Below are positions 1 to 64,000 of a stretch of DNA of 64,000 bases, in pieces. The DNA lies in the NCBI GenBank assembly GCA_002238425.1, contig MPMJ01000008.1, positions 1 through 64,000 of the forward strand. The letters are read 5' to 3'. Every line of letters starts with the position of its first letter. Position 1 is the stretch's first letter. Position numbers and translations under genes: made by a program. This DNA comes from SAR202 cluster bacterium bin16. GTDB taxonomy: Bacteria; Chloroflexota; Dehalococcoidia; Lucifugimonadales; Australimonadaceae. Under the pieces are notes generated by a model that was not told the origin of the DNA, ran no database searches, and saw only the letters and a list, made by a program, of their open reading frames with translations.

Positions 1-228
1 CCGATCGAATACGGAGACGGCGACCTGGTGCGCAAGGTGATGGCAGAAGGGTGGGTGAGCTTCAAGGGCTACGCGTTCAAGGTGGGCCGGGCGCTCCGGG
101 GGTATCCGGTAGCGCTCCGGCCAACAGAAGACGACGGCATATGGGGTGTCTGGTTCATGACACACCCCATCGCCGACGTGGATCTGCGCGGCCCTGAACC
201 GCAGGTCACAAGGTGCCCGGATGTGTAA
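1..228 (+). CDS. IS481-family transposase, C-terminal fragment (cut by window start)
   Basis: The frame is open from the first base (PIEYGDGDLVRKV...) and stops at 228, so only about 75 C-terminal residues are in the window. The segments VRKVMAEGWVSFKGYAFKVG and RGYPVALRPTEDDGIWGVWF match the C-terminal beta-rich tail of IS481-type DDE transposases, which usually reads 'GWISFRGRxFxVGxAFxGxxVALRPT...DG.WxVxF'. The catalytic DDE core lies outside the window. The IS-end-like sequence follows directly. Family identity is from remembered motif similarity; the fragment is too short to subtype. Confidence 0.8.
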   Translation, partial: PIEYGDGDLVRKVMAEGWVSFKGYAFKVGRALRGYPVALRPTEDDGIWGVWFMTHPIADVDLRGPEPQVTRCPDV

Positions 229-280
229 AGTATGTCTCCGAACACCCGTAAACCATGTCTCCGGTCTATACACGCAGGAG
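229..280. mobile_element. Right terminal sequence of the IS481-like element
   Basis: Just after the transposase stop the sequence contains two related blocks, AAAGTATGTCTCCGAACA and AAACCATGTCTCCGGTCTAT. This resembles IS481-family ends, where CATGTCTCCGG...TATACA motifs recur next to the transposase stop. The left end is outside the window, so the inverted-repeat pair and target duplication cannot be checked. The exact outer boundary near 275-280 (TATACA) is inferred. Confidence 0.55.
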
Positions 281-520
281 ACCGGTGGGATGCGCATCCG
301 TGCGGATAGACGGCGAGTCCGGCGGCGTGCCTGGCTCGGCGCTCACGCGGCGGATGCGCTCCTCCACCACGCGAGACCTGCGGGATGAACCTGCCGCCAT
401 CAAGGCTGCGGCTGAGGCGCTTCAGGCCATCTTTCTCCTTGACAGTCCTCATACGCCGTTCGTAGCCTGCTATCCGCGTCAGGCGAGCGATAAAATGAGC
501 GTAGTGCGGACCTTGGTCGA
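281..520. other. Intergenic stretch between the IS end and the antiporter operon
   Basis: No convincing gene is seen. A reading frame across 255-524 starts inside the IS end and has no recognisable domain. A TTGACA at 439-444, followed 18 bases later by TAGCCT at 463-468, is a weak candidate promoter for the antiporter operon that starts at 521. Confidence 0.3.
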
Positions 521-1132
521 ATGAGCAACGAACCCCGTCAGGTGGATGTCCGGCCCACCAAGTTACGCCTGACGTTCAGGTGGACAGTCCAGACGCTGGC
601 CCTCTTCGCCGTGTGGCTGGCGTTCTCCGGTCATACGGAGATTGAGTTCCTCTTCATGGGCGCGGTTGCCGCAGTGGCAGGGACTGCGCTCACGCACTGG
701 CTGTTCGCGGGCGACCAGGAAGCGCGCTTCAGGCATAAGCCATACCCGCCTTCGTGGTTCATCCCTGCAACATTCCGCGCCATCCTCTACGCGCCGTGGT
801 TGCTCTGGGAGATAGCGCTCTCCAATATCCACGTGGCCTATCTCGTACTGCATCCCCGGCTGCCGGTGGAACCGAGCCTCGTGGAATTCGAGACGTCTCT
901 ACAGTCGGAAACTGCGCAGGTGCTGCTTGCGCAGTCCATCACTCTCACGCCCGGCACGGTCACCGTAGACGTTTCGAACGGGATGTTCATGGTGCACTGC
1001 CTCTCTGCCAAGAGCAGGCAGGGCATGGAGGACGGAAGCATCCAGCGCAAGGTGGCGGGGATATTCGCCGAAGAAGCGCCTGACAGTGTGCAACTCACGG
1101 ACGTGGTCGCTGTCGAGCAGGTGCTGCCGTGA
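521..1132 (+). CDS. mnhE: Na+/H+ antiporter subunit E (MnhE/MrpE)
   Basis: This 203-residue membrane protein is the first gene of a Mrp-type cation/proton antiporter operon. Residues about 20-60 form two hydrophobic segments. They are followed by the MrpE hallmark region with a membrane stretch reading AILYAPWLLWEIALSNIHVAY, and by a soluble C-terminal domain containing QVLLAQSITLTPGTVTVDV, which is highly typical of MrpE. It is longer than small MrpE proteins (about 160 residues) because of an N-terminal extension. Its stop overlaps the GTG start of mnhF in the arrangement GTGA. MrpE is an integral subunit of the complex but not itself the proton pump module. Confidence 0.9.
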   Translation: MSNEPRQVDVRPTKLRLTFRWTVQTLALFAVWLAFSGHTEIEFLFMGAVAAVAGTALTHWLFAGDQEARFRHKPYPPSWFIPATFRAILYAPWLLWEIALSNIHVAYLVLHPRLPVEPSLVEFETSLQSETAQVLLAQSITLTPGTVTVDVSNGMFMVHCLSAKSRQGMEDGSIQRKVAGIFAEEAPDSVQLTDVVAVEQVLP

Positions 1133-1440
1133 GCTTGCCCCACATTGCAGTGCTGACCATCGCGGTGTAATACAACGCAGGACTGTTCAACCGGCCCCTC
1201 CTGGGCCGAACTCCTTTCGACCGCCTGTTGGCCGCCAGCGCGATCGGCACGAATGCCGTGGTCCTGCTCGTGCTGATCGGGTTCGTGTTCGGGCGGCCTG
1301 ACTCGTTCGTCGACCTCGCGCTGAGCTACGCCCTGCTGAACTTCATAGCGACGGTTGCCGTTGGCAAGTACCTGGAAACGCGCCAGCACCAGTTGTGGTC
1401 GCTGATGCAAGGGTTGGAGGAGAAGGAGGAAGACGCATGA
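1129..1440 (+). CDS. mnhF: Na+/H+ antiporter subunit F (MnhF/MrpF), interrupted by in-frame TAA
   Basis: The natural start is GTG at 1129, overlapping the mnhE stop. The frame then reads VSLPHIAVLTIAV, a TAA stop at 1168-1170, and continues YNAGLFNRPLLGRTPFDRLL AASAIGTNAVVLLVLIGF to 1440. The part after the stop has the MrpF signature (TPFDRLLAA.AIGT.AVVLL.LIGF, then ALSYALLNFIATVAVGKYLE). Read through, the protein would be about 103 residues, normal for MrpF; a restart at TTG 1228 would give 70 residues lacking the first membrane helix. The stop is TAA, so selenocysteine recoding does not apply. A single-base error or a real nonsense mutation are both possible. Flanking genes E and G are intact. 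Confidence 0.75.
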
Positions 1441-1739
1441 ACATCGCGGGCGACGTGTTGATAGTCCTCGGGCTCGCATTCATGGTCATCACCGCCCTGG
1501 GGCTGGTGCGCTTGCCGGACTTCTTTTCCCGGGTGCATGCCGTTTCGAAGTCGGAGACGCTTGGTATCGCCCTTCTGCTCCTGGGCCTCATCCTGCATGA
1601 GGGCGCCACGCTGCTGAGCTTGAAGTTCGCACTCATCCTGGTGTTCGTCGCGATAGCGAACCCCGTCGGCGCGCACCTGCTCACTCGCGCCGCGCTGCGC
1701 ACGGGGGAGTTGCCCTGGCGGAAGGAGGAGCGCAGATGA
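1437..1739 (+). CDS. mnhG: Na+/H+ antiporter subunit G (MnhG/MrpG)
   Basis: A 100-residue protein with three hydrophobic segments. The first contains DVLIVLGLAFMVITALGLVR, then LPDFFSRVHAVSKSETLGI, the diagnostic MrpG loop (LPDxxxRxHAxxKxxTLG). ATG at 1437 overlaps the previous stop (ATGA) and lies behind a strong GGAGGAGAAGGAGG ribosome site, which decides the start against longer upstream options. It is part of the membrane antiporter complex. Confidence 0.93.
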   Translation: MNIAGDVLIVLGLAFMVITALGLVRLPDFFSRVHAVSKSETLGIALLLLGLILHEGATLLSLKFALILVFVAIANPVGAHLLTRAALRTGELPWRKEERR

Positions 1740-1981
1740 TCTGGTGGCTGGAACTGGCGCTGTTCGGCCTGCTCGTTGTGGCTGCGCTCGTTGCGCTTTC
1801 GGTGCGTGACATGATCGCGGCGGTGGCAACGCTGTCCGTGTACAGCTTTCTGGCCGCCGTGTTGCTCGCGCTCATGGGCGCCGTCGACGTTGCCCTCACC
1901 GAAGCCGCGCTGGGAGCGGGCGTGACCGGCGTCCTGCTGGTGGGTGCCATCAGTGTCGTGGACAGGAGAACACCGGATTGA
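1736..1981 (+). CDS. MbhD-like / DUF4040 antiporter subunit
   Basis: An 81-residue membrane protein with three hydrophobic segments. It contains LSVRDMIAAVATLSVYSFLA and DVALTEAALGAGVTGVLLVG, the latter being the DUF4040 (MbhD) signature. In canonical Mrp operons this module is the first part of the MrpA C-terminal extension; here it is a free-standing gene, as in archaeal Mbh/Mrp-type operons. It overlaps the stop of mnhG in ATGA and the start of the next gene. Confidence 0.85.
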   Translation: MIWWLELALFGLLVVAALVALSVRDMIAAVATLSVYSFLAAVLLALMGAVDVALTEAALGAGVTGVLLVGAISVVDRRTPD

Positions 1982-2274
1982 AGCTACTTATGCTGGCATT
2001 CCTAGCGGGGCTGGTTGCCCTGCTCGTCTGGGCGTCGGCCGATCTGCCGGACCGCGCGGACCCCGACGCGCCTGCGAACCAGCATCTCTCTCCTGAACTG
2101 ACCAGGATGACGGAGTCCGAGGTCGTGATCCCGAACCTCGTCTCCGCCATCCTGGCCGACTTCCGGAGTTACGACACGCTGGGAGAGACGTTCGTCATCT
2201 TCACCGCCGGCCTGGCCGTTCTGCTCGTGCTGCAGCGCAGCCGCCGGGTCCCTGAGGAGGATGGAGATGAATGA
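1978..2274 (+). CDS. MbhE-like antiporter subunit
   Basis: A 98-residue protein with one N-terminal and one C-terminal membrane helix. Between them it reads VIPNLVSAILADFRSYDTLG, matching the MbhE-type signature (NxVTAILVDYRGYDTLGE) that forms the end of the MrpA C-terminal region in other bacteria. The start is TTG at 1978, overlapping the previous stop, because no ATG gives a full first helix. It lies between the MbhD-like gene and mnhB, the conserved order. Confidence 0.85.
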   Translation: MKLLMLAFLAGLVALLVWASADLPDRADPDAPANQHLSPELTRMTESEVVIPNLVSAILADFRSYDTLGETFVIFTAGLAVLLVLQRSRRVPEEDGDE

Positions 2275-2722
2275 CCGCTACGACAGCGTGATCCTCCATT
2301 TCATCGCGCGGGTGGTGATGGCCCCGCTCATCATCGTGTTTGGTCTCTATGTGCTGCTGCACGGCGAGCTCAGCCCCGGCGGCGGCTTCCAGGCCGGGGC
2401 TATCGTCGCAGCGGCACTGCTGCTGGTGCGTCTGGCGCTGGGCAACCGCCAGGCAGCGCTGCGTATACCGCAGGGACTCCTCATCTGGCTGGCGTGCATC
2501 GGCCTGGGCATCTACATGTTCGGGGGCATCCTGCCGCTCATCCTCGGCGCGAACTTCCTCGACTACGCCCCGATCCCGGTGGAGTGGTACAACCAGTTCG
2601 CGGGCGAGCACCGCACCCCCCGCGCGATGGGCATCCTCATCATCGAGGTTGGCGTGTTCCTCGGTGTGGTGGCCGTGCTGGTGCTCATCTACGACCTCAT
2701 TGCGGGCAGCTCGCGCCAATGA
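2261..2722 (+). CDS. mnhB: Na+/H+ antiporter subunit B (MnhB/MrpB)
   Basis: A 153-residue protein with four membrane helices. LYVLLHGELSPGGGFQAGAI is the MnhB signature loop (HGhxsPGGGFQaG). The C-terminal half contains the conserved GILIIEVGVFLGVVAVLVLI helix. ATG at 2261 overlaps the upstream gene by 14 bases; ATG 2267 is an alternative. The stop overlaps the mnhC start. Confidence 0.93.
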   Translation: MEMNDRYDSVILHFIARVVMAPLIIVFGLYVLLHGELSPGGGFQAGAIVAAALLLVRLALGNRQAALRIPQGLLIWLACIGLGIYMFGGILPLILGANFLDYAPIPVEWYNQFAGEHRTPRAMGILIIEVGVFLGVVAVLVLIYDLIAGSSRQ

Positions 2723-3099
2723 TCGACGAGGTCGCAGCACGCTTCCCGTACTGGGCGACCGCGGTACTCATCGTTGTTGGCCTGTACGGCATGATCGGCA
2801 AGCGCAGCCTCGTCAAGCAGGTTATCGGCCTGAGCATCTTCCAGTCGGCCATCATCCTGTTCTTCGTCAGCGGTTCCCTGCTGGAAGGGGCGACCCTCCC
2901 CATCCTCTACAGCGTGCACGGCGTAGCCGAACATGTGGACCCGGACGACTACGTGAACCCCTTGCCGCACGTGCTCATGCTCACCGCCATCGTCGTTGGG
3001 GTGGCGATCACCGGTGTCGCGCTCAGCTTCCTCGTCTCCATCTACCGCGAGTTCGGGACGCTCGACGAACGCGAGATGCTGGACGAGATGAGGAAATAG
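2719..3099 (+). CDS. mnhC: Na+/H+ antiporter subunit C (MnhC/MrpC, NuoK-like)
   Basis: A 126-residue, three-helix protein homologous to NuoK. It has LYGMIGKRSLVKQVIGLSIF followed by QSAIILFFVS, matching the MrpC helix with its conserved NuoK-like region. The end, PHVLMLTAIVVGVAITGVAL, matches the third helix (ALVLTAIVIgvA.tA). ATG 2719 overlaps the mnhB stop in ATGA. Longer reading frames around it are shadows. Confidence 0.93.
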   Translation: MIDEVAARFPYWATAVLIVVGLYGMIGKRSLVKQVIGLSIFQSAIILFFVSGSLLEGATLPILYSVHGVAEHVDPDDYVNPLPHVLMLTAIVVGVAITGVALSFLVSIYREFGTLDEREMLDEMRK

Positions 3100-3101
3100 C
3101 C

Positions 3102-4652
3102 GTGGAGCAGCAACTCCCCGTATTCATCGTCGGCGCGCCCCTGCTGTTCTCAGTCATCGTTCCCATCCTTGGGCGAAAGTGGCGGCTGAGCGCGTTCGTC
3201 ATTGCGGTAGGGACGGTGGCTGTCTCTGCCGTAGCGTCGGCGCTCTCGCTGGAGCGGGTCCTGCGTGATGGGACGTTCCGGTACTACCTCGGCGGATGGG
3301 AGCCGCCCGTGGGTATCGAGTGGGTCATAGATGAGGTGTCGGCGGTCGTCAGCCTCGTCGTCACGAGCGTGTCGCTGCTCGTCGTAATCTCGACCCGGCG
3401 TTGGGCCGAGCGGGAAGCGGGCGACCGTCCCGGCATCTTCTACGGTCTGGTGCTGCTGCTCCTGGCGGGGCTCACCGGCATCGTCATCACGGGCGACCTG
3501 TTCAACCTCTTCGTATTCCTGGAGATAGCGTCACTCGCCGCCTACGGACTTGTTTTCATCGGCGGGCGCAGGGCGATGCTTGCAGGCTTCCGCTATCTCA
3601 TCATCGGCTCCATCGGCGGCGCGTTCTATCTGCTGGGCGTCGGTTTCATCTACTTCGCGACCGGCACGCTGAACATGATCGAGGCGCGCCAGTTGCTGGA
3701 AGAGGCGGAGAGCGTGAGGGCGGTGCAGGTGGGCGCCGTGTTCATCTTCACCGGACTCGGTTTGAAGATGGCACTCGTTCCGATGCACCTCTGGCTCCCG
3801 GACGCCTACGAGCATGCGCCCTCCTCCGTGAACTCGCTCATCGCGCCGGTGATGACCAAGGTCGCCGCCTACGCGATGCTCCGCATGTTCCTGAGCGTGT
3901 TCCCTGCGGGATACCTCTCCGGCACCGTCCCCATAGCCGACGCCTTGCTCATACTCGGCCTGGTCGGCATCGTGTTCGGCTCCGTCGCGGCAGCAGGGCA
4001 GACGGACATCCGCCGGATGCTGGCGTACAGCAGCATCAGCCAGTTGGCCTTCATCGCCGTCGGCATCGGGCTGGGCACGCCGCTGGCGTTGGCCGCGGCG
4101 TTGCTGCACGTCGTGAACCACGCCGCAATGAAGGCAACCCTGTTCCTGGCGACGGCATCCGTGCGTTTCCGTGTCGGGCTGCAGCGCACGCACAACCTTG
4201 CGGGGCTGGGCCCCCGCATGCCGCTGACGATGGGTGCATTCGCCGTTGGCTCGGTGGCGATGGTCGGCATCCCGCCCACGGCGGGTTTCTTCAGCAAGTG
4301 GTACATGGTGCAGGCGGGCGTCGCTGAGGGCCAGTGGGTCGTCGTGGCGGTCGTGCTGCTCAGCAGCCTGCTCACCGCCGTCTATCTGTTCAAGGTGCTG
4401 GAGCAGGTCTACCTGCGGCCTGCAAAACCGGAGCCGTCCGCGCACCACAACGATGAGCACGACTCGCCTGCGGACAGTGCCGTGCAGCCGGCCGAGCAAG
4501 AGGCGATGCGGCCCGTGGTGGAGCGGGCACGCGAGGCTCCTCTTGACGTCTGGCTCCCGATCGTCTTACTTGGTGCTGCAACCGTCGTGCTCGGCGTGCT
4601 CAACGTCGTCATCATGGAACACGTCCTGCTGCCGGGGGTGGAGGTGTCGTGA
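3102..4652 (+). CDS. mnhD: Na+/H+ antiporter subunit D (MnhD, proton-translocating type)
   Basis: A 516-residue protein with about 14 membrane helices of the NuoN/NuoM/MrpD family. Functional landmarks are the TM5 glutamate in LFNLFVFLEIASLAAYG, the lysine in APVMTKVAAYAMLR, and LLHVVNHAAMKATLFL in the later channel helices. The start is GTG 3102, two bases after the mnhC stop; the longer upstream frame overlaps mnhB and mnhC and is rejected. A hydrophilic His/Asp/Glu-rich loop sits near residues 445-470. First of three paralogous pump-like subunits in the operon. Confidence 0.93.
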   Translation: MEQQLPVFIVGAPLLFSVIVPILGRKWRLSAFVIAVGTVAVSAVASALSLERVLRDGTFRYYLGGWEPPVGIEWVIDEVSAVVSLVVTSVSLLVVISTRRWAEREAGDRPGIFYGLVLLLLAGLTGIVITGDLFNLFVFLEIASLAAYGLVFIGGRRAMLAGFRYLIIGSIGGAFYLLGVGFIYFATGTLNMIEARQLLEEAESVRAVQVGAVFIFTGLGLKMALVPMHLWLPDAYEHAPSSVNSLIAPVMTKVAAYAMLRMFLSVFPAGYLSGTVPIADALLILGLVGIVFGSVAAAGQTDIRRMLAYSSISQLAFIAVGIGLGTPLALAAALLHVVNHAAMKATLFLATASVRFRVGLQRTHNLAGLGPRMPLTMGAFAVGSVAMVGIPPTAGFFSKWYMVQAGVAEGQWVVVAVVLLSSLLTAVYLFKVLEQVYLRPAKPEPSAHHNDEHDSPADSAVQPAEQEAMRPVVERAREAPLDVWLPIVLLGAATVVLGVLNVVIMEHVLLPGVEVS

Positions 4653-6166
4653 ACGAGACCACCGCATCCGCCCTGCCGCTCGCTGCCGTCCTCGTTCCGG
4701 TGGGTGCCGCCTTGCTCGCGTCGCTCACGACGGGACGCTGGCCGAACCTGCGCGACGCATGGGCGACGCTCGCGGGTATCGCGATGGTGGTCATTGCCGT
4801 GCTGATGCTTACGGACACGCTGGACGGCCGTATCCACCGGACGGTGCTCCTGGAGCTTTCGCCCGGTATCGACGTCGCCCTGCGCGCCGACCCTGCGGGC
4901 ATGATCTTCGGCCTGCTCGTCTCCGTGCTCTGGGTGCTCGCGGGTGTCTACGCCGTTGGATATATGCGCGGCGAACACGAGCAGAAGCAGACCCGCTTCT
5001 TTGCCGCGTTCGCGCTGAGCATCGCTGCCGCCGCGGGTGTGGCGCTTGCAGAGAACCTTCTCACGTTCGTCCTCTTCTACGAACTGCTTTCGCTCTTCAC
5101 GTATCCGCTGGTGACGCACCGCGAGACGGAGACGGCGCTGGTCGCCGGGCGCAAGTACCTGGCGTACACCCTCTCCGGCGGCCTGATGCTCATCGGTGCG
5201 ACGGCATGGCTGCACGTGCTGGGTGTCGACGCTACATTCACCGCAGGTGGGTTCCTCGGCGGAGTGGAGTTGGACAGCGCGACGCAGTGGGGGCTGTTCG
5301 TACTGCTCGCCGGAGGCGTGGGCGTGAAGGCCGGCGTGATGCCGTTGCACAGCTGGCTGCCGAGCGCGATGGTCGCGCCGACGCCGGTCTCCGCGTTGCT
5401 GCACGCCGTCGCCGTCGTCAAGGCGGGCGTGTTCGGGATGGTGCGGGTAGGGGTGTTCGTGTTCGGCGCGGCGTTGCTAGACGACATGGGCGCCTGGCTG
5501 GTGCTCGCCGTCATGTCCGCCGGAACGCTCCTCATCGCCTCTATACTCGCGTTGCGGCACGACAACCTGAAACGCAGGCTCGCCTACTCCACAATCAGCC
5601 ACCTCTCCTACATCGTGCTTGGCGTGGCGCTCATCGGCCCGCTCGCGCTCACCGGTGCTCTGCTCCACATCGTGGGGCACGGGGTCACCAAGATCACCCT
5701 CTTCTTCGTGGCGGGCGCTATACACGTGCGCACGCACAAGGAGAACGTGAGCGAGCTGGACGGCATCGGGCGCCAGATGCCTATCACGATGGGCTCCTTC
5801 GCCCTAGCCTCGCTCAGCATGGTCGGCATCCCGCCGTTCATCCTCTTCACGAGCAAACTGTACCTCGGGTGGGGCGCGGTGGAGGTCGGCCAGCAGGCGT
5901 TCCTCATGGTCTACCTCGTCAGTGGACTGATCGCGTCGGGCTATCTCTTCCCCATCGTCATCCGGGCCTTCCTGCGCTCGTCGCCTGACCACACGCGGTA
6001 CGGCGAGGCCGACGTTCGTATGGTCGCTCCCATCGCCGTGACGGCTGTGCTCGCGCTCGTCTGGGGCATCGCGCCGGACCTGCCGCTTGGCTTCTTCGAA
6101 CTCGCGTCGACCGTCGCTGATGCCGCCTTCCCGCAGTCAGTTGCGCTCGCCGGAGGGACGTCATGA
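4649..6166 (+). CDS. Second MnhD/NuoM-like proton-translocating subunit
   Basis: A 505-residue, multi-helix paralogue of the upstream mnhD. The conserved ion-path residues are present: glutamate in FVLFYELLSLFTYPLV, lysine in LLHAVAVVKAGVFGMVRV, and the histidine/lysine helix LLHIVGHGVTKITLFF. GTG 4649 overlaps the previous stop. In standard Mrp operons one large MrpA and one MrpD are found; here this gene may cover the MrpA pump core without its C-terminal modules, which are separate genes upstream. Exact family label (MnhA core versus MnhD2) is uncertain. Confidence 0.85.
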   Translation: MNETTASALPLAAVLVPVGAALLASLTTGRWPNLRDAWATLAGIAMVVIAVLMLTDTLDGRIHRTVLLELSPGIDVALRADPAGMIFGLLVSVLWVLAGVYAVGYMRGEHEQKQTRFFAAFALSIAAAAGVALAENLLTFVLFYELLSLFTYPLVTHRETETALVAGRKYLAYTLSGGLMLIGATAWLHVLGVDATFTAGGFLGGVELDSATQWGLFVLLAGGVGVKAGVMPLHSWLPSAMVAPTPVSALLHAVAVVKAGVFGMVRVGVFVFGAALLDDMGAWLVLAVMSAGTLLIASILALRHDNLKRRLAYSTISHLSYIVLGVALIGPLALTGALLHIVGHGVTKITLFFVAGAIHVRTHKENVSELDGIGRQMPITMGSFALASLSMVGIPPFILFTSKLYLGWGAVEVGQQAFLMVYLVSGLIASGYLFPIVIRAFLRSSPDHTRYGEADVRMVAPIAVTAVLALVWGIAPDLPLGFFELASTVADAAFPQSVALAGGTS

Positions 6167-6426
6167 TCATCGACCGCCCCATCGTGATCGCGATCGTGGT
6201 TGGCGTTGTGCTCTCGGCTGTGCTCGAAGTGTTCCTCGTCGACCATCGCGAGTTCCTCTTCGCAGGCAGCGACGTACTGCTGTTCTGGGTAGGTTTTGGC
6301 CTCGCCGGCTGCATCGGCATCGTTGTCATCTCGAAATGGGTCGGCCATACCTTCCTGATGAAGCACGACGACCCGTACACCGGCGAGCACGTCGAGGCGG
6401 AACCCGGGGAGCACGGCGATGTTTAG
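6163..6426 (+). CDS. Small two-helix membrane protein of the antiporter operon
   Basis: An 87-residue protein with two predicted helices (IVIAIVVGVVLSAVLEVFLV and VLLFWVGFGLAGCIGIVVIS) and a polar, acidic C-terminus (HDDPYTGEHVEAEPGEHGDV). It overlaps both neighbours by 4 and 8 bases, so it is translationally coupled within the antiporter operon. No named family is recognised with certainty. Its position between two pump subunits suggests an accessory subunit. Confidence 0.7.
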   Translation: MIIDRPIVIAIVVGVVLSAVLEVFLVDHREFLFAGSDVLLFWVGFGLAGCIGIVVISKWVGHTFLMKHDDPYTGEHVEAEPGEHGDV

Positions 6427-8167
6427 CTTCCCCCCCGTTGCCATCATGGTCGTCGCGGCGGTCCTCGTCGCGCTGATCCCTGTGAGCATCGTCCGCAAGG
6501 CAATCGCGGTCGGCGCACCGCTGCTCGTCCTCGCCCAGTTGATATGGGGACTCGATGCGGGCGACTCGTGGACGTTCACCTGGTTGTTCCTCGAACTCGA
6601 GCCGCTGCGCGCCGACGCTTTGAGCCTCGTGTTCGGGTACGTGTTCGCGATCGCCGCAGCGCTGGGCGGCATCTACGCCTGGCATCTCAACGACCGCTAC
6701 CAGCAGGCGGCGGCTCTCGGCTACGCCGGCACGTCCATAGGGGTCGTGTTCGCGGGCGATCTACTGACGCTGGTGCTTTTCTGGGAGTTGATGGCGCTCA
6801 CGTCCGCCTACCTGATCTGGGCAGGAGGCTACCCCGGCTCCCGCAGCGCGGGTACGCGCTACCTGTTCGTGCACATGGTTGGCGGCAGCACGCTGCTGGC
6901 GGGCATCCTATGGCACCTCGGCACCGGCGGCTCGCTCGACTTCACACTCTTCGAGGGCACGGTCGCCGGATGGCTCGTTCTCGGGGGCTTCGCCATCAAC
7001 GCCGCGATCGTTCCGCTGCACGCCTGGCTCACGGATGCCTACCCGGAGGCTGGCGTCACTGGCAGCGTGTTCCTGAGCGCCTTCACCACCAAGACGGCGG
7101 TCTATGTCCTGGCGCGGGGCTTCCCCGGCTGGGAGATCCTCATCTTCCTCGGCGTGATCATGGCCCTTTACGGCGTCGTCTTCGCTGTGCTGGAGAACGA
7201 CATCCGCCGCCTGCTTGCCTACCACATCATCAGCCAGGTGGGGTACATGGTGGCTGCCGTGGGCATCGGTACCGAGATCGCTATCAACGGGGCGGTCTCA
7301 CACGCGTTCGCCCACGTCATCTACAAGGGACTGCTGTTCATGGGCGCGGGCGCCGCGGTCTATGCCACCGGCCGCCGCACGCTCACGGCACTCGGCGGCA
7401 TATCCGACCGCATGCGGCTGGTGGTCGTGCTCTACATGGTCGGTGCCTTCGCCATCTCGGCGTTCCCGCTGTTCAGCGGCTTCGTGTCCAAGTCGCTGGT
7501 CATCTATGCCGCGGAGAAAGAGCATATCTACTGGGCGGTTGCCCTCCTCTACCTCGCATCGGTGGGAACATTCCTGCACACCGGCCTCAAGCTCCCGTAC
7601 TTCACCTGGTTCGGGCCGAGGCGGGAAGACATCCACGTCGGGCCGGTGCCCCGCGGGATGATCGTGGCGATGGTATTCGCTGCAGCCCTATGCATCGGCA
7701 TCGGCGTCTACCCCACCGCTCTGTACGACCAGCTGCCCTTCGCGAACACCTACGAGCCGTACTACAGCGACCATGTGGTGCGAACGCTCCAGATGCTCGG
7801 CTTCACGGCGGTCGGATTCTGGTTGCTGCGGCGCAAGCTTGGGGGCGAGGCGACGATCACCATAGACACCGACTGGATCTACCGGAAGGCAGGGCCGGTC
7901 GCCCGCGTTCTGATACAGACGCCACTGGAAGCCGTGTTCACGTTCTTCGAACGCCTTGTTGGAGTGCTTGCCCGGCGCGCCAGCGTCCTCGCAGTTGCCC
8001 CGGCGACAGGCTGGGCCCGCCTGTTGCTGCTGAGCGCCTACGCACGTGAGCGCGGGCCTGACGACGCGCTCGCGTTCCTCGGACGCCCGCCCGTCGGTAT
8101 CGCTATCGCCGCCATCCTGTTGACGTTCGTTGTCGTGGTGCTCGCTGCGCAGGCGCTGAGCGGGTAG
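6419..8167 (+). CDS. Third NuoL/MnhD-like membrane subunit
   Basis: A 582-residue membrane protein of the proton-conducting complex I/antiporter family. Key elements are LVLFWELMALTSAYLIW (TM5 Glu), AFTTKTAVYVLARGF (Lys helix), RRLLAYHIISQVGYM and FAHVIYKGLLFMGAGA. It is longer than the other two copies, with an extra C-terminal soluble stretch and a final helix (about residues 460-580) that resembles the lateral extension of NuoL-like proteins. It ends the antiporter operon; a GC-rich hairpin follows at 8191-8208. Confidence 0.88.
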   Translation: MFSFPPVAIMVVAAVLVALIPVSIVRKAIAVGAPLLVLAQLIWGLDAGDSWTFTWLFLELEPLRADALSLVFGYVFAIAAALGGIYAWHLNDRYQQAAALGYAGTSIGVVFAGDLLTLVLFWELMALTSAYLIWAGGYPGSRSAGTRYLFVHMVGGSTLLAGILWHLGTGGSLDFTLFEGTVAGWLVLGGFAINAAIVPLHAWLTDAYPEAGVTGSVFLSAFTTKTAVYVLARGFPGWEILIFLGVIMALYGVVFAVLENDIRRLLAYHIISQVGYMVAAVGIGTEIAINGAVSHAFAHVIYKGLLFMGAGAAVYATGRRTLTALGGISDRMRLVVVLYMVGAFAISAFPLFSGFVSKSLVIYAAEKEHIYWAVALLYLASVGTFLHTGLKLPYFTWFGPRREDIHVGPVPRGMIVAMVFAAALCIGIGVYPTALYDQLPFANTYEPYYSDHVVRTLQMLGFTAVGFWLLRRKLGGEATITIDTDWIYRKAGPVARVLIQTPLEAVFTFFERLVGVLARRASVLAVAPATGWARLLLLSAYARERGPDDALAFLGRPPVGIAIAAILLTFVVVVLAAQALSG

Positions 8168-8190
8168 GGTGGGATAGAATCGGAGGCGTG

Positions 8191-8208
8191 GCCCCGCCGG
8201 TGCGGGGC
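8191..8208 (+). terminator. GC-rich hairpin after the antiporter operon
   Basis: GCCCCGC-CGGT-GCGGGGC forms a perfect 7-bp stem with a 4-base loop, followed by CTATCTTTCTCTC rather than a clean T run. It lies between the antiporter operon and ychF, so it could be a weak terminator or a 5' leader hairpin of ychF. A TAGAAT at 8175-8180 just upstream is a possible -10 box. Confidence 0.4.
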
Positions 8209-8236
8209 GCTATCTTTCTCTCGCGAGGTCTGCCCC

Positions 8237-9337
8237 TTGGCCATCGGCATATTCGGCCTTCCGCTCTCCGGCAAGACCACTATCTTCAACGCCGTGACGC
8301 GCGGCCACGCCGAGACCGCGTCCTTCCGCAGCGGCGGGTCGCAACCCAACATCGGCGTCGCCAAGGTGCCCGACCCGCGCCTCAACGTGCTCGCTGAGAT
8401 ATCGAAACCGAAGCGCATCGTCCACGCCGAGGTCGAGTACATCGACATCCCTGCCGCGCCGGAGGGTTTCGGCAAAACGAAGGGCATCGGTGGCGAGTAT
8501 CTCAACCTGCTCCAACGCTGCGATGCCCTCCTGCTCGTCGCGCGCGCCTTCAACGATCCCTCCGTGCCGCACGTGCAGGAGACGGTCGACCCCTACCGGG
8601 ACACGGCCACCATGCAACTCGAACTCACCTTCTCCGACCTCGCTATCCTCGAACGCAGGCAGGAGCGCATCGCCTCGCAGCTGCGCTCGGCGCGACAGTC
8701 GGAACGCGATCTGCTCACTCGCGAGCAGCACATCCTCGGCCTCATCCGCGCCGGACTGGAGAACGAGGTCCCGGTTCGCGAACAGGAGCTGCCAGTCGAG
8801 GCGAGACCCTTCCTGGAGAACTTCCAGTTGCTCACCGCGAAACCGCTGATCGTCGTCTTCAACATCGGCGAGGATGACATAGACGATGCGGACGCGATGG
8901 AGGCGGAGATGCGCGAACGGCTCGCGCGGCCCGGCGTCGGAGCCGCGGCACTCTGCGGCAAGCTGGAGGCAGACCTCGCACAGATGGAACCGGAGGACGA
9001 AGCCGAGTTCCGCGAGTCGCTCGGTGCGGGCGAACCTGGCCTCGACCGCATGATCAACCTCTCCTATGACCTGCTCGGCCTCCTCTCGTTCCTGACGACC
9101 GGCGAGGACGAGACCCGCGCATGGACGATCACGAAAGGCATGAGCGCGGTGGAGGCGGCGGGCAAGATACACTCGGACATCCAGCGCGGCTTTATCCGCG
9201 CGGAGGTCGTTGCCTACGAGGACCTCGCACGTACGCGCAGCATCGCTGAGGCGCGCAAGCAGGCGCTCCTCCGCACCGAGGGCAAGACCTACGTGATGCG
9301 CGACGGCGACGTCGTCAACTTCCTGTTCAACGTCTAG
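8237..9337 (+). CDS. ychF: YchF-family ribosome-binding ATPase (Obg-like)
   Basis: A 366-residue P-loop NTPase. The G1 loop is GLPLSGKTT at residues about 7-15 (usual YchF: GLPNVGKST), then a switch region ending IDIPAAPEGFGKTKGIGGEY, a coiled helical insert of about residues 125-190, and VVFNIGEDD at the base-specificity position where YchF deviates from GTPases and prefers ATP. The C-terminal TGS-like domain carries AGKIHSDIQRGFIRAEVVAY, the YchF hallmark. The start is TTG 8237 behind GCGAGG. Known members bind ribosomes and hydrolyse ATP in stress control. Confidence 0.92.
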   Translation: MAIGIFGLPLSGKTTIFNAVTRGHAETASFRSGGSQPNIGVAKVPDPRLNVLAEISKPKRIVHAEVEYIDIPAAPEGFGKTKGIGGEYLNLLQRCDALLLVARAFNDPSVPHVQETVDPYRDTATMQLELTFSDLAILERRQERIASQLRSARQSERDLLTREQHILGLIRAGLENEVPVREQELPVEARPFLENFQLLTAKPLIVVFNIGEDDIDDADAMEAEMRERLARPGVGAAALCGKLEADLAQMEPEDEAEFRESLGAGEPGLDRMINLSYDLLGLLSFLTTGEDETRAWTITKGMSAVEAAGKIHSDIQRGFIRAEVVAYEDLARTRSIAEARKQALLRTEGKTYVMRDGDVVNFLFNV

Positions 9338-9349
9338 CGGGAGGGCAGG

Positions 9350-10609
9350 ATGACGAATGAGGCGGGCGCAGCGGGCCACACGCAACCGCCCCTGAGCGGC
9401 GGGATCGCGCTCTACGTCCACATCCCCTTCTGCGAGTCCAAGTGCCCCTACTGCGACTTCAACACCTACGCGGGCATCGAATCGCTCATGCCCCCCTACG
9501 TTGCCGCGCTCGCGCGGGAGATCGAGCAGTGGGGCGCGTGGCTCGGACGGCCAACGCTCGCGAGCGTCTTCTTCGGTGGCGGCACGCCGTCCTACATCCC
9601 AACCGCTGACCTCCAACGTCTGATGGACGCGATACGCGCATCGTTCGACCTGCCGGACAAGGCTGAAGCGACACTGGAGGCGAACCCCGGCGATTGCTCC
9701 TTCGAGCGTCTCGCCGCGATGCGCGATGCCGGGTTCAACCGCATATCCATCGGCGTGCAGTCGTTCGACGATGCGGAACTCGCGATGCTCGGACGCCGCC
9801 ACGATGCTGCACGCGCCGCGCAGGCGGTGCGAGACGCTCGAAGGGCGGGCTTCGATAACGTGAGTATCGACCTCATGTTCGGCCTGCCCGAGCAACCCGT
9901 CGCCACTTGGGAGCGCTCCGTCGAGCAGGCGATCCAACTGGGCACGGACCACCTCTCCGCCTACGCTCTCACGCTCGAACCCGGCACACCGCTTGAAGCC
10001 GACGTGCGCCTCGGCAGGACGCCGGAGCCCGACCCTGATCTCGCCGCGGAGATGTACCTCCTTGCGCAGGCGATGCTCGCGGAATCTGGGATGCAGCAGT
10101 ACGAGATATCCAACTGGGCGAAGCCGGGCAGGGAGAGCACGCATAACCTCGCCTACTGGCGCAGTCTGCCGTACCTGGGCGTCGGTCCGGGCGCGCACAG
10201 CTACCTCTACGGGATGGGTACGCTCGATGCATTTGGCGTGCGCTTCGCCAACGTCAACCCGCCGCGCGTCTACATCGAGCGCGTCGACGCCTGGGCTGCC
10301 GACGGGTCCCTCGACGCTGACGCCATAGCAACCGCCGCAGCCACCGGTTACTGCGAACCCGTGAGCCGTCGCGATGCTATGGCCGAAACGATGATGATGG
10401 GCCTGCGCCTGAACGACGGCGTTGCCGATGCCGGGTTCCGCGAGGGTTTCGGCGAGGGCATCGCAGACGCATTCCCCGCCGCGACTGCCGATTGCATCGA
10501 CCTCGGCCTGCTGGAATGGGCCAACGGCGCGCTTCGCCTCACCGAAGACGGGCGCCTCCTCGGCAATGAAGCCTTCTCCCGCTTCGTAGGCGCCCCGGAC
10601 GCACGCTGA
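9350..10609 (+). CDS. hemW: HemW-like radical SAM protein (coproporphyrinogen oxidase family)
   Basis: A 419-residue radical SAM enzyme. HIPFCESKCPYCDFNTY holds the CxxxCxxC cluster-binding site at about residues 28-35, FGGGTPSYI is the SAM 'GGE-like' strand, and SIGVQSFDDAELAMLGRRH is typical of HemN/HemW. The YCDFN pattern after the cluster and the length favour HemW, a heme chaperone, over true HemN, which is longer at the N-terminus. ATG 9350 has GGGAGGGCAGG directly upstream. It follows ychF by 12 bases, probably one transcript. Confidence 0.88.
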   Translation: MTNEAGAAGHTQPPLSGGIALYVHIPFCESKCPYCDFNTYAGIESLMPPYVAALAREIEQWGAWLGRPTLASVFFGGGTPSYIPTADLQRLMDAIRASFDLPDKAEATLEANPGDCSFERLAAMRDAGFNRISIGVQSFDDAELAMLGRRHDAARAAQAVRDARRAGFDNVSIDLMFGLPEQPVATWERSVEQAIQLGTDHLSAYALTLEPGTPLEADVRLGRTPEPDPDLAAEMYLLAQAMLAESGMQQYEISNWAKPGRESTHNLAYWRSLPYLGVGPGAHSYLYGMGTLDAFGVRFANVNPPRVYIERVDAWAADGSLDADAIATAAATGYCEPVSRRDAMAETMMMGLRLNDGVADAGFREGFGEGIADAFPAATADCIDLGLLEWANGALRLTEDGRLLGNEAFSRFVGAPDAR

Positions 10610-10692
10610 CGACGCCCACTCGACGGTTGAGCGCAAAAGGCGCACAATCCGGCTCACGTCAACAGGCACGATTCAAAGGGGAGGTCGTCGCT

Positions 10693-12000
10693 ATGGTTAC
10701 AACGGCAGAAGAGACCGCCAGCACTACCAAGCGCATCAATATCGGTGTCATCGGCATCGGCGTCGGAGGACTCGAGATCCTCAGGTCGGTGGTGCAGCAA
10801 CCGGACATCGTCAACCTGGCAGCCGGGTGCGACGTGGTCCCTGTCACCCGGGAGCGCTTCAAGGAGCGGTTCCCCGACGTCAAGGTGTACGAGAGCGCGG
10901 AGGACATGTGCAAGGACCCCGACGTGGACGCCGTCTACATCGCCTCGCCGAACCGCTTCCACGCCGAACACACGATCACGGCGGCGCGCAACGGGAAGCA
11001 TGTCATGGTCGAGAAGCCCATGGCCATCTCCCTGAAGGAGACGGAGCAGATGGTTGAGGAGTGCGACAAGGCCGGGGTGCACCTAGTCTGCGCTCACACC
11101 GCCAGCTTCGCGCTTCCCTACCGCACGATGCGGAAGGTTATCGAGTCGGGTGAGATTGGGGCTGTGCGGGCTATCCACCTCATCGCGTACACGGACTGGA
11201 TGCTGCGGCCGCGGACGCCCGACGAACTCGACTTCAGCCAGGGCGGCGGCGTGCCGTACCGTCAGGGGCCGCACCAGATCGACACCGTCCGGCTGCTGGG
11301 CGGTGGCATGATCAAGCGGGTGTGGGGCAAGGTCGGCCAGTGGATGCCGGAGCGGCCCATGCCCGGCTACTACACCGCCCACTTCGAGTTCGAGGACGGA
11401 ACAGTGGCCACGGCGACCCACAACGGCTACGGCTACTTCACGTTGAGCGAGGTCAACGGGCCGGCCTCTGGGCGCAGCTCCATCGAGAACCTCGTACGCA
11501 TCCGCAAGGAGATGCAGACCGGCACACGCAACGAAGAGCAGGACAAACAGGACCTGCGCATCGGCGGCAAGATCGAGGCACAGCAGTTCGTTGACGCGCT
11601 CCGCTCCGACGGCGGCCGGGGCAACTTCGGGCGCCAGGTCTCCCGCGAACCGGGCGACCGCTCAGGGCTCAACGACACCGGAGACCCGGGCACGCTCTTC
11701 GTGACCTGCGAGCGCGGCGACATGCGCATCGGTTCGCAGGGCGTCCTCGTCTACGACGACAACGGTGTCCGCGAGGTCACAGGCGAGTCGAACATCCACA
11801 GCAGGGGAGAGGTGCACGAGCTCTACGACGCGGTCGTCAACGGGAAGCCCGTCTACCACTCGGGCCACTGGGGCATGGCAACGGCAGAGGCAATCTTCGC
11901 GATGGTCGAGTCCTCCCAGACGGGCAAGGTCGTCGAGCTCAGCCACCAGGTGCCCGTGCATCCTGAGTACGACGCAGACCTGAGGGTGGTGCCGATCTAG
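10693..12000 (+). CDS. Gfo/Idh/MocA-family oxidoreductase
   Basis: A 435-residue NAD(P)-dependent dehydrogenase. The N-terminal Rossmann fold begins INIGVIGIGVGGLEI, then YIASPNRFHAEHTITAA and MVEKPMAISLKETEQMVE, which contains the EKP motif conserved in the family. A C-terminal alpha/beta domain follows, with a FSQGGGVPYRQGPHQIDTVR segment giving the conserved His of the active site. ATG 10693 is chosen because it lies 8 bases after GGGGAGG; a longer start upstream has no site. It precedes the Rieske oxygenase by 23 bases and probably acts in the same pathway; substrate unknown. Confidence 0.88.
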   Translation: MVTTAEETASTTKRINIGVIGIGVGGLEILRSVVQQPDIVNLAAGCDVVPVTRERFKERFPDVKVYESAEDMCKDPDVDAVYIASPNRFHAEHTITAARNGKHVMVEKPMAISLKETEQMVEECDKAGVHLVCAHTASFALPYRTMRKVIESGEIGAVRAIHLIAYTDWMLRPRTPDELDFSQGGGVPYRQGPHQIDTVRLLGGGMIKRVWGKVGQWMPERPMPGYYTAHFEFEDGTVATATHNGYGYFTLSEVNGPASGRSSIENLVRIRKEMQTGTRNEEQDKQDLRIGGKIEAQQFVDALRSDGGRGNFGRQVSREPGDRSGLNDTGDPGTLFVTCERGDMRIGSQGVLVYDDNGVREVTGESNIHSRGEVHELYDAVVNGKPVYHSGHWGMATAEAIFAMVESSQTGKVVELSHQVPVHPEYDADLRVVPI

Positions 12001-12023
12001 CGTTTCCGGGTAGGAGGTTTGCC

Positions 12024-13325
12024 GTGCCTTTGAACAACAGGGAGATGGACGAGATATTCAAGCTCGGGCCGGGCACGCCTTCGGGCGAGGTGTTCCGGAG
12101 GTACTGGCTGCCGGTGGAGACGTCGGCGAACCTCGACGGTGGCCGGGGGCCGGTACGCCCCAGCGCGAAGAACCCCGTGCGAGTCAAGGTGCTGGGCGAG
12201 AACCTCGTGCTCTTCCGGGACGCCACGGGCAAACCGGGGCTGTTGGAAGAGCACTGCTCCCACCGCGGGACGTCGCTCGTGTACGGGCGCGTTGAGGACG
12301 AGGGACTGCGTTGCCTCTACCACGGGTGGCTCTACGACCGAGACGGCAACTGCCTCGATATGCCCTGCGAGCCCCCAGGACGGCGCTTCCGCAACTCCGT
12401 GAAGCACCCGTCGTACCCGTGCGTGGAGGTCGGTGGGCTCATCTTCGCCTACATGGGCCCGCCTGAGTTGCAGCCTCCATTCCCCCGGTACCCGGCGCTG
12501 TTCCGTGAGGACGGGCTGCGCGTGGCGGGAAAGGGCAACCGCATCCAGAAGTCGAATGCACTCCTGCAGACGTTGGACAACGTGTTGGACGTCTGGCACC
12601 GGGAGGTTGCCCACGGATGGTTCAAGGGTGGCGAGCCGGTTCACGCTCTCCATCACGGCCACAACGGCGACCCTGCTACTCCCATCCGGTTCGAGACCAC
12701 TCCCTGGGGCGCCTGCTACGTTACGCTCCAGAACACCAGGAACCCGGGCGTGTATGAGTATCACGAGACGCACGCAGTCTTTCCCTGCCAGCGCGCCCGT
12801 ACCAACACCATCAACTGGGCAGTGCCGATGGACGATCACACGACGCGGTGGTTCGGCGTGAGTTTCGAGCCGTTCGGACCGGACGGCCAGGTATCGGAGG
12901 CCGCCCTCCGCAGGTTCCACGCCGACACTCCCGCCGACGCCGGAGGACCGTTCTACGAGGGCTGGTTCGAGGATGTTGGCTACTGGTGGAACACGGGCCA
13001 CCCGCTGCGGCAGGGGCCAATCTGGGAAGACGAAGCGATCATGAGCACGCAGGGCAGGGAAGAGCGCGGCGGCTTTCCCGACTTCGAGAAGATGACGTTC
13101 GGCAGCTCCGACCGTGGCGTGCTCCTCATGCACAAGCTCTGGGACGAGCAGATAGCGCGCGTGCAGGACGGCATCGACCCGGTCGGCATCGTGCGCGGTC
13201 CAGAATCGGAACAGGTTATCCCCGTTCCGGGCCAGGTGGCCTTCGTGGACAGGGAAGAGGGCATGCGCCTCTTCAACACGCCGCTCGAAGAACGCATCGC
13301 GGCTCTGGCAGAGCAGGTGCGGTAA
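12024..13325 (+). CDS. Rieske-type aromatic-ring/phthalate-like oxygenase, large subunit
   Basis: A 433-residue oxygenase. The Rieske [2Fe-2S] motif is EEHCSHRGTSLVYG (CxH) and CLYHGWLYD (CxxH) at about residues 75-100. The catalytic iron site follows at DVWHREVAHG (D-x2-H-x4-H), about residues 190-200. The layout resembles phthalate dioxygenase-type monomeric-subunit oxygenases that use separate reductases; no reductase gene is seen here. The start is GTG 12024 with TAGGAGG 7 bases upstream. Its neighbours (Gfo/Idh, amidohydrolases, epimerase) suggest degradation of an aromatic or complex organic substrate, which is inference. Confidence 0.9.
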   Translation: MPLNNREMDEIFKLGPGTPSGEVFRRYWLPVETSANLDGGRGPVRPSAKNPVRVKVLGENLVLFRDATGKPGLLEEHCSHRGTSLVYGRVEDEGLRCLYHGWLYDRDGNCLDMPCEPPGRRFRNSVKHPSYPCVEVGGLIFAYMGPPELQPPFPRYPALFREDGLRVAGKGNRIQKSNALLQTLDNVLDVWHREVAHGWFKGGEPVHALHHGHNGDPATPIRFETTPWGACYVTLQNTRNPGVYEYHETHAVFPCQRARTNTINWAVPMDDHTTRWFGVSFEPFGPDGQVSEAALRRFHADTPADAGGPFYEGWFEDVGYWWNTGHPLRQGPIWEDEAIMSTQGREERGGFPDFEKMTFGSSDRGVLLMHKLWDEQIARVQDGIDPVGIVRGPESEQVIPVPGQVAFVDREEGMRLFNTPLEERIAALAEQVR

Positions 13326-13361
13326 CCGTTCCTGCGCGCCTCGCGAAGGTCACGCAGGCGG

Positions 13362-13958
13362 CTACCGCGTGTAGAGGCGGACGCAGTCTTCGAGGCCCGG
13401 CCAGGATGGCAGCGGCAGCAGTCGTTCCAGGGTCCAGTCGCGGCTGAGCATCTCGTGGAAGGCAGCGTCTCCGGTGAACCGGCTGTCTCCGATGGAGACG
13501 AACCGCGCGCCGCGGAACCTCCGCAGCGCCTCCGCTGCCAGCGGCTGGCCGTCGGGAGGCCAGCAGAGCAGCAATGCGTCGCATGTATCGTGCGCGGCGA
13601 TGGCAGCCGGCGCGTCCTGCTGCTCGATGCGGACGTAAGGCGGGCCTTGCGCTTCGCCGGCGTCGGTCGCGAGCACGCTTGCGCCCTCGTCGCGGAGCAG
13701 CCTCGCCCACAGGCCCAGCCCCGCACAAACCTCGAGCACCGAGCACCCTTCGAGGAAGTCCGCCGTGGCGCGGACGGCCTCGTGTGTCGGAACGGCGTAC
13801 CCGTACCAGGCGATGAACGTGCGTCTGCGGGCGTGCTCCTCGCGCAGGGCTTCGTCCGAGTCAGCGGACTCTGAGCCCGCGTGCGCCCATGGCCTCGGGC
13901 CCGCTGTCTCGATCGCGCTCCAGAGGGCGTCTGAGTTGATGTCAACGACCGGGGTCAA
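13362..13958 (-). CDS. Class I SAM-dependent methyltransferase-like protein
   Basis: About 198 residues from a TTG at 13958, chosen because the frame upstream runs antisense through the amidohydrolase gene. The SAM-binding glycine loop is SVLEVCAGLGLWARLLRDEG (ExCAGxGxW), followed by an acidic second strand (VLATDAGEA) and CDALLLCWPPDGQPL in the region where methyltransferases place motif IV. The C-terminus carries SIGDSRFTGDAAFHEML. A weak start leaves the N-terminus uncertain. It is likely co-transcribed with the amidohydrolase 20 bases upstream. The substrate is not evident. Confidence 0.7.
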   Translation of the reverse strand: MTPVVDINSDALWSAIETAGPRPWAHAGSESADSDEALREEHARRRTFIAWYGYAVPTHEAVRATADFLEGCSVLEVCAGLGLWARLLRDEGASVLATDAGEAQGPPYVRIEQQDAPAAIAAHDTCDALLLCWPPDGQPLAAEALRRFRGARFVSIGDSRFTGDAAFHEMLSRDWTLERLLPLPSWPGLEDCVRLYTR

Positions 13959-13978
13959 GGCACGCTGTCCAGACGCCG

Positions 13979-15082
13979 CTAGAGCCTCAGGGCGCGCGCC
14001 ATGTTGCCACCGAGTATCTTGTCCTGGTCCTCGCTGGAGATGCCGCTCCCGCTGATGTCGGTGGTGGCGTTCGGGAGGCGCTGGAACTCGGGGTGGGGGA
14101 AGTCCGTGCCGATGACGAAGTTGTTGGCGCCGTAGGCTTCCACCAGCTGCTCCAGCGGTTCGATGCTCTCGACCGCGGTCAGGCAGTGCTGTTTGATGAG
14201 CTCGCTCGGGCGAGTGTTGGTTCGCGCGCAGGCGCGCTCGATGTAGAACGATCTGTCCGTCCCGTGCATCGCATAGGCCATCCACGAGGCTCCGGCCTCG
14301 AAGAAGAGGAAGCGCAGCTTCGGGAACCGGTCCAGCACGCCGCCGAGGGTCAGCGCCGCGCACGCGATGGTGTAGTCGAGACCGAACCCGACGTACGTTC
14401 CGATGTGCATGCGGTGGTAGCGTTCCGTGCCGACCATCGGGTACGAGGTGCGATGGTCGTAGAAGTTCCCACGGTGCCCCTGCGTGAAGTTGTGCACCAT
14501 GCACGCGAGGTCGAGTTCGCTTACGGCCTCCCAGAACGGGTAGAGCTCGTAGGCGTCGAGGTTCCCCTCGAGGTAGCTTCCGCAGATGGTCACTGCGCGG
14601 AGCCCCATCGCCGCGGCGCGTTCGAGCTCCCGGACCGACTCGTCGATGTCGTCCCACGGCACCGTGATCTGGCAGATGAAGCGGTCCGGATAGCGGTTCT
14701 GCAGCTCAGCGGCAGCGTTGTTGTAGAGCCTCGCGAGGGCAGCGCGGAGCCACAGGGGGCTGTCGGGCGGCATCAGCAGGTTGGGCATGGCACGCTGGGT
14801 ATTGAGCACCTGCATGTCGAAGCCCAGCCTGTCCATCTCGGAGAGCCGCGCCTCAGCGTCCCACGTCGGGTCGCCCACGTGCCCGTCCAGCGACGGTTCG
14901 ACACCTGCGATCGCTGCCTTGACCACGTCCAGGTCGACGACCTGGAGCGCGTCGCGATACATCATCTCCTCGAGGAGAGCGCTGCCGGAGCGCGGAATCA
15001 TGTCCCGCAGCTCCCTATGGTCGATGGTCAGGCTGAAATGCGTGTCGGCGTCGATCCGCTTGGTCATCACCTGTGTTGCCAT
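13979..15082 (-). CDS. Amidohydrolase-2 (ACMSD-like) family metal-dependent hydrolase
   Basis: A 367-residue TIM-barrel hydrolase. The metal-binding start IDADTHFS (DxH), a mid-protein histidine at MVHNFTQGHRGNFYD, and the late IGTDFPHPEFQRLP with a catalytic Asp mark the amidohydrolase-2 (PF04909) family, which includes decarboxylases such as ACMSD and related hydrolases. ATG 15082 follows GGAGGCAGCCA. A second family member of the same length lies at 16206-17309, with an epimerase between, suggesting consecutive steps in one catabolic route. Confidence 0.88.
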   Translation of the reverse strand: MATQVMTKRIDADTHFSLTIDHRELRDMIPRSGSALLEEMMYRDALQVVDLDVVKAAIAGVEPSLDGHVGDPTWDAEARLSEMDRLGFDMQVLNTQRAMPNLLMPPDSPLWLRAALARLYNNAAAELQNRYPDRFICQITVPWDDIDESVRELERAAAMGLRAVTICGSYLEGNLDAYELYPFWEAVSELDLACMVHNFTQGHRGNFYDHRTSYPMVGTERYHRMHIGTYVGFGLDYTIACAALTLGGVLDRFPKLRFLFFEAGASWMAYAMHGTDRSFYIERACARTNTRPSELIKQHCLTAVESIEPLEQLVEAYGANNFVIGTDFPHPEFQRLPNATTDISGSGISSEDQDKILGGNMARALRL

Positions 15083-15165
15083 TGGCTGCCTCCTCTGCGC
15101 GAACTCCTCTGCCGAACAGCCTCAATACTACTCCCCAAACGCCACCGCGTTCCCACCCGGCTGGG

Positions 15166-16158
15166 CTATGCGTTCAGGAGTCGGCGGTACTTCCCGTTCT
15201 GCAGGAAATGAATGTACTCGCGAAGTCCTGCCTCCATGTCGTACTCGGGGGCGAATCCGAAGTCCCGGTTGGCGGGAGAATCGGGGTCGACGGGCCCGCC
15301 GCGTACTTCCGGCTCAGGCGCCTCGATGGACGAGCCGGGTATGAGCCGCATGATGACCTGCGTGATCTCGTACATCGTCAGCTCTTCTTTCGACTGGAGC
15401 CGGTAGATGTTCGCGGGCAGGTCGTCTGCGAGCGTCGCCATCATCTCGCCGCGCCCTGCGTCGGAGGCGTACATCACCGGCACGGTGCGGATGGGCGGCG
15501 TGGGGTTGAGTTCGCGTGGAGTCGACACCGCAGCCGCGTCCCACCCGTCGAGCACCACAGGCTCGCCGCGCAGCGACTTCTCGACGATGGGCTTGAGCGC
15601 GCGGCCGAAGCCTCCCGCGAAGTCGTAGCCCGGGCCGAACAGCTGGCCCGGGTAGATGACGACGATGTCCATGTCGTACAAGCCCCGGTAGTCGTTGCAG
15701 AGCAGCTCCGTGGCGACCTTGTGGCTGGTGTACGGGTCCGGCATGAGCTTCACGTTGCCGGAGCCCGCCGCTTCGGCAAACTGGCGCGCGGTCGGGACGG
15801 TTTTGCCGGTGCTCACGTGCACGACGCGTTCCACCTTGAGCGCTCGCGCCGCCTCCAGCACGTTGAGCGTGCCGATGACCATCGTCTGCGCCGCCGCCAG
15901 CGGGCGGTCATACGCCGGGCCGGTCAGGAAGCTGGCCGTGTGCAGGATGCGGCGAACGCCGTTGTCCACCACCGCGCCGAAGACCTCGGACGCGTTGGAG
16001 ATGTCGCCCTTCACGAACCGCACCCGGTCCTTCACGTCGTCGAGGAGCTCGGTCTTGATCGCGATGTCGAACGCGACCACGTCCTCACCCTGATCGAGCG
16101 CGTAGCGGACGGCGAATGACCCGCCGAGACCGCATCCCCCTGTAACCATCACTGTCAT
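15166..16158 (-). CDS. NAD(P)-dependent epimerase/dehydratase (extended SDR)
   Basis: A 330-residue extended short-chain dehydrogenase. The N-terminus MTVMVTGGCGLGGSFAVRYA has the TGxxGxxG nucleotide loop, DISNASEV marks the adenine-ring Asp, and HVSTGKTVPTARQF with YTSHKVATE gives the S...YxxxK catalytic set at about residues 115-170. ATG 16158 is preceded by AAGGAGGCGCC. It sits between two amidohydrolase genes in the same direction. Confidence 0.88.
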   Translation of the reverse strand: MTVMVTGGCGLGGSFAVRYALDQGEDVVAFDIAIKTELLDDVKDRVRFVKGDISNASEVFGAVVDNGVRRILHTASFLTGPAYDRPLAAAQTMVIGTLNVLEAARALKVERVVHVSTGKTVPTARQFAEAAGSGNVKLMPDPYTSHKVATELLCNDYRGLYDMDIVVIYPGQLFGPGYDFAGGFGRALKPIVEKSLRGEPVVLDGWDAAAVSTPRELNPTPPIRTVPVMYASDAGRGEMMATLADDLPANIYRLQSKEELTMYEITQVIMRLIPGSSIEAPEPEVRGGPVDPDSPANRDFGFAPEYDMEAGLREYIHFLQNGKYRRLLNA

Positions 16159-16205
16159 GGGCGCCTCCTTGGAACGCTCCGTCCTGTTCGGCAGACGCGA
16201 TAAGG

Positions 16206-17309
16206 CTAGCGAGCCTGGAGACCAGCGGCGACGGGACGCCCGTAGAGAGCGCGTGCGTTCTCCGACAGTACGCCCGTTCGCTCCTCGCCGGTGATCTTCG
16301 AGTTCTCGTATATCTCACTGAGTTCGTGCTTGCAGATCTCCGCATTGACCTCGTGTGGGAAGTCGGACGAGAACACGAAGCACTTGCCGCTCGTCAGGCG
16401 CAGCGCCTCGGAGATGAGCGGCTCGGTGCCCTCGCACCCCACGAACAGCCGCCCGTCGTGGATGTGGCGCAGGATGTAGTCGCTGACGCGCTCACCGTCA
16501 CGCAGTTGCAGCAGTTCGCCTCGCGGGTCGAGGTCGATGTGGGTCTCGTAGGAGCGGTCGAACCGCTCCATGCAGAGCATGAACCACGCGACGCCGCCCT
16601 CCAGGAAGCCCCAGCGGGCGTTGGGGTAGCGGTCCAGGATGCCGTTGAAGACGACGCCCGCGAAGGCGGCCATCAGCCCCACCGGGTGTCCCATGGCGTG
16701 AACGGGCGCGTAGACGTTGAGGTGGTCGAAGCCCATGCCGCTGTGCGAGCCGCCGTGGACGGCGAGGCAGCAGCCGAGCCGGTCGGCCTCTTCGTAGACG
16801 GGCCAGTACTCCTTGGCGCCGAGGTGGTTCGGGAGCCCGCGGGTGGGGAGCATCGCTCCGGCCATGCCGAGTTCCTCCACCGAACGGCGCAGCTCGATCG
16901 CTGCCTCCTCAGGCTCCTGCATTGGGATGAGGGCAAGCCCCACGAACCGGGGGCTGCTCTTCACGTACGTGTCGTACAGCCAGTCGTTGTATGCCCGGCA
17001 CACCGCGATGGCCCAGTCCCTGTTGACGATGCGCCCGTAGGACAGCCCACCGGTGGGGAAGAGCGCCGCGCAGTCGATGCCGACCTCGTCCATGAACATG
17101 AGCCACTCTTCGACACCGATCTTGGGGAACGACCCCGGTGGCGTCGCTACCGGCTGAGCGGCGTGGAGGTGGTCTATGGGCGGGAAGATATTCCCGAGGC
17201 TGCTTCCTCCGGCACGATTCAGGAATTCCTGCGGCATGCGACTGGCGACCGCCGCGATGTCCGTCACCAGGTGTCCGTCTCCGTCAACGACCTGCAACCG
17301 GCTTGTCAT
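16206..17309 (-). CDS. Amidohydrolase-2 family metal-dependent hydrolase (second copy)
   Basis: A 367-residue member of the PF04909 family, a distant paralogue of the gene at 13979. VVDGDGHLVTD carries the DxH metal motif, LAVHGGSHSGMGFDHLNVYA the central histidines, and FSSDFPHEVNAEI the late Asp. ATG 17309 is chosen because GGAGGTAACGCC lies directly upstream; the open frame continues further but only across a repeat element. Likely first gene of the leftward catabolic operon 17309-13362. Confidence 0.9.
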   Translation of the reverse strand: MTSRLQVVDGDGHLVTDIAAVASRMPQEFLNRAGGSSLGNIFPPIDHLHAAQPVATPPGSFPKIGVEEWLMFMDEVGIDCAALFPTGGLSYGRIVNRDWAIAVCRAYNDWLYDTYVKSSPRFVGLALIPMQEPEEAAIELRRSVEELGMAGAMLPTRGLPNHLGAKEYWPVYEEADRLGCCLAVHGGSHSGMGFDHLNVYAPVHAMGHPVGLMAAFAGVVFNGILDRYPNARWGFLEGGVAWFMLCMERFDRSYETHIDLDPRGELLQLRDGERVSDYILRHIHDGRLFVGCEGTEPLISEALRLTSGKCFVFSSDFPHEVNAEICKHELSEIYENSKITGEERTGVLSENARALYGRPVAAGLQAR

Positions 17310-17753
17310 GGCGTTACCTCCTCGCGCGTACGGACGCGGTATAGCACCCCCACACAACCGCGTCAAAGCGGGACTGCCCCCGTCATGCCAGCGGAGGCTG
17401 ACATCCAGTGGCCGAGGTAACGTCTCCTTGAACAAGGTGTGCAACCGGCCCATGAACCTGCACATCTTGTTGCTGGCGTTACGAGTAAACCGAGGGCTCC
17501 GTTTGAGCACCTTGAGCACCTTGTGTTGCTCTCCGCAAGGCCACGGCCTGCTTCCGATGACAACTGAACAAGGTGTTCAACGATTTCAAGAGTTGGGCGC
17601 CCGAGCCATAGATCCTGTCTATAGCTGAGGTGTGAGGTATAGACGCGGTCTATAGGCACTGTCGGCAGGATGGTCATGCAACCAGCGTACGGAATCGCAG
17701 GCCGACCGCGCCAGGGGCGCGTGTCACAGGAGTAGATGTGTCGGAGGGCAGAG
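17310..17753 (+). repeat. Intergenic element copy A (about 262 bp, 17430-17691) and flanks
   Basis: This gap holds a full copy of a dispersed element. 14-mer words are GAACAAGGTGTGCA (17430-17443), reversed at 17459-17472, reversed and imperfect near 17514-17527, and forward GAACAAGGTGTTCA at 17566-17579. The core GGCCACGGCCTGCTTCC lies between the third and fourth words. Two palindromes follow, ATAGATCCTGTCTAT (17608-17622) and ATAGACGCGGTCTAT (17639-17653), 31 bp centre to centre, then CATGCAACCAGCGTACG ending at 17691. Homology with copy B continues to 17726. A REP-like stretch (GTCATGCCAGCGGAGGCTGA) lies at 17382-17401. Confidence 0.85.
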
Positions 17754-18494
17754 TTACCGGGCAGGCTCGGCCAGCGCGGCGTGCAGCGCCCGGATGTCGG
17801 CCAGCCATACGCCTGCCTGCGAAAGGTAGCGCTCCACGCCGCCGTGGCGTCGACGCAGCACGTCCAAGGTGTGCGTCATCACCTCCCGGCGGCATTCGAG
17901 CATCCGCTCGAGGTGTTCCATGTCCCAGCCGCTCACTGTGCCTTCTATCCGCAGTGCTTTCAGGACCGGGGCGGCGTGATGAAGGCTGAGCACGTAGTCG
18001 TCAGCGATGACGTTGTCCGGGACTCCAACGAGCGCCAGCAGGAGCGCGATGATGAGGCCTGTGCGGTCCTTCCCCGCGGTGCAGTGCACCACCGCCGGGA
18101 ATGCGTTGGGCTGGGCGAGTACCTGCAGAACCCTGGCGATCTGCCTGGAAGACTCCTCGAGGTAGCGTTCGTTCTGCCCCTCGAGATTGGCAGGACGGTC
18201 GCCGTTCGTTCGGATGTGGGCAGGCGTGAGAGGTATGTGCCGATAGGCGATGCCCGGCCACTCCGCACAAGCGTCAGGCATCCTGGCGATCTCTCCATCG
18301 CCGCGAAGGTCAACCACTGTTCGCACGCCCATATCGGCCAGCCTGCGAACACTCTCCGGTGCGTTGAGGCGGCCGGAGCGGAATAGCGTGAGCCAGCGGG
18401 TCGTGCAGCCGTCCGCCGCAGGGTAGCCGCCGGTGTCGCGCACGTTGTGCGCGCCGGGGATGTCGACATGTCTTGTCTGCGTCAGGGTTTCCAT
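17754..18494 (-). CDS. Tyrosine/serine protein phosphatase (Y_phosphatase3-like)
   Basis: A 246-residue cysteine-dependent phosphatase. The active-site loop is VVHCTAGKDRTGLIIALLLA (C-x5-R) at about residues 137-155, preceded by an N-terminal NVRDTGGYP and VVDLRGDGEIAR, the general signature of bacterial lipid/tyrosine phosphatases of this clan. It ends 6 bases before the metallophosphoesterase gene, so the two probably share a leftward transcript. The pair is bracketed by two direct copies of the intergenic repeat. Substrate (phosphoprotein or phosphoinositide) cannot be told. Confidence 0.88.
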   Translation of the reverse strand: METLTQTRHVDIPGAHNVRDTGGYPAADGCTTRWLTLFRSGRLNAPESVRRLADMGVRTVVDLRGDGEIARMPDACAEWPGIAYRHIPLTPAHIRTNGDRPANLEGQNERYLEESSRQIARVLQVLAQPNAFPAVVHCTAGKDRTGLIIALLLALVGVPDNVIADDYVLSLHHAAPVLKALRIEGTVSGWDMEHLERMLECRREVMTHTLDVLRRRHGGVERYLSQAGVWLADIRALHAALAEPAR

Positions 18495-18500
18495 GGGGTA

Positions 18501-19349
18501 CTAGGCGACCGTTACCGGCAGCTCCGGCTCGATGAACGGCCCGACGGGTAGTAACGATCCCAATGGAGTTGGCAGTATGACCGGGTGCGAGGCGATCCTT
18601 CCCGACCTCAGGCTCACGATGCTGAAGCCGATGCCTGACGTCCTGGAGAACTCGCGGCCCGGGGCTGGGCTGGCCAGGTAGGCAGTGGACGGCGCAGTGA
18701 GCGACACTGCGTTCCCGAGGCGGGCATGAGTGGCCAGGTGGGTGTGTCCGCTCAGGACCGCGAGCACGTTGTGTCGGCTTATCACTCGTTCCAACCGTTC
18801 CCGGTCACCCAGGGTGAACCCGTCCAGATAGGCATTCACAGCATGGTGTGGGGGGTGGTGCAGGGCTATCACTGTGGGCTGCCCCACTGGGCCGAACGCG
18901 AGTTGGTTCTCCAGCCAATCGAGCTGGCGTGGGCCGATCTCTCCGTCGTCCCGCCCCGATATGGTTGAGTCGAGGACGATGATGCGGAGCCCGTCAATCG
19001 TCGTGGAATAGTAGTACTCGTCCGCATCGGTGGCCTCGGCTTCGTCGAGCATCGCCTGCCGGAATGACGAACGGCGGTCGTGGTTGCCAAGCGCTAGGAG
19101 CACCGGCGCCCCGAGCAGGGCCTCGGTCTCTCGGACGAGTTTGCGCAATCTGCGGTAGCTGGGCCACTCTCCGTGGTCGGTGAGATCTCCGGTGATGAGA
19201 ACGAAGGACGGCCTTATCTGCTCAATGTAGATGTGGTCGATGACCACCCGGAGATTCGCGGTGGTGTCGTTGCCGTAGAGTCGTTCGTCTTCATCGGCCA
19301 GGATGTGTGTATCGCTCAGGTGGACGAAATACATCCCCGAGTTGCCCAT
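18501..19349 (-). CDS. Metallophosphoesterase (CpdA/Icc-like)
   Basis: A 282-residue calcineurin-like phosphoesterase. The dimetal motifs are in order: HLSDTHILAD (DxH), LITGDLTDHG (GDxxD), LALGNHDRR (GNHD), ALHHPPHHAV and LSGHTHLATH (GHxH). This is closest to the cyclic-nucleotide phosphodiesterase CpdA group. ATG 19349 is chosen over GTG 19358, because AGGAG lies 8 bases upstream of it and overlaps the GTG. It is the first gene of a two-gene operon with the phosphatase. Confidence 0.88.
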   Translation of the reverse strand: MGNSGMYFVHLSDTHILADEDERLYGNDTTANLRVVIDHIYIEQIRPSFVLITGDLTDHGEWPSYRRLRKLVRETEALLGAPVLLALGNHDRRSSFRQAMLDEAEATDADEYYYSTTIDGLRIIVLDSTISGRDDGEIGPRQLDWLENQLAFGPVGQPTVIALHHPPHHAVNAYLDGFTLGDRERLERVISRHNVLAVLSGHTHLATHARLGNAVSLTAPSTAYLASPAPGREFSRTSGIGFSIVSLRSGRIASHPVILPTPLGSLLPVGPFIEPELPVTVA

Positions 19350-19809
19350 AGAATGCACTCCTGTTCGGACTGGTTCACCTGAAAGCTACAGGAAGAGAGC
19401 TGTGTTGTAGTTAAGTGAACTTTAGATGCGGGTTAGCGGATGTTCTTACTGCCTGAGATGTGGCGTATCAGCGCAGGACGATGAGCGTGCCGGCTGCTTG
19501 TGTTGCTCTCCGCAAGGCCACGGCCTGCTTCCGGTGACAACTGAACAAGGTGTTCAACGATTTCAACAGTTGGGCGCCGGAGCCATAGATCCTGTCTATA
19601 GCTGAGGCGTGAGGTATAGGCGCGGTCTATAGGTGCTGTCAGCAGGACGGTCATGCAACCAGCGTACGGAATCGCAGGCCGACTGCGCCAGGGGCGCGTG
19701 TCAGCGTGCAGCCTCGTCTGACAGGAACTCCTATCGCCAGCCACGAGTGGAGCAATGCGCGGGCGAGAGACGATGTATCCTGCGCGTGGCAACAAGGAGG
19801 GAGGGCATC
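19350..19809 (+). repeat. Intergenic element copy B (truncated) with a propeller-gene tail remnant
   Basis: Bases 19498-19703 repeat 17521-17726 almost exactly (about 10 differences in 206 by eye). Both palindromes (19585-19599, 19616-19630), the 31-bp spacing and one forward word (19543-19556) are kept. The first two words are missing and the copy begins inside the third. Immediately upstream, 19471-19497 matches the last 27 bases of the beta-propeller gene ending at 20941. The rest of the gap shows nothing clear except a strong AAGGAGGGAGGG ribosome site before 19810. Confidence 0.85.
19471..19497 (-). pseudogene. Remnant of a PQQ-like beta-propeller gene 3' end
   Basis: On the minus strand it reads AAGTLIVLR followed by a TGA stop, against AAGTLIALR-stop at the end of the intact gene at 20941-22257; 26 of 27 bases match. 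It abuts the truncated repeat copy B. It looks like the leftover end of a second copy that was lost or moved. Confidence 0.65.
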
Positions 19810-20931
19810 ATGATCGGACTTTCGCACGGCGGTACAACCATCTACTCATCGGACCTTCCAAGCGATGAGGCGCTGGTGGGGACTACGGATGGCGTGGTCA
19901 AGCTGCGCCGCGACGGCGAACGCTGGCCGGTGGTCAGCCGCTCGCTTGCGGGGAAGCACATCCACGCGCTGCTGTTCGTGGACGGCACGGTCTTCGCCGG
20001 AGCGTGGTGGGATGGCGTGTACGCCAGTTGGGACGGCGGGGAGACGTGGGAGGCTCGCGATGCGGGCATCGACGTTCGAAGCCTGTTCAGCCTTGCGGCG
20101 GTCGAAAGAGACGGAGGGAAGCGGCTGTTCGCCGGAACCGAGCCCGCACACCTCTACTACAGCGATGACATGGGCATGACGTGGACCGAGTTGCCGGAGG
20201 TCCGGTCTGTCGCGTCGGTGCCTCGGTGGCGGTTCGCTGCCGACCCGTTCGAGGCGCATCTCAAACACATCAACTTCCACCCGAATGATCCCGCGCACAT
20301 GTACGTGAGCATCGAGGTCGGCGGGTTGCTGGAGAGCACGGACGGCGGCGAGACGTGGGCGGACATCGAGGCGCCGAGCCCCGACGTGCATCGCACGGTC
20401 ATCGATCACCGCAATCCCTCAGTTCTGTGGACGACCGGCGGCGCCGGGTTGTTGCTCAGTGAGGATGGTGGGAGGTCGTGGCAGGAGTTGTTCGGCAAGG
20501 AGAGCGAGATCGGCGGATACCCCGATCAGCTCGTACACCTGCCGAGCAACCCGGACACGATGTATGTGTCCGCTTCGCAGACGGGGCCGCGCTCATGGGT
20601 GCGGGATGGCGCTACCGAGGGGTTCGCTGGCGGCCGGATCGCGAAGAGCACCGACGGCGGACGCTCCTGGAGGGTGCTCACGGGCGGGCTGCCTGATCGC
20701 CTGCACGGCAACGTCGAGGCGATGTGCCTCGAAGAGGCGGGCGAGAGCGTCCAGTTGTTCGCAGGCATGACCGACGGCGAGGTCTGGTGGACGGGCGACG
20801 GCGGTGAGAATTGGAGCATGGTCGCGCAACTCGCGCCGGTATCGAAGTCGGTCCACACCGAGATGCTGACCGGGACGCAGACGCACGCCCTGCGTTTCTC
20901 CGACGGCGAGCGGGTTGAGAAGACGGCGTAG
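19810..20931 (+). CDS. BNR/Asp-box beta-propeller protein (sialidase-like fold)
   Basis: A 373-residue repeat protein without catalytic signature. At least six Asp-box motifs (S/T-x-D-x-G-x-x-W) are visible: SWDGGETW, SDDMGMTW, STDGGETW, SEDGGRSW, STDGGRSW and TGDGGENW, spaced through residues about 75-340, giving a six- to seven-bladed propeller. There is no signal peptide, so a cytoplasmic or exported-by-other-route location is unclear. ATG 19810 follows AAGGAGGGAGGGCATC; the longer frame starts within a repeat. It converges with the other propeller gene at 20941. Confidence 0.85.
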   Translation: MIGLSHGGTTIYSSDLPSDEALVGTTDGVVKLRRDGERWPVVSRSLAGKHIHALLFVDGTVFAGAWWDGVYASWDGGETWEARDAGIDVRSLFSLAAVERDGGKRLFAGTEPAHLYYSDDMGMTWTELPEVRSVASVPRWRFAADPFEAHLKHINFHPNDPAHMYVSIEVGGLLESTDGGETWADIEAPSPDVHRTVIDHRNPSVLWTTGGAGLLLSEDGGRSWQELFGKESEIGGYPDQLVHLPSNPDTMYVSASQTGPRSWVRDGATEGFAGGRIAKSTDGGRSWRVLTGGLPDRLHGNVEAMCLEEAGESVQLFAGMTDGEVWWTGDGGENWSMVAQLAPVSKSVHTEMLTGTQTHALRFSDGERVEKTA

Positions 20932-20940
20932 CGCCTCCGG

Positions 20941-22257
20941 CTAGCGCAGGGCGATGAGCGTGCCGGCTGCCTCGGATGTGACGTAGAGGCCTTGAGCGGT
21001 TACGACGATCTGGCCGGTGATTGCCACGCTCGTCTCGATGATCTGAACCGGCTCGCCCGTGACCCGATCGACGACATGGAGTTCCCCGGCGTCATTGCCG
21101 ATGTAAACGAAGCGGCCTGCAACCGCAGGAGCAGAGCGGGACAGCGCCCCAGTGTCGTACTCCCAGAGCGTGCTGCCGTCCGCGAGCGATACCGCGTGGA
21201 GCCTCCCATCCCTGCTGGCGGCGTAGGCGGCTCCGTCGAGGACCGCCGGGCCGCTCAGAGCGCTGTCGCGGGACAGGACCGTACCCCATGCCAGCCCCTT
21301 GGGGAGTGGCGGTTCCGCCTGCAGCCCCCAGATGAAGAACTGCTGCCGCCATGAACGCAGTGCGCGCTCGAACGGATACTCCAGTTTTGTCCAGTCAACC
21401 GCCGCCAGTCTTCCCCGGCCGGTGCCGATGAGGATGTGGTCGCCGGTGAACACGGGACTCTGTGTGAGCGCATTGACGGTGTCGAAGATGAGGCGCTTCC
21501 TGCCGGTTGCGAGGTCTATCACGTAGACCAGGCCGTCATCCGCCGCCAGCGCCATCAGGTCTCCCTGGAACGACGGAGGAGCGACGATGCTCCCGTCTGC
21601 CTGGAACGTCCAGAGCTCCTTGCCATCCTGTGCGTCGATCGCGTAGAGCGTGCCGTTCCATGACCCTGCGTAGACAACGCCTTTGTAGAAGGCGGGCGAT
21701 GCGAAGAACGCGCTGTCGGCCTGGAGGCTCCACAGTTCCGTGCCATCGTGCCGGTCCATCGCGAGCAGCAGTCCGTCGCGCACCGTCACGTAGACGGCGC
21801 CCGGCGTTACGACGGGGGTGGTGACCGCCACGGTGGCGAGTTGGCGTTCCCAGAGGACATCGCCGGAGGCGCTGTCCATCGCAACGATCCGGTTGTCCCC
21901 CGTAGGGAGGAAGACCTGCCCGTCGGAGACGGCAGGCGCAGCGGGGAGGAGGTGCTGCGTTTCGAGCCTCCAGAGCTCCTCACCCTGGAAACCGCCGTGG
22001 AGTGGCGCGGCTGCCGTATGCGCGGCGTCGCGGCCGGCCATCGCCCAGTCGTCGGCATCAACCGGCGCGTTGGTCTGCGTCGCCGGTAGGGGAACGGGGC
22101 CGGTGAAGATGACGCCGGAGACCCACAGACCCCAGACCGCCAGGACGACGCCTACGATGCCGGCAAGCGCGAGCCACCTGAGCCTGGAACGCGAACGGTT
22201 GCGGCGTTGTGCGGCAGCGTGGGGCGTATCGCTCTGACTACGGAGCGGGCTGATCAT
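20941..22257 (-). CDS. PQQ-like (BamB-type) beta-propeller, membrane anchored
   Basis: A 438-residue protein. Residues 1-25 are basic, then one membrane helix at about 28-52 (LRWLALAGIVGVVLAVWGLW), and the rest faces outward. Repeats such as IVAMDSASGDVLWERQL, LLAMDRHDGTELWSLQ, LYAIDAQDGKELWTFQ and VVDRVTGEPVQIIE are PQQ-like propeller blades (YAxDxxxGxxxW). No quinoprotein active site is evident, so a structural or binding role is likelier than dehydrogenase activity. The 3' end is duplicated at 19471-19497. Confidence 0.85.
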   Translation of the reverse strand: MISPLRSQSDTPHAAAQRRNRSRSRLRWLALAGIVGVVLAVWGLWVSGVIFTGPVPLPATQTNAPVDADDWAMAGRDAAHTAAAPLHGGFQGEELWRLETQHLLPAAPAVSDGQVFLPTGDNRIVAMDSASGDVLWERQLATVAVTTPVVTPGAVYVTVRDGLLLAMDRHDGTELWSLQADSAFFASPAFYKGVVYAGSWNGTLYAIDAQDGKELWTFQADGSIVAPPSFQGDLMALAADDGLVYVIDLATGRKRLIFDTVNALTQSPVFTGDHILIGTGRGRLAAVDWTKLEYPFERALRSWRQQFFIWGLQAEPPLPKGLAWGTVLSRDSALSGPAVLDGAAYAASRDGRLHAVSLADGSTLWEYDTGALSRSAPAVAGRFVYIGNDAGELHVVDRVTGEPVQIIETSVAITGQIVVTAQGLYVTSEAAGTLIALR

Positions 22258-22405
22258 CGTGTGAGGGGCTTCCCGTACGTGGGCACGTATCTGACCTCAA
22301 GCGGGGTCTGGCCGGGCGTGTTGCCCGACACTACGGATTGACTATACCCCGCAGCCGCGGCCCTTGTGGCAAAATGCAGTCGACACACCACGCGGAGGAT
22401 GAACG

Positions 22406-23155
22406 ATGCCTCAGGTAGTGCTCCTGCGACACGGCGAGAGCGACTGGAACCTCTCCAACCGCTTCTCAGGATGGACCGACGTCGATCTCACCGACACCGG
22501 ACGCGAGGAGGCCGCCCGCTCCGGCCAACTGCTGCTGGAAGAGGGGTTCACCTTCGACATCGCGTACACGTCCGTTCTTAAGCGCGCCATCCGCACCCTA
22601 TGGATCGTCCTCGACGAGATGGACCTCATGTGGCTCCCCGTCATCCGCGACTGGCGGCTGAACGAACGGCACTACGGCGCGCTGCAAGGGTTGAACAAGG
22701 CCGAGACCGCCGCCGAGCACGGCGAGGAGCAGGTGCTCCTCTGGCGCAGGAGCTACGACGTTCCGCCGCCCGCGCTCACGCCGGACGACGAGCGCCACCC
22801 CGGACACGACCGCCGCTACGGCGCCATCCCGGCGGGTGAGATGCCGCTCACCGAAGCGCTCAAGGAGACGGTCGCGCGCTTCGTGCCGTACTGGGAGAGC
22901 ACCATCGCCCCGGACATCCGCTCGGGCAAGAGCGTCCTCATCGTCGCCCACGGCAACAGCCTGCGCGCGCTCGTGAAGCACCTCGACAACATCTCGGACG
23001 CCGACATCATCGACCTCAACATCCCCACCGGCGTTCCGCTCGTCTACGACCTCGCGGACGACCTCACGCCGCTTGGCAGCCGCTACCTCGGCGATCAGGC
23101 CGCGGTCGAGCAGGCGATGGCGGCGGTGGCCGCGCAGGGCAAGGCGTCGACGTAG
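22406..23155 (+). CDS. gpmA: 2,3-bisphosphoglycerate-dependent phosphoglycerate mutase
   Basis: A 249-residue glycolytic mutase converting 3- and 2-phosphoglycerate. The catalytic [16 protein letters not shown] at about residues 8-23, [24 protein letters not shown] and [15 protein letters not shown] are the full dPGM signature set. ATG 22406 follows GCGGAGGATGAACG. Length and motif order match the E. coli-type enzyme. Confidence 0.95.
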
Positions 23156-23168
23156 GGCAGGGAGCCGG

Positions 23169-24458
23169 TCAGTCGGCGGGGGTCTCGGTGCGCTGATCGT
23201 GGCGCCAGATGCCCCGCCACGTCAGCCCTGACGCTACGGTGATGCCCAGGCAGATGCACCCGTTGATGATGAACGCTCCGGGTACCCCGGCGAGCGTCGA
23301 CATCCCGCCTATGACCGTCGATCCCGTGCCGTTCCCCAGCCCGGCGAGGATCGAGGAGAAGCTGCCCACGCGGCCCCGGTAGTAGTCGGGCGCCACGAGT
23401 TGGATCAGCGCCTGCCTCGCGGTGAAGCTGACGACGTCCATCAGGCCGAGGAACGCCAGTACGGCGAGCGCGAGGTAGAACCAGGACGACAACGCCAGCG
23501 CGGCCAGTCCAAGGGCAGCGAGTCCGATCGAGTAGCCCACGTTGGCGAGGACGATCATGACGCCCTTGCGCGGCGGGTCGCCCATGCGGAGGAGGATGGC
23601 GGTGCCGAGGAAGGAGCCAGCAGCAGGCGCCGCAACGAGCATCCCCAGGCCAACCGCGCCAACGCCGTACACCTCTTCTGCCAAGGCAGGCATGATGATG
23701 CGGAAGAAACCGAACGACATGACGCCGAAGTCCATCAGGTACGCCCCCCAGAGCACGTCCTTGGTTCTCAGGTAGCGCGCCCCTTCCCATATCGCCGCGA
23801 ACGACACGCGCCGGGCCTCTCCCAACTGCTCCCCGGACGTGCGGATCGCCATGGTCGCGATGACGGCCAGCAGCAGGAACGCCGCGTTGACCGCGAACGC
23901 CCAACCCACGCCTACGATCGCGATGAGCACTCCGCCGACGAGCGGCCCACCGAACAACGTGCCCTGGCTCAGCGCGCCGAACCAGGTGATGCCGTTCATG
24001 ACGTGGCTCCTCGGCACCAGGCGGGGTAGGAACGCCCGCTCTGCCGGACGCCCCAGGATGCTCATGCCGGACCAGAAGCTCGCGAGGAGCCACAGGTGCC
24101 ACACCTGCACGGCACCCGAGAATATGAGCACGGGCAGCAGGGCCAACCCCAAGAAGTTCGCGGCCTGCGTGTAGATGATCAGCCGCTTCCGGTCCACGGC
24201 ATCCGCCAGCGCCCCGCCCAGGAGGCCGAGCACGATCACCGGCATCGTCATGAACAGCCCGGTGATCCCGAGGTCCAACTTGGAACCGGTAAGGTCGAAG
24301 ACCAGGAAGCCGAGAAGGAGTTCGCGCATGTTCCGCGCCAGCCCCTGCAACAGCCCCTGAGCCCAGAACAGTTGGAAGTCGCGGATAGCGAGCGCGCCCC
24401 ACCGTCCCAGCGGGGCGTCCTCGGCGCTCGGCTCCTCCCCATGTCGCTCGGTCGCCAT
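23169..24458 (-). CDS. MFS transporter (exporter-like, EntS/MefA-type)
   Basis: A 429-residue protein with about 12 membrane helices. A cytoplasmic N-terminus is followed by LAIRDFQLFWAQGLLQGLAR and the loop GGALADAVDRKRLIIYTQ, the MFS motif A (GxLaDrxxRR). The family resemblance is to macrolide/siderophore exporters of the MFS_3 type. ATG 24458 is used rather than upstream ATGs because a leaderless-type promoter (TGGTAGAGT) ends 7 bases before it. Substrate unknown. Confidence 0.85.
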   Translation of the reverse strand: MATERHGEEPSAEDAPLGRWGALAIRDFQLFWAQGLLQGLARNMRELLLGFLVFDLTGSKLDLGITGLFMTMPVIVLGLLGGALADAVDRKRLIIYTQAANFLGLALLPVLIFSGAVQVWHLWLLASFWSGMSILGRPAERAFLPRLVPRSHVMNGITWFGALSQGTLFGGPLVGGVLIAIVGVGWAFAVNAAFLLLAVIATMAIRTSGEQLGEARRVSFAAIWEGARYLRTKDVLWGAYLMDFGVMSFGFFRIIMPALAEEVYGVGAVGLGMLVAAPAAGSFLGTAILLRMGDPPRKGVMIVLANVGYSIGLAALGLAALALSSWFYLALAVLAFLGLMDVVSFTARQALIQLVAPDYYRGRVGSFSSILAGLGNGTGSTVIGGMSTLAGVPGAFIINGCICLGITVASGLTWRGIWRHDQRTETPAD

Positions 24459-24465
24459 CCCGCGT

Positions 24466-24471
24466 ACTCTA
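24466..24471 (-). promoter_or_regulatory. Extended -10 box giving a probable leaderless mRNA (MFS gene)
   Basis: On the minus strand TGG-TAGAGT lies 7 bases before ATG 24458 (TGN-TANNNT). Transcription would start at about the A of the start codon. Confidence 0.5.
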
Positions 24472-24555
24472 CCATCGCGCGTTGCCACACGCCCGCTCGC
24501 GCCGTATCGTTGCGGGCGGCAGCGATCCAGCGCCCCGCGCCCGAGGAGGCCCCAC

Positions 24556-26340
24556 ATGGTAGAAGACCGCACCATCGCAGCAGACCCCAGTTGGAGCGAG
24601 CACGACGCCGACGAGTGGGCGGACGCCATCACGACAGCGATGAAGCTCGGCGGGGTGGAGCACTTCTTCTTCGTTTCCGGCTCCGAGATCGGTTTCTACC
24701 AGGAGGCTGTCGCGCGAGCCGCCGCGAAGGGCTGGCCCGCGCCGCAGCTCCTCACCGTTACTCACGAAGGCTCGGCGCTGAACGCTGCGCTCGGCAGCGC
24801 GATGGTGCGCGAGCAGCCGGCGGCGACCGCCGCGCACGTCGACGTTGGCACGTTCAACTACGGCGCCGGGCTGCACACCGCTTGGCGTGGCAGCTATCCC
24901 GTTCTCATCACGGCGGGAGCGGGGCCGCGCGCCTATCCCGGCTCGATGCGCGGCGCGCGCTCGAACAGCGTGCAGTGGGTGCAGGAGCCGCGCGACCAGG
25001 GCGAGATCGTGCGGCAGTACACGAAGATCGACCACCGGCTCGACCATACGGACAACCCCGGCCTCATCGTCAGCCGTCTGCTGCAGGTCGCGATGAGCGA
25101 GCCGCGCGGACCGGTCTACATGACCGTGCCGCAGGAAGCTGCGATGCTGCCGCTGCCCGGCAAGACGCGCTTCCCGACCCGCGACGAGCTGGGGGTTGCA
25201 CGTCCCGTCTGGCCCGATCCATCGGACGCGAAGCGCGTGGCGGAGTGGCTGGTGAAGGCGCAGAACCCGATCGTTATCCTCGGGCAGTCGGGGCGCAACA
25301 GCGGGTCGGTCGCGCCGCTCGTGCGGCTCGCGGAACTGCTCGCGCTTCCGATGATGGACTCCGACCGTACGATGACGATGAACTTCCCGACGACGCACCC
25401 GCTCTCCGGTACGGGGCCGACTGCGGCGCAGGCAGACGTGGTGGTGGTCATCGAGACGCCGGTGCCGTACATGCCGGCGAACGCCCCGCGTCCGGGCACG
25501 AAGATCGTGTGGGTGGACCCGGACCCGGTGCAGTCGCGTTACAAGACGATGGAGTTCCACGCGGACGTGTGGCTGCCGGTGCTGGCGGGGCCGTTCGCGG
25601 AGGCGGTCTACGAGCAGGCTGCCGGTATGCTGACGACGTCGGACATGAGCCGGATCGAGGAGCGGCGTGAGCGGCTGGCGCAGCGCAAGCAGGAGATCCG
25701 GAAGCAGGACGAGGACGCCGCGATGCGAGTGGCGACCCGCGACCCCATCAGTCCCCGGTGGGTCGGCTACCAGATAGGGCAGGTGCTGGAGGAGCAGGCC
25801 ATCGTGCTGGACGACACGCTCAGCTCGACAGCCGCGTTCCGCCCGTACCACGGGCGCAGCCAGCCGGGCTCGTACTTCAAGAGCGGCGGCAGCGCGGGCG
25901 GCTGGGGAACCGGCGCCGCGTTCGGCGCGAAGACGGCTGCGCCGGACCGGGACGTGGTGCTCGTGACCGGCGACGGCTATTTCATGTTCGGCAGCCCGCT
26001 CGCGGCGCTCTGGTCGTCCGGGCACTACAAGACGCCATTCCTCACGGTGGTGTTCGTGAACAAGTCGTACAGCACGGGCACGGCGGGCGTGGACGGCGCG
26101 TACCCCGGCGGGTTCGCGGCGTCTGCGGGATACGAGGGCGGGCTGTTCGACCCGCCGCCGGACTTCGCGAAGCTTGCGGAGGTGGCGAACGGCTACGGCG
26201 AGTCGGTGACGAATCCTGCGGAGGTCGGCCCTGCGCTCAGACGAGGGCTTACCGAGGTGCGAAACGGCTCTCCCTCCGTCATCGCGGTGCAACTTCCCAC
26301 GCTGCCGGACGAGCTGCACAAGCTGGGCGGGTCGCGGTAG
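24556..26340 (+). CDS. Thiamine-diphosphate-dependent enzyme (acetolactate synthase-like)
   Basis: A 594-residue enzyme with the three-domain layout of the acetohydroxyacid synthase/benzoylformate decarboxylase family. The cofactor-activating glutamate is in LTVTHEGSALNAALGSAM at about residue 70, a central nucleotide-fold domain spans about 200-350, and the TPP-Mg motif is LVTGDGYFMFGSPLAALW ending VFVNKSYS at about residues 470-510. It is not the housekeeping IlvB by motif detail and stands alone without an IlvH partner, so a decarboxylase or lyase in catabolism is as likely. ATG 24556 follows GAGGAGGCCCCAC. Confidence 0.82.
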   Translation: MVEDRTIAADPSWSEHDADEWADAITTAMKLGGVEHFFFVSGSEIGFYQEAVARAAAKGWPAPQLLTVTHEGSALNAALGSAMVREQPAATAAHVDVGTFNYGAGLHTAWRGSYPVLITAGAGPRAYPGSMRGARSNSVQWVQEPRDQGEIVRQYTKIDHRLDHTDNPGLIVSRLLQVAMSEPRGPVYMTVPQEAAMLPLPGKTRFPTRDELGVARPVWPDPSDAKRVAEWLVKAQNPIVILGQSGRNSGSVAPLVRLAELLALPMMDSDRTMTMNFPTTHPLSGTGPTAAQADVVVVIETPVPYMPANAPRPGTKIVWVDPDPVQSRYKTMEFHADVWLPVLAGPFAEAVYEQAAGMLTTSDMSRIEERRERLAQRKQEIRKQDEDAAMRVATRDPISPRWVGYQIGQVLEEQAIVLDDTLSSTAAFRPYHGRSQPGSYFKSGGSAGGWGTGAAFGAKTAAPDRDVVLVTGDGYFMFGSPLAALWSSGHYKTPFLTVVFVNKSYSTGTAGVDGAYPGGFAASAGYEGGLFDPPPDFAKLAEVANGYGESVTNPAEVGPALRRGLTEVRNGSPSVIAVQLPTLPDELHKLGGSR

Positions 26341-26590
26341 GGAAGGGGGGCCGCCGAATCACCCCCTTCCTAACCTTCCCCCATCAAGGGGGGAAGGGAT
26401 AAGACCGCGCTGCCGGACGAATTGCACAAGCTGGGTGGGACGCGGTAGGGAAGAGCTACGCACCACCGAGAGATGTTTCGACTCCGCCTTCGGCTGCGCT
26501 CAACATGACAATCCCCCATACAACCCCGCCGGTTCACCCTCACCCTCACCCCTGGAGGGAGAGGGGACCAGACCGACGTTGCCCCCTCAG
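26341..26590. repeat. Intergenic repeats after the TPP enzyme, including a duplicated gene tail
   Basis: In order: a hairpin repeat of C-rich/G-rich arms (about 26361-26403, AACCTTCCCCCATCAAGG at its centre) that recurs at 37318-37365; a second copy of the TPP-enzyme 3' end at 26409-26454; a GAGAGATGTTTCGACTCCGC repeat (26466-26511) that recurs at 33203-33246; and a CACCCTCACCCTCACC block (26530-26575) of the kind seen in many bacterial genomes. Confidence 0.75.
26409..26447 (+). pseudogene. Duplicated 3' tail of the TPP-enzyme gene
   Basis: Reads LPDELHKLGGTR-stop, against LPDELHKLGGSR-stop in the intact gene ending at 26340. Base identity continues a few bases past the stop codon. Only about 13 codons remain, separated from the parent by the hairpin repeat. 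Confidence 0.7.
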
Positions 26591-27529
26591 CTAGAGACTG
26601 AGGCCCATGAGGGGGAGCACCTCGGTCGCGAGGCGGCGGGCTTGGCGCTCGTGGTCGTACAGGGGGTTGAGGGCGATGAGGCCGAGGCCGGTGTCGGCGA
26701 TCTCTGTGAGGCCCTCGGCGCATTGCTCGGGCGTGCCGTAGACGCCGACGCGCTCGGCGCGCTGGCCGCTGCCGGAGTGCATCGTGAACCAGGGCTGCAT
26801 CCGCTGGAGCGCTGTTTGTGGGTCGTCCTCCACACCGATGAACACGCGCTTCGACGTCGTGAAGGTGGCGGGGTCGCGTCCGTGGGTTTCGAGGTGTGTA
26901 CGCATCGCCTCCTGCTCGTCGCGGAAGCGGGCCGTGGACGTGGCGCCCGCGCCCATCCATCCGTCGCCGAGGCGGGCGGCGCGGTCGAGGGCGGCAGGAG
27001 CGTGGCCGCCGAACCAGAGCGGGATGGACGGCTGCGTGGGGGTGGGGCTGATGAAGGAGTCGTTCAATTGCCAGAAGCGGCCTTCGAAGGTGACGCGCTC
27101 GCCGGTCCAGAGGCGCTGCATCAGGACCAGCCCCTCCTCGAAGCGGGACGCTTTGCCCGCTGCCGGAGCGCCGAACGCTTCGGAGAAGGGCGCGCCTGTG
27201 GCGTTGCCCATGCCGACTCCGGCGATGAGCCGTCCATTCGAGAGGCGGTCGAGCGTGGCGAGGCTCTTGGCGAGGTTGATGGGGTTGCGCAGGACGCTGA
27301 TGAGGACGGAACTGCCGAGGCGAGCCTTGTTGGTGAGGGCGGCGGCGTAGGAGAGCAGGGGGATGGGAGCGAGGTCGCTATGGGCGTTGATGGCCTGCTC
27401 GACGACCCAGCAGCTGTGGTAGCCCAACTCCTCGACAGCGGCGAAGAAGGGCGGCAGCACGCTGACGTCAATCTCGCCGGGGAACCGCTGGGGGATGGCG
27501 ATGCCGAAACGCAGGTTGGGGTCGATGAT
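26591..27529 (-). CDS. LLM-class flavin-dependent oxidoreductase
   Basis: A luciferase-like monooxygenase family enzyme using reduced FMN or F420. LRFGIAIPQRFP (strand 1), LGYHSCWVVEQ, LLSYAAALTNKARLGSSVL, LDRLSNGRLIAGVGMGN, FEGRFWQLND and IPLWFGGHAPAALDRAARLG are standard. The conserved first strand lies upstream of the first ATG/GTG/TTG: the frame opens after a TAG and offers only ATC at 27529 or 27526, 7 bases after GGGAGAG. I take the ATC start (312 residues) as likelier than GTG 27460, which would lose strand 1; a mutated or misread ATG is also possible. SAR202-type Chloroflexota often carry many such genes. Confidence 0.8.
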   Translation of the reverse strand: MIDPNLRFGIAIPQRFPGEIDVSVLPPFFAAVEELGYHSCWVVEQAINAHSDLAPIPLLSYAAALTNKARLGSSVLISVLRNPINLAKSLATLDRLSNGRLIAGVGMGNATGAPFSEAFGAPAAGKASRFEEGLVLMQRLWTGERVTFEGRFWQLNDSFISPTPTQPSIPLWFGGHAPAALDRAARLGDGWMGAGATSTARFRDEQEAMRTHLETHGRDPATFTTSKRVFIGVEDDPQTALQRMQPWFTMHSGSGQRAERVGVYGTPEQCAEGLTEIADTGLGLIALNPLYDHERQARRLATEVLPLMGLSL

Positions 27530-27558
27530 GGCGTGCTCTCCCTACGTGCGGTCTGTCT

Positions 27559-29829
27559 CTACTTCCCGAGGATGTTGAGGGCGGCGCCGGCGCGGAACCA
27601 TTCGAGCTGTTCGTTGCTCATGGTGTGGGTGAGCTCGACCTCTTCGTCGCCGCCCTCGAAGTGGTGGATGACGGCGCGGACGGGTTTGCCGGGCGCGATC
27701 TCGTCGAGGCCGGTGATGCTGATGGTGTCGGCCTCGAAGATCTTGTCGTAGTCGTCCGGGTCGCTGAAGGTGAGGGGGAGGATGCCCTGCTTCTTGAGAT
27801 TCGTCTCGTGGATGCGGGCGAAGCTGCGGACGATGACGGCCTTGGCGCCGAGCAGGCGCGGGGACATCGCGGCGTGCTCGCGGGAGCTGCCCTCGCCGTA
27901 GTTGAAGTCGCCGACGGCGACCCAGCCGAGGCCGTGCTCCTTGTAGTAGCGGGCGACCTGCGGGAAGGGGGCGCGCTCGCCGGTGATCTGGTTCAGCCCC
28001 TCGCCGCGCTCGTCGGTGAAGGCGTTGACCGCGCCGAGGAATGCGTTGTCGCTCAGCCGCTCCAGGTGGCCACGGAAGCGCAGCCATGGCCCGGCGGGCG
28101 AGATATGGTCGGTCGTGCACTTGCCCTTGGCCTTCACGAGCACCTGCACGCGCTCAAAGTCGCTGCCGTCCCAGCGTGGGAAGGGCGAGAGCACCTGCAG
28201 GCGCGTCGAGGTGGGGTCGACGCTCACGACGATGCCGCTGCCGTCGTCGGCGGGAGGCTCGTAGCCGAAGCCGCGTCCGGCGAAGCCGTCCTCCGGCACC
28301 TCGGGCGCCTCGCCGGGCGGGTCTAACTTGAAGGGCTGGCCGTCTGCCCCGGTGAGGGTGTCGGTCATGGGGTTGAAGGAGAGGCGGCCTGCCAGCGCGA
28401 ACGCGGTGACGATCTCCGGGCTCGCGATGAAGTTCATCGTGGAGGGGTTGGCGTCGTTGCGGGCGGGGAAGTTGCGGTTGAACGACGTGACGATGGAGTT
28501 CGCGTCTCCGGGGTTGATGGTGGGGCGCTTCCACTGGCCAATGCAAGGGCCGCAGGCGTTGGCCATGACGCTCGCGCCGACGGATTCGAGCGCGTCCATC
28601 TGCCCGTCGCGCTTGATGGTAGCGTTGACGGCTTCGGAGCCGGGCGTGACGAGGAAGTCGACCGCTGCCCCGACGCCGTGCTCGGCGGCCTGCCGGGCGA
28701 CGTTGGCAGCGCGCGATACGTCCTCGTACGAGGAGTTGGTGCAGGAGCCGATGAGGGTGGCAGAGAGCCTGTCCGGGTAGTTCTCCTTGATGACGGCGTC
28801 GGCGAGCTCGGAGATGGGGCGCGCGAGGTCCGGCGTGTGCGGCCCGACGACGTGCGGCTCCAGCGTGTCGAGGTCTATCTCGATGATGCGGTCGAAGTAC
28901 TTCTCCGGCTCCGCCTCGACCTCGGCGTCGGCGGTGAGGAGGTGGGCGTACTTCTCCGCGAGTTCGGCGAGCTCGGGGCGACCGGTCGCGCGGAGGTAGG
29001 CGGCTGCGTGGCCGTCGTAAGGGAAGATGGAGGTCGTCGCGCCGAGCTCGGCTCCCATGTTGCAGATGGTGGCCTTGCCGGTGGCGCTGATGGAGTTGAC
29101 GCCGGGGCCGAAGTATTCGACGACGGCGTTGGTGCCGCCGGAGACGGTGAGGATGCCTGCGAGCTTGAGGATGACGTCCTTGGGGGCGGTCCAGCCGCTC
29201 ATCGAACCGGTGAGTTTGACGCCGATGAGGCGCGGGTAGAGCACCTCCCACGGGAAGCCCGCCATCACGTCGACGGCGTCAGCGCCGCCCACGCCGGAGG
29301 CGAACGTTCCGAGTCCGCCCGCGTTGGGCGTGTGGGAGTCGGTGCCGATGATCATGAGGCCGGGGAAGGCGTAGTTCTCCAGGATGACCTGGTGGATGAT
29401 GCCGGAGCCGGGACCCCAGAAGCCGAGGCCGTACTTGGAGGCGGAGGAGCGGAGGAAGTCGTAGACCTCACGGCTCTCGGACTTGGCGAGGTTGGTGTCG
29501 GCGAGCGCGCCCTCGAACGCGGTGATGAGGTGGTCGCAGTGGACGGTGGTGGGGACGGCGGTGGTGGGTTTGCCCGCCTGCATGAACTGGAGGATGGCCA
29601 TCTGGCCGGTCACATCCTGGAGACCGACGCGGTCGGGGCGGAGGTTCAGGTAGCTCTCGCCGGGGAGGAGGTCGGCGTCGCCGGGGTCGTCGAGGTGTCC
29701 GAGCAGGACCTTCTCTCCGTAGGTGAGCGGTCGTCCGAGGCGGTCTCGGACGGTCTGGAGCCGCTGCTCCATCTTCCGGTATGCCTCCTCGACGAATGCT
29801 GGTGTGGAATCAACCAAGGGTGCCGCCAT
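27559..29829 (-). CDS. acn: Aconitate hydratase (mitochondrial/AcnA-type)
   Basis: A 756-residue TCA-cycle enzyme that isomerises citrate and isocitrate. The three cluster cysteines are in LIGSCTNSSYEDV and ANACGPCIGQWKRP (CxxC). Substrate-site parts include TVHCDHLI, IIGTDSHTPNAGGLG and the swivel domain GDFNYGEGSSREHAAMSPR. The order of domains matches mitochondrial-type aconitase. ATG 29829 is chosen with GGAGG 10 bases upstream; a TTG two codons earlier is possible. A full repeat element lies directly upstream. Confidence 0.95.
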   Translation of the reverse strand: MAAPLVDSTPAFVEEAYRKMEQRLQTVRDRLGRPLTYGEKVLLGHLDDPGDADLLPGESYLNLRPDRVGLQDVTGQMAILQFMQAGKPTTAVPTTVHCDHLITAFEGALADTNLAKSESREVYDFLRSSASKYGLGFWGPGSGIIHQVILENYAFPGLMIIGTDSHTPNAGGLGTFASGVGGADAVDVMAGFPWEVLYPRLIGVKLTGSMSGWTAPKDVILKLAGILTVSGGTNAVVEYFGPGVNSISATGKATICNMGAELGATTSIFPYDGHAAAYLRATGRPELAELAEKYAHLLTADAEVEAEPEKYFDRIIEIDLDTLEPHVVGPHTPDLARPISELADAVIKENYPDRLSATLIGSCTNSSYEDVSRAANVARQAAEHGVGAAVDFLVTPGSEAVNATIKRDGQMDALESVGASVMANACGPCIGQWKRPTINPGDANSIVTSFNRNFPARNDANPSTMNFIASPEIVTAFALAGRLSFNPMTDTLTGADGQPFKLDPPGEAPEVPEDGFAGRGFGYEPPADDGSGIVVSVDPTSTRLQVLSPFPRWDGSDFERVQVLVKAKGKCTTDHISPAGPWLRFRGHLERLSDNAFLGAVNAFTDERGEGLNQITGERAPFPQVARYYKEHGLGWVAVGDFNYGEGSSREHAAMSPRLLGAKAVIVRSFARIHETNLKKQGILPLTFSDPDDYDKIFEADTISITGLDEIAPGKPVRAVIHHFEGGDEEVELTHTMSNEQLEWFRAGAALNILGK

Positions 29830-30352
29830 GAGCAATCATCCTCCGCAGTATGAGTGTGGATAGGCGTAGATTATCACGCCTCAGCGCGGGTTGCGCCGTG
29901 AGTGGGGTAAGGCGGCGAGAGTGAGAACAAGAATCTCATCGGCCCCCAGCCGTGACATCCTTGTTCGGGATTCCACGAGTGGATGGAGTCCCCGCTTTGA
30001 CATTCTTGTTCCTTGGCTGGAAGGCATTTCCGTGGCCGTAGACTGCTTCCCGCGAACAAGGCAACAACAATCTCATCGATTTCAAACTTTGCTCCGTGTT
30101 CCCATAGATCCTGTCTATTCCTGAGATGGCAGCTATAGATTCTGTCTATGGGTAGTGTTGGCGTCGCGCACATGTATCCAGCGTAGCGGATGCGGGGGCG
30201 ATGGGGTAAGGGGCGGATGTCAGATGTTGTGCACCCTCGCGCGGCTCTTCCGCGCCGCGCCCTGATTCCCGCCTTCGCGGGACTGACGGGCAAGGCGGGA
30301 CTGACGGGTAAGGCGGGAATGATGGCGGAAGGGCGGGGACGACGGAACTGTG
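29830..30352 (+). repeat. Intergenic element copy C (29925-30187) and a tandem repeat
   Basis: A full copy of the dispersed element. Words are GAACAAGAATCTCA (29925-29938), reversed at 29953-29966 and 29998-30011, and CAACAACAATCTCA (30062-30075). The core CGTGGCCGTAGACTGCTTCC precedes the last word. Palindromes are ATAGATCCTGTCTAT (30104-30118) and ATAGATTCTGTCTAT (30135-30149), 31 bp apart, then TATCCAGCGTAGCGG. Further right, an 18-base unit GGGACTGACGGGYAAGGC occurs twice in tandem at about 30283-30318, next to a TTCCCGCCTTCGCGGGA inverted repeat. Confidence 0.85.
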
Positions 30353-31081
30353 CTAACCCAGTTCGGCGACGGCTGCTGCGAGGTCGAGCGTGCCGAGGTA
30401 GATGGCGGCGCCGATTATGGCGCCTTCCGCGCCGAGGTTGGCGAGAGTGCGGAGGTGGTCTATCTCGGCGATGCCGCCGGAGGCGATGATGCGCGCTCCA
30501 CCCGCGGCGTCGGCGCGTTCCACCATGTCGCTGACCGCGGCGAAGTTCGGCGAGGTGAGGGTGCCGTCGCGGGTGATGTCGGTGTAGATGAAGCGGCGCA
30601 CGCCCATGTCGGCCATCCGGTTCAGCAGGTCGACCGCGGGGATGGCGCCGCTCTCCGTCCAACCCGCGACAGAGACGATGCCCTCCCGGGCGTCGATGCC
30701 GACGACGACGCGCTCCGCTCCGTGGGCTGCGAGCGCTCGCTCGATGAGATCGGGCTCCTCGACGGCAGCGGTGCCCAGGACGACGCGGTCGACGCCGTCG
30801 GCTATCACCTCGGCGATGACGTCCGCCGAGCGGAGGCCGCCTCCGAGTTCGATGGGTATGCCGACAGCGGCGGCGACGGCGCGCACCTCTGCGGCCTGCG
30901 TGCGCCGTCCCTCGCGTGCCCCGTCCAGGTCCACGACGTGGATGCGGGGCGCGCCGTCGGCCTCGAAGCCCTGAGCCACGCCGACGGGGTCGTCGCCGAA
31001 GGTGGTTTGGCGGTCGTAGTTGCCCTGCAGCAGTCGCACAACGGCTCCGCCGCGCAGGTCTATGGCGGGGATGATCTCCAT
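30353..31081 (-). CDS. hisA: HisA, phosphoribosylformimino-5-aminoimidazole carboxamide ribotide isomerase
   Basis: A 242-residue (beta-alpha)8 barrel in histidine biosynthesis. MEIIPAIDLRGGAVVRLLQG holds the first catalytic Asp; a second Asp in VVVGIDAREGIVSVAGW and the phosphate-binding GGGLRSADVI and ASGGIAEIDHLRTL complete the picture. ATG 31081 gives the standard length; longer frames are artefactual. It follows an unidentified gene by 4 bases in a leftward operon that begins with hisH. Confidence 0.94.
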   Translation of the reverse strand: MEIIPAIDLRGGAVVRLLQGNYDRQTTFGDDPVGVAQGFEADGAPRIHVVDLDGAREGRRTQAAEVRAVAAAVGIPIELGGGLRSADVIAEVIADGVDRVVLGTAAVEEPDLIERALAAHGAERVVVGIDAREGIVSVAGWTESGAIPAVDLLNRMADMGVRRFIYTDITRDGTLTSPNFAAVSDMVERADAAGGARIIASGGIAEIDHLRTLANLGAEGAIIGAAIYLGTLDLAAAVAELG

Positions 31082-31085
31082 GGCG

Positions 31086-31703
31086 TCAGGCCCGCTCCTG
31101 CATGGCACGACGGACGAGGTCAAGCGTAGACAAGCGCTTCTCGCGCACGTGGCCGTCGAGGTCCATCTGCCGGAATGAGGCCAGGTTGTCGCCCTCCTTC
31201 GCGAGGGCGTCCGCCGCCTCGTCGAAGCGAGGACGCCATTCCTCATCGAGATCGAAGGCGGCTTGCACAGTCTGCCAGCGATAGCCCACGCTACGCGGGT
31301 CCTCAGGCAGTTCGAAGTCCGGTGCGATGGCGCGACGCCGCGTCATCGCCGCAAGCTTCTGCGGCGTAAAGCCGGGGACCACCCTGTACATGACATCCCG
31401 CGAGTAGAGGCGCTCATCGCCGAAGCGGAGCTGCCTGAACATCTCCGGCAGGCCGTCCTCTTTCCGACCTGCAACGGCGCGGAGGGCCGCCGCGATGTCT
31501 ATGGGGTCGCGGTCGTTGTACCACTCGGTGATCGCGGCTGCCTGATTCAGGGCGTCCACGATGCCGTGCATATACGCCTGGGCAAGTTCCCGGTAGTTCG
31601 CGTGGGACTCTTCGATCCATTCATGCACGCGGTGCCCGAGCGCCTGACTCTCCATCGCCTCCATCCGGCTCTCGAAAGTGTCGGGATACTCCGATTCGTT
31701 CAT
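31086..31703 (-). CDS. Unknown conserved-looking protein inserted between hisH and hisA
   Basis: A 205-residue soluble protein, no signal peptide or membrane helix. It is rich in charged residues and predicted helices (for example ESRMEAMESQALGHRVHEWI and LDDEEWRPRFDEAADALA-like segments). No family is recognised. It is 4 bases from hisA and 11 from hisH, so it is in the same transcript. Codon use matches its neighbours, so it is probably a real gene. A link to histidine synthesis is only suggested by position. Confidence 0.7.
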   Translation of the reverse strand: MNESEYPDTFESRMEAMESQALGHRVHEWIEESHANYRELAQAYMHGIVDALNQAAAITEWYNDRDPIDIAAALRAVAGRKEDGLPEMFRQLRFGDERLYSRDVMYRVVPGFTPQKLAAMTRRRAIAPDFELPEDPRSVGYRWQTVQAAFDLDEEWRPRFDEAADALAKEGDNLASFRQMDLDGHVREKRLSTLDLVRRAMQERA

Positions 31704-31714
31704 TGCGCTCCTGC

Positions 31715-32335
31715 CTATCCCCGCCCTCGCACCAGGTGTTTGACGAAGTTGTCATAGAGCATGAGGCCCGGCGCGCCGCTCTTCTCCGGGTGGAACTGGG
31801 TGGCGACGACGTTGTCCCTGGCGACGAAACTGGCGAAACCGACGCCGTAGTGCGTCTCGCCAGCGGTCCAGGAGGGGTCGTCCGGCGCGGCGTAGTAGGA
31901 GTGGACGAAGTAGAAGTAGCTCTCCTCCGGTACGCCGTCGAAGAGCGGGTGCGGTTGCTTGAGGTCGACGGAGTTCCAGCCCATGTGCGGCACCTTCAAC
32001 CCTGGGCTGAAGCGCCTGACGTACCCGGGCACGACGCCGAGGCCGGGAGTGTCGCCCTCCTCGGAGTGGTCGAGGAGGAGTTGCAGGCCGAGGCAGACGC
32101 CGAAGAACGGCTTGCCGTCGGCGATCCAGTTGCGGATGGGGTCGGCCATGCCGTGGGCGTTGAGGGCGGCGACGGCCTGCGGCGACGCGCCCTGTCCGGG
32201 GAAGACGACGGCGGCTGCCGAGTCGAGTTCGCCGGGGGACGACACGAAGTGCGCGGGGTATCCGAGGCGCTCGAATGCCTTCTGGACGCTCCGGAGGTTG
32301 CCCGCGCCGTAGTCTATGATCGCAATGGGGCCCAC
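31715..32335 (-). CDS. hisH: HisH, imidazole glycerol phosphate synthase glutaminase subunit
   Basis: A 206-residue class I glutamine amidotransferase feeding ammonia to HisF. The triad is the cysteine in FFGVCLGLQLLLDHSEEG at about residue 80, with histidine and glutamate in TQFHPEKSG near 185. MGPIAIIDYGAGNLRSVQKA is the standard N-terminus; the oxyanion strand reads PGQGA where PGVGA is usual. The start is GTG 32335; a TGCTAGAAT box ends 6 bases upstream, indicating a leaderless transcript. hisF is not in the window. Confidence 0.93.
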   Translation of the reverse strand: MGPIAIIDYGAGNLRSVQKAFERLGYPAHFVSSPGELDSAAAVVFPGQGASPQAVAALNAHGMADPIRNWIADGKPFFGVCLGLQLLLDHSEEGDTPGLGVVPGYVRRFSPGLKVPHMGWNSVDLKQPHPLFDGVPEESYFYFVHSYYAAPDDPSWTAGETHYGVGFASFVARDNVVATQFHPEKSGAPGLMLYDNFVKHLVRGRG

Positions 32336-32341
32336 GGAGAG

Positions 32342-32347
32342 ATTCTA
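32342..32347 (-). promoter_or_regulatory. Extended -10 box giving a probable leaderless mRNA (hisH operon)
   Basis: On the minus strand TGC-TAGAAT lies 6 bases before the GTG start of hisH. No ribosome site fits in between. Confidence 0.55.
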
Positions 32348-32358
32348 GCAGGAGCGGG

Positions 32359-33021
32359 TCAGAGGACGCGGTAGGCCCAGACGTTGTACCAGATGTCGGG
32401 CTCTCCGTTGGGCAGGGGCAGGAAGGGTTCGGAGCGCTCTGCGAGTTCCCACTTGCCCGCTTCTTCCAGCGCGTTCTGTTTCACGTCGAAGCCGGCCTCC
32501 GTGTAGTGGTCAGGGCGGATGGTGAAGACGACGTAGCCGCCGGGTTTAGTGACGCGGACGAGTTCGTCGAGCGACTCGGGCGGGGCGTGCCCGATGGTGA
32601 ACGTGCCGACGCATGTCGTGGAGTCGAAGGTGTCGCTCTCGAAGGAGAGCGGCTTGCCGAGTTCCCCGACGACGAGTTCCTCGTAGACGAGTTTCTCGTT
32701 GGCGACCATCAGCATGCCGGCGGAGAGATCGAGCGCGGTGATGCGCTTGAAACCGACCCGCGCGAGCTCCTGGCCGACCATGCCGGTGCCTGCGCCCGCG
32801 TCGAGCAGCTTTGCTTCGGGGTCGGAGACGTACTTCGCGAGTGTATCGACGGCGGTGCGGGGCCCGATGAAGCCAAACGACTCGAGGTCGGCGTCATATT
32901 CGGTGGCCCAGTCGTCGTACGTGGTCGTCAGCTCGTCGTCGTCCGTGGTCTTCGGCTGTTCGTTGCCCTTGGAGCCGTAGACCTTTTGGAAGCGTTCGAA
33001 TCGTGCCTTTTCGCTGGTCAT
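32359..33021 (-). CDS. Class I SAM-dependent methyltransferase (tandem copy 1)
   Basis: A 220-residue methyltransferase. KLLDAGAGTGMVGQELARVG is SAM motif I at about residues 70-90, ITALDLSAGMLMVAN is motif II, and ESLDELVRVTKPGGYVVFTI is the late motif with PGG. ATG 33021 is preceded by GAGGGC. It is closely related to the next gene upstream; together they are a tandem duplication separated by repeats. The substrate is unknown; both share an unusual N-terminal region DELTTTYDDWATEYDADLES. Confidence 0.88.
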   Translation of the reverse strand: MTSEKARFERFQKVYGSKGNEQPKTTDDDELTTTYDDWATEYDADLESFGFIGPRTAVDTLAKYVSDPEAKLLDAGAGTGMVGQELARVGFKRITALDLSAGMLMVANEKLVYEELVVGELGKPLSFESDTFDSTTCVGTFTIGHAPPESLDELVRVTKPGGYVVFTIRPDHYTEAGFDVKQNALEEAGKWELAERSEPFLPLPNGEPDIWYNVWAYRVL

Positions 33022-33292
33022 GGCGATGCCCTCGTATGGCGTGGATTGTCCCGCAGGCTATCACGGGCGGGTAGTCTCTCTCCGGGACTGCGGGGTTCCT
33101 GCAAGGGTGGGAATGGCCCAAGGCCCTGCAAGCCGTGTAAGGGAGTCGAACGGGGAGGTGCGACTCCTCCCGGGCAAACGTCTGGAGTAATCCGACGTTT
33201 CCCGAGAGATGTTCGACTCCGCCTCCGGCTCCGCTCAACATGACAACCGAGGGGCGACGTTCCTGCGAAAGCAGGGGCGTCAGGGGAGGGGA
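33022..33292. repeat. Intergenic repeats between the tandem methyltransferases
   Basis: Contains GAGAGATGTTCGACTCCGCC ... CTCAACATGACAA at 33203-33246, a copy of the repeat at 26466-26511, followed by TTCCTGCGAAAGCAGG (33261-33276), an inverted repeat of the common REP type. No gene is seen in this stretch. Confidence 0.65.
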
Positions 33293-33979
33293 CTACAGGA
33301 CGCGGTAGGCCCAGACGTAGTACCAGATGTCGGGTTCGCCGTTGGGCATGGGCTGGAAGGGGTCGGTCTGTTCGACGACCTCCCACTTGCCCGCCTCGGC
33401 CAGCGCGTTCTGCTTCACGTTGAAGCCGCCCTCCGTGTAGTAGTCGGTGCGGATGCTGAAGACGATGTACCCGCCCGGCTTCGTGACGCGGACGAGTTCG
33501 TCGAGCGACTCCGCCGGGGCGTGGCCGAAGGTGAACGTGCCGACGCAGGTCGTGGAGTCGAAGGCGTCCGTCTCGAAGGGGAGGGGCTTGGCGAGTTCGC
33601 CACACCCCAAACCCTCCGTGTCGAAGGAGAGGGGCTTGCCGAGTTCGCCAACGACCAATTCCTCGTATACGAACTTCTCGTTGGCGGTCATCAACATGCC
33701 GGGGGAGAGGTCGAGGGCGGTGATGCGCTTGAAGCCGAGCCGCGCGAGCTCCTGGCCGACCATGCCGGTGCCCGCGCCGGCGTCGAGCAGCTTGGCCTCG
33801 GGGTCGCTGACGTACTTCGCGAGCGTCTCTGCTGCCGTGCGCGGGCCGATGAAGCCGAGCGATTCGAGGTCGGCGTCGTAGTCGGTGGCCCAGCCGTCGT
33901 ATTCGGTGGTCAGTTCGTCGTAGTCCCTGGAGTCGTAGACCCGCTGGATGCGTTCTGTGCGCGCCTTGTCAGATGTCAT
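33293..33979 (-). CDS. Class I SAM-dependent methyltransferase (tandem copy 2, internal duplication)
   Basis: A 228-residue paralogue of the gene at 32359. Motif I KLLDAGAGTGMVGQELARLG and the PGG motif are the same. It carries a 16-residue extra segment because GELGKPLSFDTEGLGC is followed by GELAKPLPFETDAFD, where copy 1 has a single GELGKPLSFESDTFD. The DNA shows a 48-bp tandem repeat (33570 and 33618), one unit degraded at its end, which may be an assembly artefact. ATG 33979 lies behind CGGAGGCTATGCC. Confidence 0.85.
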   Translation of the reverse strand: MTSDKARTERIQRVYDSRDYDELTTEYDGWATDYDADLESLGFIGPRTAAETLAKYVSDPEAKLLDAGAGTGMVGQELARLGFKRITALDLSPGMLMTANEKFVYEELVVGELGKPLSFDTEGLGCGELAKPLPFETDAFDSTTCVGTFTFGHAPAESLDELVRVTKPGGYIVFSIRTDYYTEGGFNVKQNALAEAGKWEVVEQTDPFQPMPNGEPDIWYYVWAYRVL

Positions 33980-34054
33980 GGCATAGCCTCCGTGCGTGTG
34001 TTGCGCGCGCAGGGTACCACGCTCGGGCAAGGTGTGTAGGAGGCGCGCGGAGGA

Positions 34055-35347
34055 TCAGGCGGTGCGTCGGCGGAGCGGGGCGAAGAGGAAGACGAGCGCG
34101 CCGGGGGCGGCGACCGCTCCCCCGAGCCAGAAGATGCTCTCGTACGTTCCCGTCAGGCCGACCACGACTCCCATCACGATTGCGCCGACCGTCGCGCCGC
34201 TGAGGCTGCTGAGGAACATGATGCCGACCGTGGAGCCCTGCAGGCCGGGCGGCGAGGCGTCCATGGCGGTGGCGTTGACGACGTCCTGGCTCGACCAGAG
34301 GAAGAGTCCGATGAAGGCGAGAGCGAGGGTGATGACGAGGACCTCGGCCTGGATGGCGATGGACGTGAGCGGCAGAGTGAAGTCTATCGCGATGGTGGTC
34401 TCGCCGATGGCGGCGATGATCAGCATGCCCGCGCCGATGACGAACATGGCGGTGACGATGGGGATCCGCCTGCCGATGCGGTCAGAGAAGTAGCCGAAGA
34501 GCGGCCCGAAGACGACGCCGAGGAGTGTCAGCAGTCCGACGTGGAATCCGACGCCGAAGCTGTCCATGTTCAGGCCGTCATCCAGTGCGAGATAGACCGG
34601 CATGAAGCTGACGAGCCCGAAGTGGGAGAAGGAGCGGGTGAAGTTGGCGTAGGCGAGGCTGACGTAGACCGGGTACCTGAGCAGGCGTATGGGGTCGGAC
34701 AACCGGGGGAGCTGGGCATGCGTGTCCGGCTGCCTCCTCGGGGCCCCCGAGAGGAGCCAGTACATGCCTATCGAGATGACGACAGCCGGAGCGAAGCTGA
34801 GGAGGGTGTAGAGCCGCCAATCGTCGGCGAGCCAGAAGGCGAGGATGAAACCGACCACGAGCGGGCCGAGCGCCTCGCCTGCGCCGGAGCCCGAGCCGTG
34901 GTAGGCGATCGCCATCCCTTTGCGGTCGGGGAAGCGCGTGCTGAGCATGGAGATGGCCGGAGGATGCCAGAACGAGGCGGCGAGTCCGCCGAGAGACGCC
35001 AGGGCGACGACCGGCCAGACCCAGGGCGCGAGCCCGGAGAGCATCATGAAGAGCGCGGCGAAGAGGAATGAGAAGGGGAGTATCAGGTGCCAGTATCCGC
35101 TGAGGCGGTCCGATACGTAGCCGACGAAGAAGTTGGGGAAGCCGCCGCCGAACTGCTTGATGATGGCGATGGCGGTGACGCCGGTTGCCGTGAGTTCGTA
35201 TTCCTCGACGATGAGCGGGAGGAAGACGGCGAAGGCGGCGATGTACCAGTGCTTGAGGCCGTGGCCGACGGCGATGGTGGCGATATACGTGGGCCCGGAC
35301 GCGCGGAACGACCGGGGGCCGGGGAGTGCTGATGCGTCGCTTGTCAT
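34055..35347 (-). CDS. MFS transporter
   Basis: A 430-residue, about 12-helix protein of the major facilitator superfamily. The loop after helix 2 reads FFVGYVSDRLSGYWHLIL (motif A-like) and its counterpart in the second half is GPLFGYFSDRIGRRIPIVTA. It resembles the fosmidomycin/oxalate-antiporter side of the superfamily rather than sugar symporters. ATG 35347 fits the first helix; the longer frame upstream is antisense to selB. Substrate unknown. Confidence 0.85.
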   Translation of the reverse strand: MTSDASALPGPRSFRASGPTYIATIAVGHGLKHWYIAAFAVFLPLIVEEYELTATGVTAIAIIKQFGGGFPNFFVGYVSDRLSGYWHLILPFSFLFAALFMMLSGLAPWVWPVVALASLGGLAASFWHPPAISMLSTRFPDRKGMAIAYHGSGSGAGEALGPLVVGFILAFWLADDWRLYTLLSFAPAVVISIGMYWLLSGAPRRQPDTHAQLPRLSDPIRLLRYPVYVSLAYANFTRSFSHFGLVSFMPVYLALDDGLNMDSFGVGFHVGLLTLLGVVFGPLFGYFSDRIGRRIPIVTAMFVIGAGMLIIAAIGETTIAIDFTLPLTSIAIQAEVLVITLALAFIGLFLWSSQDVVNATAMDASPPGLQGSTVGIMFLSSLSGATVGAIVMGVVVGLTGTYESIFWLGGAVAAPGALVFLFAPLRRRTA

Positions 35348-35434
35348 GTGTACGTCTTCGGGAGCCGGAGGCCAGCGAGGAGGCTCAGGCATGATAGCAG
35401 GCAGGAGTAGCCACGCGGGGCGGCTTACGCCTGC

Positions 35435-35440
35435 TATGCT
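35435..35440 (+). promoter_or_regulatory. Extended -10 box giving a probable leaderless mRNA (selB)
   Basis: TGC-TATGCT is followed 6 bases later by the ATG of selB at 35447. Confidence 0.5.
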
Positions 35441-35446
35441 CGCGGC

Positions 35447-37312
35447 ATGTACGTCATCGGCACGGCAGGCCACGTGGACCACGGCAAGTCGACGCTCGTG
35501 CAGGCGCTCACGGGCATCGACCCGGACCGCCTCGTCGAGGAGAAGCGGCGCGGCATGACGATAGACCTCGGCTTCGCGTGGGTGACGCTGCCCAGCGGTC
35601 GCGAGGTGAGCATCGTGGACGTGCCGGGCCACGAGCGCTTCATCAAGAACATGCTCGCGGGCGTGGGCGGGATAGACCTCGCGCTGCTCATCGTCGCGGC
35701 GGACGAGTCGGTGATGCCGCAGACGCGCGAGCACCTGGCGATACTCGACCTGCTCGGCGTTCGCCGCGGGCTGGCGGTCATCACGAAGGCCGACCTCGCG
35801 GACGCCGACATCCTGGCGCTCGTGCAGTTGGAGGTCGAGGAGTTGCTGGACACGACCACGCTCGCGGGGTCGCCGGTCCATGCGGTGTCCGCAACGACGG
35901 GTGAGGGCGTGCAGGAGCTTGCGGCTGCGATCGACGCCGCGCTGGACGAGACGGAGCAGCGCCGCGACGTGGGGCGTCCGCGTTTGCCGGTCGACCGTTC
36001 GTTCGCGGTCGCGGGGTTCGGCACGGTGGTCACGGGCACGCTCATCGACGGCACGCTCGAGGCGGGACAGCCGGTCGAGATCGTGCCGGGCGGCGTGCAG
36101 GGACGCATCCGCGGGCTGCAGTCGCACCGGCAGAAGATCGATACAGCCTCGCCGGGCAACCGCGTCGCCGTGAATCTGAGCGGGGTGAGCGCACAGGAGA
36201 TAAACCGGGGCGGGGTGCTGACGAGGCCGGGCTGGCTGCGGGCGACGCGCGCGGTCGACGTGCGCCTCCACCTGCTGAGCGACGCGCCGCATGGCATCCG
36301 CCACAACTTCCCCGCGACGTTCCACGCGTTCGCCGCCGAAGCCCCTGCCAAGGTGCGATTGCTGGAGGACGATGAACTCGCGCCGGGCGGCGAGGCGTGG
36401 GCGCAGGTGTGGCTCGAGGAGCCGATTGCCGTGGTGCGCGGCGACCATTTCGTATTGCGGTCGGCGGACGCAACGCTCGGTGGCGGGACGGTGGTGGACG
36501 TGGACGTGAAGCGCCATCGCCGCCGCCGCGCGCCGCTGTTCGAGCGGCTGGGGCGTCTCGCCGAGGGGAGCCCGACGGCGCAGCTGGTGTCGGCGCTCGA
36601 GGACCAGGAGCCCGCGAGCGTGGGAGCGCTGGCGCGCCGCGCCAACGTCTCAGAGGCGGAGGCGCTTGCGTTGGCGCGAGAGGCGGTGGCCGAGGGCTCG
36701 GCAGTCGCGCTCGGCGCGGAGGGAGTGACGGCTGGAACGCAGCTGTACACGGCGGCAGGGTGGGGGCGGCTGTGCGGCAGCACCCGGACAACCCTCGGGG
36801 CGTTCCACCGGGAGTTTCCGCTGCGTGAGGGGATGACGCGCGAGGAACTGCGCAGCAGGCTCGGCCTGCGCGGGAACGCAGCGCAGCCCGCGCTCGACCG
36901 GCTGGTCGCGGATGGCGTCGTTGGCGCATCGGGTGGCGTGTTGCGGCTGCCGGAGCACAGTGTCGAGGTGACGGCGCAGCAGCGGGCGGCGATGGACGCG
37001 TACGTCGCAGCGCTGGAACGCGACCCGTTCCCGCAGGAAGCGCCGACGGTTGCACCGGAGCTGCTGGCGCTGCTGGCGGAGCAGGGGCGCGTGGTGCGCG
37101 CCGCGCAGGGCGTCGTGTTCGACGCCTCGACCTACGAGCGCCTCGCGGGCGAAGTGACGTCGCTGCTGCGAGCGCAGGGCAAGGCGACGGTCGCGGAGGT
37201 GCGAGACCTGCTGGGCACGTCGCGCAAGTACACGCTCGCGCTGCTGGAGCATCTGGACGACGAGAAGGTCACGCGGCGCGTCGGGGACGAGCGGATGCTG
37301 CTGGGGGAGTGA
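35447..37312 (+). CDS. selB: SelB, selenocysteine-specific elongation factor
   Basis: A 621-residue GTPase delivering Sec-tRNA to UGA codons with a SECIS. MYVIGTAGHVDHGKSTLVQA is the P-loop, EEKRRGMTIDLGFA the switch I signature typical of SelB, VDVPGHERFIKNML the G3 region, and ITKADL the G4 motif. Domains II-III span about residues 170-340 (DRSFAVAGFGTVVTGTL is diagnostic), and four winged helices fill the C-terminal 280 residues, ending VRDLLGTSRKYTLALLEHLD, the SECIS-binding domain. selA, selC and selD are not in the window. No selenoprotein with in-frame TGA was noticed nearby. Confidence 0.94.
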   Translation: MYVIGTAGHVDHGKSTLVQALTGIDPDRLVEEKRRGMTIDLGFAWVTLPSGREVSIVDVPGHERFIKNMLAGVGGIDLALLIVAADESVMPQTREHLAILDLLGVRRGLAVITKADLADADILALVQLEVEELLDTTTLAGSPVHAVSATTGEGVQELAAAIDAALDETEQRRDVGRPRLPVDRSFAVAGFGTVVTGTLIDGTLEAGQPVEIVPGGVQGRIRGLQSHRQKIDTASPGNRVAVNLSGVSAQEINRGGVLTRPGWLRATRAVDVRLHLLSDAPHGIRHNFPATFHAFAAEAPAKVRLLEDDELAPGGEAWAQVWLEEPIAVVRGDHFVLRSADATLGGGTVVDVDVKRHRRRRAPLFERLGRLAEGSPTAQLVSALEDQEPASVGALARRANVSEAEALALAREAVAEGSAVALGAEGVTAGTQLYTAAGWGRLCGSTRTTLGAFHREFPLREGMTREELRSRLGLRGNAAQPALDRLVADGVVGASGGVLRLPEHSVEVTAQQRAAMDAYVAALERDPFPQEAPTVAPELLALLAEQGRVVRAAQGVVFDASTYERLAGEVTSLLRAQGKATVAEVRDLLGTSRKYTLALLEHLDDEKVTRRVGDERMLLGE

Positions 37313-37317
37313 GGTTC

Positions 37318-37365
37318 ACCCCCTTCCTAAACCTTCCCCCATCAAGGGGGAAGGGATCAGACCCC
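37318..37365. repeat. Hairpin repeat between selB and asd
   Basis: A copy of the repeat at 26361-26403: C-rich arm, AACCTTCCCCCATCAAGG at the centre, then a G-rich arm and GGGATCAGACC. It lies between two convergent genes and can form a long hairpin, so it may also end transcription of selB and asd. Confidence 0.7.
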
Positions 37366-37374
37366 CGATCTGGT

Positions 37375-38427
37375 TCAGGCAGTGGCTCCCGCCTTGGAGC
37401 GGGCTGCGCCGTTGCGCCAGAGGCCGCGGGCCACGACTTCCTCCGCGATCTGCACGGCGTTGGTAGCCGCGCCCTTGCGGAGGTTGTCAGAGACGAGCCA
37501 GAGCGCGAGCCCGTTCGGAAGCGCTACGTCCTCACGGATGCGCCCGACGAACACCTCGTCCTTGCCCTCGCCGTCGAGCGGCATGGGGTAGGCGTTCGTT
37601 GCAGGGTCGTCGACGACAGTGACGCCCGGGTAGCTCGCGAGCAGCTCTCGCGCCTCGCCCACGCTGATGGGGCGCTCGAACTCGATGTTGACGGCCTCGC
37701 TGTGGCAGACGCGCACGGGCACGCGGACGCAGGTCGCGGAGACGGGCAGGTCTGGCTCGTGCAGGATCTTGCGCGTCTCGTTCAGCATCTTCATCTCTTC
37801 GGACGTGTGGCCGCCGTCGCGGAAAGAGCCGACGTGCGGGAGGAGGTTGAAGGCGATGGGGTGCGGGTACTGGTCGGTGGTGGCCTCGACACCTGCGAAG
37901 TAGTCGCGGGACTGCTGTTCCAGTTCGGCAAGGGCAGCCGAGCCGGTGCCGGTGACGGACTGGTAGGTGGCGGCGATAACGCGCCGGATGGGGCTCGCCT
38001 GCCGGAGGGCGTCCAGCACCATTACGAGCGGGGTGGTCGAGCAGTTGGGGATGGCGAGGATGCCGCTGTGCACATCCACGTCGCCGGCGTTGATCTCGGG
38101 CACGACGAGCGGCACGTCCGGGTCCATGCGCCAGACGCCGCTGTCGTCGATGACGACGCAGCCGCGCTCTTTCGCGGCGAGCGCCATGTCGCGGCTGATG
38201 TCGTCGTTGGCGGAGATGAACGCGATGTCGGACTCGGCGAAGACCTCTGGCGTGGTCTCTTCCACCGTGAGCTCCTCATCCTTGAAGAGCACCTTCTTGC
38301 CGATGGAGCGTGGGGACGCGGTGAGGCGAAGCCTCTCCATGGGGAAAGCGCGCTCCTCCAGCACGGCCAGGGCAACCTTGCCGACCGCGCCGGTGGCGCC
38401 GACGATGGTTACTCTCGGGTGGGCCAC
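37375..38427 (-). CDS. asd: Aspartate-semialdehyde dehydrogenase
   Basis: A 350-residue enzyme of the aspartate family pathway making the semialdehyde used for lysine, threonine and methionine. VTIVGATGAVGKVALAVLEE is the NADP loop, LAIPNCSTTPLVMVLDAL holds the catalytic cysteine at about residue 130, and VSATCVRVPVRVCHSEAVNI carries the Arg and His of the active site. ATG 38427 follows GGAGATACCGCC. It is downstream of dapB and an AT-richer methyltransferase gene in the same direction. Confidence 0.95.
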   Translation of the reverse strand: MAHPRVTIVGATGAVGKVALAVLEERAFPMERLRLTASPRSIGKKVLFKDEELTVEETTPEVFAESDIAFISANDDISRDMALAAKERGCVVIDDSGVWRMDPDVPLVVPEINAGDVDVHSGILAIPNCSTTPLVMVLDALRQASPIRRVIAATYQSVTGTGSAALAELEQQSRDYFAGVEATTDQYPHPIAFNLLPHVGSFRDGGHTSEEMKMLNETRKILHEPDLPVSATCVRVPVRVCHSEAVNIEFERPISVGEARELLASYPGVTVVDDPATNAYPMPLDGEGKDEVFVGRIREDVALPNGLALWLVSDNLRKGAATNAVQIAEEVVARGLWRNGAARSKAGATA

Positions 38428-38631
38428 GGCGGTATCTCCTTCGCCTCGCTGAACGGCGAGGCGCGTACGTTACTCGTTAGATGATACCAGAGCAGGGGTG
38501 AGGGGTGAGCATAGGGCGACGAGGTGGTGTCCGCGCCCCTGGTGGGCTGTACTCCGAATCGTGTTGGTCTGCTTGGCAAGGACTGCTACTTACTCTGGCG
38601 GGCTGAGGCGTGGCATGAGGCTACAATGACG

Positions 38632-39435
38632 TCATTGCTTACTGGCTATGAAGATGCCAGACTCTTTCCTAATGGTGATGGAGCCGGTGCTGGAGACTAG
38701 GCCTTCCACGAACTTGGTCATTTCAGCCACTTTGTCTTGGCCCAAGGCCGTTCCACTAGGCATGGACAAGATATAGTCAACTAAAGGCTCTGCCTCAGTA
38801 ACCACTAACGAGTCTGGAAAACGCGTTAGCGTGGCCTTCGGAAAGCGCTGCGCGATTATTGACGCTCCGTTTTCGAGCCCAAACCTGTCAGCGGAATCGT
38901 CCTTGAGGTACCTGGGGTTGAATCGCCTAGCGATCGCATCCAGTTCTTTGAGATGATTTTGCCCATTGGTCGTGGCGAACAGCAGCCCACCCGGAGCTAG
39001 AACTCTCCAAATCTCTGCGATCGTTTGATCAAGGCTTGGGACATGGTACAACATATGGTTTGCTATGACGGCGTCAAGGGAACCGTCTTTGAAAGGCATA
39101 TGCTGCACATCGACGACTACGAAATCGGCGTTGACTCTGTTCGTGAGATTCTTTGACGCTTCCTCGACCATGCCTTGCGAAAAGTCTGATAAGACGAGCT
39201 GCATTCTCTCTGGTATCCGTTCCATGTTGGTTTCCCAGAGTGTGCCGATTCCGCAACCAACCTCAAGGACCCTGCCGTGCAACCCGGTAGCAAGTTGATC
39301 AAAGACCCAAGTATGCAGTCCGAGTGAATTTGTGCTAAACCTTCGATGAAGCTCGATTCTTGCATCGAGATTGGAACGATTACGGTACTGTACCAATTTT
39401 AGGTAGTCTGGGTTGTGGTCGGCTGATTTAAACAT
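38632..39435 (-). CDS. SAM-dependent methyltransferase, AT-richer than its surroundings
   Basis: A 267-residue methyltransferase (Methyltransf_11 type). VLEVGCGIGTLWETNMERI is motif I, VVVDVQHMPFKDGSLDAVIA the motif III/IV area, and EIWRVLAPGGLLFATTNGQN the PGG loop. Codons ending in A/T (TTT, AAA, AAT, TTA) are common, unlike the G/C-ending codons of dapB and asd on either side, which points to recent transfer. ATG 39435 is used; GTG 39456, overlapping the dapB stop, is a possible earlier start. No transposase accompanies it. Confidence 0.85.
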   Translation of the reverse strand: MFKSADHNPDYLKLVQYRNRSNLDARIELHRRFSTNSLGLHTWVFDQLATGLHGRVLEVGCGIGTLWETNMERIPERMQLVLSDFSQGMVEEASKNLTNRVNADFVVVDVQHMPFKDGSLDAVIANHMLYHVPSLDQTIAEIWRVLAPGGLLFATTNGQNHLKELDAIARRFNPRYLKDDSADRFGLENGASIIAQRFPKATLTRFPDSLVVTEAEPLVDYILSMPSGTALGQDKVAEMTKFVEGLVSSTGSITIRKESGIFIASKQ

Positions 39436-39452
39436 TGGTGGGTTGACCTGCG

Positions 39453-40334
39453 TCACAGCCCCATGAGCTTGTCCAGCCCCACGGTGAGGCCGGTGAGGCC
39501 GCCGACCTTGCGGACGGCCATGAGGACGCCGGGCATGTAGCACTCGCGGTCGGTGGTGTCATGGCGGAGGGAGAGCGTCTGGCCGGGGCCGCCGAACGTG
39601 ACCTGGTGGTGCGCCATGCGGCCGGGCATGCGCGCTGCGTGGATGCTGATGCCCTCGTAGTCGCCGCCGCGCGTGCCAGTGAGCGGCTCCCGCCCGGGGG
39701 GGGGGTGGGGGGGGCGCTCCGCGGGGGGCGCGGGGGCCGCCGCCGCGGCGCCGCGGGCGCCCGTGAGCGGCTCGCGCTCGGGGTCGTTGTGGGCGAACCG
39801 CTCCGGGTGTGCCTCGTGGACCGCCTTCGCGATGCCGAGCGCCGTACCGGACGGCGCGTCGACCTTCATCTCGTGGTGTTCCTCCACGATGTCGGCGTAC
39901 TCGAAGTACGGGGCGGCGATGGCGGCGAGTTTCGTGAGCAGCACCGCGCCTATCGTGAAGTTGGGGGCGAGGAAGCCGCCGAGGTTGTGCTCGGCGCAGA
40001 GCGCACCGATGCGCTCCACCTGCTCCGGCGTGAACCCGGTCGTGCCGATGACGGGCCGCGCACCGCACGCCAGCGCTTGCGGGAGCATCTCCAGCGTCGC
40101 CTGCGCGAGGCTGAAGTCGACGATGGCGTCCGACGGCTGCGCGGTCAGCGCCTCCCGGACGCTGGTGTAGTAGGAGACGTCGACGGGCAGGGACGCGAGT
40201 TCGGTCGGCGGCACGCGGTCTATCGCTGCGGTGAGCGTCATGTCCGGCGCTCCTGCGACGGCGCGGAGCACCTCGCGTCCGACGCGGCCCGCCGCGCCGT
40301 GCACCGCTACGCGTATCGCGGGGTTGCTGGTCAT
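39453..40334 (-). CDS. dapB: 4-hydroxy-tetrahydrodipicolinate reductase
   Basis: A 293-residue lysine/diaminopimelate enzyme. IRVAVHGAAGRVGREVLRAV is the NADPH loop, IVEEHHEMKVDAPSGTALGI is the signature with the catalytic HHxxKxDAPSGTA, and VIGTTGFTPEQVERI the second motif. It is about 28 residues too long: REPLTGARG is followed by an Ala/Pro-rich run and then REPLTGTRGGDYEG. The DNA copies are 84 bp apart and the upstream one decays into G/C runs on the sequenced strand, so the insert is probably an assembly artefact. Without it the length would be about 265, normal for DapB. Confidence 0.9.
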   Translation of the reverse strand: MTSNPAIRVAVHGAAGRVGREVLRAVAGAPDMTLTAAIDRVPPTELASLPVDVSYYTSVREALTAQPSDAIVDFSLAQATLEMLPQALACGARPVIGTTGFTPEQVERIGALCAEHNLGGFLAPNFTIGAVLLTKLAAIAAPYFEYADIVEEHHEMKVDAPSGTALGIAKAVHEAHPERFAHNDPEREPLTGARGAAAAAPAPPAERPPHPPPGREPLTGTRGGDYEGISIHAARMPGRMAHHQVTFGGPGQTLSLRHDTTDRECYMPGVLMAVRKVGGLTGLTVGLDKLMGL

Positions 40335-40338
40335 GGCG

Positions 40339-41271
40339 TCAGGAGCGCGGGCCCATCCCCATGGACGAGCCACCGGCCTCTCGCATGCGCTGCGCCATCT
40401 CCGTGTCGACGCCGCGGCGCCACTCGCGCTTCGCGGGGTCTTCCACGTTGACGTGCAGGGTGCCGATGCCGCCGATGGTGAAGTCGAGGCGGTCGCCGTC
40501 CTGCAGCGCGCCGAGGCCCTGGTGGTTCGTGCCGGTGCTGATGATGTCACCGGCGCGCAGGTGGGCGATGCGCGAGATGAACTCGATGCACTCCGGGATC
40601 TTGTGGGCCATGTCGTCCGTGTTGAACGCCTGCCGGTCCTCGCCGTTGTTGGCGATATGGAGGCTCACGTCGTGCGGGTCGGGAATCTCGTCCTTCGTGA
40701 CGATGAACGGGCCCATGGGGCCGAACGTGGGCCAGGACTTCACCTGGAAGAAACTGGTGCGTCCGCCGGGCTCGAAGCCACGGGCGGAGACGTCGATGAA
40801 ACCGGTGTAGCCGAACACCTTGTCCATCGCCTCTTCCTGCGAGACGTTCTTCGCTTCCGCGCCCATGATGACCGCCAACTCGGCCTCGTGGTGGAATATG
40901 GTGGCGTGGCAGTCGGGGCTGAGGTGGACGGTGTCGCCGTCACCTATGACGCAGTCGGACGATTTCTGAAAGCAGTCGATCTCCGGCATGGGCCGCTGGC
41001 CGAACTCGAGGTAGTTCACCGCCATGCAGAATATCTGGTCGGGCCGGGGGATCGGCGGGCGGATTCGCACGCTGCTCAGGGGCACGCCCTCCGAGACGTC
41101 GCAGAGCTTCTGGAACGGGTCGCGCACCTGCTCGAAGTGGGAGATGACGAGATTGATCATCTCCTGCGCGCCGTGGGCGTGCACGCCCGCCAGCGCCTCC
41201 GAGACGTCCACGATATGGGTGTCGTTCTTCACGACGCCAAGCGTCCAGTCGTTGAAAAAGCCGATCTTCAT
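40339..41271 (-). CDS. Fumarylacetoacetate hydrolase family protein
   Basis: A 310-residue FAH-superfamily enzyme (hydratase/isomerase/decarboxylase of 2-keto acids). FCMAVNYLEFGQ begins the catalytic domain, FHHEAELAVIMG carries the metal-binding HxExE-type residues, SWPTFGPMGPFIVTKDEI and RAGDIISTGTNHQGLG follow the family pattern. ATG 41271 has GAGGAGAAGCGCGC upstream. It precedes dapB by 4 bases in the same direction, although its role is likely catabolic. Confidence 0.88.
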   Translation of the reverse strand: MKIGFFNDWTLGVVKNDTHIVDVSEALAGVHAHGAQEMINLVISHFEQVRDPFQKLCDVSEGVPLSSVRIRPPIPRPDQIFCMAVNYLEFGQRPMPEIDCFQKSSDCVIGDGDTVHLSPDCHATIFHHEAELAVIMGAEAKNVSQEEAMDKVFGYTGFIDVSARGFEPGGRTSFFQVKSWPTFGPMGPFIVTKDEIPDPHDVSLHIANNGEDRQAFNTDDMAHKIPECIEFISRIAHLRAGDIISTGTNHQGLGALQDGDRLDFTIGGIGTLHVNVEDPAKREWRRGVDTEMAQRMREAGGSSMGMGPRS

Positions 41272-41291
41272 GCGCGCTTCTCCTCGTTGGG

Positions 41292-42616
41292 TTACCGAAG
41301 GATGATGGGCCGCACGACGATGCTCTCGTCGCGGCGCGGGCCGGTGGATATCAGGTCTATCGGGCAGCCTATCACGTCCTCTATGCGGCGGACGTAGGCC
41401 GCCGCCTCGGGGGGCAGTTGGGATTTGTTCGTGATCCCCGCGGTCGGGGCGCTCCAGCCGGGCATCTCCTCCCAGACCGGAGTGGCGCGTTCCAGCAGAC
41501 CGGGTTCGCTGGGGAAGCGGTGGATGCGCTTGCCGTCCGCCTCGTAGGCGGTGCAGATCTTCACGGGGTTGATGCCGTCCAGCACGTCGAGCCGCGTGAG
41601 CACTGCGGACGTGAAGCCGTTGATGGTGGCGGAGTAGCGCGCCGCGAGGCCGTCGAACCAGCCGACGCGCCGTGGGCGTCCGGTCGTCGTGCCGTACTCC
41701 CAGGCTCGCTCGCGGATGTCCTGCCCCACCTCGTCATCCAGTTCAGTGGTCAGAGGCCCTGCGCCGACGCGGGTGGAGTACGCCTTGAACACGCCGATGA
41801 TGCCGACGATCTCGCGCGGCGAGATGCCGAGGCCGGTGCACGCTCCGCCGATGGAGACCGACGACGACGTGACGTAGGGGTACGTTCCGTGGTCGAGGTC
41901 GAGCATCGCGCCCTGCGCGCCCTCCAGCCCGCCACGTGCGCCGCGCGCGGCGCGCCCCCCAGCACGACGGGTGCGCCGGGGGGGAGCCTGTCCAGGATGC
42001 GTTGCTCCACCGATGCGACGTACGGCCGGAGGGCGTTGCCCCAGGAGCGCACCTGGGCGAGCAGGTCGTCGAAGTCGATGGGGTCGGCGTCGAATACCCT
42101 GGTGAGGAGCCGGTTCTTCTGTGCGAGGACCGTTTCCAGGCGGGATGCGAGGTACGTCTCGTCCAGCAGGTCGCCGAGGCGGATGCCGGTGCGCGCGACC
42201 TTGTCCACGTAAGCGGGGCCGATGCCGCGCCCCGTGGTGCCGATGGCGTTGCTGCCGCGGGCCTTCTCCTCCAACTGGTCCAGCATGATGTGGTAGGGCA
42301 TGACGATGTGGGTGTGGTCGCTGATGAAGAGGCGGCTGGTGTCCACGCCCCGCTCGTTCAGGCTCTCCAGCTCGCCCAGCAGCACGACGGGGTCGAGCAC
42401 GACTCCGGGGCCGATGACTGCGTCCACGTGCGGGCGGAATATGCCCGACGGAATGAGATGGAGGGCGAACTCGCCCTTCTCGTTGATGACCGTATGACCG
42501 GCGTTGCTGCCGCCGGAGTAGCGAACGACGACGTCCGCCTCCTCAGCGAGGAAGTCGACTACCTTTCCTTTGCCCTCGTCGCCCCATTGGGCGCCGACGA
42601 TGCCGTATGCGGGCAT
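41292..42616 (-). CDS. purA: Adenylosuccinate synthetase, apparent frameshift by a 35-bp duplication
   Basis: Converts IMP, GTP and aspartate to adenylosuccinate. The N-terminal part reads IVGAQWGDEGKGKVVDFLAE and RYSGGSNAGHTVINEKGEF, with the catalytic His and P-loop, down to RLPPGAPVVL. The C-terminal part resumes in another frame at LEGAQGAMLDLDHGTYPYVT and ends RRDESIVVRPIILR. Between them CTGGAGGGCGCGCAGG (41912-41927) has a degraded copy 35 bp away. Removing 35 bases gives an unbroken protein of normal length. Two separate reading frames (41292-41906, 41750-42616) are what remains. ATG 42616 lies after AAAGGAGTGTTGCG. Confidence 0.88.
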
Positions 42617-42752
42617 CGCAACACTCCTTTACTCGTTCCGGGGAACGTCCCGATTACACACTACCGGCCTGCGCCAAAGCCGGGCGCAGGCCGGATGGCA
42701 GTATAGCAGAGGCGATGCTGGGTTATCCAAGCGGGATCTGCGGCGGCGCGGG

Positions 42753-43727
42753 TTACGCGAGCACGTCGCTGGCGAGGGCGACCGCGCCGAGCGCTCCGGC
42801 CTCCGCGCCGAGGGCGGGCGGGACGACGGGCGTGAGCTTGCCGATGCCTGCGAACGACTGCTCGCGCATCAGGGCGACGGCGGGGGCGATGTAGGCGTCC
42901 CATTCGTTGGAGAGCCCGCCGCCGATGATGATCTTCGCGGGGTTGAGCAGGTTCACGAGGCTCGTGAGGCCCGCGCCGAGGTAGACGATGGCGTCGGCGA
43001 CGATGTCCTGCGCCAGCGCGTCGCCGGAGCGGCAGGCTGCGAAGATGTCGCGGGCCGTCAGCCCTTCCTGGTTGGTGTCGTGCAACGCGGTGGCCATGGA
43101 GGAGCGCTCGCCCGCGGTAATGCGTTCTGTGGCGATACGCGCGAGCGCCGTGCCGGAACAGAGCGACTCCCACGCGCCGGGAGTCGTGCTTGCGCCGTAG
43201 GGGCCGTGGGCGTCCACGGTCATGTGCCCGACCTCTCCCGCGTATCCGGCGGCACCGGTGAAGAGCCTGCCGTCGATGATGATGCCAGCCCCGATACCGG
43301 TGCTGATGGTGAGGAAGACGAGGTCCTGCACGTCCTTGCCTGCGCCGTAGCGCTGCTCGCCGAGCGCGGCGATGTTCGCGTCGTTGCCGATGGCGACCGG
43401 CATCCCGAGGAGCTGGCTGAGCATCGCGACCACGGGTGTGTTCGACATCGTGGACAGGTGTGGGGAGTGCACGATGGTTCCGGCGCGCGCGTCTATCGCG
43501 CCAGCAGCGGCCACGCCTGCGGAGCCGATGTCGTCCGTCCCCAGCCCCGCCTGCGCCATGGCCGCGCGGGCAGTTTCCGCCATCGCGGATATGACACGCT
43601 CCGCCTTCTCCCGCGATGGCGTCTCCGCGACGGCGGACGCGAGCGTTGTGCCGTCGGGTCGTGCGGCGAGGGCGAGTATCTTCGTGCCGCCGACGTCTAT
43701 GCCGAGGACTGCGTTGCTATCGGTCAT
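42753..43727 (-). CDS. ROK-family sugar kinase (glucokinase-like)
   Basis: A 324-residue kinase. VLGIDVGGTKILALAARPDG is the phosphate-1 loop, AAAGAIDARAGTIVHSPHLS the ROK region, VAIGNDANIAALGEQRYGAG contains the catalytic Asp, and VFLTISTGIGAGIIIDGRLF follows. The zinc site expected after EVGHMTVDAHGPYGA is degraded: the usual CxCGxxGCxE cysteines are replaced (PYGASTTPGAWESLCSG). ATG 43727 is chosen over an earlier start in the glycosyltransferase spacer. Substrate is probably a hexose. Confidence 0.87.
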   Translation of the reverse strand: MTDSNAVLGIDVGGTKILALAARPDGTTLASAVAETPSREKAERVISAMAETARAAMAQAGLGTDDIGSAGVAAAGAIDARAGTIVHSPHLSTMSNTPVVAMLSQLLGMPVAIGNDANIAALGEQRYGAGKDVQDLVFLTISTGIGAGIIIDGRLFTGAAGYAGEVGHMTVDAHGPYGASTTPGAWESLCSGTALARIATERITAGERSSMATALHDTNQEGLTARDIFAACRSGDALAQDIVADAIVYLGAGLTSLVNLLNPAKIIIGGGLSNEWDAYIAPAVALMREQSFAGIGKLTPVVPPALGAEAGALGAVALASDVLA

Positions 43728-43772
43728 CGCTCTCCACAAAGGCCGGACGTTCAGGAGCCGCCACAACGCCCG

Positions 43773-45029
43773 CTATGTTACCCCGGCGAGCGAGTTCATC
43801 AAGCGGAGATGGTCCTTGAGCAGGCGGGTCGTCAGGAAGTGCTCGCGGACGTGCTCCTTGCCCCGCTTCCCCATCTCCTTGCGTGTGCGCTCGTCCTCCA
43901 GTAGTGCACGGATGGCGTCCACGAACTCCTGTGTGGTGCCCGCGACGGGACCGGCGCGTCCGTAGTCCAGTTGGAGGGGGATGCCTCCGGCCTCGCTTCC
44001 CACAAGGACTTTCGATTTCCAGAGCGCCTCGGAGATGACGAGCCCGAACCCTTCACGGATGGACTTCTGCAGCAGGACGTCGGCGGCGCTCTGGAAGGCG
44101 TTCACCTCCAGGTTGCCGACGCCGTTGAGGTTTGTCAGCACGTGGATGTCGTAGTCCTCGCCGGCCTTCCGGACGATGCGTTCGTAGAACGACCACGCTT
44201 CGGGGTCGTCGTTCGCCATCGCGGCGACCATGAGCAGTTGCAGGCCGGGGTACTCGTCCTTGAGCGCCTTGTAGACGTCCAGTACGCCGAGCGGATCCTT
44301 CCATGGGTCGAACCGTGATATCTGGGCGATGATGGGCCGGTCCGGGTCGATCTCGTAGCGGGCGAGGATGTCGCGGATGACGACGGGCGATATCTCCGAG
44401 TTCTTGGTGCTCGTGGGGTCTATCGCGGGCCAGATGATCTCCAGTTTCGGGCCGGTGATGGCCTCCTTCACGTACTCCGCGAGGGTGAAGACGAGCGCGT
44501 CGTAGATGGAGATGTAGCCGCGCAGGAAGCCCCACACCTCCGGCAGCGCTTCCGTCGTGTCGAGGTGGCAGCGCCACACCCACTTCGCGCCGAGCATGTC
44601 CGGATCGCGCTCGCGCAGGTACTCCAGGATGCCGGCGGGCTGGGGGTCGTGGATGTAGACGAAGTCGTACTTCCCGTCCATCGCGCCGGCGTTCGCCTCG
44701 TTGGTCTCCCGCCAGAGGTCGGCCATCGCCTTGTTCCAGGGTATGTACATGCCCTGCATGGCGTTGTGCATGCTCTTGGTGACGTTGAAGAACTCCGCGG
44801 AAGCTTCCATGACGTGCCAGTGAGCGTCGATGCCCACGTCGCGCAGGAGTGGGATGAAGCTGTTGAGTATCTCGGCGACGCCTCCGCCGAACGCGGTCGC
44901 GTTCAGGTGCAGCACCCGCGCGTCCTTCAGGGGCGCGGCGAGAGCCCGGAGCTCTGCTATGCGCTCCTCGCCAACGTGCGGTTCATACTCGTGCAGCGCT
45001 TTGGGGGTGATGGGAACGGGAGTGGGCAT
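43773..45029 (-). CDS. GT4 glycosyltransferase, trehalose synthase (TreT)-like
   Basis: A 418-residue retaining glycosyltransferase of family GT4. RVLHLNATAFGGGVAEILNS is the donor-domain start typical of TreT/trehalose phosphorylase-like enzymes, IAQISRFDPWKDPLGVLDVY gives the conserved RFDPWKD, and LQKSIREGFGLVISEALWKS the E-x7-E donor motif. TreT makes trehalose from ADP-glucose and glucose; sugar specificity here is inferred. It is directly adjacent (0 bases) to a divergent paralogue and upstream of a ROK kinase, consistent with glucose/trehalose metabolism. Confidence 0.85.
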   Translation of the reverse strand: MPTPVPITPKALHEYEPHVGEERIAELRALAAPLKDARVLHLNATAFGGGVAEILNSFIPLLRDVGIDAHWHVMEASAEFFNVTKSMHNAMQGMYIPWNKAMADLWRETNEANAGAMDGKYDFVYIHDPQPAGILEYLRERDPDMLGAKWVWRCHLDTTEALPEVWGFLRGYISIYDALVFTLAEYVKEAITGPKLEIIWPAIDPTSTKNSEISPVVIRDILARYEIDPDRPIIAQISRFDPWKDPLGVLDVYKALKDEYPGLQLLMVAAMANDDPEAWSFYERIVRKAGEDYDIHVLTNLNGVGNLEVNAFQSAADVLLQKSIREGFGLVISEALWKSKVLVGSEAGGIPLQLDYGRAGPVAGTTQEFVDAIRALLEDERTRKEMGKRGKEHVREHFLTTRLLKDHLRLMNSLAGVT

Positions 45030-46298
45030 TCAGCGCCTCGAGGTTCGCTGCCGTCGCTTCAGCATCTGCTGGAAGACCTTCAGGTAGTTGGCGAGGTAGT
45101 TCGTGATGAGGTGGCGACGGGCAACGTGCCGGTGTGCGGCCTGGCCGAGGCGGGCTGCTGTTCTGGGGCTTCTCAGCAACCGCTCGATGGCGGCGGCCTG
45201 CTCCTCCGTACTGTCGGCGAGCAGCGCCGTTCTCCCTTCGATGAGCAGGGCCTCAGCGACGGAACTGCGGGCGCTGACGATGGGGCGGGACTGCCACATC
45301 TCCTCCAGCAGTTCCACGGAGATGCCGCGCGGGTAGCCCTCGTGGATCAGCACGGTCGCCTCTTCGCGCAGGGCGGAGAGCTCGACATTGCCGACCCTGT
45401 CCATCTCCGTGAGCACCAGCACGCCCCCCAACTGCTGCGCGCGCTCGCGCAGGACGTTCAGCCTCTGGTCCAGCCCCGGTTCGTCGGAGACGAGGTGCGT
45501 GATGACGAGTTGCACGTCCGGGCGGTGCTGCCGGACGAGAGCGAAGGTGTCCAGCACCCGCTCGGGGTCGTCGTCGCGCATGCTCAACACGATCTGGCCG
45601 ATCACCGGGAGGTTCACGTCCAGCCCGCGCTGGGCGAGGATCGTTTCGCGCACCTCGTCGGATACGGGGCGCGCGCTGGGGCTGAGCGGGTCGACGCCCG
45701 GCGTGACCACGAAGTTGCGGGGCGTTGGAGCGTCGTCGCGGATGAACGGCTTGTAGTCGTAGACCGACGCGTTGAAATCGTCTGCGTGCTGCCGGATGAG
45801 CGACCATGCGTTCGCAGTGGCGTTCCGGTAGTCCCGGTGGGAGTGCCACAGCCAGGTGCCAGGAGGAGGGTGTCCGTGCAGATGCGTGAGCGCCGCGTGG
45901 AGCCCGACCGACGCGGAGTGGTGCACGACGACGATGTCGAACTCCTCGTCGAACACCTGGGCGTTGCCCTGGTTGAAGTCGCGCCATTCGCTCTCGCGGT
46001 TCTCGTGCCATCCGGGGTAGCCGGAGAGCGCGCGGCGGAGCGCCCGGTCCATCTCCACGTACTCGGCGGCTATCCGCACCTGCTGCCACTGGATGTTCAG
46101 CCCGAGGTCTGCCAGCAGCGGAACGGAGCTCTGGAGCAGCCGGCGCACGGCGCCGCTCGCAGCGGGAGAGGAGAGGTAGAGCACGCGCGCGCCCTGCAGA
46201 GGCGCGGCTGCCGCGCGGAGCGAATCGATGGCGGCGTCGCCGACGAACTGGGCGTACTGGTCTATGGAGTGTGTGCTGGTTGCGACGCTTCCGAACAT
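45030..46298 (-). CDS. Divergent TreT-like paralogue with degraded catalytic motifs
   Basis: A 422-residue homologue of the next gene, same layout (RVLYLSSPAASGAVRRLLQS at the start, LWHSHRDYRNATANAW in the middle). The RFDPWKD motif is replaced by IGQIVLSMRDDDPERVLDTF and EGFGLVISEALW by HEGYPRGISVELLEEMW. It may have a different donor or be a regulatory or structural partner of the active copy, with which it forms a two-gene unit. Stop and start codons touch without overlap. Confidence 0.8.
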   Translation of the reverse strand: MFGSVATSTHSIDQYAQFVGDAAIDSLRAAAAPLQGARVLYLSSPAASGAVRRLLQSSVPLLADLGLNIQWQQVRIAAEYVEMDRALRRALSGYPGWHENRESEWRDFNQGNAQVFDEEFDIVVVHHSASVGLHAALTHLHGHPPPGTWLWHSHRDYRNATANAWSLIRQHADDFNASVYDYKPFIRDDAPTPRNFVVTPGVDPLSPSARPVSDEVRETILAQRGLDVNLPVIGQIVLSMRDDDPERVLDTFALVRQHRPDVQLVITHLVSDEPGLDQRLNVLRERAQQLGGVLVLTEMDRVGNVELSALREEATVLIHEGYPRGISVELLEEMWQSRPIVSARSSVAEALLIEGRTALLADSTEEQAAAIERLLRSPRTAARLGQAAHRHVARRHLITNYLANYLKVFQQMLKRRQRTSRR

Positions 46299-46402
46299 CC
46301 GCCTGCCGCCCGCCCGCCGTGCGCTCAGCGCCAGCGTGGCGTCTGCGAACGATTATCCGGGACGCTTCGGAGGCGGTCAACACAACTGCGCCCCGTTCGT
46401 CC

Positions 46403-46408
46403 TATAAT
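46403..46408 (+). promoter_or_regulatory. -10 box (TATAAT) upstream of the VOC gene
   Basis: CCTATAATCG, 46 bases before ATG 46455; no good -35 is visible. A strong ribosome site AAGGAGG at 46442-46448 precedes the gene. Confidence 0.45.
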
Positions 46409-46454
46409 CGCGCCGTTCACACGGATGCTTACCGGACGCTTAAGGAGGCGTTAG

Positions 46455-47321
46455 ATGACGGACTACGACCGCACCGACCAGGACTTTGGCAACATCGTCT
46501 CTCTCGATCACGTCAACCTCACCGTGCCCGACCAGCAGATGTCGACGCTCTTCCACATCGTCGGTATGGGTCACACCCGCGACCCCTACATGACCGTCGG
46601 GTTGGAGAACATGTGGGTGAACATCGGCAGGGAGCAGTTCCATCTCCCGACGCGGGACTCGGCGCAGGTGCTCCGCGGCCGCATCGGCCTCGTTACGCCG
46701 GATGTCGACGAGTTGGAGGAGCGCCTCGACAGGATGGCGTCCCGGTTCGAAGGGACGCAGTTCGCCGTTGAGCGGGAAGGGCGCAACCTCGACGTGACCG
46801 GCCCGTGGGGCAACCGGTTCCGCTGCCACCCGGCGGACGGCGAGCGCCTGGGCGGCGCGAACATCGGCCTGGAGTACCTTATCTTCAACGTTCCGGCAGG
46901 CACCGCGCCGGGCATCGCCCGCTTCTACGGGCAGGTCATGGGCGCGACGACCGACCTCGTTGAGCGTCGGGGCTCTCCAACGGCGCGAGTGCAGGCGGGC
47001 AGGCACCAGGCGATGCTCTTCCGGGAGGACCCGGACGAATCGCGGCCCTACGACAACCACCACATCGCGGTCTACATCGCGGACTTCTCCGGCCCGCACA
47101 AGGCGCTGCAGGAGATGGACCTCGTCACGGAGGAGAGCAACGCCTCGCAGTACCGGTTCGTGAACATCACCGACCCTGAGACGGGCGAGACGCTCTACGA
47201 ACTGGAGCACGAGGTGCGGAGCATGGTGCATCCGATGTACGGGCGTGAGCTTGTGAACCGCAACCCGGTGCAGTCGTTGCAGGTCTATCGCAGGGGCGCA
47301 GACGCGCTGATGGTGGGGTAG
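46455..47321 (+). CDS. VOC (glyoxalase/extradiol-dioxygenase fold) protein
   Basis: A 288-residue protein with two vicinal-oxygen-chelate modules. The first contains VSLDHVNLTVPDQQMSTLFH and MWVNIGREQFHLP, the second YLIFNVPAGTAPGIARFYGQ and HHIAVYIADFSGPHKALQEM; paired His/Glu metal ligands are present in HVN, QFHLP, HHIA and ELEHEV. It is not a clear dioxygenase or glyoxalase; the substrate is unknown. ATG 46455 has AAGGAGGCGTTAG upstream. It diverges from the glycosyltransferase operon. Confidence 0.82.
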   Translation: MTDYDRTDQDFGNIVSLDHVNLTVPDQQMSTLFHIVGMGHTRDPYMTVGLENMWVNIGREQFHLPTRDSAQVLRGRIGLVTPDVDELEERLDRMASRFEGTQFAVEREGRNLDVTGPWGNRFRCHPADGERLGGANIGLEYLIFNVPAGTAPGIARFYGQVMGATTDLVERRGSPTARVQAGRHQAMLFREDPDESRPYDNHHIAVYIADFSGPHKALQEMDLVTEESNASQYRFVNITDPETGETLYELEHEVRSMVHPMYGRELVNRNPVQSLQVYRRGADALMVG

Positions 47322-47337
47322 GGCAGGACGGTCCGGC

Positions 47338-48297
47338 CTAGGCCGAACCGCCTCTGATCTGCGTCCGGCGCTCCGGCTGCTCAGCGCCGTCGCCACGCAA
47401 CTGCTTCGGCAGGACGAACTCCACGTCCTCCCGCGTCACCTCAACCGTCTCGACGGAGTCGGGCTGAAGGAAGTCGATGACGCCCTCCACGAGCGATTCC
47501 GGCGTGGACGCGCCCGACGTGATGCCGACGCGTTCCTTACCCTCCAGCCAGGCGAGGTCTATCGCCGATGCGTCGTCCACGAGGTAGGACGGCACGCCCG
47601 TCTGCTCGGCGACCTCGCGAAGCCGGTTGCAGTTGGAGCTGTTCTGCGCTCCGACGACGATGACCACGTCCACCTGCTGCGCCAGCTCTTTCACCGCGTC
47701 CTGCCGGTTTGTCGTGGCGTAGCAGATATCGTTCCGCGCGACGATGTTCGGGAAGCGCTCGCGCAGTGTCCCGATAATCTCGTGAGTGTCGTCCACGCTC
47801 AACGTCGTCTGCGTGAGCGCGACGACACGGTCGGGGTCGGCGACAGACGCGCTCTGGGCGTCGTCGTCGTTGTCGACGAGTTGCGATGCCTCGGGCGACT
47901 GTCCGAGGGTGCCGATGACCTCAGGATGGCCCTCGTGACCGACGACGATGATGGAGTAGCCCTCGCGGGCGTACTTCTTCGACTCCATGTGCACCTTGGT
48001 GACGAGCGGGCAGGTGGCGTCGATGACGGTCAGGTCGCGCTCTTCCGCCGCCTTCCAGACCTCAGGGGCGACGCCGTGTGCGCTGAAGATGATGGTCGAA
48101 CTGTTCGGGGCCTCGTCGGTCTCTTCAATGAAGATGGCGCCCTTCCTCCGGAGACTGTCCACGACGTGCTTGTTGTGGACGATCTCATGCCGGACGTAGA
48201 CGGGAGCGCCGAACCGTTCGAGCGCGAGTTCAACGATGTCTATCGCGCGTACGACGCCTGCACAGAAACCACGGGGAGAGCCGAGCACCAGTTGCAT
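47338..48297 (-). CDS. ispH: 4-hydroxy-3-methylbut-2-enyl diphosphate reductase
   Basis: A 319-residue iron-sulfur enzyme making IPP and DMAPP, the last step of the MEP isoprenoid pathway. The three cluster cysteines are in [31 protein letters not shown] and [29 protein letters not shown] and [14 protein letters not shown] carry substrate-site residues. A C-terminal extension with [14 protein letters not shown] is variable in the family. The start is ATG 48297 with a TGGTATCAT box 6 bases upstream, so probably leaderless. Confidence 0.95.
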
Positions 48298-48303
48298 GCG
48301 CCC

Positions 48304-48309
48304 ATGATA
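48304..48309 (-). promoter_or_regulatory. Extended -10 box giving a probable leaderless mRNA (ispH)
   Basis: On the minus strand TGG-TATCAT ends 6 bases before the ATG of ispH, in the short gap after purM. Confidence 0.55.
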
Positions 48310-48320
48310 CCAGCGCAGCG

Positions 48321-49427
48321 CTAGCCTTGGGTAAACGCGCTGCCCTCTCCCACGAGACCCTGCCCCGGTAGCACGACCTGACGCCTGCCTTCGCGCACCG
48401 TCCCGATGACCGACGCCTCGCCCCCGGCAGCGGCGATGGCCGCGAGCGCCGCGCCGGCGGACGACGCTGGCACCACGGCGCAGAAACCGATGCCCATGTT
48501 GTAGACGCGGTACATCTCGTCGAGCGCCACGTTGCCCTCGCGCTGGATCACCTCGAAGATGGGCTGTGGCGCGGGCAGGGCATCGAGGTGGTATTCGACG
48601 TCGGCGTCGAGGCGGAGCAGGTTCAGCAGGCCGTCGCCGGATATGTGTGCGAGGCCGTGCACGTCAACGCCGTCGCGCAGCATGGCCGTGACCTCCGGCA
48701 CGTATACGTGCGTGCGGCGCAGCAACTCCTCGCCCACGGTACGCCCGCACTCCGGCAGCGCAAGGCCGACGGTCTCGTGTGCGTCCCCACTCAGCAGGAG
48801 GCTGCGCGCGAGCGTGAGCCCGTTCGCGTGGATGCCGTTGCTCGCCATGCCGATGACCGCGTCGCCGGGACGGATCGCCGCGCCGGTGATGGGCGCCGCG
48901 CCGTCCTCCAGCACGCCCACGCACGTCGCGGAGATATCGAACGCGTATCCCTCGTGAGGACCGGTGAGCGTGTCGGGGTGCTGCGAGAGTTCGCCGCCGA
49001 CGATGGCGACGCGTGCGCGCTCTGCGGCGTCGCGCATCCCTTTGCCGAGCGCGGCCAGCATATCCCCGTGCGGATGCTGGAGCGCGATGTAGTCCACGAG
49101 CGCGATGGGCCGGGCACCGGTGCAGATGATGTCGTTCACGTTGACGGCGACGCAGTCCCAGCCGATGGACTCAAAGTCGCCGGTAAGTTGCGCGAGCACG
49201 CTCTTGGAGCCGACGCCGTCCGTCGATATCGCGAGGGAGAGGCGCTCGTTGAGCGGCAGGACGGCGGCGAAGAAGCCGCCGGGCACCGGCGATGGGCCGA
49301 CGCCTTCAACGAACGCGGAGGTCTGCGATACCCAGTGCAGCAGACCGGAGAGACCTTTGGCCGCTTCGTCTGTGTCGACGCCGGAGGAAGCGTACGTCTG
49401 CTGCCCTGATGGAGTGTCGTCAGGCAT
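48321..49427 (-). CDS. purM: Phosphoribosylformylglycinamidine cyclo-ligase
   Basis: A 368-residue AIR synthetase of purine synthesis. [40 protein letters not shown] and [13 protein letters not shown] are the ATP-site and dimer motifs; [20 protein letters not shown] matches the C-terminal signature with GGG replaced by SGDG. ATG 49427 overlaps the upstream dehydrogenase stop by 8 bases. N-terminal [16 protein letters not shown] agrees with the PurM start (Y-x-x-AGVDI). Confidence 0.93.
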
Positions 49428-50574
49428 GGAGCGTCCGGGCGGTCTTCGCTATCGTTTCGCCTGCGGCGCGCGTGCCGCCGACCGGCTGGCCGTACTCTCC
49501 TATGGCTAGAGCGCCGCTCTTGAGCGACTCCTCCACCGCCCGGCGGGTCAGCTCCGCTGCCGCGCCCTCGCCGAGGTAGTCGAGCATCATCGCGAGCGTG
49601 AGCACCTGCGAGACGGGGTTCGCCTTGTCCTGCCCCGCGATGTCGGGCGCGGAGCCGTGGATCGGCTCCGAGGAAGCGGGGGCGGCGCCGGTGGTGCCGG
49701 AGGGCGGGGAGCCGGGGATCGGCTCGAAGTAGGCGTGGTCGTCGCCGATGTTGCCGGAGGGGCAGAGGCCGATGCCTCCGACCGTTCCGCCGCCGAGATC
49801 GCTGAGGATGTCGCCGAGGAAGTTCTCCATCACCAGCACGTCGAAATGCTGCGGACGCACGACCAGCGCCTGCGCTGCCGCGTCGGCGTACAGGTGCTCG
49901 CTCTGCACGTCGGGGAACTCCTCGGCTACCTCATCGAATACACGCCGGAAGAACGCCATGGACGGAAGCACGTTCGCCTTGTCCACACACGTTACGCGGC
50001 GCACGCCGTCCGACGGCGCTCCGTTCCGCTGCAGGGCAATCTCGAACGCCCGCCGGACGACGCGCTCCGTTCCCTTGCGCGTGATCAGCAGGGTGTCCGC
50101 TGCTGCGTCGTTGGTCTGCACGCCCTTGCCGCGTGAGAGATACAGCCCTTCCGTGTTTTCCCGAACGATGACGTAGTCAACTTCGCCGGGCTCCGCCTTG
50201 ATGGGCGCCTCCGCCCCGGGCAGCAGCCGGATGGGGCGCACGTTGGCGTACACGTCCAGGCCGGTGCGGAGCACGCCGCCGAGCACGCCGGCCTCCGTGC
50301 CGTCCGGGAAGCGCACCTCCGGCAGCCCCACCGGGCCCTTCATGGTCGCGTCCGCGGCCCGGACGGCTGCGATCGACTCCGCCGAGAGGTTCGCGCCGGT
50401 CTCCTGGTAGAGCGCAGCACCGCCGCGATGGACGTCCAGGTTCAGGTGGAAGCCGCCCGACGCCTCCTCCACCGCCTCCAGCACCGCGAGCGCCGCGTCG
50501 GTGAGTTCAGGGCCGATGCCGTCGCCGGGGATGATGACGACGTTGTGTTCGCGCTTGCCAGTGGAGTCTGCCAT
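49420..50574 (-). CDS. Isocitrate/isopropylmalate dehydrogenase family protein
   Basis: A 384-residue beta-decarboxylating dehydrogenase. VVIIPGDGIGPELTDAALAV, VIVRENTEGLYLSRGKGVQ and MENFLGDILSDLGGGTVGGI are the family signatures; RENTEGLY and the tartrate-dehydrogenase-like region suggest leuB/TtuC-like substrates rather than citrate. A 19-residue extra piece (EPIPGSPPSGTTGAAPASS) precedes the real SEPIHGSAPDIAGQDKANP; the 57-bp duplication probably is an assembly artefact. ATG 50574 has TGATATACT ending 8 bases upstream, a leaderless-type promoter, divergent from the phosphatase-like gene at 50699. Confidence 0.9.
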   Translation of the reverse strand: MADSTGKREHNVVIIPGDGIGPELTDAALAVLEAVEEASGGFHLNLDVHRGGAALYQETGANLSAESIAAVRAADATMKGPVGLPEVRFPDGTEAGVLGGVLRTGLDVYANVRPIRLLPGAEAPIKAEPGEVDYVIVRENTEGLYLSRGKGVQTNDAAADTLLITRKGTERVVRRAFEIALQRNGAPSDGVRRVTCVDKANVLPSMAFFRRVFDEVAEEFPDVQSEHLYADAAAQALVVRPQHFDVLVMENFLGDILSDLGGGTVGGIGLCPSGNIGDDHAYFEPIPGSPPSGTTGAAPASSEPIHGSAPDIAGQDKANPVSQVLTLAMMLDYLGEGAAAELTRRAVEESLKSGALAIGEYGQPVGGTRAAGETIAKTARTLHA

Positions 50575-50582
50575 GGCATCGG

Positions 50583-50588
50583 AGTATA
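50583..50588 (-). promoter_or_regulatory. Extended -10 box giving a probable leaderless mRNA (leuB-like gene)
   Basis: On the minus strand TGA-TATACT ends 8 bases before ATG 50574; no ribosome site is visible. Confidence 0.5.
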
Positions 50589-50698
50589 TCAACGCGCCGC
50601 GTAGGCAGGGCGCGTGTAGAATGGCCGCGCCCGCAGGCGGCGTAAACGCCGGGGGCCAATCTCATCCGCGTTCACATGCACGGACGCGCGCAGGCGGC

Positions 50699-51643
50699 AT
50701 GCTCGACGACGCTCAACTCACCGAGATGGAACAGCAGGCGTGCGCACTCGTTCATGGAGCGGGCGCCATCCTTCTCCGCTACTTCGATCAGCCCCTGAAC
50801 ATCGACTACAAGTCCGCGAACAATCGCAATCCGGTCACCGACGCCGACCATGCTGCGGACGAGTACCTCCGCGCGGAGCTGTCGCGCCTCTTCCCCGAAC
50901 ACGCCATCGTCACCGAGGAGACCGAATCGGTGGACGACGAACCGAAGGAGATCACCTGGGTGGTCGACCCGCTGGACGGCACCACGAACTTCCTGCACGG
51001 CCTGCCGATGTTCGCCTGCATGGTGTGTGCGCTGGAGCGCGGCACGCCCGTGGCGGGCGCCATCTACATCCCACACATCGGCAGCGCGGATGGTCGCGTC
51101 ATCCACACGCGGCGCGGGGGCGGCGCGTTCCAGGACGACGTGCCGCTCTCCATAGAGACGTCCGACCCGCCCCGGCGGATGGCGTCCGTCCCCGGCTACT
51201 TCCTCCGGATGTTCACGCCCCGCAAGAACATGCGCCGCCGCCTCGGAGACCTGCGGAACACGGGCAGCGCGGGCTACGAGATGGCGATGACGGCGCGCGG
51301 CGTGTTCGACTACACCGTCTTCAACGGCCCGTGGGTCTGGGACCTCGCGACGGGCATCCTCGCGGTGCAGGAGGCCGGAGGCACAGCGATGCTCCGCAAC
51401 TCCCGCACGAAGGAGTGGGCCTCGTTCGAGACGTTCGCCACCTCGCCGGACACGACTCCGCGTCCGAGCGAGCTTCGCCGCTGGCGTGGCTCGCTGGTGT
51501 TGGGGAGGCGCGAGACGGTGGAGATCATCACGTCCGGCGTTTCTCTGAAGACGTACCCCATCCGCCAGCTGCGCCAGCGCGCTGCCCGGATGTTCGGCAA
51601 GGGCCCGGTGCCCGAGGCTGCGCCCGCCGCACCGCCGAGGTAG
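50699..51643 (+). CDS. Inositol-monophosphatase-family phosphatase
   Basis: A 314-residue Mg2+-dependent, Li+-sensitive phosphatase fold (IMPase, FBPase or CysQ type). IVTEETESVDDEP is the metal-1 region, WVVDPLDGTTNFLHGLPMFA the signature (DPxDGTxNF), and WDLATGILAVQEAGGTAM the second signature (WDxAxG). It is longer than typical IMPases owing to a C-terminal basic tail. ATG 50699 is weakly supported (AGGCGG); an upstream in-frame ATG overlaps a possible -10 (TAGAAT 50617-50622). Substrate cannot be told. Confidence 0.85.
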   Translation: MLDDAQLTEMEQQACALVHGAGAILLRYFDQPLNIDYKSANNRNPVTDADHAADEYLRAELSRLFPEHAIVTEETESVDDEPKEITWVVDPLDGTTNFLHGLPMFACMVCALERGTPVAGAIYIPHIGSADGRVIHTRRGGGAFQDDVPLSIETSDPPRRMASVPGYFLRMFTPRKNMRRRLGDLRNTGSAGYEMAMTARGVFDYTVFNGPWVWDLATGILAVQEAGGTAMLRNSRTKEWASFETFATSPDTTPRPSELRRWRGSLVLGRRETVEIITSGVSLKTYPIRQLRQRAARMFGKGPVPEAAPAAPPR

Positions 51644-51685
51644 GCGCAGTAGCCAGTCTTGTTCGAATAACCGGGTAGCGTCCCT

Positions 51686-52459
51686 CTACAACCACGGCCA
51701 CGGCAGGTCGCGACGGGTGCGGGGCGACGGCAACACCGGCTCCGCAAGCACGCGTCGCATACGCTTCCGAAGCACGTGTAACTCCGCGCCATCCAACAGG
51801 GCGGCGAGCGCTCGGGCGCACGCGCCATCTGCATCGAGGTCGCCGGCCACCCGCTCGATGTCGGCGAGCAGGGCAGGGGGAATGGGCTCGCCGGAGTAGT
51901 CCCATATCACCGTGCGCAGCTTGTGGTCCTCGTGGAACGTCAGCCCGTTGTCCACGGCCCACAGGTAGCCATCCGCTCCCAGGAAGCAGTGCCCGCCCTT
52001 GCGGTCCGCGTTGTTCGCCAGCAGGTCGAAGACCGCAAGGCGGAGCGCCTCCTCCGCGTGCTCGTCGCGCAGCGTGAAGAAGTTGGAGTCGGGGTCGTGC
52101 GGCACGAAGAGTTGGAGCGAGCCCTCGCCCGCTTCTCCCTCGCGCAAGACCGTGGGTGGTATCGTTCCCCAGCCGAGCGCCCTTGCGAACTCGTACGTTG
52201 CGCACTCGCGGCGGCTCAGCGTTCCAGTGGGGAAGTCCCAAAGGGGCCGCTCGCCCGCCTGTGGTTTGTAGACGCCGTAGCCCTCCTGATCGCCGGACGA
52301 GAGCTGGACGACGAACGTGTAGTTGGAGGCGTAGGGGTGGAGCCAGCCGTCGCCGATCTCCGCCTCGCAGACGAAGCGCTCGGCGTTGGGCGACGACGGC
52401 GGCACGTCGTGCCGCCCCGCTGCTATCTCAGCGTGAGGGTAGTCGGCGTAGAGGGGCAT
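51686..52459 (-). CDS. SCO1664-family protein (PI3/4-kinase-like fold)
   Basis: A 257-residue protein. SNYTFVVQLSSGDQEGYGVY, VYKPQAGERPLWDFPTGTLS, TYEFARALGWGTIPPTVLR, and LLANNADRKGGHCFLGADGY with AVDNGLTFHEDHKLRTVIWD match the conserved SCO1664 family; the D-x-x-x-x-N ... VDNG pair recalls the catalytic and metal loops of PI3/4-kinase-like kinases. It follows DUF3090 by 3 bases, the same pair found in actinobacteria with a histidine phosphatase. Function is unproven. Confidence 0.87.
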   Translation of the reverse strand: MPLYADYPHAEIAAGRHDVPPSSPNAERFVCEAEIGDGWLHPYASNYTFVVQLSSGDQEGYGVYKPQAGERPLWDFPTGTLSRRECATYEFARALGWGTIPPTVLREGEAGEGSLQLFVPHDPDSNFFTLRDEHAEEALRLAVFDLLANNADRKGGHCFLGADGYLWAVDNGLTFHEDHKLRTVIWDYSGEPIPPALLADIERVAGDLDADGACARALAALLDGAELHVLRKRMRRVLAEPVLPSPRTRRDLPWPWL

Positions 52460-52462
52460 GGC

Positions 52463-52951
52463 TCAGTTGGCGCGCGGGCAGGCGTGGGTCTCGTCAGCCG
52501 GGGTCGCGCCGCCGCAGAGGGCGCAGCGCGGGCGTCCGGCGTCGCATACTTCGAACGCACGGTCGGCGAGCCAGTCGAGAGTGTCGTGCTCGATCCACAG
52601 GGCGATGGCGTCGTCCTCCTCGTCGGAGCACTGCGCCAGCAGCATGTAGCGACCGGTCGAGCGGTCGTGGCCGAGCGAGAGGGCGAAGACCTTCTGGTCG
52701 TGGTCGGCGCGGGTGTCGGCGCTCGCCGCGGCGACAGGCTCGCCGGTCATGCGGACGGCGGTGCGGAGGAGCCGCTTGATGGTGGTGGCGAGTTCGTGCA
52801 GCTCCTCCTTCTCGAGCCAGAGGAGCGCGGAGCCGTGCTCTCCGGAGGCGCGCAGTCGGAAGAACCGGCGGCCCGGCTGGCCGACCGACTCCGGTTCGAC
52901 GAAGGCGCAGACGCCCAGGTCGTACCGCGCGTATGCGCGGTCGTCAGGCAT
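52463..52951 (-). CDS. DUF3090-family protein
   Basis: A 162-residue protein matching DUF3090. ALLWLEKEELHELATTIKRL is followed by an acidic middle, and the C-terminal RCALCGGATPADETHACPR gives a CxxC...H...C putative zinc site. It overlaps the prs stop by 8 bases and precedes SCO1664, so the three genes are one leftward unit. The family function is unknown; the pairing suggests a shared pathway. Confidence 0.87.
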   Translation of the reverse strand: MPDDRAYARYDLGVCAFVEPESVGQPGRRFFRLRASGEHGSALLWLEKEELHELATTIKRLLRTAVRMTGEPVAAASADTRADHDQKVFALSLGHDRSTGRYMLLAQCSDEEDDAIALWIEHDTLDWLADRAFEVCDAGRPRCALCGGATPADETHACPRAN

Positions 52952-53906
52952 GGGTCCGCTTCTGGAACATGGCGCCGACAGACGTTCCGGTGTGGATGCG
53001 GTAGATCGCCTCGCCCAGCAGCGGGGCGACGGAGACGATATTCATGCGGTCGCTCATCTTATCCGGGGGCATCGGTATCGTGTTCGTGCAGACGTACTCC
53101 CGTATCGGACTGCCGGTCAGGCGCCCGGGCGCGCCGCCGGAGAGCACCGCGTGCGTGGACGATGCGTAGACCGCCTTCACGCCCGCGTTCTCCAGCGCCA
53201 CCGCCGCGTTGACCATCGTGCCGCCCGTGTCCACCTCGTCGTCCATGAGGATGGCGGTCTTGCCCTCCACCTCCCCGATGATGTTGAGCAGTTCGCTCTG
53301 GTCGTTGTTCCCGGTGCGGCGCTTCTCGATGATGGCGAGCGGCGCGCCAAGCTCCTCGGCCATGTCGCGCGCCCGTTTCGATATCCCGATGTCCACGGCT
53401 ACGACGACCGGGTCCTCGATCCCCATCGCGTTGAACTGGTCGACGATGATGGGCATCGCGGTCAGTTCGTCTACGGGGATGTTGAAGAAGCCCTGTATCT
53501 GCCCGGCGTGCAGGTCCATCGTCAGCACGCGGTCGGCTCCGGCGGTGGTCAGCAGGTCGGCGATGAGCCGTGCGGTGATGGGCACGCGGGGCTGGTCCTT
53601 CTTGTCGGTGCGGCCGTAGCCGTAGTAGGGGATGACGGCGGTGATGCGCCCGGCCGACGCCCGTTTGGCGGCGTCAATCATGATGAGCATCTCCACGACG
53701 TTGTCGTTGACCGGGACGGAGAACGACTGCACGAGGAAGACGTCGCGCTGGCGCACGTTCTCGTTGATACGCACGAAGGTGTTGTCGTTGCTGAACTTGA
53801 ATGCCTCGAGTTCGCTGAGCGGCATCCCGAGGTAGTTGGCGATCTCGGTGGCGAGAGCGGGGTTGGAGTTGCCGCTGAATATCTTCAGCTCTTCGTACAG
53901 GGGCAT
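52944..53906 (-). CDS. prs: Ribose-phosphate pyrophosphokinase
   Basis: A 320-residue enzyme making PRPP from ribose-5-phosphate and ATP. KIFSGNSNPALATEIANYLG is the typical start, RQRDVFLVQSFSVPVNDNVV the ATP flexible region, DLHAGQIQGFFNIPVDEL the signature, and ILMDDEVDTGGTMVNAA the PRPP loop. ATG 53906 is chosen over 53927 because GGAG lies 7 bases upstream. It is followed by DUF3090 and SCO1664. Confidence 0.95.
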   Translation of the reverse strand: MPLYEELKIFSGNSNPALATEIANYLGMPLSELEAFKFSNDNTFVRINENVRQRDVFLVQSFSVPVNDNVVEMLIMIDAAKRASAGRITAVIPYYGYGRTDKKDQPRVPITARLIADLLTTAGADRVLTMDLHAGQIQGFFNIPVDELTAMPIIVDQFNAMGIEDPVVVAVDIGISKRARDMAEELGAPLAIIEKRRTGNNDQSELLNIIGEVEGKTAILMDDEVDTGGTMVNAAVALENAGVKAVYASSTHAVLSGGAPGRLTGSPIREYVCTNTIPMPPDKMSDRMNIVSVAPLLGEAIYRIHTGTSVGAMFQKRTHA

Positions 53907-54506
53907 CTCTTCACTCCGGGCGTACATGGTTCTTCAGGGCGTTCGTCTGGTGGATGTGGGCTGCACAGGGCGCCCGCTGATTCTACACAAACCCAGACCC
54001 CGTTGGGGAACAGGACGGCGCGCCGGTTCCTCCCTTGAGGAGACTTTGCGTAGCCTTGCGGTGGGGCGCGGTGCAGGTGTTTGATCCCCTCTCCCAGGCG
54101 TGGGAGAGAGTCAGAGTGAGGGCTGTCGAACCACTGACAACCGCCCCTTTCGCGGTCGCGCCTCGACCGCGTACGCTGGTTGCATGACCGTCGTGCTCGC
54201 ACAACCCATAGACCGCGTCTATAGCTCAGGGCTCCAGCCATCAACAGCGCCTATGGGTCCCGCGCAGATACTTGAATTCGATGGCCCCCTTGCCCCTTGG
54301 TCGCGGGAAGCAGGCCACGGCCTGGGAAACACCCGGTATCAAGGGGGCCATGTGGCCAGATTGACCGTCCGGTTCACTCGTGGGCGGTGATCAAGGGGGC
54401 CAGTTTCAGGGAGGCGTTGGCCCCCTTGATCGCAATCGTCCGGCGCGGCCTCCGGCAGCGGCGCTCCGCTGGCGGTGAGCCCGTATAATGACCCACGAGG
54501 TAAGAC
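53907..54506 (-). repeat. Intergenic element copy D (54170-54431, reversed) and flanks
   Basis: Read on the minus strand it has the same order as copies A and C. Words are GATCAAGGGGGCCA (54418-54431), reversed at 54389-54402 and 54337-54350, and GGGCAAGGGGGCCA (54282-54295), with the core GGCCGTGGCCTGCTTCCCGC before the last word. Palindromes are a degraded one (54240-54254) and ATAGACGCGGTCTAT (54208-54222 on the other strand), 32 bp apart. CATGCAACCAGCGTACG ends the element. To the left, a CCTCTCCCAGGCGTGGGAG repeat occupies about 54090-54110. Confidence 0.85.
54484..54489 (+). promoter_or_regulatory. -10 box (TATAAT) upstream of nadK
   Basis: CCGTATAATG, 17 bases before the GTG start, with CGAGG 6 bases before the start. 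The -35 is not clear. Confidence 0.45.
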
Positions 54507-55394
54507 GTGCAGATAGACCCCGCCCAGGCAGCGATCCTCTATAACACCGTCTCCGACCGCGCCCGGCCGCTCGCCGAGGAACTGGCGGACGCGCTCGGGA
54601 CGCATCATCCGCTGCTGTCCACCTCCGCCGGCGAGGCGGTGCTCGCGGAGATCGCGCCTGCGGCGCTCATCACGGTCGGCGGCGACGGCACCCTGCTCCG
54701 GGCGGCGCGCATGGCCGCCGAGGCCGACGTCCCGCTGCTCGGCGTGAACCTCGGACGCCTCGGCTTCCTCACCGAGATCGAGGCTGCCGACGCGCTGGAA
54801 CTCGTGCCGCAGTACCTGGAGGGCGGGTTCACGTGGATAGACGAGCGCCGCATGGTGCAGGCCGTCACGCGGGCCTCGGGAGAGAACAGCGGTTGCGATG
54901 CTGTCCTGAACGACGTCGTCGTCGGCAGGGGGCGCATCGCCCACCTCGCCCGCATCGGCGTCGCCGTCAACGGCGTCGAACTCACCACGTACCAGGCCGA
55001 TGCGGTCATCGTCTCGACGGCGACCGGCAGCACCGCGTACGCGCTCGCGGCGGGCGGCCCGATACTCTACCCCGCGTCCGGCGACATGGTGATCGTGCCC
55101 GTCGCGACCCACGGCGACCTCGACGCGCCGGTCGTCGTGCCGGAGGACAGTGCGGTGGAGCTGACCATTAAGAGCGACCACGACGCCATCATGACGGCGG
55201 ACGGGTTCGTCGACGTCCCGATGGGGAAGGGCGACACGGTGACGGTGTCGCGCAGCCCCTACCGCGCCCGGTTCCTGCGCGCAGGCTCCCCGGACCAGTT
55301 CTACGAGACGCTCGTGTACCGGCTGCGGCGCGGTGCGGAGCAGTCCGTGCACATCGCGCGGCGGCTGGCCGCGGACGAGGCCCGCCTTGGCTGA
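54507..55394 (+). CDS. nadK: NAD kinase
   Basis: A 295-residue enzyme phosphorylating NAD to NADP. LITVGGDGTLLRAARMAAEA is the GGDGT motif at about residues 54-72, LLGVNLGRLGFLTEIE the second motif, LNDVVVGRGRIAHLARIGVA the NE/D motif region, and VIVSTATGSTAYALAAGGPI the conserved glycine-rich segment. The start is GTG 54507. Its stop overlaps the NUDIX gene by 8 bases, so the two are co-expressed. Confidence 0.95.
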   Translation: MQIDPAQAAILYNTVSDRARPLAEELADALGTHHPLLSTSAGEAVLAEIAPAALITVGGDGTLLRAARMAAEADVPLLGVNLGRLGFLTEIEAADALELVPQYLEGGFTWIDERRMVQAVTRASGENSGCDAVLNDVVVGRGRIAHLARIGVAVNGVELTTYQADAVIVSTATGSTAYALAAGGPILYPASGDMVIVPVATHGDLDAPVVVPEDSAVELTIKSDHDAIMTADGFVDVPMGKGDTVTVSRSPYRARFLRAGSPDQFYETLVYRLRRGAEQSVHIARRLAADEARLG

Positions 55395-55926
55395 CGAGCC
55401 CGAGCGCACCGTCGCCATAGAGAGCGAACTGGTGGGACGGCGCGTCACGCTGCGCGTTGAGCGCGTCGTCCTGGAGGACGGCAAGGAGACGCTGCGCGAT
55501 ATCGTGCAGCACCCCAGCTCCGTCGTCATCGTTCCGCTGGAGGACGACGGCAACGTTGTCATGGTGCGCCAGTACCGGAAGGCCGCGGGCCGCGAACTGC
55601 TGGAGTTCCCTGCCGGCGTGATGGAGGACGACGCGTCGCCGCTCGACGCCGCGCGCCGCGAGTTGCGCGAGGAGACCGGGCTGGACGCAGCGGAACTGAT
55701 CGAACTCGGCAACTTTTTCGCGGCACCGGGCTCCATGACGGAGCGGCTGCACTCGTTCCTCGCGACGGGCCTCTTCGCCAACCCGCTCGCGCCGGACGAC
55801 GACGAGCGCATCACGCTGGAGCGCATGCCGTTCGCCGAGGCAGTGCGCCTAGCGCGCGCAGGCGAACTGAACGACGCGAAGACGCTCGCCTCGCTCCTGC
55901 TCGCCGCTCCTCACGTCAGCGGCTAG
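55387..55926 (+). CDS. NUDIX hydrolase (ADP-ribose pyrophosphatase-like)
   Basis: A 179-residue hydrolase. MVRQYRKAAGRELLEFPAG is the ADP-ribose pyrophosphatase-type entry, and the Nudix helix follows as DAARRELREETGLDAAELIE (REUxEExGU). The first Glu of the box is replaced: GVMEDDAS where G-x5-E is expected. GSMTERLHSFLATGL matches the loop after the box. The start is TTG 55387 within the nadK end. It may clear ADP-ribose in NAD turnover, which fits the nadK neighbour. Confidence 0.88.
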   Translation: MADEPERTVAIESELVGRRVTLRVERVVLEDGKETLRDIVQHPSSVVIVPLEDDGNVVMVRQYRKAAGRELLEFPAGVMEDDASPLDAARRELREETGLDAAELIELGNFFAAPGSMTERLHSFLATGLFANPLAPDDDERITLERMPFAEAVRLARAGELNDAKTLASLLLAAPHVSG

Positions 55927-55935
55927 GCGTACGCG

Positions 55936-56036
55936 GGAACCCTCACCCACCGCGCAGGCGCGTCCGACCTCTCCCATGGGGAGAGGTGTTCCTCCCCTGT
56001 CTCAAGCGTGGGAGAGGGTCGGGGTGAGGGTTGGCG
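55936..56036. repeat. GTGAGGGT-type dispersed intergenic repeat
   Basis: ACCCTCACCC at the left, CCTCTCCCATGGGGAGAGG in the middle, and GAGAGGGTCGGGGTGAGGGT at the right make an imperfect inverted repeat between the NUDIX gene and the sigma-factor gene. Related pieces occur at 26530-26575 and 54085-54115. Similar blocks are widely scattered in many bacteria. Confidence 0.6.
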
Positions 56037-56130
56037 CGGGGGCAGGGAACCTTCCAGGCTGAGCGCGCATAGTATCCAGTAGAGCGTGCTCGCAACACCG
56101 AATCCAGGAGCCGTATCTCCGGGAGCAGGC

Positions 56131-56682
56131 ATGACCGAGAACGAGGCCGTTCAGCTTTGCCAGCACGGCGACCGCGAGGCATTCCGCTACCTCGTGGAGC
56201 GGTACCAGGGCGTGGTCTTCGGCACGGCGTACAACATGACCGGCAACCGCGCCATCGCCGAGGAGCTGGCGCAGGAGGCGTTCCTCTCCGCGTGGAAGGG
56301 CATACGCACCTTCCGGCGGGGGCGTCCGTTCAAACCCTGGCTCATGCGGATCCTCGTGAATGAGGTGATGAACCAGCGGCGCAGGCGCTACGTCGTCACG
56401 ACGCCCATCGAGGGCGGCGACTGGCCGGGCGATGCGGAAGACCCCGCGGCGTCGCTGGAGTCCGAGTTGGAGCGGCAGACGCTGCAGCAGGCGATAGCGG
56501 GGCTGAGCCCGGAGCACCGGCAGGTGGTGGTGCTCCGGTACTTCTCGGAGATGTCGGTGCAGGAAGTGGCGCGAGCGGCGGGATTGAATGAGGGCACGGT
56601 GAAGTCGCGCCTGCACCGGGCGCACCAGGCGTTGCGGCAGCGGTTGAGCGATGAGCAGGGCGTAGCAGGTGAGGAGCGATGA
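56131..56682 (+). CDS. ECF-type RNA polymerase sigma factor
   Basis: A 183-residue alternative sigma factor. Region 2 runs from FRYLVERYQGVVFGTAYNMT to AIAEELAQEAFLSAWKGIRT (core and -10 binding); region 4 contains LSPEHRQVVVLRYFSEMSVQ and EVARAAGLNEGTVKSRLHRA, a classic helix-turn-helix for -35 recognition. ATG 56131 follows CGGGAGCAGGC. Its stop overlaps the start of a membrane-anchored VWA protein, whose N-terminal segment is the likely anti-sigma domain. Confidence 0.92.
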   Translation: MTENEAVQLCQHGDREAFRYLVERYQGVVFGTAYNMTGNRAIAEELAQEAFLSAWKGIRTFRRGRPFKPWLMRILVNEVMNQRRRRYVVTTPIEGGDWPGDAEDPAASLESELERQTLQQAIAGLSPEHRQVVVLRYFSEMSVQEVARAAGLNEGTVKSRLHRAHQALRQRLSDEQGVAGEER

Positions 56683-58846
56683 ACAGGAACAACGACATGA
56701 ACGACAGGGAGATCGAACGTCTGCTGGAGGAGCATTTCGCCTCCGGCCCGGCCAACATCCCTCCTTCACCTGACCTCTGGGGAGCGTTGGAGAGCCGCCT
56801 GGGCGAGCAGGACCCCAAGCCGCTCTGGGCGGTGCTGCGCGATGTCGGCACGCCGGTGGACGGCTTCCGCTTCGCGCCTGCTCTCGCCGCGACGGCGGCG
56901 GTCGCGGTCGTCGCGGTGGCGGGTGGCTCGGTGTGGTTCGCGGTCGGCAGCAGCGGCGGTGGGGGGTTGCCTGCGGCTGTTGAGAGCGGGCTCGCGGATG
57001 TGGGCTCCGACCCCACGCCGACGCCGACGCCCGCGGTGATGATGGAGTCTGCGGGCCCTGAAGAATCGGATGGCGTACCTGGAGCCCCGGGTATACCGGG
57101 CATTGCCGGTGTGGATGGCGAACAGTACCGCGCTGCGCCGACCCCGACAGTGGAGATCTTCTTGTCGAGATCTTCAGCGCCCACCGCCGTTCCGGCGCCA
57201 CCTCCCACGCCGACGCCTGCGCCGCAAGCGGCACTGGAGGCTGCACCGGTGTTGCCGGAGCAGCGCTCGACTGACCAGCCGGGGGCCACCACGTTCCAGG
57301 ACTACGAGCGGCAGCTCCTCACCGAGGCGCGGGAGGACAACATCTCCACGTTCAGCCTCGACACTGACCGCACGTCGTTCCAGCTGGCGCTGAACTGGGC
57401 GCGGGCCGGCTACCTGGTGGACCCTGCGTCGGTGCGGGCGGAGGAGTGGGTGAACGCCTTCGACTACGGCTACGCCGCCCCCACGGCCAGCGACCGCTTC
57501 GCCATCACGTCCGATCTCATCGCGCACCCGCTGGACAGCGGCAGGTACATGGCGCGCGTGGCGTTTAAGGCGCCGGAGGTGGTACAGGACGGCCCGCTCA
57601 ACGTGACGTTGGTGCTCGACGCGTCCGGTTCGATGAACGAAGGGGACCGGGTGGCCATCGCACGCGAGGCGGCTGAGGCCATCCGGCGGAGCCTCGATGC
57701 GGACGACCGCATATCGGTGGTGCACTTCACCACCGACGTGCTCCACGAGTTCACGGTCAAGTACGCATCGCCGGACGACCGGGAGGTCATCGACTCCATC
57801 GGCCGGCTCGCGCCGCACGACAGCACCAACGTGCAGGCGGGATTGGATCTCGGCGTGGAGTTGGCGGACACGATGCGGCGGGAGCGCCCCGATGCGCTGG
57901 ACTACGGCATCCTGATGTCCGACGGCGTGGCGGACGTCGGCGCCCCCGACCCCCTCGCCCTCCCCTGGTCGCCGTCTGCGCGCGGCGTGGCGAACGTCGA
58001 CGCCACCGACCCGTTCGCCATCCTGGAGTCCACGTCGGCGCCGGACGGCGCGAACCCGCTGCGGCTCGTCACCGTGGGCGTCGGCATCGAGAACTACAAC
58101 GACCACCTGCTGGAGCAGCTGGCGCAGCACGGCAACGGCTGGTACCGCTACCTGTTCGACGTGGAGCAGGCGCGCGCCACGTTCCGCCGAGACAACTGGC
58201 TGGGGGTCCCCCCCCCCGCGGGCCGTCAGCAGAGCGCCGGGTGGAGGGGGAGCGGGCGCGCGCCACGTGCCGCCGAGACAACTGGCTGGCGCTCGCCTCG
58301 CCGGTGGCCGATCAGACGCGCGCGCAGGTGACGTGGGACCCGGACGCGGTGGAGGCGTGGCGTATCGTCGGCTACGAGAACCGCGTGACGTCCGCCGAGT
58401 CGTTCACGCAGGACCGCAAAGAGTTCGCTGAGATCTACTCCGGCGCGGCCACGACCGTCTTCTACGAGTTGGAACTGCACGACGACTTCCGGCGTCATGG
58501 CGCCCTGGGGCAGGTGGAGCTGCGGTGGGTGGAGCCGGAGAGCGGCCGTGGCTGGAGCCAGAGCACGGATATCGCAGGCGGTGGACAGGTGAGACCCGCC
58601 TTGGTGGACCCGCTGCTGTCGTTCGGCGCGGTCGTGGCGTTGACGGCGGACAGGTACAACGCGCTGGGCGACGCCCGTGAGTCCTACGACTCCGGTCGTG
58701 ACCTGTGGACATTGCTGGGCCTCGTGGACGGCCTGCACGGCGACCTGGGACACCTGGCGGCGTTCGAGGACTTCGCCTTCGTGATGGAAGCGCTGCTCAG
58801 GAGCGTTCCGTACGTTGAACCGGACAACTCAGGGTACAGCCGTTAG
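56679..58846 (+). CDS. Membrane-anchored VWA protein (YfbK-type) with putative anti-sigma N-terminus, apparent frameshift
   Basis: Residues 1-60 are cytoplasmic and contain REIERLLEEHFASGP, a candidate anti-sigma region. A helix follows at about 66-90 (ALAATAAVAVVAVAGGSVWF), then a Pro/Thr linker, the YfbK N-domain (FQDYERQLLTEAREDNISTF), and a VWA domain with the metal-site LDASGSMNEGDRVA. The C-domain (DUF3520-like) reads AWRIVGYENRVTSAESF and is in a second frame (58241-58846). The frame change is an 86-bp duplication (58161 and 58241 region), and a 60-bp one lies at 57924/57984; both have a degraded copy, so they are probably artefacts. Confidence 0.85.
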
Positions 58847-58859
58847 GCATACGGTGCGG

Positions 58860-59234
58860 CTAGAAGCGCTTGCGGGCGAAGATGCTGGCCGAGACGGTGG
58901 TCACGAGGGCAGCGACGATCCAGGCGAGGGTGGAGGCAGCGCTCACAGTGACGCTGGCGAGCATCCCCACCACGCCGCTGCTTCCGAGCGCAAGCTCGAA
59001 CGGGGCGTCGGCTATCCAGTGCCCCACGAGGTTGCGGCGCGGGTCGACACGGTCATAATGCGCGAGGAGTCTTCCTCCATACTCCCGAACGTGCAGACCG
59101 TCCGGCCCGCGCCACTGCCGCGTAGCGCCGAACAGCCAGCCCATAGAGGTTTCCTCACAGCCGTCAGGGAGTTGCTCAATCGGGAACTCTGAACCGTAGG
59201 AGTGTGCGCGCAGAATGGCTTCACCCTTTCTCAT
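58860..59234 (-). CDS. Small membrane protein of unknown function
   Basis: A 124-residue protein. The N-terminal 75 residues are soluble (MGWLFGATRQWRGPDGLHV, LLAHYDRVDPRRNLVGHW), then two close hydrophobic segments (LALGSSGVVGMLASVTVSAA and STLAWIVAALVTTVSASIFA) ending in RKRF. No family is recognised. It converges with the VWA gene. The reading frame has neighbour-like codon use, so it is probably real. Confidence 0.55.
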   Translation of the reverse strand: MRKGEAILRAHSYGSEFPIEQLPDGCEETSMGWLFGATRQWRGPDGLHVREYGGRLLAHYDRVDPRRNLVGHWIADAPFELALGSSGVVGMLASVTVSAASTLAWIVAALVTTVSASIFARKRF

Positions 59235-59355
59235 AACTCATCCACTTTCATTGTACGCTTTGCCCGGTCGGTCCGTATGGGAGCGAACAGCTAGCCGGAC
59301 ATTAACAACAGCCGGGGCGGGGGATGGGGTAGAGGCGGTCAGTAAAGAGAGCGCG

Positions 59356-60093
59356 TCAAACGCGCGCCGGCCATTCCCGCAGCAGCCTCCCGCAGCCGTC
59401 GGCGCTCGACGGCAAACGATGGCCGAGCAGCGACGTGATGTGCCAGAACATCGCCGGGTTGCTGGCGACGACGGGCACGCCGAGGTCGGCTTCCAGCCGC
59501 TCGACCGCGAGCAGCGGGTTGAGTGGTGCGCCCTGGAAGTAGATCGCGTCCACGTCCGACGCGCTCTCGAATGCGTCGACGGCCAGGCGGTAGACCTCGT
59601 CCGCGCTCTTGCGCTCCGTGGAGGTGACGTCTTCGCGGCTGGTGTCGGTGCGGTTCGTTTCAGGGACGGTGACGTCCAGCCCCTGGCCGGTGAGGAACTC
59701 GCGCAGCATCGCGTTCAGGCCGTCGTCGAAGGGCGTGAGCAGCAGGATGCGGCTCGCCCTGAACGCTTTGACCGCCGCCGCCCCGGACTCCAGCGCCGTT
59801 GTGGCCGGGATGTTCAGCAGGGAACGCAGCTGCTCCACGTGGCCCGGGTTCTGCACCTGCATCGGCGCGCCCATCAGCGCGATGCCGTCCCAGCCGTGCT
59901 CCGCGACGAGGGCGGTCGTGCGCTCGATGTGCTCGCGCGTCTTGCCCTCCAGGTCGTAGAGCGAGTTCTGCCAGAGGCCGAGGGGGATGATCTGCACGTC
60001 GGCCTGTTCCGGCACGAGGCGCAGGAAGTCGTCGTAGTGGGCGCCGTGACCGCGTGAGTTCGCACTGAGGAATCCGAGACTGACCGTGGCCAC
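59356..60093 (-). CDS. Asp/Glu racemase-superfamily protein (maleate isomerase/arylmalonate decarboxylase-like)
   Basis: A 245-residue protein of the PF01177-type fold. VSLGFLSANSRGHGAHYDDF, DGIALMGAPMQVQNPGHVEQ, IPATTALESGAAAVKAFRAS, RILLLTPFDDGLNAMLREFL and VDAIYFQGAPLNPLLAVERL, plus a late VPVVASNPAMFWHITSLLG, resemble maleate cis-trans isomerases. The usual active-site cysteines are missing or replaced (GAPMQ, QGAPLNP), so the activity is uncertain. The start is GTG 60093 behind AAGGAGGCGTAAC; the longer frame crosses into the tRNA gene. Confidence 0.82.
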   Translation of the reverse strand: MATVSLGFLSANSRGHGAHYDDFLRLVPEQADVQIIPLGLWQNSLYDLEGKTREHIERTTALVAEHGWDGIALMGAPMQVQNPGHVEQLRSLLNIPATTALESGAAAVKAFRASRILLLTPFDDGLNAMLREFLTGQGLDVTVPETNRTDTSREDVTSTERKSADEVYRLAVDAFESASDVDAIYFQGAPLNPLLAVERLEADLGVPVVASNPAMFWHITSLLGHRLPSSADGCGRLLREWPARV

Positions 60094-60156
60094 GTTACGC
60101 CTCCTTGCACAAGCCTGGGTGAGGACGAGGGGGACGCCGGATGAAGGGCGTTGGAC

Positions 60157-60233
<77 letters not shown>

Positions 60234-60287
60234 ACGTCCTTCAAGGGTAGGGGACAGCGCGTCACCCGTCAACGCGCGGAGGCCTGC

Positions 60288-63200
60288 CTACTCCGTAACA
60301 TCCGTCACGGTGATGGTGACAGTGGCCGTGTCCCTCAGCCCGTTCACGTCGCGCGTCTCGACGGTCAACGTGTATGACGTGGTCGTCTCGTAGTCCAACG
60401 TCTTCATAAGCCAGAGGTCGCCCCTGTTCAGGTCGATGGCGAACATCCCTGCGCCGTTCCCCGCCGTGATGTGGAATGTAACCGCCTCGCTCGCTTCAGG
60501 GTCCACCGCGTCCAACAAGCCGACGCGTGTCCACACCCCGGCATCCTCCGCGATGGAGAACGTGTAGCTGGACACCGACGGCACGACGATGACGACCGTG
60601 GCCATGTCCGTCAGCCCACTATTGTCCCGCGCCTCCACCGTCAGCGTATGCAGGGAGGCCGCCCCGCTGGACGGCGCCTTTGCGAGCTGGATGTCGCCGA
60701 AGTTGAGGTCGATGGTAAACGTCCCTCCGTCGTTTCCCGCAATGACGTGGTACGTGACCGAGTCGCCCGCGTCCTGGTCTGCCGCGGTCACGAGGCCGAC
60801 GCGTGTCCCGACTGGCGTGTTCTGCGCGGCCGAGAACACGTAGCGGGACCGCGGGAAGGCGGCGCGTGCATGCACCCCTCCGTGACCGTGTACGAAGCGC
60901 TGTCGGAGGGCATGCCCCACTCGGCGAGGTACGCCGTGCCGTCGCCGCGCGCACGCACGCGGAACTCGAGTGTGGTCCCACAGAGGGTGGAGCCGGGCGG
61001 CGTGAATGCCGTGCTCAGGCTCGTTATGTCCTCCACGTTCGTCCATGCGTCCGGTGACTGAGCCGCGCGGTGCTGCACGCGGTACAGGTCCACCCCTGCC
61101 ACTGCGGACCAGGCGATCCCTATCTCCGCGTCAGCGTTGTCCGCCACGGTGACCATGTCCGTCGCCGGAGGTATCTCGTCACAGTAGCTGAGATTAAGCG
61201 TGCTCAGGTCGTTGTTCGCAACATCCCGCAGCCCCGGTGGCAGGCATATCGTGAAGGAGTTCCCCGCCAGCCGCAGGAACGTCAGGCTGTCCAGGCCGTC
61301 CAACTCCTGAGGCAGCATGCCGGTCAGGCTGTTGCCGTTCAGTGTCAGGTGCGTCAGCGCCGACAGCAGTCCAAGCGACGGTGGAACGCGCCCGGTGAGG
61401 CTCCGTGACGGCAGTTGTAGCTTCGTCACGCGGCCCGGCGTACCGGCGACCGTCACTCCGTCCCAGCTCGTTATCGCCGTGTCCACGCTCCAGTTCAGCG
61501 TTGCCGTTCCCGCTAGGGGGTCCTTCGCCTTCAGAAGCGCATCGCAGTCGAAGGCCAGTTCGCGATTGAGTCCGGCGTTCGGTACGGCGGCTCCAGTGTC
61601 GCAAGCCGACACGGCAGGCGTATCGTTGTCGAGGACGTTCACGAGAGCGCTCGACGTTCCGATCTGGTAAGCGGTACCCGACCGGACTTCCACGCGGACC
61701 GTGCCGTGCCGCTCATAGGTCGTATCGTCGTCCGTTCGGAGAACGAGGTCAGCCGTGGCGCTTCCGCGGCGGATCGTGACGCTGCGTGGTAGTTGGGTCG
61801 CGCCCTCGATGAAGGAGCCGGTCGTCGCGACGCTCACTCCCACGGTGAGGTCCGCCGCCGGGGCCGGTGCTGCCCTCAGTGTGAAGGCAACGTTGGTCCC
61901 CTCGTTCACGTCGCCACTGCTCTTCCGTGCGATGCTTACTACGGGCAGAGACAACGGCGTCCCTCTTGCACTGGAAGACCACGGGCTGCAGGGAGGCAGA
62001 CCACCCACGCCGGCGCAGGCCCGCACCTGCACGTCGTACGAGTTCGCGCTGAGCTGGGCCAGCGTCTTGCTTGCCGTGCCGGTTGTCAAAGAGGTCACTG
62101 TCCATGACGGCGCACTGTCAGGGGCGGACGTGAGCTTGTACCGTATCTGATAGCCGGTGATTGCGGAGCCTGCCGGGGGGGTGCCCCGGGTCACCTGGAG
62201 CCTTGCGGTCCCCGCCGTGACCGTTGGCCGAGACATCCTGGACGGACAGTCTCCGATGCCTGCCGAAGCGCTCGACGACCACAGGCCCCACTCGGTCGAA
62301 TAGGCGGAGCCGTTCCCTCTCGCGCGGACCTTGAACTGGTAGGTTGCTCCGCATTCGCCCGTGCTGAACGGCGTTATGGCGACGTGCGTTCCGGTAGCCG
62401 TGTCCTTGGTCCATGGGCTGGAGGAATCCTTCCGGTAGGCGAATTCATACTCGGCCGCGCCCGTCACGGCTTCCCAACTCAGCGTGAACGACCCATTCGA
62501 GTAGGTTGCGGATACGTTCGAAGGCACGGGAGCGCACGCCCGTGCGGTGATGGTCTCGGGCTCCGACCACGCACTCCACCCGTCCAGGTGCTCTTGGCCG
62601 TCCCCGCGGGCGCTCACGCTGAATTCATACTTGCTTCCGCAATCGATGCCCCCGTCGGGCGTTATCGTCGCGCTCGTATCTGCAGTCGTCTCCGCGTTCC
62701 CCCAGCCGGCGTCCGCCGTCTTCCTGTACTTGTACCGGTACTCGGTCACGCCCTCCATGGCGTCCCAACTGAACACGAAAGAGTCCGACGGCTGGCTGAT
62801 CCCCAGGGAAGAAGGACTTTCGACCTCAGTGAGTTCGCTGGCTGGCAGCGAGGCGGAGAGTGTGGGCGGCGTGGGCGCTGGAGTCGGGGTTGAGGTGGGG
62901 GCCAGCGTTGGAGTCGGGGTCGGTGTCGCAGTCGGTGTGGGCGCTGGAGTCGGCGTTGAAGTGGGGGTCGGCGTTGGGGTCGGGGTCTGTGTCGGAGTCG
63001 GCGTTGAAGTGGGGGCCGGCGTTGGAGTCGGGGTCTGTGTCTGTGTCGGAGTCGGCGTGGGTGCTGGAGTCGGCGTTGAAGTAGGGGCCGGCGTTGGCGT
63101 TGCAATGGTGAGCGATGCCTTCGTCTCCGAACGTGCCGCGTTTCCAGTGCCTGCATCCCTGATGGTGAAGCTTATGGAGTCGCTGTCCGAGTTCTCGTGG

Positions 63201-63559
63201 TCTGTAGCGCTTACCGTTACCGTCCCCGCGCCGTTCACGCGCACGTTCACGGATCGCAGGCCGTCGAAGTTCGGTCCACCAAGCCATGTGCCGGTAACTT
63301 CCACTCCTCCAGTGCTTGAAACATCCCACGAGCCGGCCGCGCCTCTCTCCATATCACACGTGATGACGTGGTTTGAGCCGGGCCGGACCTCCCCGCCTCC
63401 GTTGCACGCGACGGAGAAGGAGTCATGACTCTCGGCGCTGCCCGAAGTCCTCTGGGGAACGAACTGCAGCACGAGCAATACGGTGAGCGCGGCCACCCCC
63501 ACCGATATCGCCGTTCTGAGCAGCACTCCGGGCTGCCAGTCTCTCAGGCGAGCGTACAT
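60288..63559 (-). CDS. Large surface protein: TM anchor, PT-rich linker, fibronectin-like, LRR and cadherin-like domains (one frameshift)
   Basis: An N-terminal helix at about 15-35 (TAISVGVAALTVLLVLQF) is followed by an Ig-like domain, about 85 residues of Thr-Pro/Ala repeats, and two fibronectin-III-like domains with conserved Cys. Then come a Calx-beta-like region (SSGDVNEGTNVAFTLRAAPA), leucine-rich repeats (LTHLTLNGNSLTGMLPQELD), a third fibronectin-like domain, and two cadherin-like repeats (RYVFSAAQNTPVGTRVGLVT; TATVTITVTDVTE). The cadherin part is in a different frame. One extra G in the GGGG run (CCCC on the plus strand, 60875-60878) would join them into about 1,090 residues. The start may be ATG 63559 or TTG 63595. 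Probably an adhesin. Confidence 0.82.
62866..63110. repeat. Tandem DNA repeats encoding the Thr-Pro linker
   Basis: Reiterated short units such as GTTGGAGTCGGGGTC and GTTGAAGTGGGGG in variable order code for alternating Thr/Pro with Ala, Ser and Gln. Such tracts often change length between strains. Confidence 0.8.
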
Positions 63560-63696
63560 CCCTGTCAGGCTAGTGTCAGGCGTGGAGGGATACAACGCGA
63601 TAAGGTTGCCAACTGTTCACTCTCAGAGCATGGAGGTGCGTGCAGGTTCTATAATCCCCCCGCCGCGCTCGGCGCGGCCTGGAAAGCACGAACAAC

Positions 63697-64000
63697 ATGG
63701 ACCTCAACACGCTCGAATCCGGCTACGCACTGGTCGACCGGGAGATAGTCATCACCTCGGCGATGGTCGGCGCCTACGTCCGCGCCGTGGGCGACGGCAA
63801 CACGCTCTACGCCGAGGAAGGGCTGGCGCCGCCGATGGCGGTGGCGGCGCTGGTGATGGCCGAGGCGATGGACGCCGTGAGCCTGCCCGCAGGTACCGTG
63901 CACACCGGACAGGAGTTGACGTTCTCCCGTCCTGTCGCGATGGGAGCGACGGTGCGCTGCTCGGCGACCGTCGCGGCGAACAGCGTGCGGCGCGGGACGC
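63697..64000 (+). CDS. MaoC/hot-dog dehydratase-like protein, N-terminal part (cut by window end)
   Basis: The frame from ATG 63697 is open to the end (about 101 codons). It has a beta-alpha start AMVGAYVRAVGDGNTLYAEE, a helix-like MAVAALVMAEAMDAVS, and THTGQELTFSRPVAMGATVR-type strands (VHTGQELTFSRPVAMGATV) that resemble MaoC/hot-dog hydratases such as FAS1-like dehydratases. The C-terminal half is missing, so the family is only likely. A TATAAT at 63650-63655 is a possible -10 box, 41 bases upstream. Confidence 0.65.
   Translation, partial: MDLNTLESGYALVDREIVITSAMVGAYVRAVGDGNTLYAEEGLAPPMAVAALVMAEAMDAVSLPAGTVHTGQELTFSRPVAMGATVRCSATVAANSVRRGT

Follow-up and report, generated by a model that had tools for sequence, protein, structure and literature searches.

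The locus and its direct repeats

The window, i.e., the whole stretch of 64,000 nucleotides analyzed here, contains two direct repeats (17521-17726 and 19498-19703) of 206 nt each with 10 differences, which in one alignment share 95% identity over 207 nt and in a blastn search match at E=2.4e-90. As the sequence-only reading had stated, they lie on either side of a two-gene unit, with both genes on the minus strand (17754-18494 and 18501-19349), and the second copy starts inside the third word, position 19498 corresponding to a point within the tandem word GAGCACCTTGAGCACCTTG of copy 1. The direct repeats are real, but the extent of copy 1 had been understated: the R1 and R2 models combined place it at 17423-17727, and therefore 17521 marks only the point at which copy 2 was cut. 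Nor is the repeat private to this pair, as blastn, with 40 of 72 candidates scored, matched it at least 27 times in the genome of 3.22 Mb. Two of these further matches lie in the window, at 30102-30222 and 54135-54323. The features of the locus are:

17423-17727, minus: element copy 1, complete short form of about 305 nt, preceding an amidohydrolase gene
17423-17582 and 17569-17727, minus: matches of copy 1 to the R2 module (132 bits) and to R1 (120 bits), aligned in A2
17673-17727, minus: promoter-like end of copy 1, TGACA..GCCCCT..TACGCT, with the conserved GCATGAC (alignment)
17606-17656, minus: twin palindromes CTATAGAC..GTCTATAG and CTATAGAC..ATCTATGG (alignment)
17502-17582, minus: predicted hairpin A, in which words that differ from copy to copy (here of GAGCACCTTG type) flank the invariant loop GGAAGCAGGCCRYGGCC (RNAalifold)
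17423-17475, minus: predicted hairpin B, the same words repeated, terminus of the element (RNAalifold and cross-hairpin tests)
17754-18494, minus: Y_phosphatase3 protein, first interval (Pfam E=7.1e-56)
18501-19349, minus: Metallophos/calcineurin-like metallophosphatase, first interval (Pfam E=3.1e-20)
19470-19497, no strand: 28-nt copy of the 3' end of a PQQ/BamB-like gene, fused to the cut element (apparent duplication junction)
19498-19704, minus: element copy 2, cut within the word region, without hairpin B and half of hairpin A (R1, HMM)
19810-20931, plus: BNR/PSII_BNR-repeat protein, second interval (Pfam PSII_BNR 2.6e-15)
20943-20970, no strand: presumed source of the 28-nt junction segment
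20941-22257, minus: PQQ/BamB-like gene, whose 3' end holds 20943-20970
29918-30223, minus: further complete element (R2 29918-30078, R1 30065-30223)
54134-54438, plus: further complete element (R1 54134-54292, R2 54279-54438)

In the palindrome region of copy 1, R1 also matches its own reverse strand (17598-17664). Copy 2 is matched by R1 at 19546-19704 with 122 bits and by R2 with only 33 bits, and its match to the full-element HMM ends at position 211 of 305.

A dispersed short element in one genus

Copy 1 belongs to a family of sharp-ended elements of about 304-305 nt, with at least 80 complete copies among at least 103 loci in five genomes of one Chloroflexota genus, and at least 12-19 complete copies per genome examined. 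These counts are lower bounds, the R1 search having scored 150 of 992 candidates and the R2 search 150 of 788; the loci of the relatives are those among the matches listed by a stricter-filtered search that scored 49 candidates per genome. The short form is composed of the promoter-like end, usually the twin palindromes, and a module of two hairpins with copy-specific words in their stems. The exact promoter-end pattern, from which copy 1 itself deviates, has 104 matches in the five genomes and none in G001, and the reversed pattern has none. Searched with R1, the promoter pattern and the ATPase described below, G001 yielded two weak R1 matches.

For A2 as well as for A3, RNAalifold found 13 base pairs in which both partners had changed in a compensatory manner. 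Cross-pairing between hairpins A and B was strong within copies (two of the 80 copies, with an unparsable loop, were left out of one test). In that test the A5:A5 self-pairing control was likewise stronger than all shuffles (-14.5 vs -12.4), and the self-complementary nature of the words therefore accounts for some of the pairing signal; the same-sense pairing control failed to beat the shuffles (281/2000). A riboswitch-like pairing of the hairpins was rejected, as the local hairpins are stronger on average and the two cross-pairings are mutually exclusive as nested folds. Coding by the short copies was likewise discarded, given the frame-breaking indels and early stops seen by eye between copies. 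Rfam gave no match at E<=1 in eight element loci and, in the window at gathering thresholds, nothing but a tRNA.

No target-site duplication was detected (the longest word common to both flanks measured 4.61, against 4.64 after shuffling), and no inverted ends were seen by eye in the A2 consensus. The element has so far been seen only in this genus, in whose six genomes the ATPase homologues were sought, and the literature searched held no printed account of it. Matches in G044 and G057, from contigs of just 6146 and 7218 bp, are by eye all but identical to copies of G003 and G000; they probably reflect a binning error and were not counted. Loop-pattern matches in Prevotella, an Acidimicrobiales MAG and one viral contig, without any element-HMM match, and one in Syntrophobacteraceae (11.7 bits over 36 element positions), were taken as chance.

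A long form that carries an ATPase gene

All five element-bearing genomes of the genus, and not the one genome without elements (G001), contain a gene (3-7 matches per genome at E<=1e-8) that encodes a protein of about 515 aa with an AAA_25 ATPase domain (E=2.4e-15 and 7.5e-11 for two gene copies), a predicted C-terminal winged helix and, by eye, a zinc-finger-like N-terminus. Both predicted models show the secondary structure of a winged helix (C-terminal pLDDT about 70-87; mean of the other model 76.8), the model of the whole ATPase being poor (pLDDT 48). No replication initiator stood out in fold searches, a result without bearing on membership. Sequence searches matched the RecA Walker region alone in the PDB, found no relatives in IMG/VR, and gave 3 and 5 matches in phage and plasmid records, covering 17-23% of the protein at <35% identity. 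The ORFs at six long-form loci, named by eye, look like host genes.

The 26 ATPase match rows comprise 17 close-family 3' ends, four second pieces of the same genes, three divergent homologues (L300, L304, L307) and two fragments (L292, L312). Wherever the 3' end of a close-family locus is visible (17 of 17), the module lies directly downstream of the ATPase gene, whose stop codon was located in 13 of these loci. The promoter-like end was found in eight of the nine close-family loci whose 5' end is also visible; no promoter-end match was obtained for L294, nor for the fragment L312, although the 5' end of both is visible. Module matches are weak in the divergent homologues. There is an in-frame stop in two long forms (L290 and L297), and the two hairpins of L302 bear different words. 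By hand comparison of seven places, the R1 match starts 49-50 nt upstream of the ATPase ATG, which is the ATG of the conserved GCATGAC, and the gene is apparently leaderless.

Since the ATPase gene is flanked by the same two ends as the repeats, the repeats of the window would be a non-coding form, apparently stripped down, of a larger ATPase-bearing element. It had been anticipated that every short copy would have the gene's 3' end as its middle. This was discarded, as 75 of 79 do not show its 3' coding end; the other four do (15.7-36.7 bits; 0/79 in each control).

Relationship between the words and the winged helix

The word of a long form was correlated with the C-terminal helix of its ATPase (r=0.50, n=16, 0/3000 permutations), in a Mantel test that dropped L306, where the C-terminal frame was not found, and that ignores relatedness (e.g., L295 and L299 are one lineage). 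In a subset of ten, the words followed the winged helix (r=0.75, p=0.0003) and not the ATPase core (r=-0.05, p=0.64), tested on a strongly conserved window of 80 residues. The correlation can also be explained without any reading of the word, because the gene end adjoins the module while the core is about 1 kb off, and both could be exchanged as one block. Among the short copies, word arms matching a long-form arm were found in 38 of 79 (shuffled 0/79; one of the 80 copies, with an unparsable loop, was left out), and for only 18 of 79 does the genome that contains the copy also contain an ATPase of matching word at the threshold applied. From the correlation and by analogy, it is most likely that the winged helix reads the word of its own element, and the module of about 160 nt would be an origin-like site. 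The short forms share both ends and do not carry the gene, so that ATPases of the matching word type would act on them in trans.

Positions before host genes and exchange of modules

Most copies stand in front of genes other than those of this locus, and in 67 of 76 the gene ahead has the orientation of the element, at a median of 105 nt (opposite side, 35 to 41). A sigma70-like promoter score of at least 8 of 12 was reached in 29 of 79 flanks, compared with 3/79 after shuffling and 3/77 inside genes. From flank BLAST lists we have assembled by hand 21 orthologous groups, with 67 pairs, so that 61 of the 80 complete copies occupy positions common to another genome. Hairpin B was different (identity <0.62) in 33 of these 67 pairs, the promoter-like end having an identity of 0.85 (0.72 in non-orthologous pairs). 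The loop and linker change together with the words, as a block, and the constant loops are kept. Similar modules occur at unrelated loci, and at uvrB G000 has the element whereas G004, with identical neighbors, has none. By this comparison of sequences, the modules have been exchanged as blocks at fixed places, with a promoter-like end inherited vertically.

Origin of the truncated second repeat

The 28 nt to the left of the breakpoint (19470-19497) differ from 20943-20970 by one mismatch (blastn E=2e-9), and only 1 of 300 random 28-mers of the window has an equally good match elsewhere in the 64 kb. Because these 28 nt reproduce the 3' terminus of the PQQ/BamB-like gene, the breakpoint within the word looks like a tandem duplication junction. 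A duplication that began inside copy 1 and reached 28 nt into the gene that follows would have produced the second, truncated repeat. The present lengths of the two duplicated units are 1,977 and 1,473 nt, and their gene contents differ. A homologue of the BNR protein of the second unit sits elsewhere in relatives (84% DNA identity; G005:C10 and G004:C6).

Of the two enzymes, the metallophosphatase was used as a protein query, and it has no homologue at E<=1e-10 elsewhere in the genus (five further genomes). The orthologous site of G003 and G004 contains one element, followed after about 230-280 bp by the next gene, and therefore neither the phosphatase nor the metallophosphatase is there. The stretch between the repeats has no fixed gene content, as had been suspected. 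The idea of a special recombination cassette was not supported, the repeat being one of at least 12-19 complete copies per genome, most of them before other genes. Alternatively, the pair could have arisen by Campbell-type integration of a circle with the phosphatase, the metallophosphatase and one element, which would agree with the absence of the metallophosphatase from the relatives and with the bracketing of two genes by direct repeats; we regard this as improbable, since it leaves the 28-nt copy of the PQQ gene fused to the cut copy 2 unexplained.

Proposed nature of the element

Taken together, we favor, with a probability of roughly 0.57, a mobile ATPase element with modules exchanged as blocks, of which the repeat would be a shortened form without the gene, and a tandem duplication at this locus. 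The missing target-site duplications and inverted ends, the 75 short copies that do not show the end of the gene, the 61 copies at positions shared with another genome, the low number of short copies with a matching ATPase word in the same genome, and the exceptions among the long forms speak against it. The long form is best read, by analogy, as a SaPI-like rep-plus-iteron unit without a recognized transposase. It runs from the promoter-like end through the ATPase gene to the module of about 160 nt, whose two predicted hairpins consist of tandem and inverted copies of one word of 9-10 nt. The winged helix would read this word as the SaPI Rep helicase reads the iterons behind rep, and the gene-less short forms, with both ends kept, would use ATPases of matching word in trans; they stand upstream of host genes, often immediately before a sigma70-like promoter. 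If so, an ATPase of replication type can, together with the array that it binds, give rise to a family of dispersed repeats, some of them non-coding and placed before host genes; promoter-side sequence can hold its position across a genus while the hairpin cassette is replaced; and the natural series of recognition helices, with their various words, would be ready material for deciphering a winged-helix specificity code. More tentatively, the element might represent a transposase-free mobile class, made of a helicase-like ATPase and a word array read by its own winged helix, with lineage-specific words forming a readable code and origin-only copies, their cassettes repeatedly swapped, before at least 12 host genes per genome.

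No transposase or recombinase was identified among the families sought (Y1 transposase and reverse transcriptase), Y1_Tnp (PF01797) and the reverse transcriptase (PF00078) each being found in one of six genomes, G000. RAYT is an encoded protein that serves dispersed hairpin sequences in trans. A drive by RAYT or by reverse transcriptase was rejected, these enzymes not being common to the element-bearing genomes. TnsC, IstB and MuB are AAA transposition helpers, and the ATPase could be one of this kind, with end-binding sites and a transposase acting in trans from elsewhere. The short form retaining both ends would fit, as would weak matches to Pfam TniB (E=0.026, one copy) and, on the C-terminus, to the PHROG 'DNA transposition protein' (E=7e-4 and 1e-3). 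We hold this to be rather improbable, as neither target-site duplications nor inverted ends were seen, and AAA_25 and DnaB-type matches, the latter also weak, score better.

The elements could instead be resident cis-regulatory leaders, with a promoter end and 5' UTR hairpins, the ATPase gene being one regulated or autoregulated member of the regulon. The orientation of 67 of 76 copies toward a same-strand gene, the 61 of 80 copies at shared positions, as expected of a resident element, and the compensatory changes in the hairpins are in agreement with it. It appears unlikely all the same, since some copies are separated from the gene by a sigma70-like promoter, the uvrB element is missing in G004, similar modules recur at unrelated loci, and the word is tied to the DNA-binding domain encoded beside it. 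If the hairpins and words were a functionless mutational by-product, template switching would keep the inverted and tandem words alike and yield a concerted change of all words in a copy, also between hairpins; the constant loops, the block change of loop and linker with the words, and the tracking of the C-terminal helix by the words make this very improbable.

Comparison with known systems

The proposed mobile ATPase element most resembles the Rep-ori of SaPI/PICI and the Cch2 of SCCmec, described in the cited text as a helicase-type ATPase with a C-terminal DNA-binding domain and iterons directly downstream (PMC7581432). Here, the ATPase is of the AAA_25 type with a predicted C-terminal winged helix, and the word array lies directly 3' of its gene. 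Unlike SaPI/PICI, no integrase or phage-linked genes were noticed by eye beside the ATPase gene, which has 3-7 matches per genome, the words lie in two hairpins, and there are non-coding relatives before host genes.

MITEs such as Correia/NEMIS and ERIC are characterized, in the portions consulted, as short, dispersed, non-coding, hairpin-forming and possibly carrying promoters (PMC2229807, PMC10969869). Like them, the short form has both ends in common with a longer coding element; unlike them, it has no inverted ends or target-site duplication, its partner is an ATPase and not a transposase, and its modules are exchanged in place. The dispersed hairpins resemble those of REPIN systems (PMC8049555), and an encoded protein that would act in trans is also a trait of RAYT; the difference is that no Y1 transposase is common to the element-bearing genomes. 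The CIR repeats of Caulobacter also consist of two long inverted-repeat arms joined by a linker, and as far as their account in PMC2229807 goes, the copy-specific words shared by the arms and the partner gene set the present element apart. Pneumococcal BOX is a modular repeat with predicted RNA structure, whose insertions can affect nearby genes; according to the part of PMC3049150 that deals with it, BOX differs in the number of boxB units, whereas here whole modules differ in sequence at one place.

The repeat pair and its family

The sequence-only reading described direct repeats of equal length with about 10 differences on either side of a phosphatase-phosphodiesterase pair. The stretches 17521-17726 and 19498-19703 are indeed 206 nt each with 10 differences, and between them lie two genes, one for a Y_phosphatase3 protein and one for a calcineurin-like metallophosphatase. 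Of the proposed limits, the cut of copy 2 at 19498 holds; the start of copy 1 at 17521 does not, its true extent being 17423-17727. The sequence recurs in the window's genome (G000), with at least 27 blastn matches, at least 87 matches of a model of the promoter-side half (R1, E<=0.01), many of which span only its first ~50-70 positions, and at least 47 of a model of the hairpin half, or module (E<=0.1), all three being lower bounds because part of the candidates was left unscored. A complete short copy measures ~304 nt (range 273-329).

Parts of a short copy, 5' to 3' on the strand facing the next gene
Promoter-like end, first part: TGACA..GCCCCTT..TACGCT..GCATGAC
Palindromes, 3' of the promoter-like end: CATAGAC/GTCTATG type, usually two
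Hairpin A, 3' of the palindromes: around the constant loop GGAAGCAGGCCRYGGCC
Linker, between hairpins A and B: contains ACTCGTA
Hairpin B, last part, after the linker

For 15 copies from one genome, RNAalifold gave 34 pairs, of which 13 show double compensatory changes; compared with shuffles, one copy folded 6.8 standard deviations lower and another only 1.95. The stem words vary from copy to copy, but they are common to hairpins A and B within one copy. Pairing energies within and across hairpins were all better than every shuffle (0/2000, 78 of 80 copies), as they were in 22 non-redundant copies (0/5000). The same-sense control did not outdo every shuffle in either set (281/2000 and 3052/5000, respectively); an A5:A5 self-pairing control in the larger set did, by a smaller gap.

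At L043, L049, L051, and L131, one promoter-like end is followed by two or three tandem modules. At L053, L056, L057, and L018 (own genome), the same end precedes other leaders made of direct ~10-nt words of the type GAGCAGnAAT or AATGGCTCA. These leaders may belong to a second family that has a different reader.

Distribution and genomic position

The elements are frequent in G000 and in G002-G005, four other genomes of its genus. The promoter-side model matched at E<=0.001 in 9 of 59 genomes searched; outside the five element-rich genomes there were two weak matches in G001, of the same genus, one weak match in G021, and matches in G044 and G057, which lie on short contigs and look like binning errors. 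The ten other genomes of the family gave no match at this threshold. The exact promoter-side pattern occurred 36, 6, 20, 25, and 17 times in G000, G002, G003, G004, and G005, respectively, and 0 times in G001; the reversed pattern gave 0. Among 84,980 species genomes scanned, perhaps without the window's own, the loop-plus-linker pattern occurred in 56 stretches, 53 of them in Chloroflexota MAGs.

With genes called by a simple codon score, 67 of the 76 complete copies with enough flank face a same-strand gene, at a median of 105 nt, and the other flank is mixed in orientation (35 vs 41). Several of the remaining nine are mutual orthologues. Orthologous elements of four genomes (L033, L114, L156, and L170) face an opposite-strand gene, and therefore some elements do not lead into a gene. 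A sigma70-like promoter lies between element and gene in 29/79 cases, compared with 3/79 in one shuffle and 3/77 inside genes. Next to uvrB, G000, G005, and G002 carry the element, and G003, G004, and G001 lack it. The clean comparison is G004, where the upstream gene end and the nearest promoter region are as in the carriers; G003 has, by eye, an array of a different word type (GAGCAG) further upstream.

Exchange of hairpin modules

Twenty-one orthologous groups take in 61 of the 80 complete copies, and hairpin B differs in 33 of 67 orthologous pairs. In those 33, the promoter-like end has an identity of 0.85, against 0.72 where the copies are not orthologous; the linker and both hairpins are no more alike than in non-orthologous pairs. 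Identity drops past the second palindrome. Of the 31 pairs that have a flank match, 10 show conservation again, in both genomes, no more than 7 nt away from hairpin B. Near-identical modules (0.88-0.91) occupy three separate loci of G003 whose promoter ends share just 0.65-0.76 identity, and behind the newer module of one G005 copy lies an apparent remnant of the end of an earlier one. Comparison of sequences shows the element family, its boundaries, and the block exchange of its modules; such exchange may be active.

The long form and its ATPase gene

In the window's genome, seven of the stronger module matches lack a good promoter-side match, and four of these lie directly 3' of a gene end. 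Two proteins of this genome match AAA_25 (E=2.4e-15 and 7.5e-11). The ATPase is zinc-finger-like at its N-terminus, by eye, and its C-terminus is a winged helix in structure prediction. With this C-terminus, Foldseek ranked PadR-type regulators first, with no hit of any kind at E<=0.001, and a second structural aligner returned assorted winged helices including cullin tails (Z up to 8.9).

At E<=1e-8 the gene is present in the five element-bearing genomes, with no match in G001. The module lies 3' of it in all 17 close-family loci whose 3' end is in view. Nine of these loci also show the 5' end, and in 8 of them the promoter-like end lies 5' of the gene; in L312, a fragment outside the 17, no promoter-like end was found. 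The stop codon falls between 40 nt before and 1 nt inside the module match (13 loci with a stop found). The ATG corresponds to the conserved GCATGAC of short copies, since the R1 match starts 49-50 nt ahead of it at seven places compared by hand. Comparison of the loci shows this ATPase gene to be the partner of the element. The 3' coding end of the gene is kept in 4 of 79 short copies (15.7-36.7 bits), still in 4 when the last 22 nt are omitted, and in none of the controls; in two further copies (8.6 and 9.9 bits) the match is confined to the border beside the module. At six loci inspected by eye, long forms sit between apparent host genes.

VIPAxAGIQS-like peptide inserts occur inside several ATPase genes (ORFs at L200, L218, L229, and L235), and the L218 frame is broken near one; the inserts resemble the intergenic repeat CGTCATTCCxGC. 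An SDR/CoA-transferase neighbourhood holds an ATPase element in three genomes (L283 vs L229 and L235), that of G000 being directed away from the CoA-transferase genes.

Words and the winged helix

Comparison of 16 loci shows that the word varies with the winged helix. Distances between words correlate with distances between C-terminal helices at r=0.50 (0/3000 permutations), between wings at r=0.36 (p=0.006), and over the whole C-terminal stretch at r=0.55. Where the ATPase core is available too (ten loci), r is 0.75 for the helix (p=0.0003) and -0.05 for a core window of 80 residues (p=0.64). Five loci with the word GAGATTGTTG have the helix SRSTLVRAR or SKSTLVRAR, two with GGCACTCTTG have SRRTLFRAR, and two with GCACACCTTG have SKGTLRRAR; L302 is a mixed case, in which hairpins A and B carry different words and the helix is of the SRRTLFRAR type. 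If gene end and module were exchanged together, such a correlation could also arise, because the gene end adjoins the module and the core is ~1 kb off. The correlation supports reading of the word by the winged helix but does not prove it.

In the mechanism that we propose, the winged helix would read the word of the element, the module would act as an origin-like array, and short copies would be served in trans. A precedent exists in the SaPI Rep helicase, which through its C-terminal domain recognises iterons directly downstream of its gene (PMC7581432), and the element would work like that system. We do not class the element as a SaPI or a MITE, because no island genes were noticed beside it by eye and neither inverted ends nor target-site duplications were found.

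Origin of the repeat pair

At the orthologous site, a single element is followed by a PQQ/BamB-like gene ~280 bp further on in G003 and ~230 bp in G004. In G000, where copy 2 is cut, the 28 nt to its left repeat the 3' end of this gene with one mismatch, a match found for 1 of 300 random window 28-mers, and one base is common to both sides of the join. A tandem duplication with one end inside the element and the other 28 nt into the PQQ/BamB-like gene would produce a junction of gene end against element interior, and by comparison the copy 2 junction is what such a duplication leaves. Today the first interval contains the phosphatase and metallophosphatase genes, and the second a BNR-repeat gene that is sited elsewhere in G004 and G005.

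The window has two further direct repeats at 32351-33920, listed at 300 nt each (85-86% identity, 934 and 982 nt apart), and a tandem array at 62846-63124 with a spacing of 12-24 nt, for which the repeat finder gave 11 overlapping copies.

Follow-up and report, generated by a model that had tools for sequence, protein, structure and literature searches.

Wrongly merged read pairs are a known cause of misassemblies, and between 115 and 20,986 of them were counted with different merging tools (the BBMerge paper, PMC5657622). Phasing, in which lagging molecules blur the late cycles, limits Illumina read length and is a source of late-cycle errors (PMC4053729). Each of six short tandem duplications in the draft genome of SAR202 cluster bacterium bin16 appears to be an assembly mis-join, at which convergent, noisy and truly overlapping read tails were connected through a short false overlap, and not DNA of the organism; to this reading we give a probability of about 0.96. 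This is an artefact of sequencing, ordinary in kind; literature searches for the exact artefact found no paper describing it as such.

The window (the whole stretch analysed, 64,000 nucleotides) is part of contig 65 (88,492 bases), and the draft genome comprises 3.22 Mb in 101 contigs, being 92.6% complete. Period-shifted alignments recovered all six head-to-tail duplications at the spacings that a sequence-only reading had reported, and 15 dinucleotide-preserving shuffles of the window yielded zero repeats at a threshold passed by all six. The boundaries, on the other hand, required correction, the true starts given below lying 1 to 40 bases upstream of those first proposed. The copy number of each locus was then assessed through finding its left and right flanks in genomes of the same genus (three or four per site, all of other species) and counting the bases between them.

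Four of the duplications lie in genes on the minus strand. That in the methyltransferase gene (ORF 33293-34030; Methyltransf_11) has a period of 48 bases (33567-33614 and 33615-33662) and adds 16 codons in frame; its flanks are 48 bases apart in three congeners, compared with 96 in the window. In dapB (ORF 39453-40550; DapB_N and DapB_C), the period is 84 bases (39662-39745 and 39746-39829), the gain 28 codons in frame, and the flank separation 84 bases in three congeners against 168 in the window; copy 1 here terminates in long runs of G and the junction is 91% G+C. The purA duplication, with a period of 35 bases (41907-41941 and 41942-41976), causes a frameshift that divides the gene into ORFs 41292-41906 and 41750-42616, which match complementary parts of the Adenylsucc_synt profile (221-416 and 2-217, respectively). 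Flanks separated by 70 bases in the window are separated by 35 in four congeners, and a search with the whole gene aligns 901 window bases to 866 congener bases in the four genomes. The leuB-like isocitrate/isopropylmalate dehydrogenase gene (ORF 49420-50592; Iso_dh) contains a 57-base period (49645-49701 and 49702-49758), in frame and worth 19 codons; three congeners have 57 bases between flanks that are 114 apart in the window, and 801 window bases of the gene align to 744 congener bases.

The remaining two duplications share a single plus-strand gene encoding a VWA-domain protein (vWF_A and VWA_2), for which the named records among close relatives are metagenome-assembled Chloroflexi or Dehalococcoidia. 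One, of period 60 (57923-57982 and 57983-58042), is in frame and adds 20 codons, its flanks being 60 bases apart in three congeners and 120 in the window; for two congener proteins, the alignment to the VWA protein covers its residues 1-153 and 169-240. The other, of period 86 (58151-58236 and 58237-58322), shifts the frame, which then stops at 58331; here the flank separation is 86 bases in three congeners and 172 in the window. The earlier statement that two of the six are out of frame thus holds, for periods 35 and 86.

The same duplications were sought in independent genomes and, at all six sites, exactly one period (48, 84, 35, 57, 60 or 86 bases) was found to separate the flanks in every congener measured, never two; the outer flanks themselves stay close to the congeners and are undecayed. 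The additional copy is confined to this assembly. Five genes are falsely broken or lengthened by the six mis-joins, and the gene calls of this genome are wrong at these six places: the organism very probably has intact purA and VWA genes, and its methyltransferase, dapB and leuB-like genes lack the inserts.

The mismatches between copies were polarised by aligning each copy separately with the congeners and assigning every difference to the copy that departs from them. The sequence-only reading had a single degraded copy in each pair; in fact both are damaged, copy 1 bearing 65 errors at a mean relative position of 0.68 and copy 2 bearing 18 at a mean of 0.22 (congeners as outgroup; p = 5e-5 on permuting copy labels within sites). 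Copy 1 is damaged towards its right end and copy 2 at its left end, with about one misplaced error each at the purA and first VWA sites. Since the errors face the junction, the end of copy 1 resembles the tail of a rightward read, and the start of copy 2 that of a leftward one. The drift to G or C that had been described is borne out in total, by 75 of the 83 polarised errors (48 to G and 27 to C, on the plus strand), but not at every site: the methyltransferase junction, at a G+C fraction of 0.65, is no richer than its flanks (0.67), while the other five junctions range from 0.78 to 0.91. C>G and T>G were the commonest substitutions and changes were not limited to adenines; on that account, and with the copies adjacent to one another, diversity-generating mutagenesis was considered and dropped.

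A more specific signature lies in the identity of the wrong base. Taking the previous base as the left neighbour in copy 1 and the right neighbour in copy 2, that is, along the presumed direction of reading into the junction, it equals the error base in 54 of 83 cases, compared to about 40 under permutation of the error bases among events sharing copy and true base (p = 0.0002; like the other p-values here, this assumes that the errors at one site are independent, an assumption that fails within a single read). The next base was not enriched among the same 83 errors (32 against 28 by permutation, p = 0.14). At the leuB-like site, all seven end-zone errors match the previous base. Such an excess is the fingerprint of Illumina-type post-phasing and points to chemistry of that type as the source. 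Much of the G/C bias is explained by phasing errors on a GC-rich template, the G+C content here being 67%.

Recurrence of the pattern at other sites of the genome is the safeguard against the non-independence of errors within one read. The sample amounted to 660 kb, namely the window together with 596 kb drawn from 28 other contigs and from the remainder of contig 65. Among single tandem pairs in the 596 kb outside the window, some 13 more sites of the same look were recognised by eye, on stretches L034, L035 (twice), L041, L083, L087, L090, L092 (twice), L093, L097 (twice) and L100. When all single tandem pairs outside the window are pooled, including some that look natural, 102 of 202 errors equal the previous base, compared with 81 expected (p = 0.00025); the proportion reaches 22 of 23 at an 84-bp site on L100. 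Natural repeats in a 347-kb comparison set from congeners lacked the signal (15 of 70, 18 expected). Two of the outside sites, with periods of 84 and 97, are single-copy in two congeners (G003 and G004), 701 query bases aligning to 617 (84 fewer) and 700 to 603 (97 fewer). By extrapolation, about 19 such sites in 660 kb correspond to some 90 across the 3.2 Mb assembly, enough to generate false frameshifts, false pseudogenes and false short repeats. A score contrasting inner G/C with outer A/T was tried as a detector and set this genome apart from its congeners weakly, so the previous-base test was used in its place; it offers a means of spotting such joins in an assembly without recourse to reads.

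Other repeats occur in the same sequences. An intergenic element of about 47 bases (33201-33247) recurs dozens of times, almost unchanged, both here and in four congeners, and resembles a dispersed repetitive element belonging to the genus; a further copy lies at 26466-26511, and a similar sequence forms part of a 131-bp tandem pair at L097:16549-16682. Near the copy at 26466-26511, a 49-base repeat (26297-26345 and 26405-26453, spacing 108 bases) is 90% identical and has no drift pattern. Two adjoining methyltransferase genes on the minus strand (32359-33021 and 33293-34030) are 79% identical in DNA and apparently represent a real gene duplication. A long array of degenerate 6-, 12- and 18-base repeats at 62846-63124 seems natural, because congeners have similar arrays. 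One 20-base tandem pair, of period 22, recurs close to the ends of three different contigs (L036:47-88, L037:47-88 and L040:6806-6847), which suggests a repeat at which contigs break.

The pattern probably arose as follows. Two converging reads, one running left to right and the other right to left, and most simply explained as both ends of a single short fragment, would truly overlap by roughly a few bases more than the period. (At several sites, not all, the matched stretch is longer than the period by 2 to 14 bases, the outcome to be expected of a short false overlap; across like-looking sites the difference runs from -18 to +14.) Towards their 3' ends the reads would fall out of phase, as molecules of the cluster lagged, so that the base called would often be that of the previous cycle, producing stretches of G and C where the template is GC-rich. 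The true overlap would then be too dissimilar to be recognised, and the tails be joined instead where corrupted, G/C-rich bases happened to match over a short length; the overlap would therefore be present twice in tandem, with errors pointing at the junction. The join itself may have been a false read-pair merge or else a low-depth join made at a contig end or in gap filling, either of which would leave the same trace. Poly-G tails of two-colour chemistry alone were also considered. They fit copy 1 of the 84-bp site, and only part of the set: in copy 1 of the 60- and 86-bp sites the drift is mostly towards C, and at the 86-bp site it is copy 2 that goes to G. A model in which no signal is called as G thus misses some sites; previous-base errors fit better.

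Genuine short tandem duplications, produced by slippage or microhomology and later decayed by mutation, deserve consideration inasmuch as real tandem duplications do occur in this genome and its relatives, and four of the six periods are multiples of three. Yet the extra copies are missing from all the congeners measured, such a duplication would necessarily break purA, and mutation would neither concentrate the damage on the junction side of each copy, with the left neighbour copied in copy 1 and the right neighbour in copy 2, nor spare the outer flanks. Neither mark of a genuine tandem duplication is seen here, the copies being unshared with the relatives measured and the mismatches directional, and we regard this origin as highly improbable. 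With congeners of other species for comparison, a duplication private to the strain is ruled out by the error pattern only; a strain-private process would have to make short tandem duplications and mutate both copies to the neighbouring base near the junction, in imitation of sequencer errors, and is barely credible.

Just as improbable as genuine duplication is strain variation, in which an assembler places divergent strains or haplotypes side by side. A metagenome can contain several strains, and false duplications derived from haplotypes are, in the portions available of two reports (PMC2864568 and PMC9516828), a documented assembly error. However, strain differences would neither increase in a graded way towards the junction nor repeat the previous base in a direction that reverses from one copy to the other, and beyond the overlaps each flank remains close to the congeners. 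The mis-joining of noisy read tails, proposed in essence by the sequence-only reading as low-quality read ends joined into the consensus, is supported: congeners are single-copy at every site, errors face the junction from opposite sides, the error base tends to copy the previous one and the pattern recurs across the genome.

Among described artefacts, the false-positive merges of the BBMerge study (PMC5657622) are alike in that a wrong overlap of paired reads passes into the assembly as a local misassembly, although those were measured on a mock community against known insert lengths and the present ones are deduced from sequence alone. The false segmental or haplotype duplications, as far as the available portions of those reports (PMC2864568; PMC9516828) describe them, similarly show one locus twice in an assembly; they derive from divergent haplotypes, whereas here the overlap spans 35-86 bases and the divergence would be sequencing error. 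In Illumina post-phasing (PMC4053729) lagging molecules blur the late cycles, and the wrong calls in this assembly tend to repeat the base before; where such errors are normally confined to reads, here they have become fixed in the consensus.
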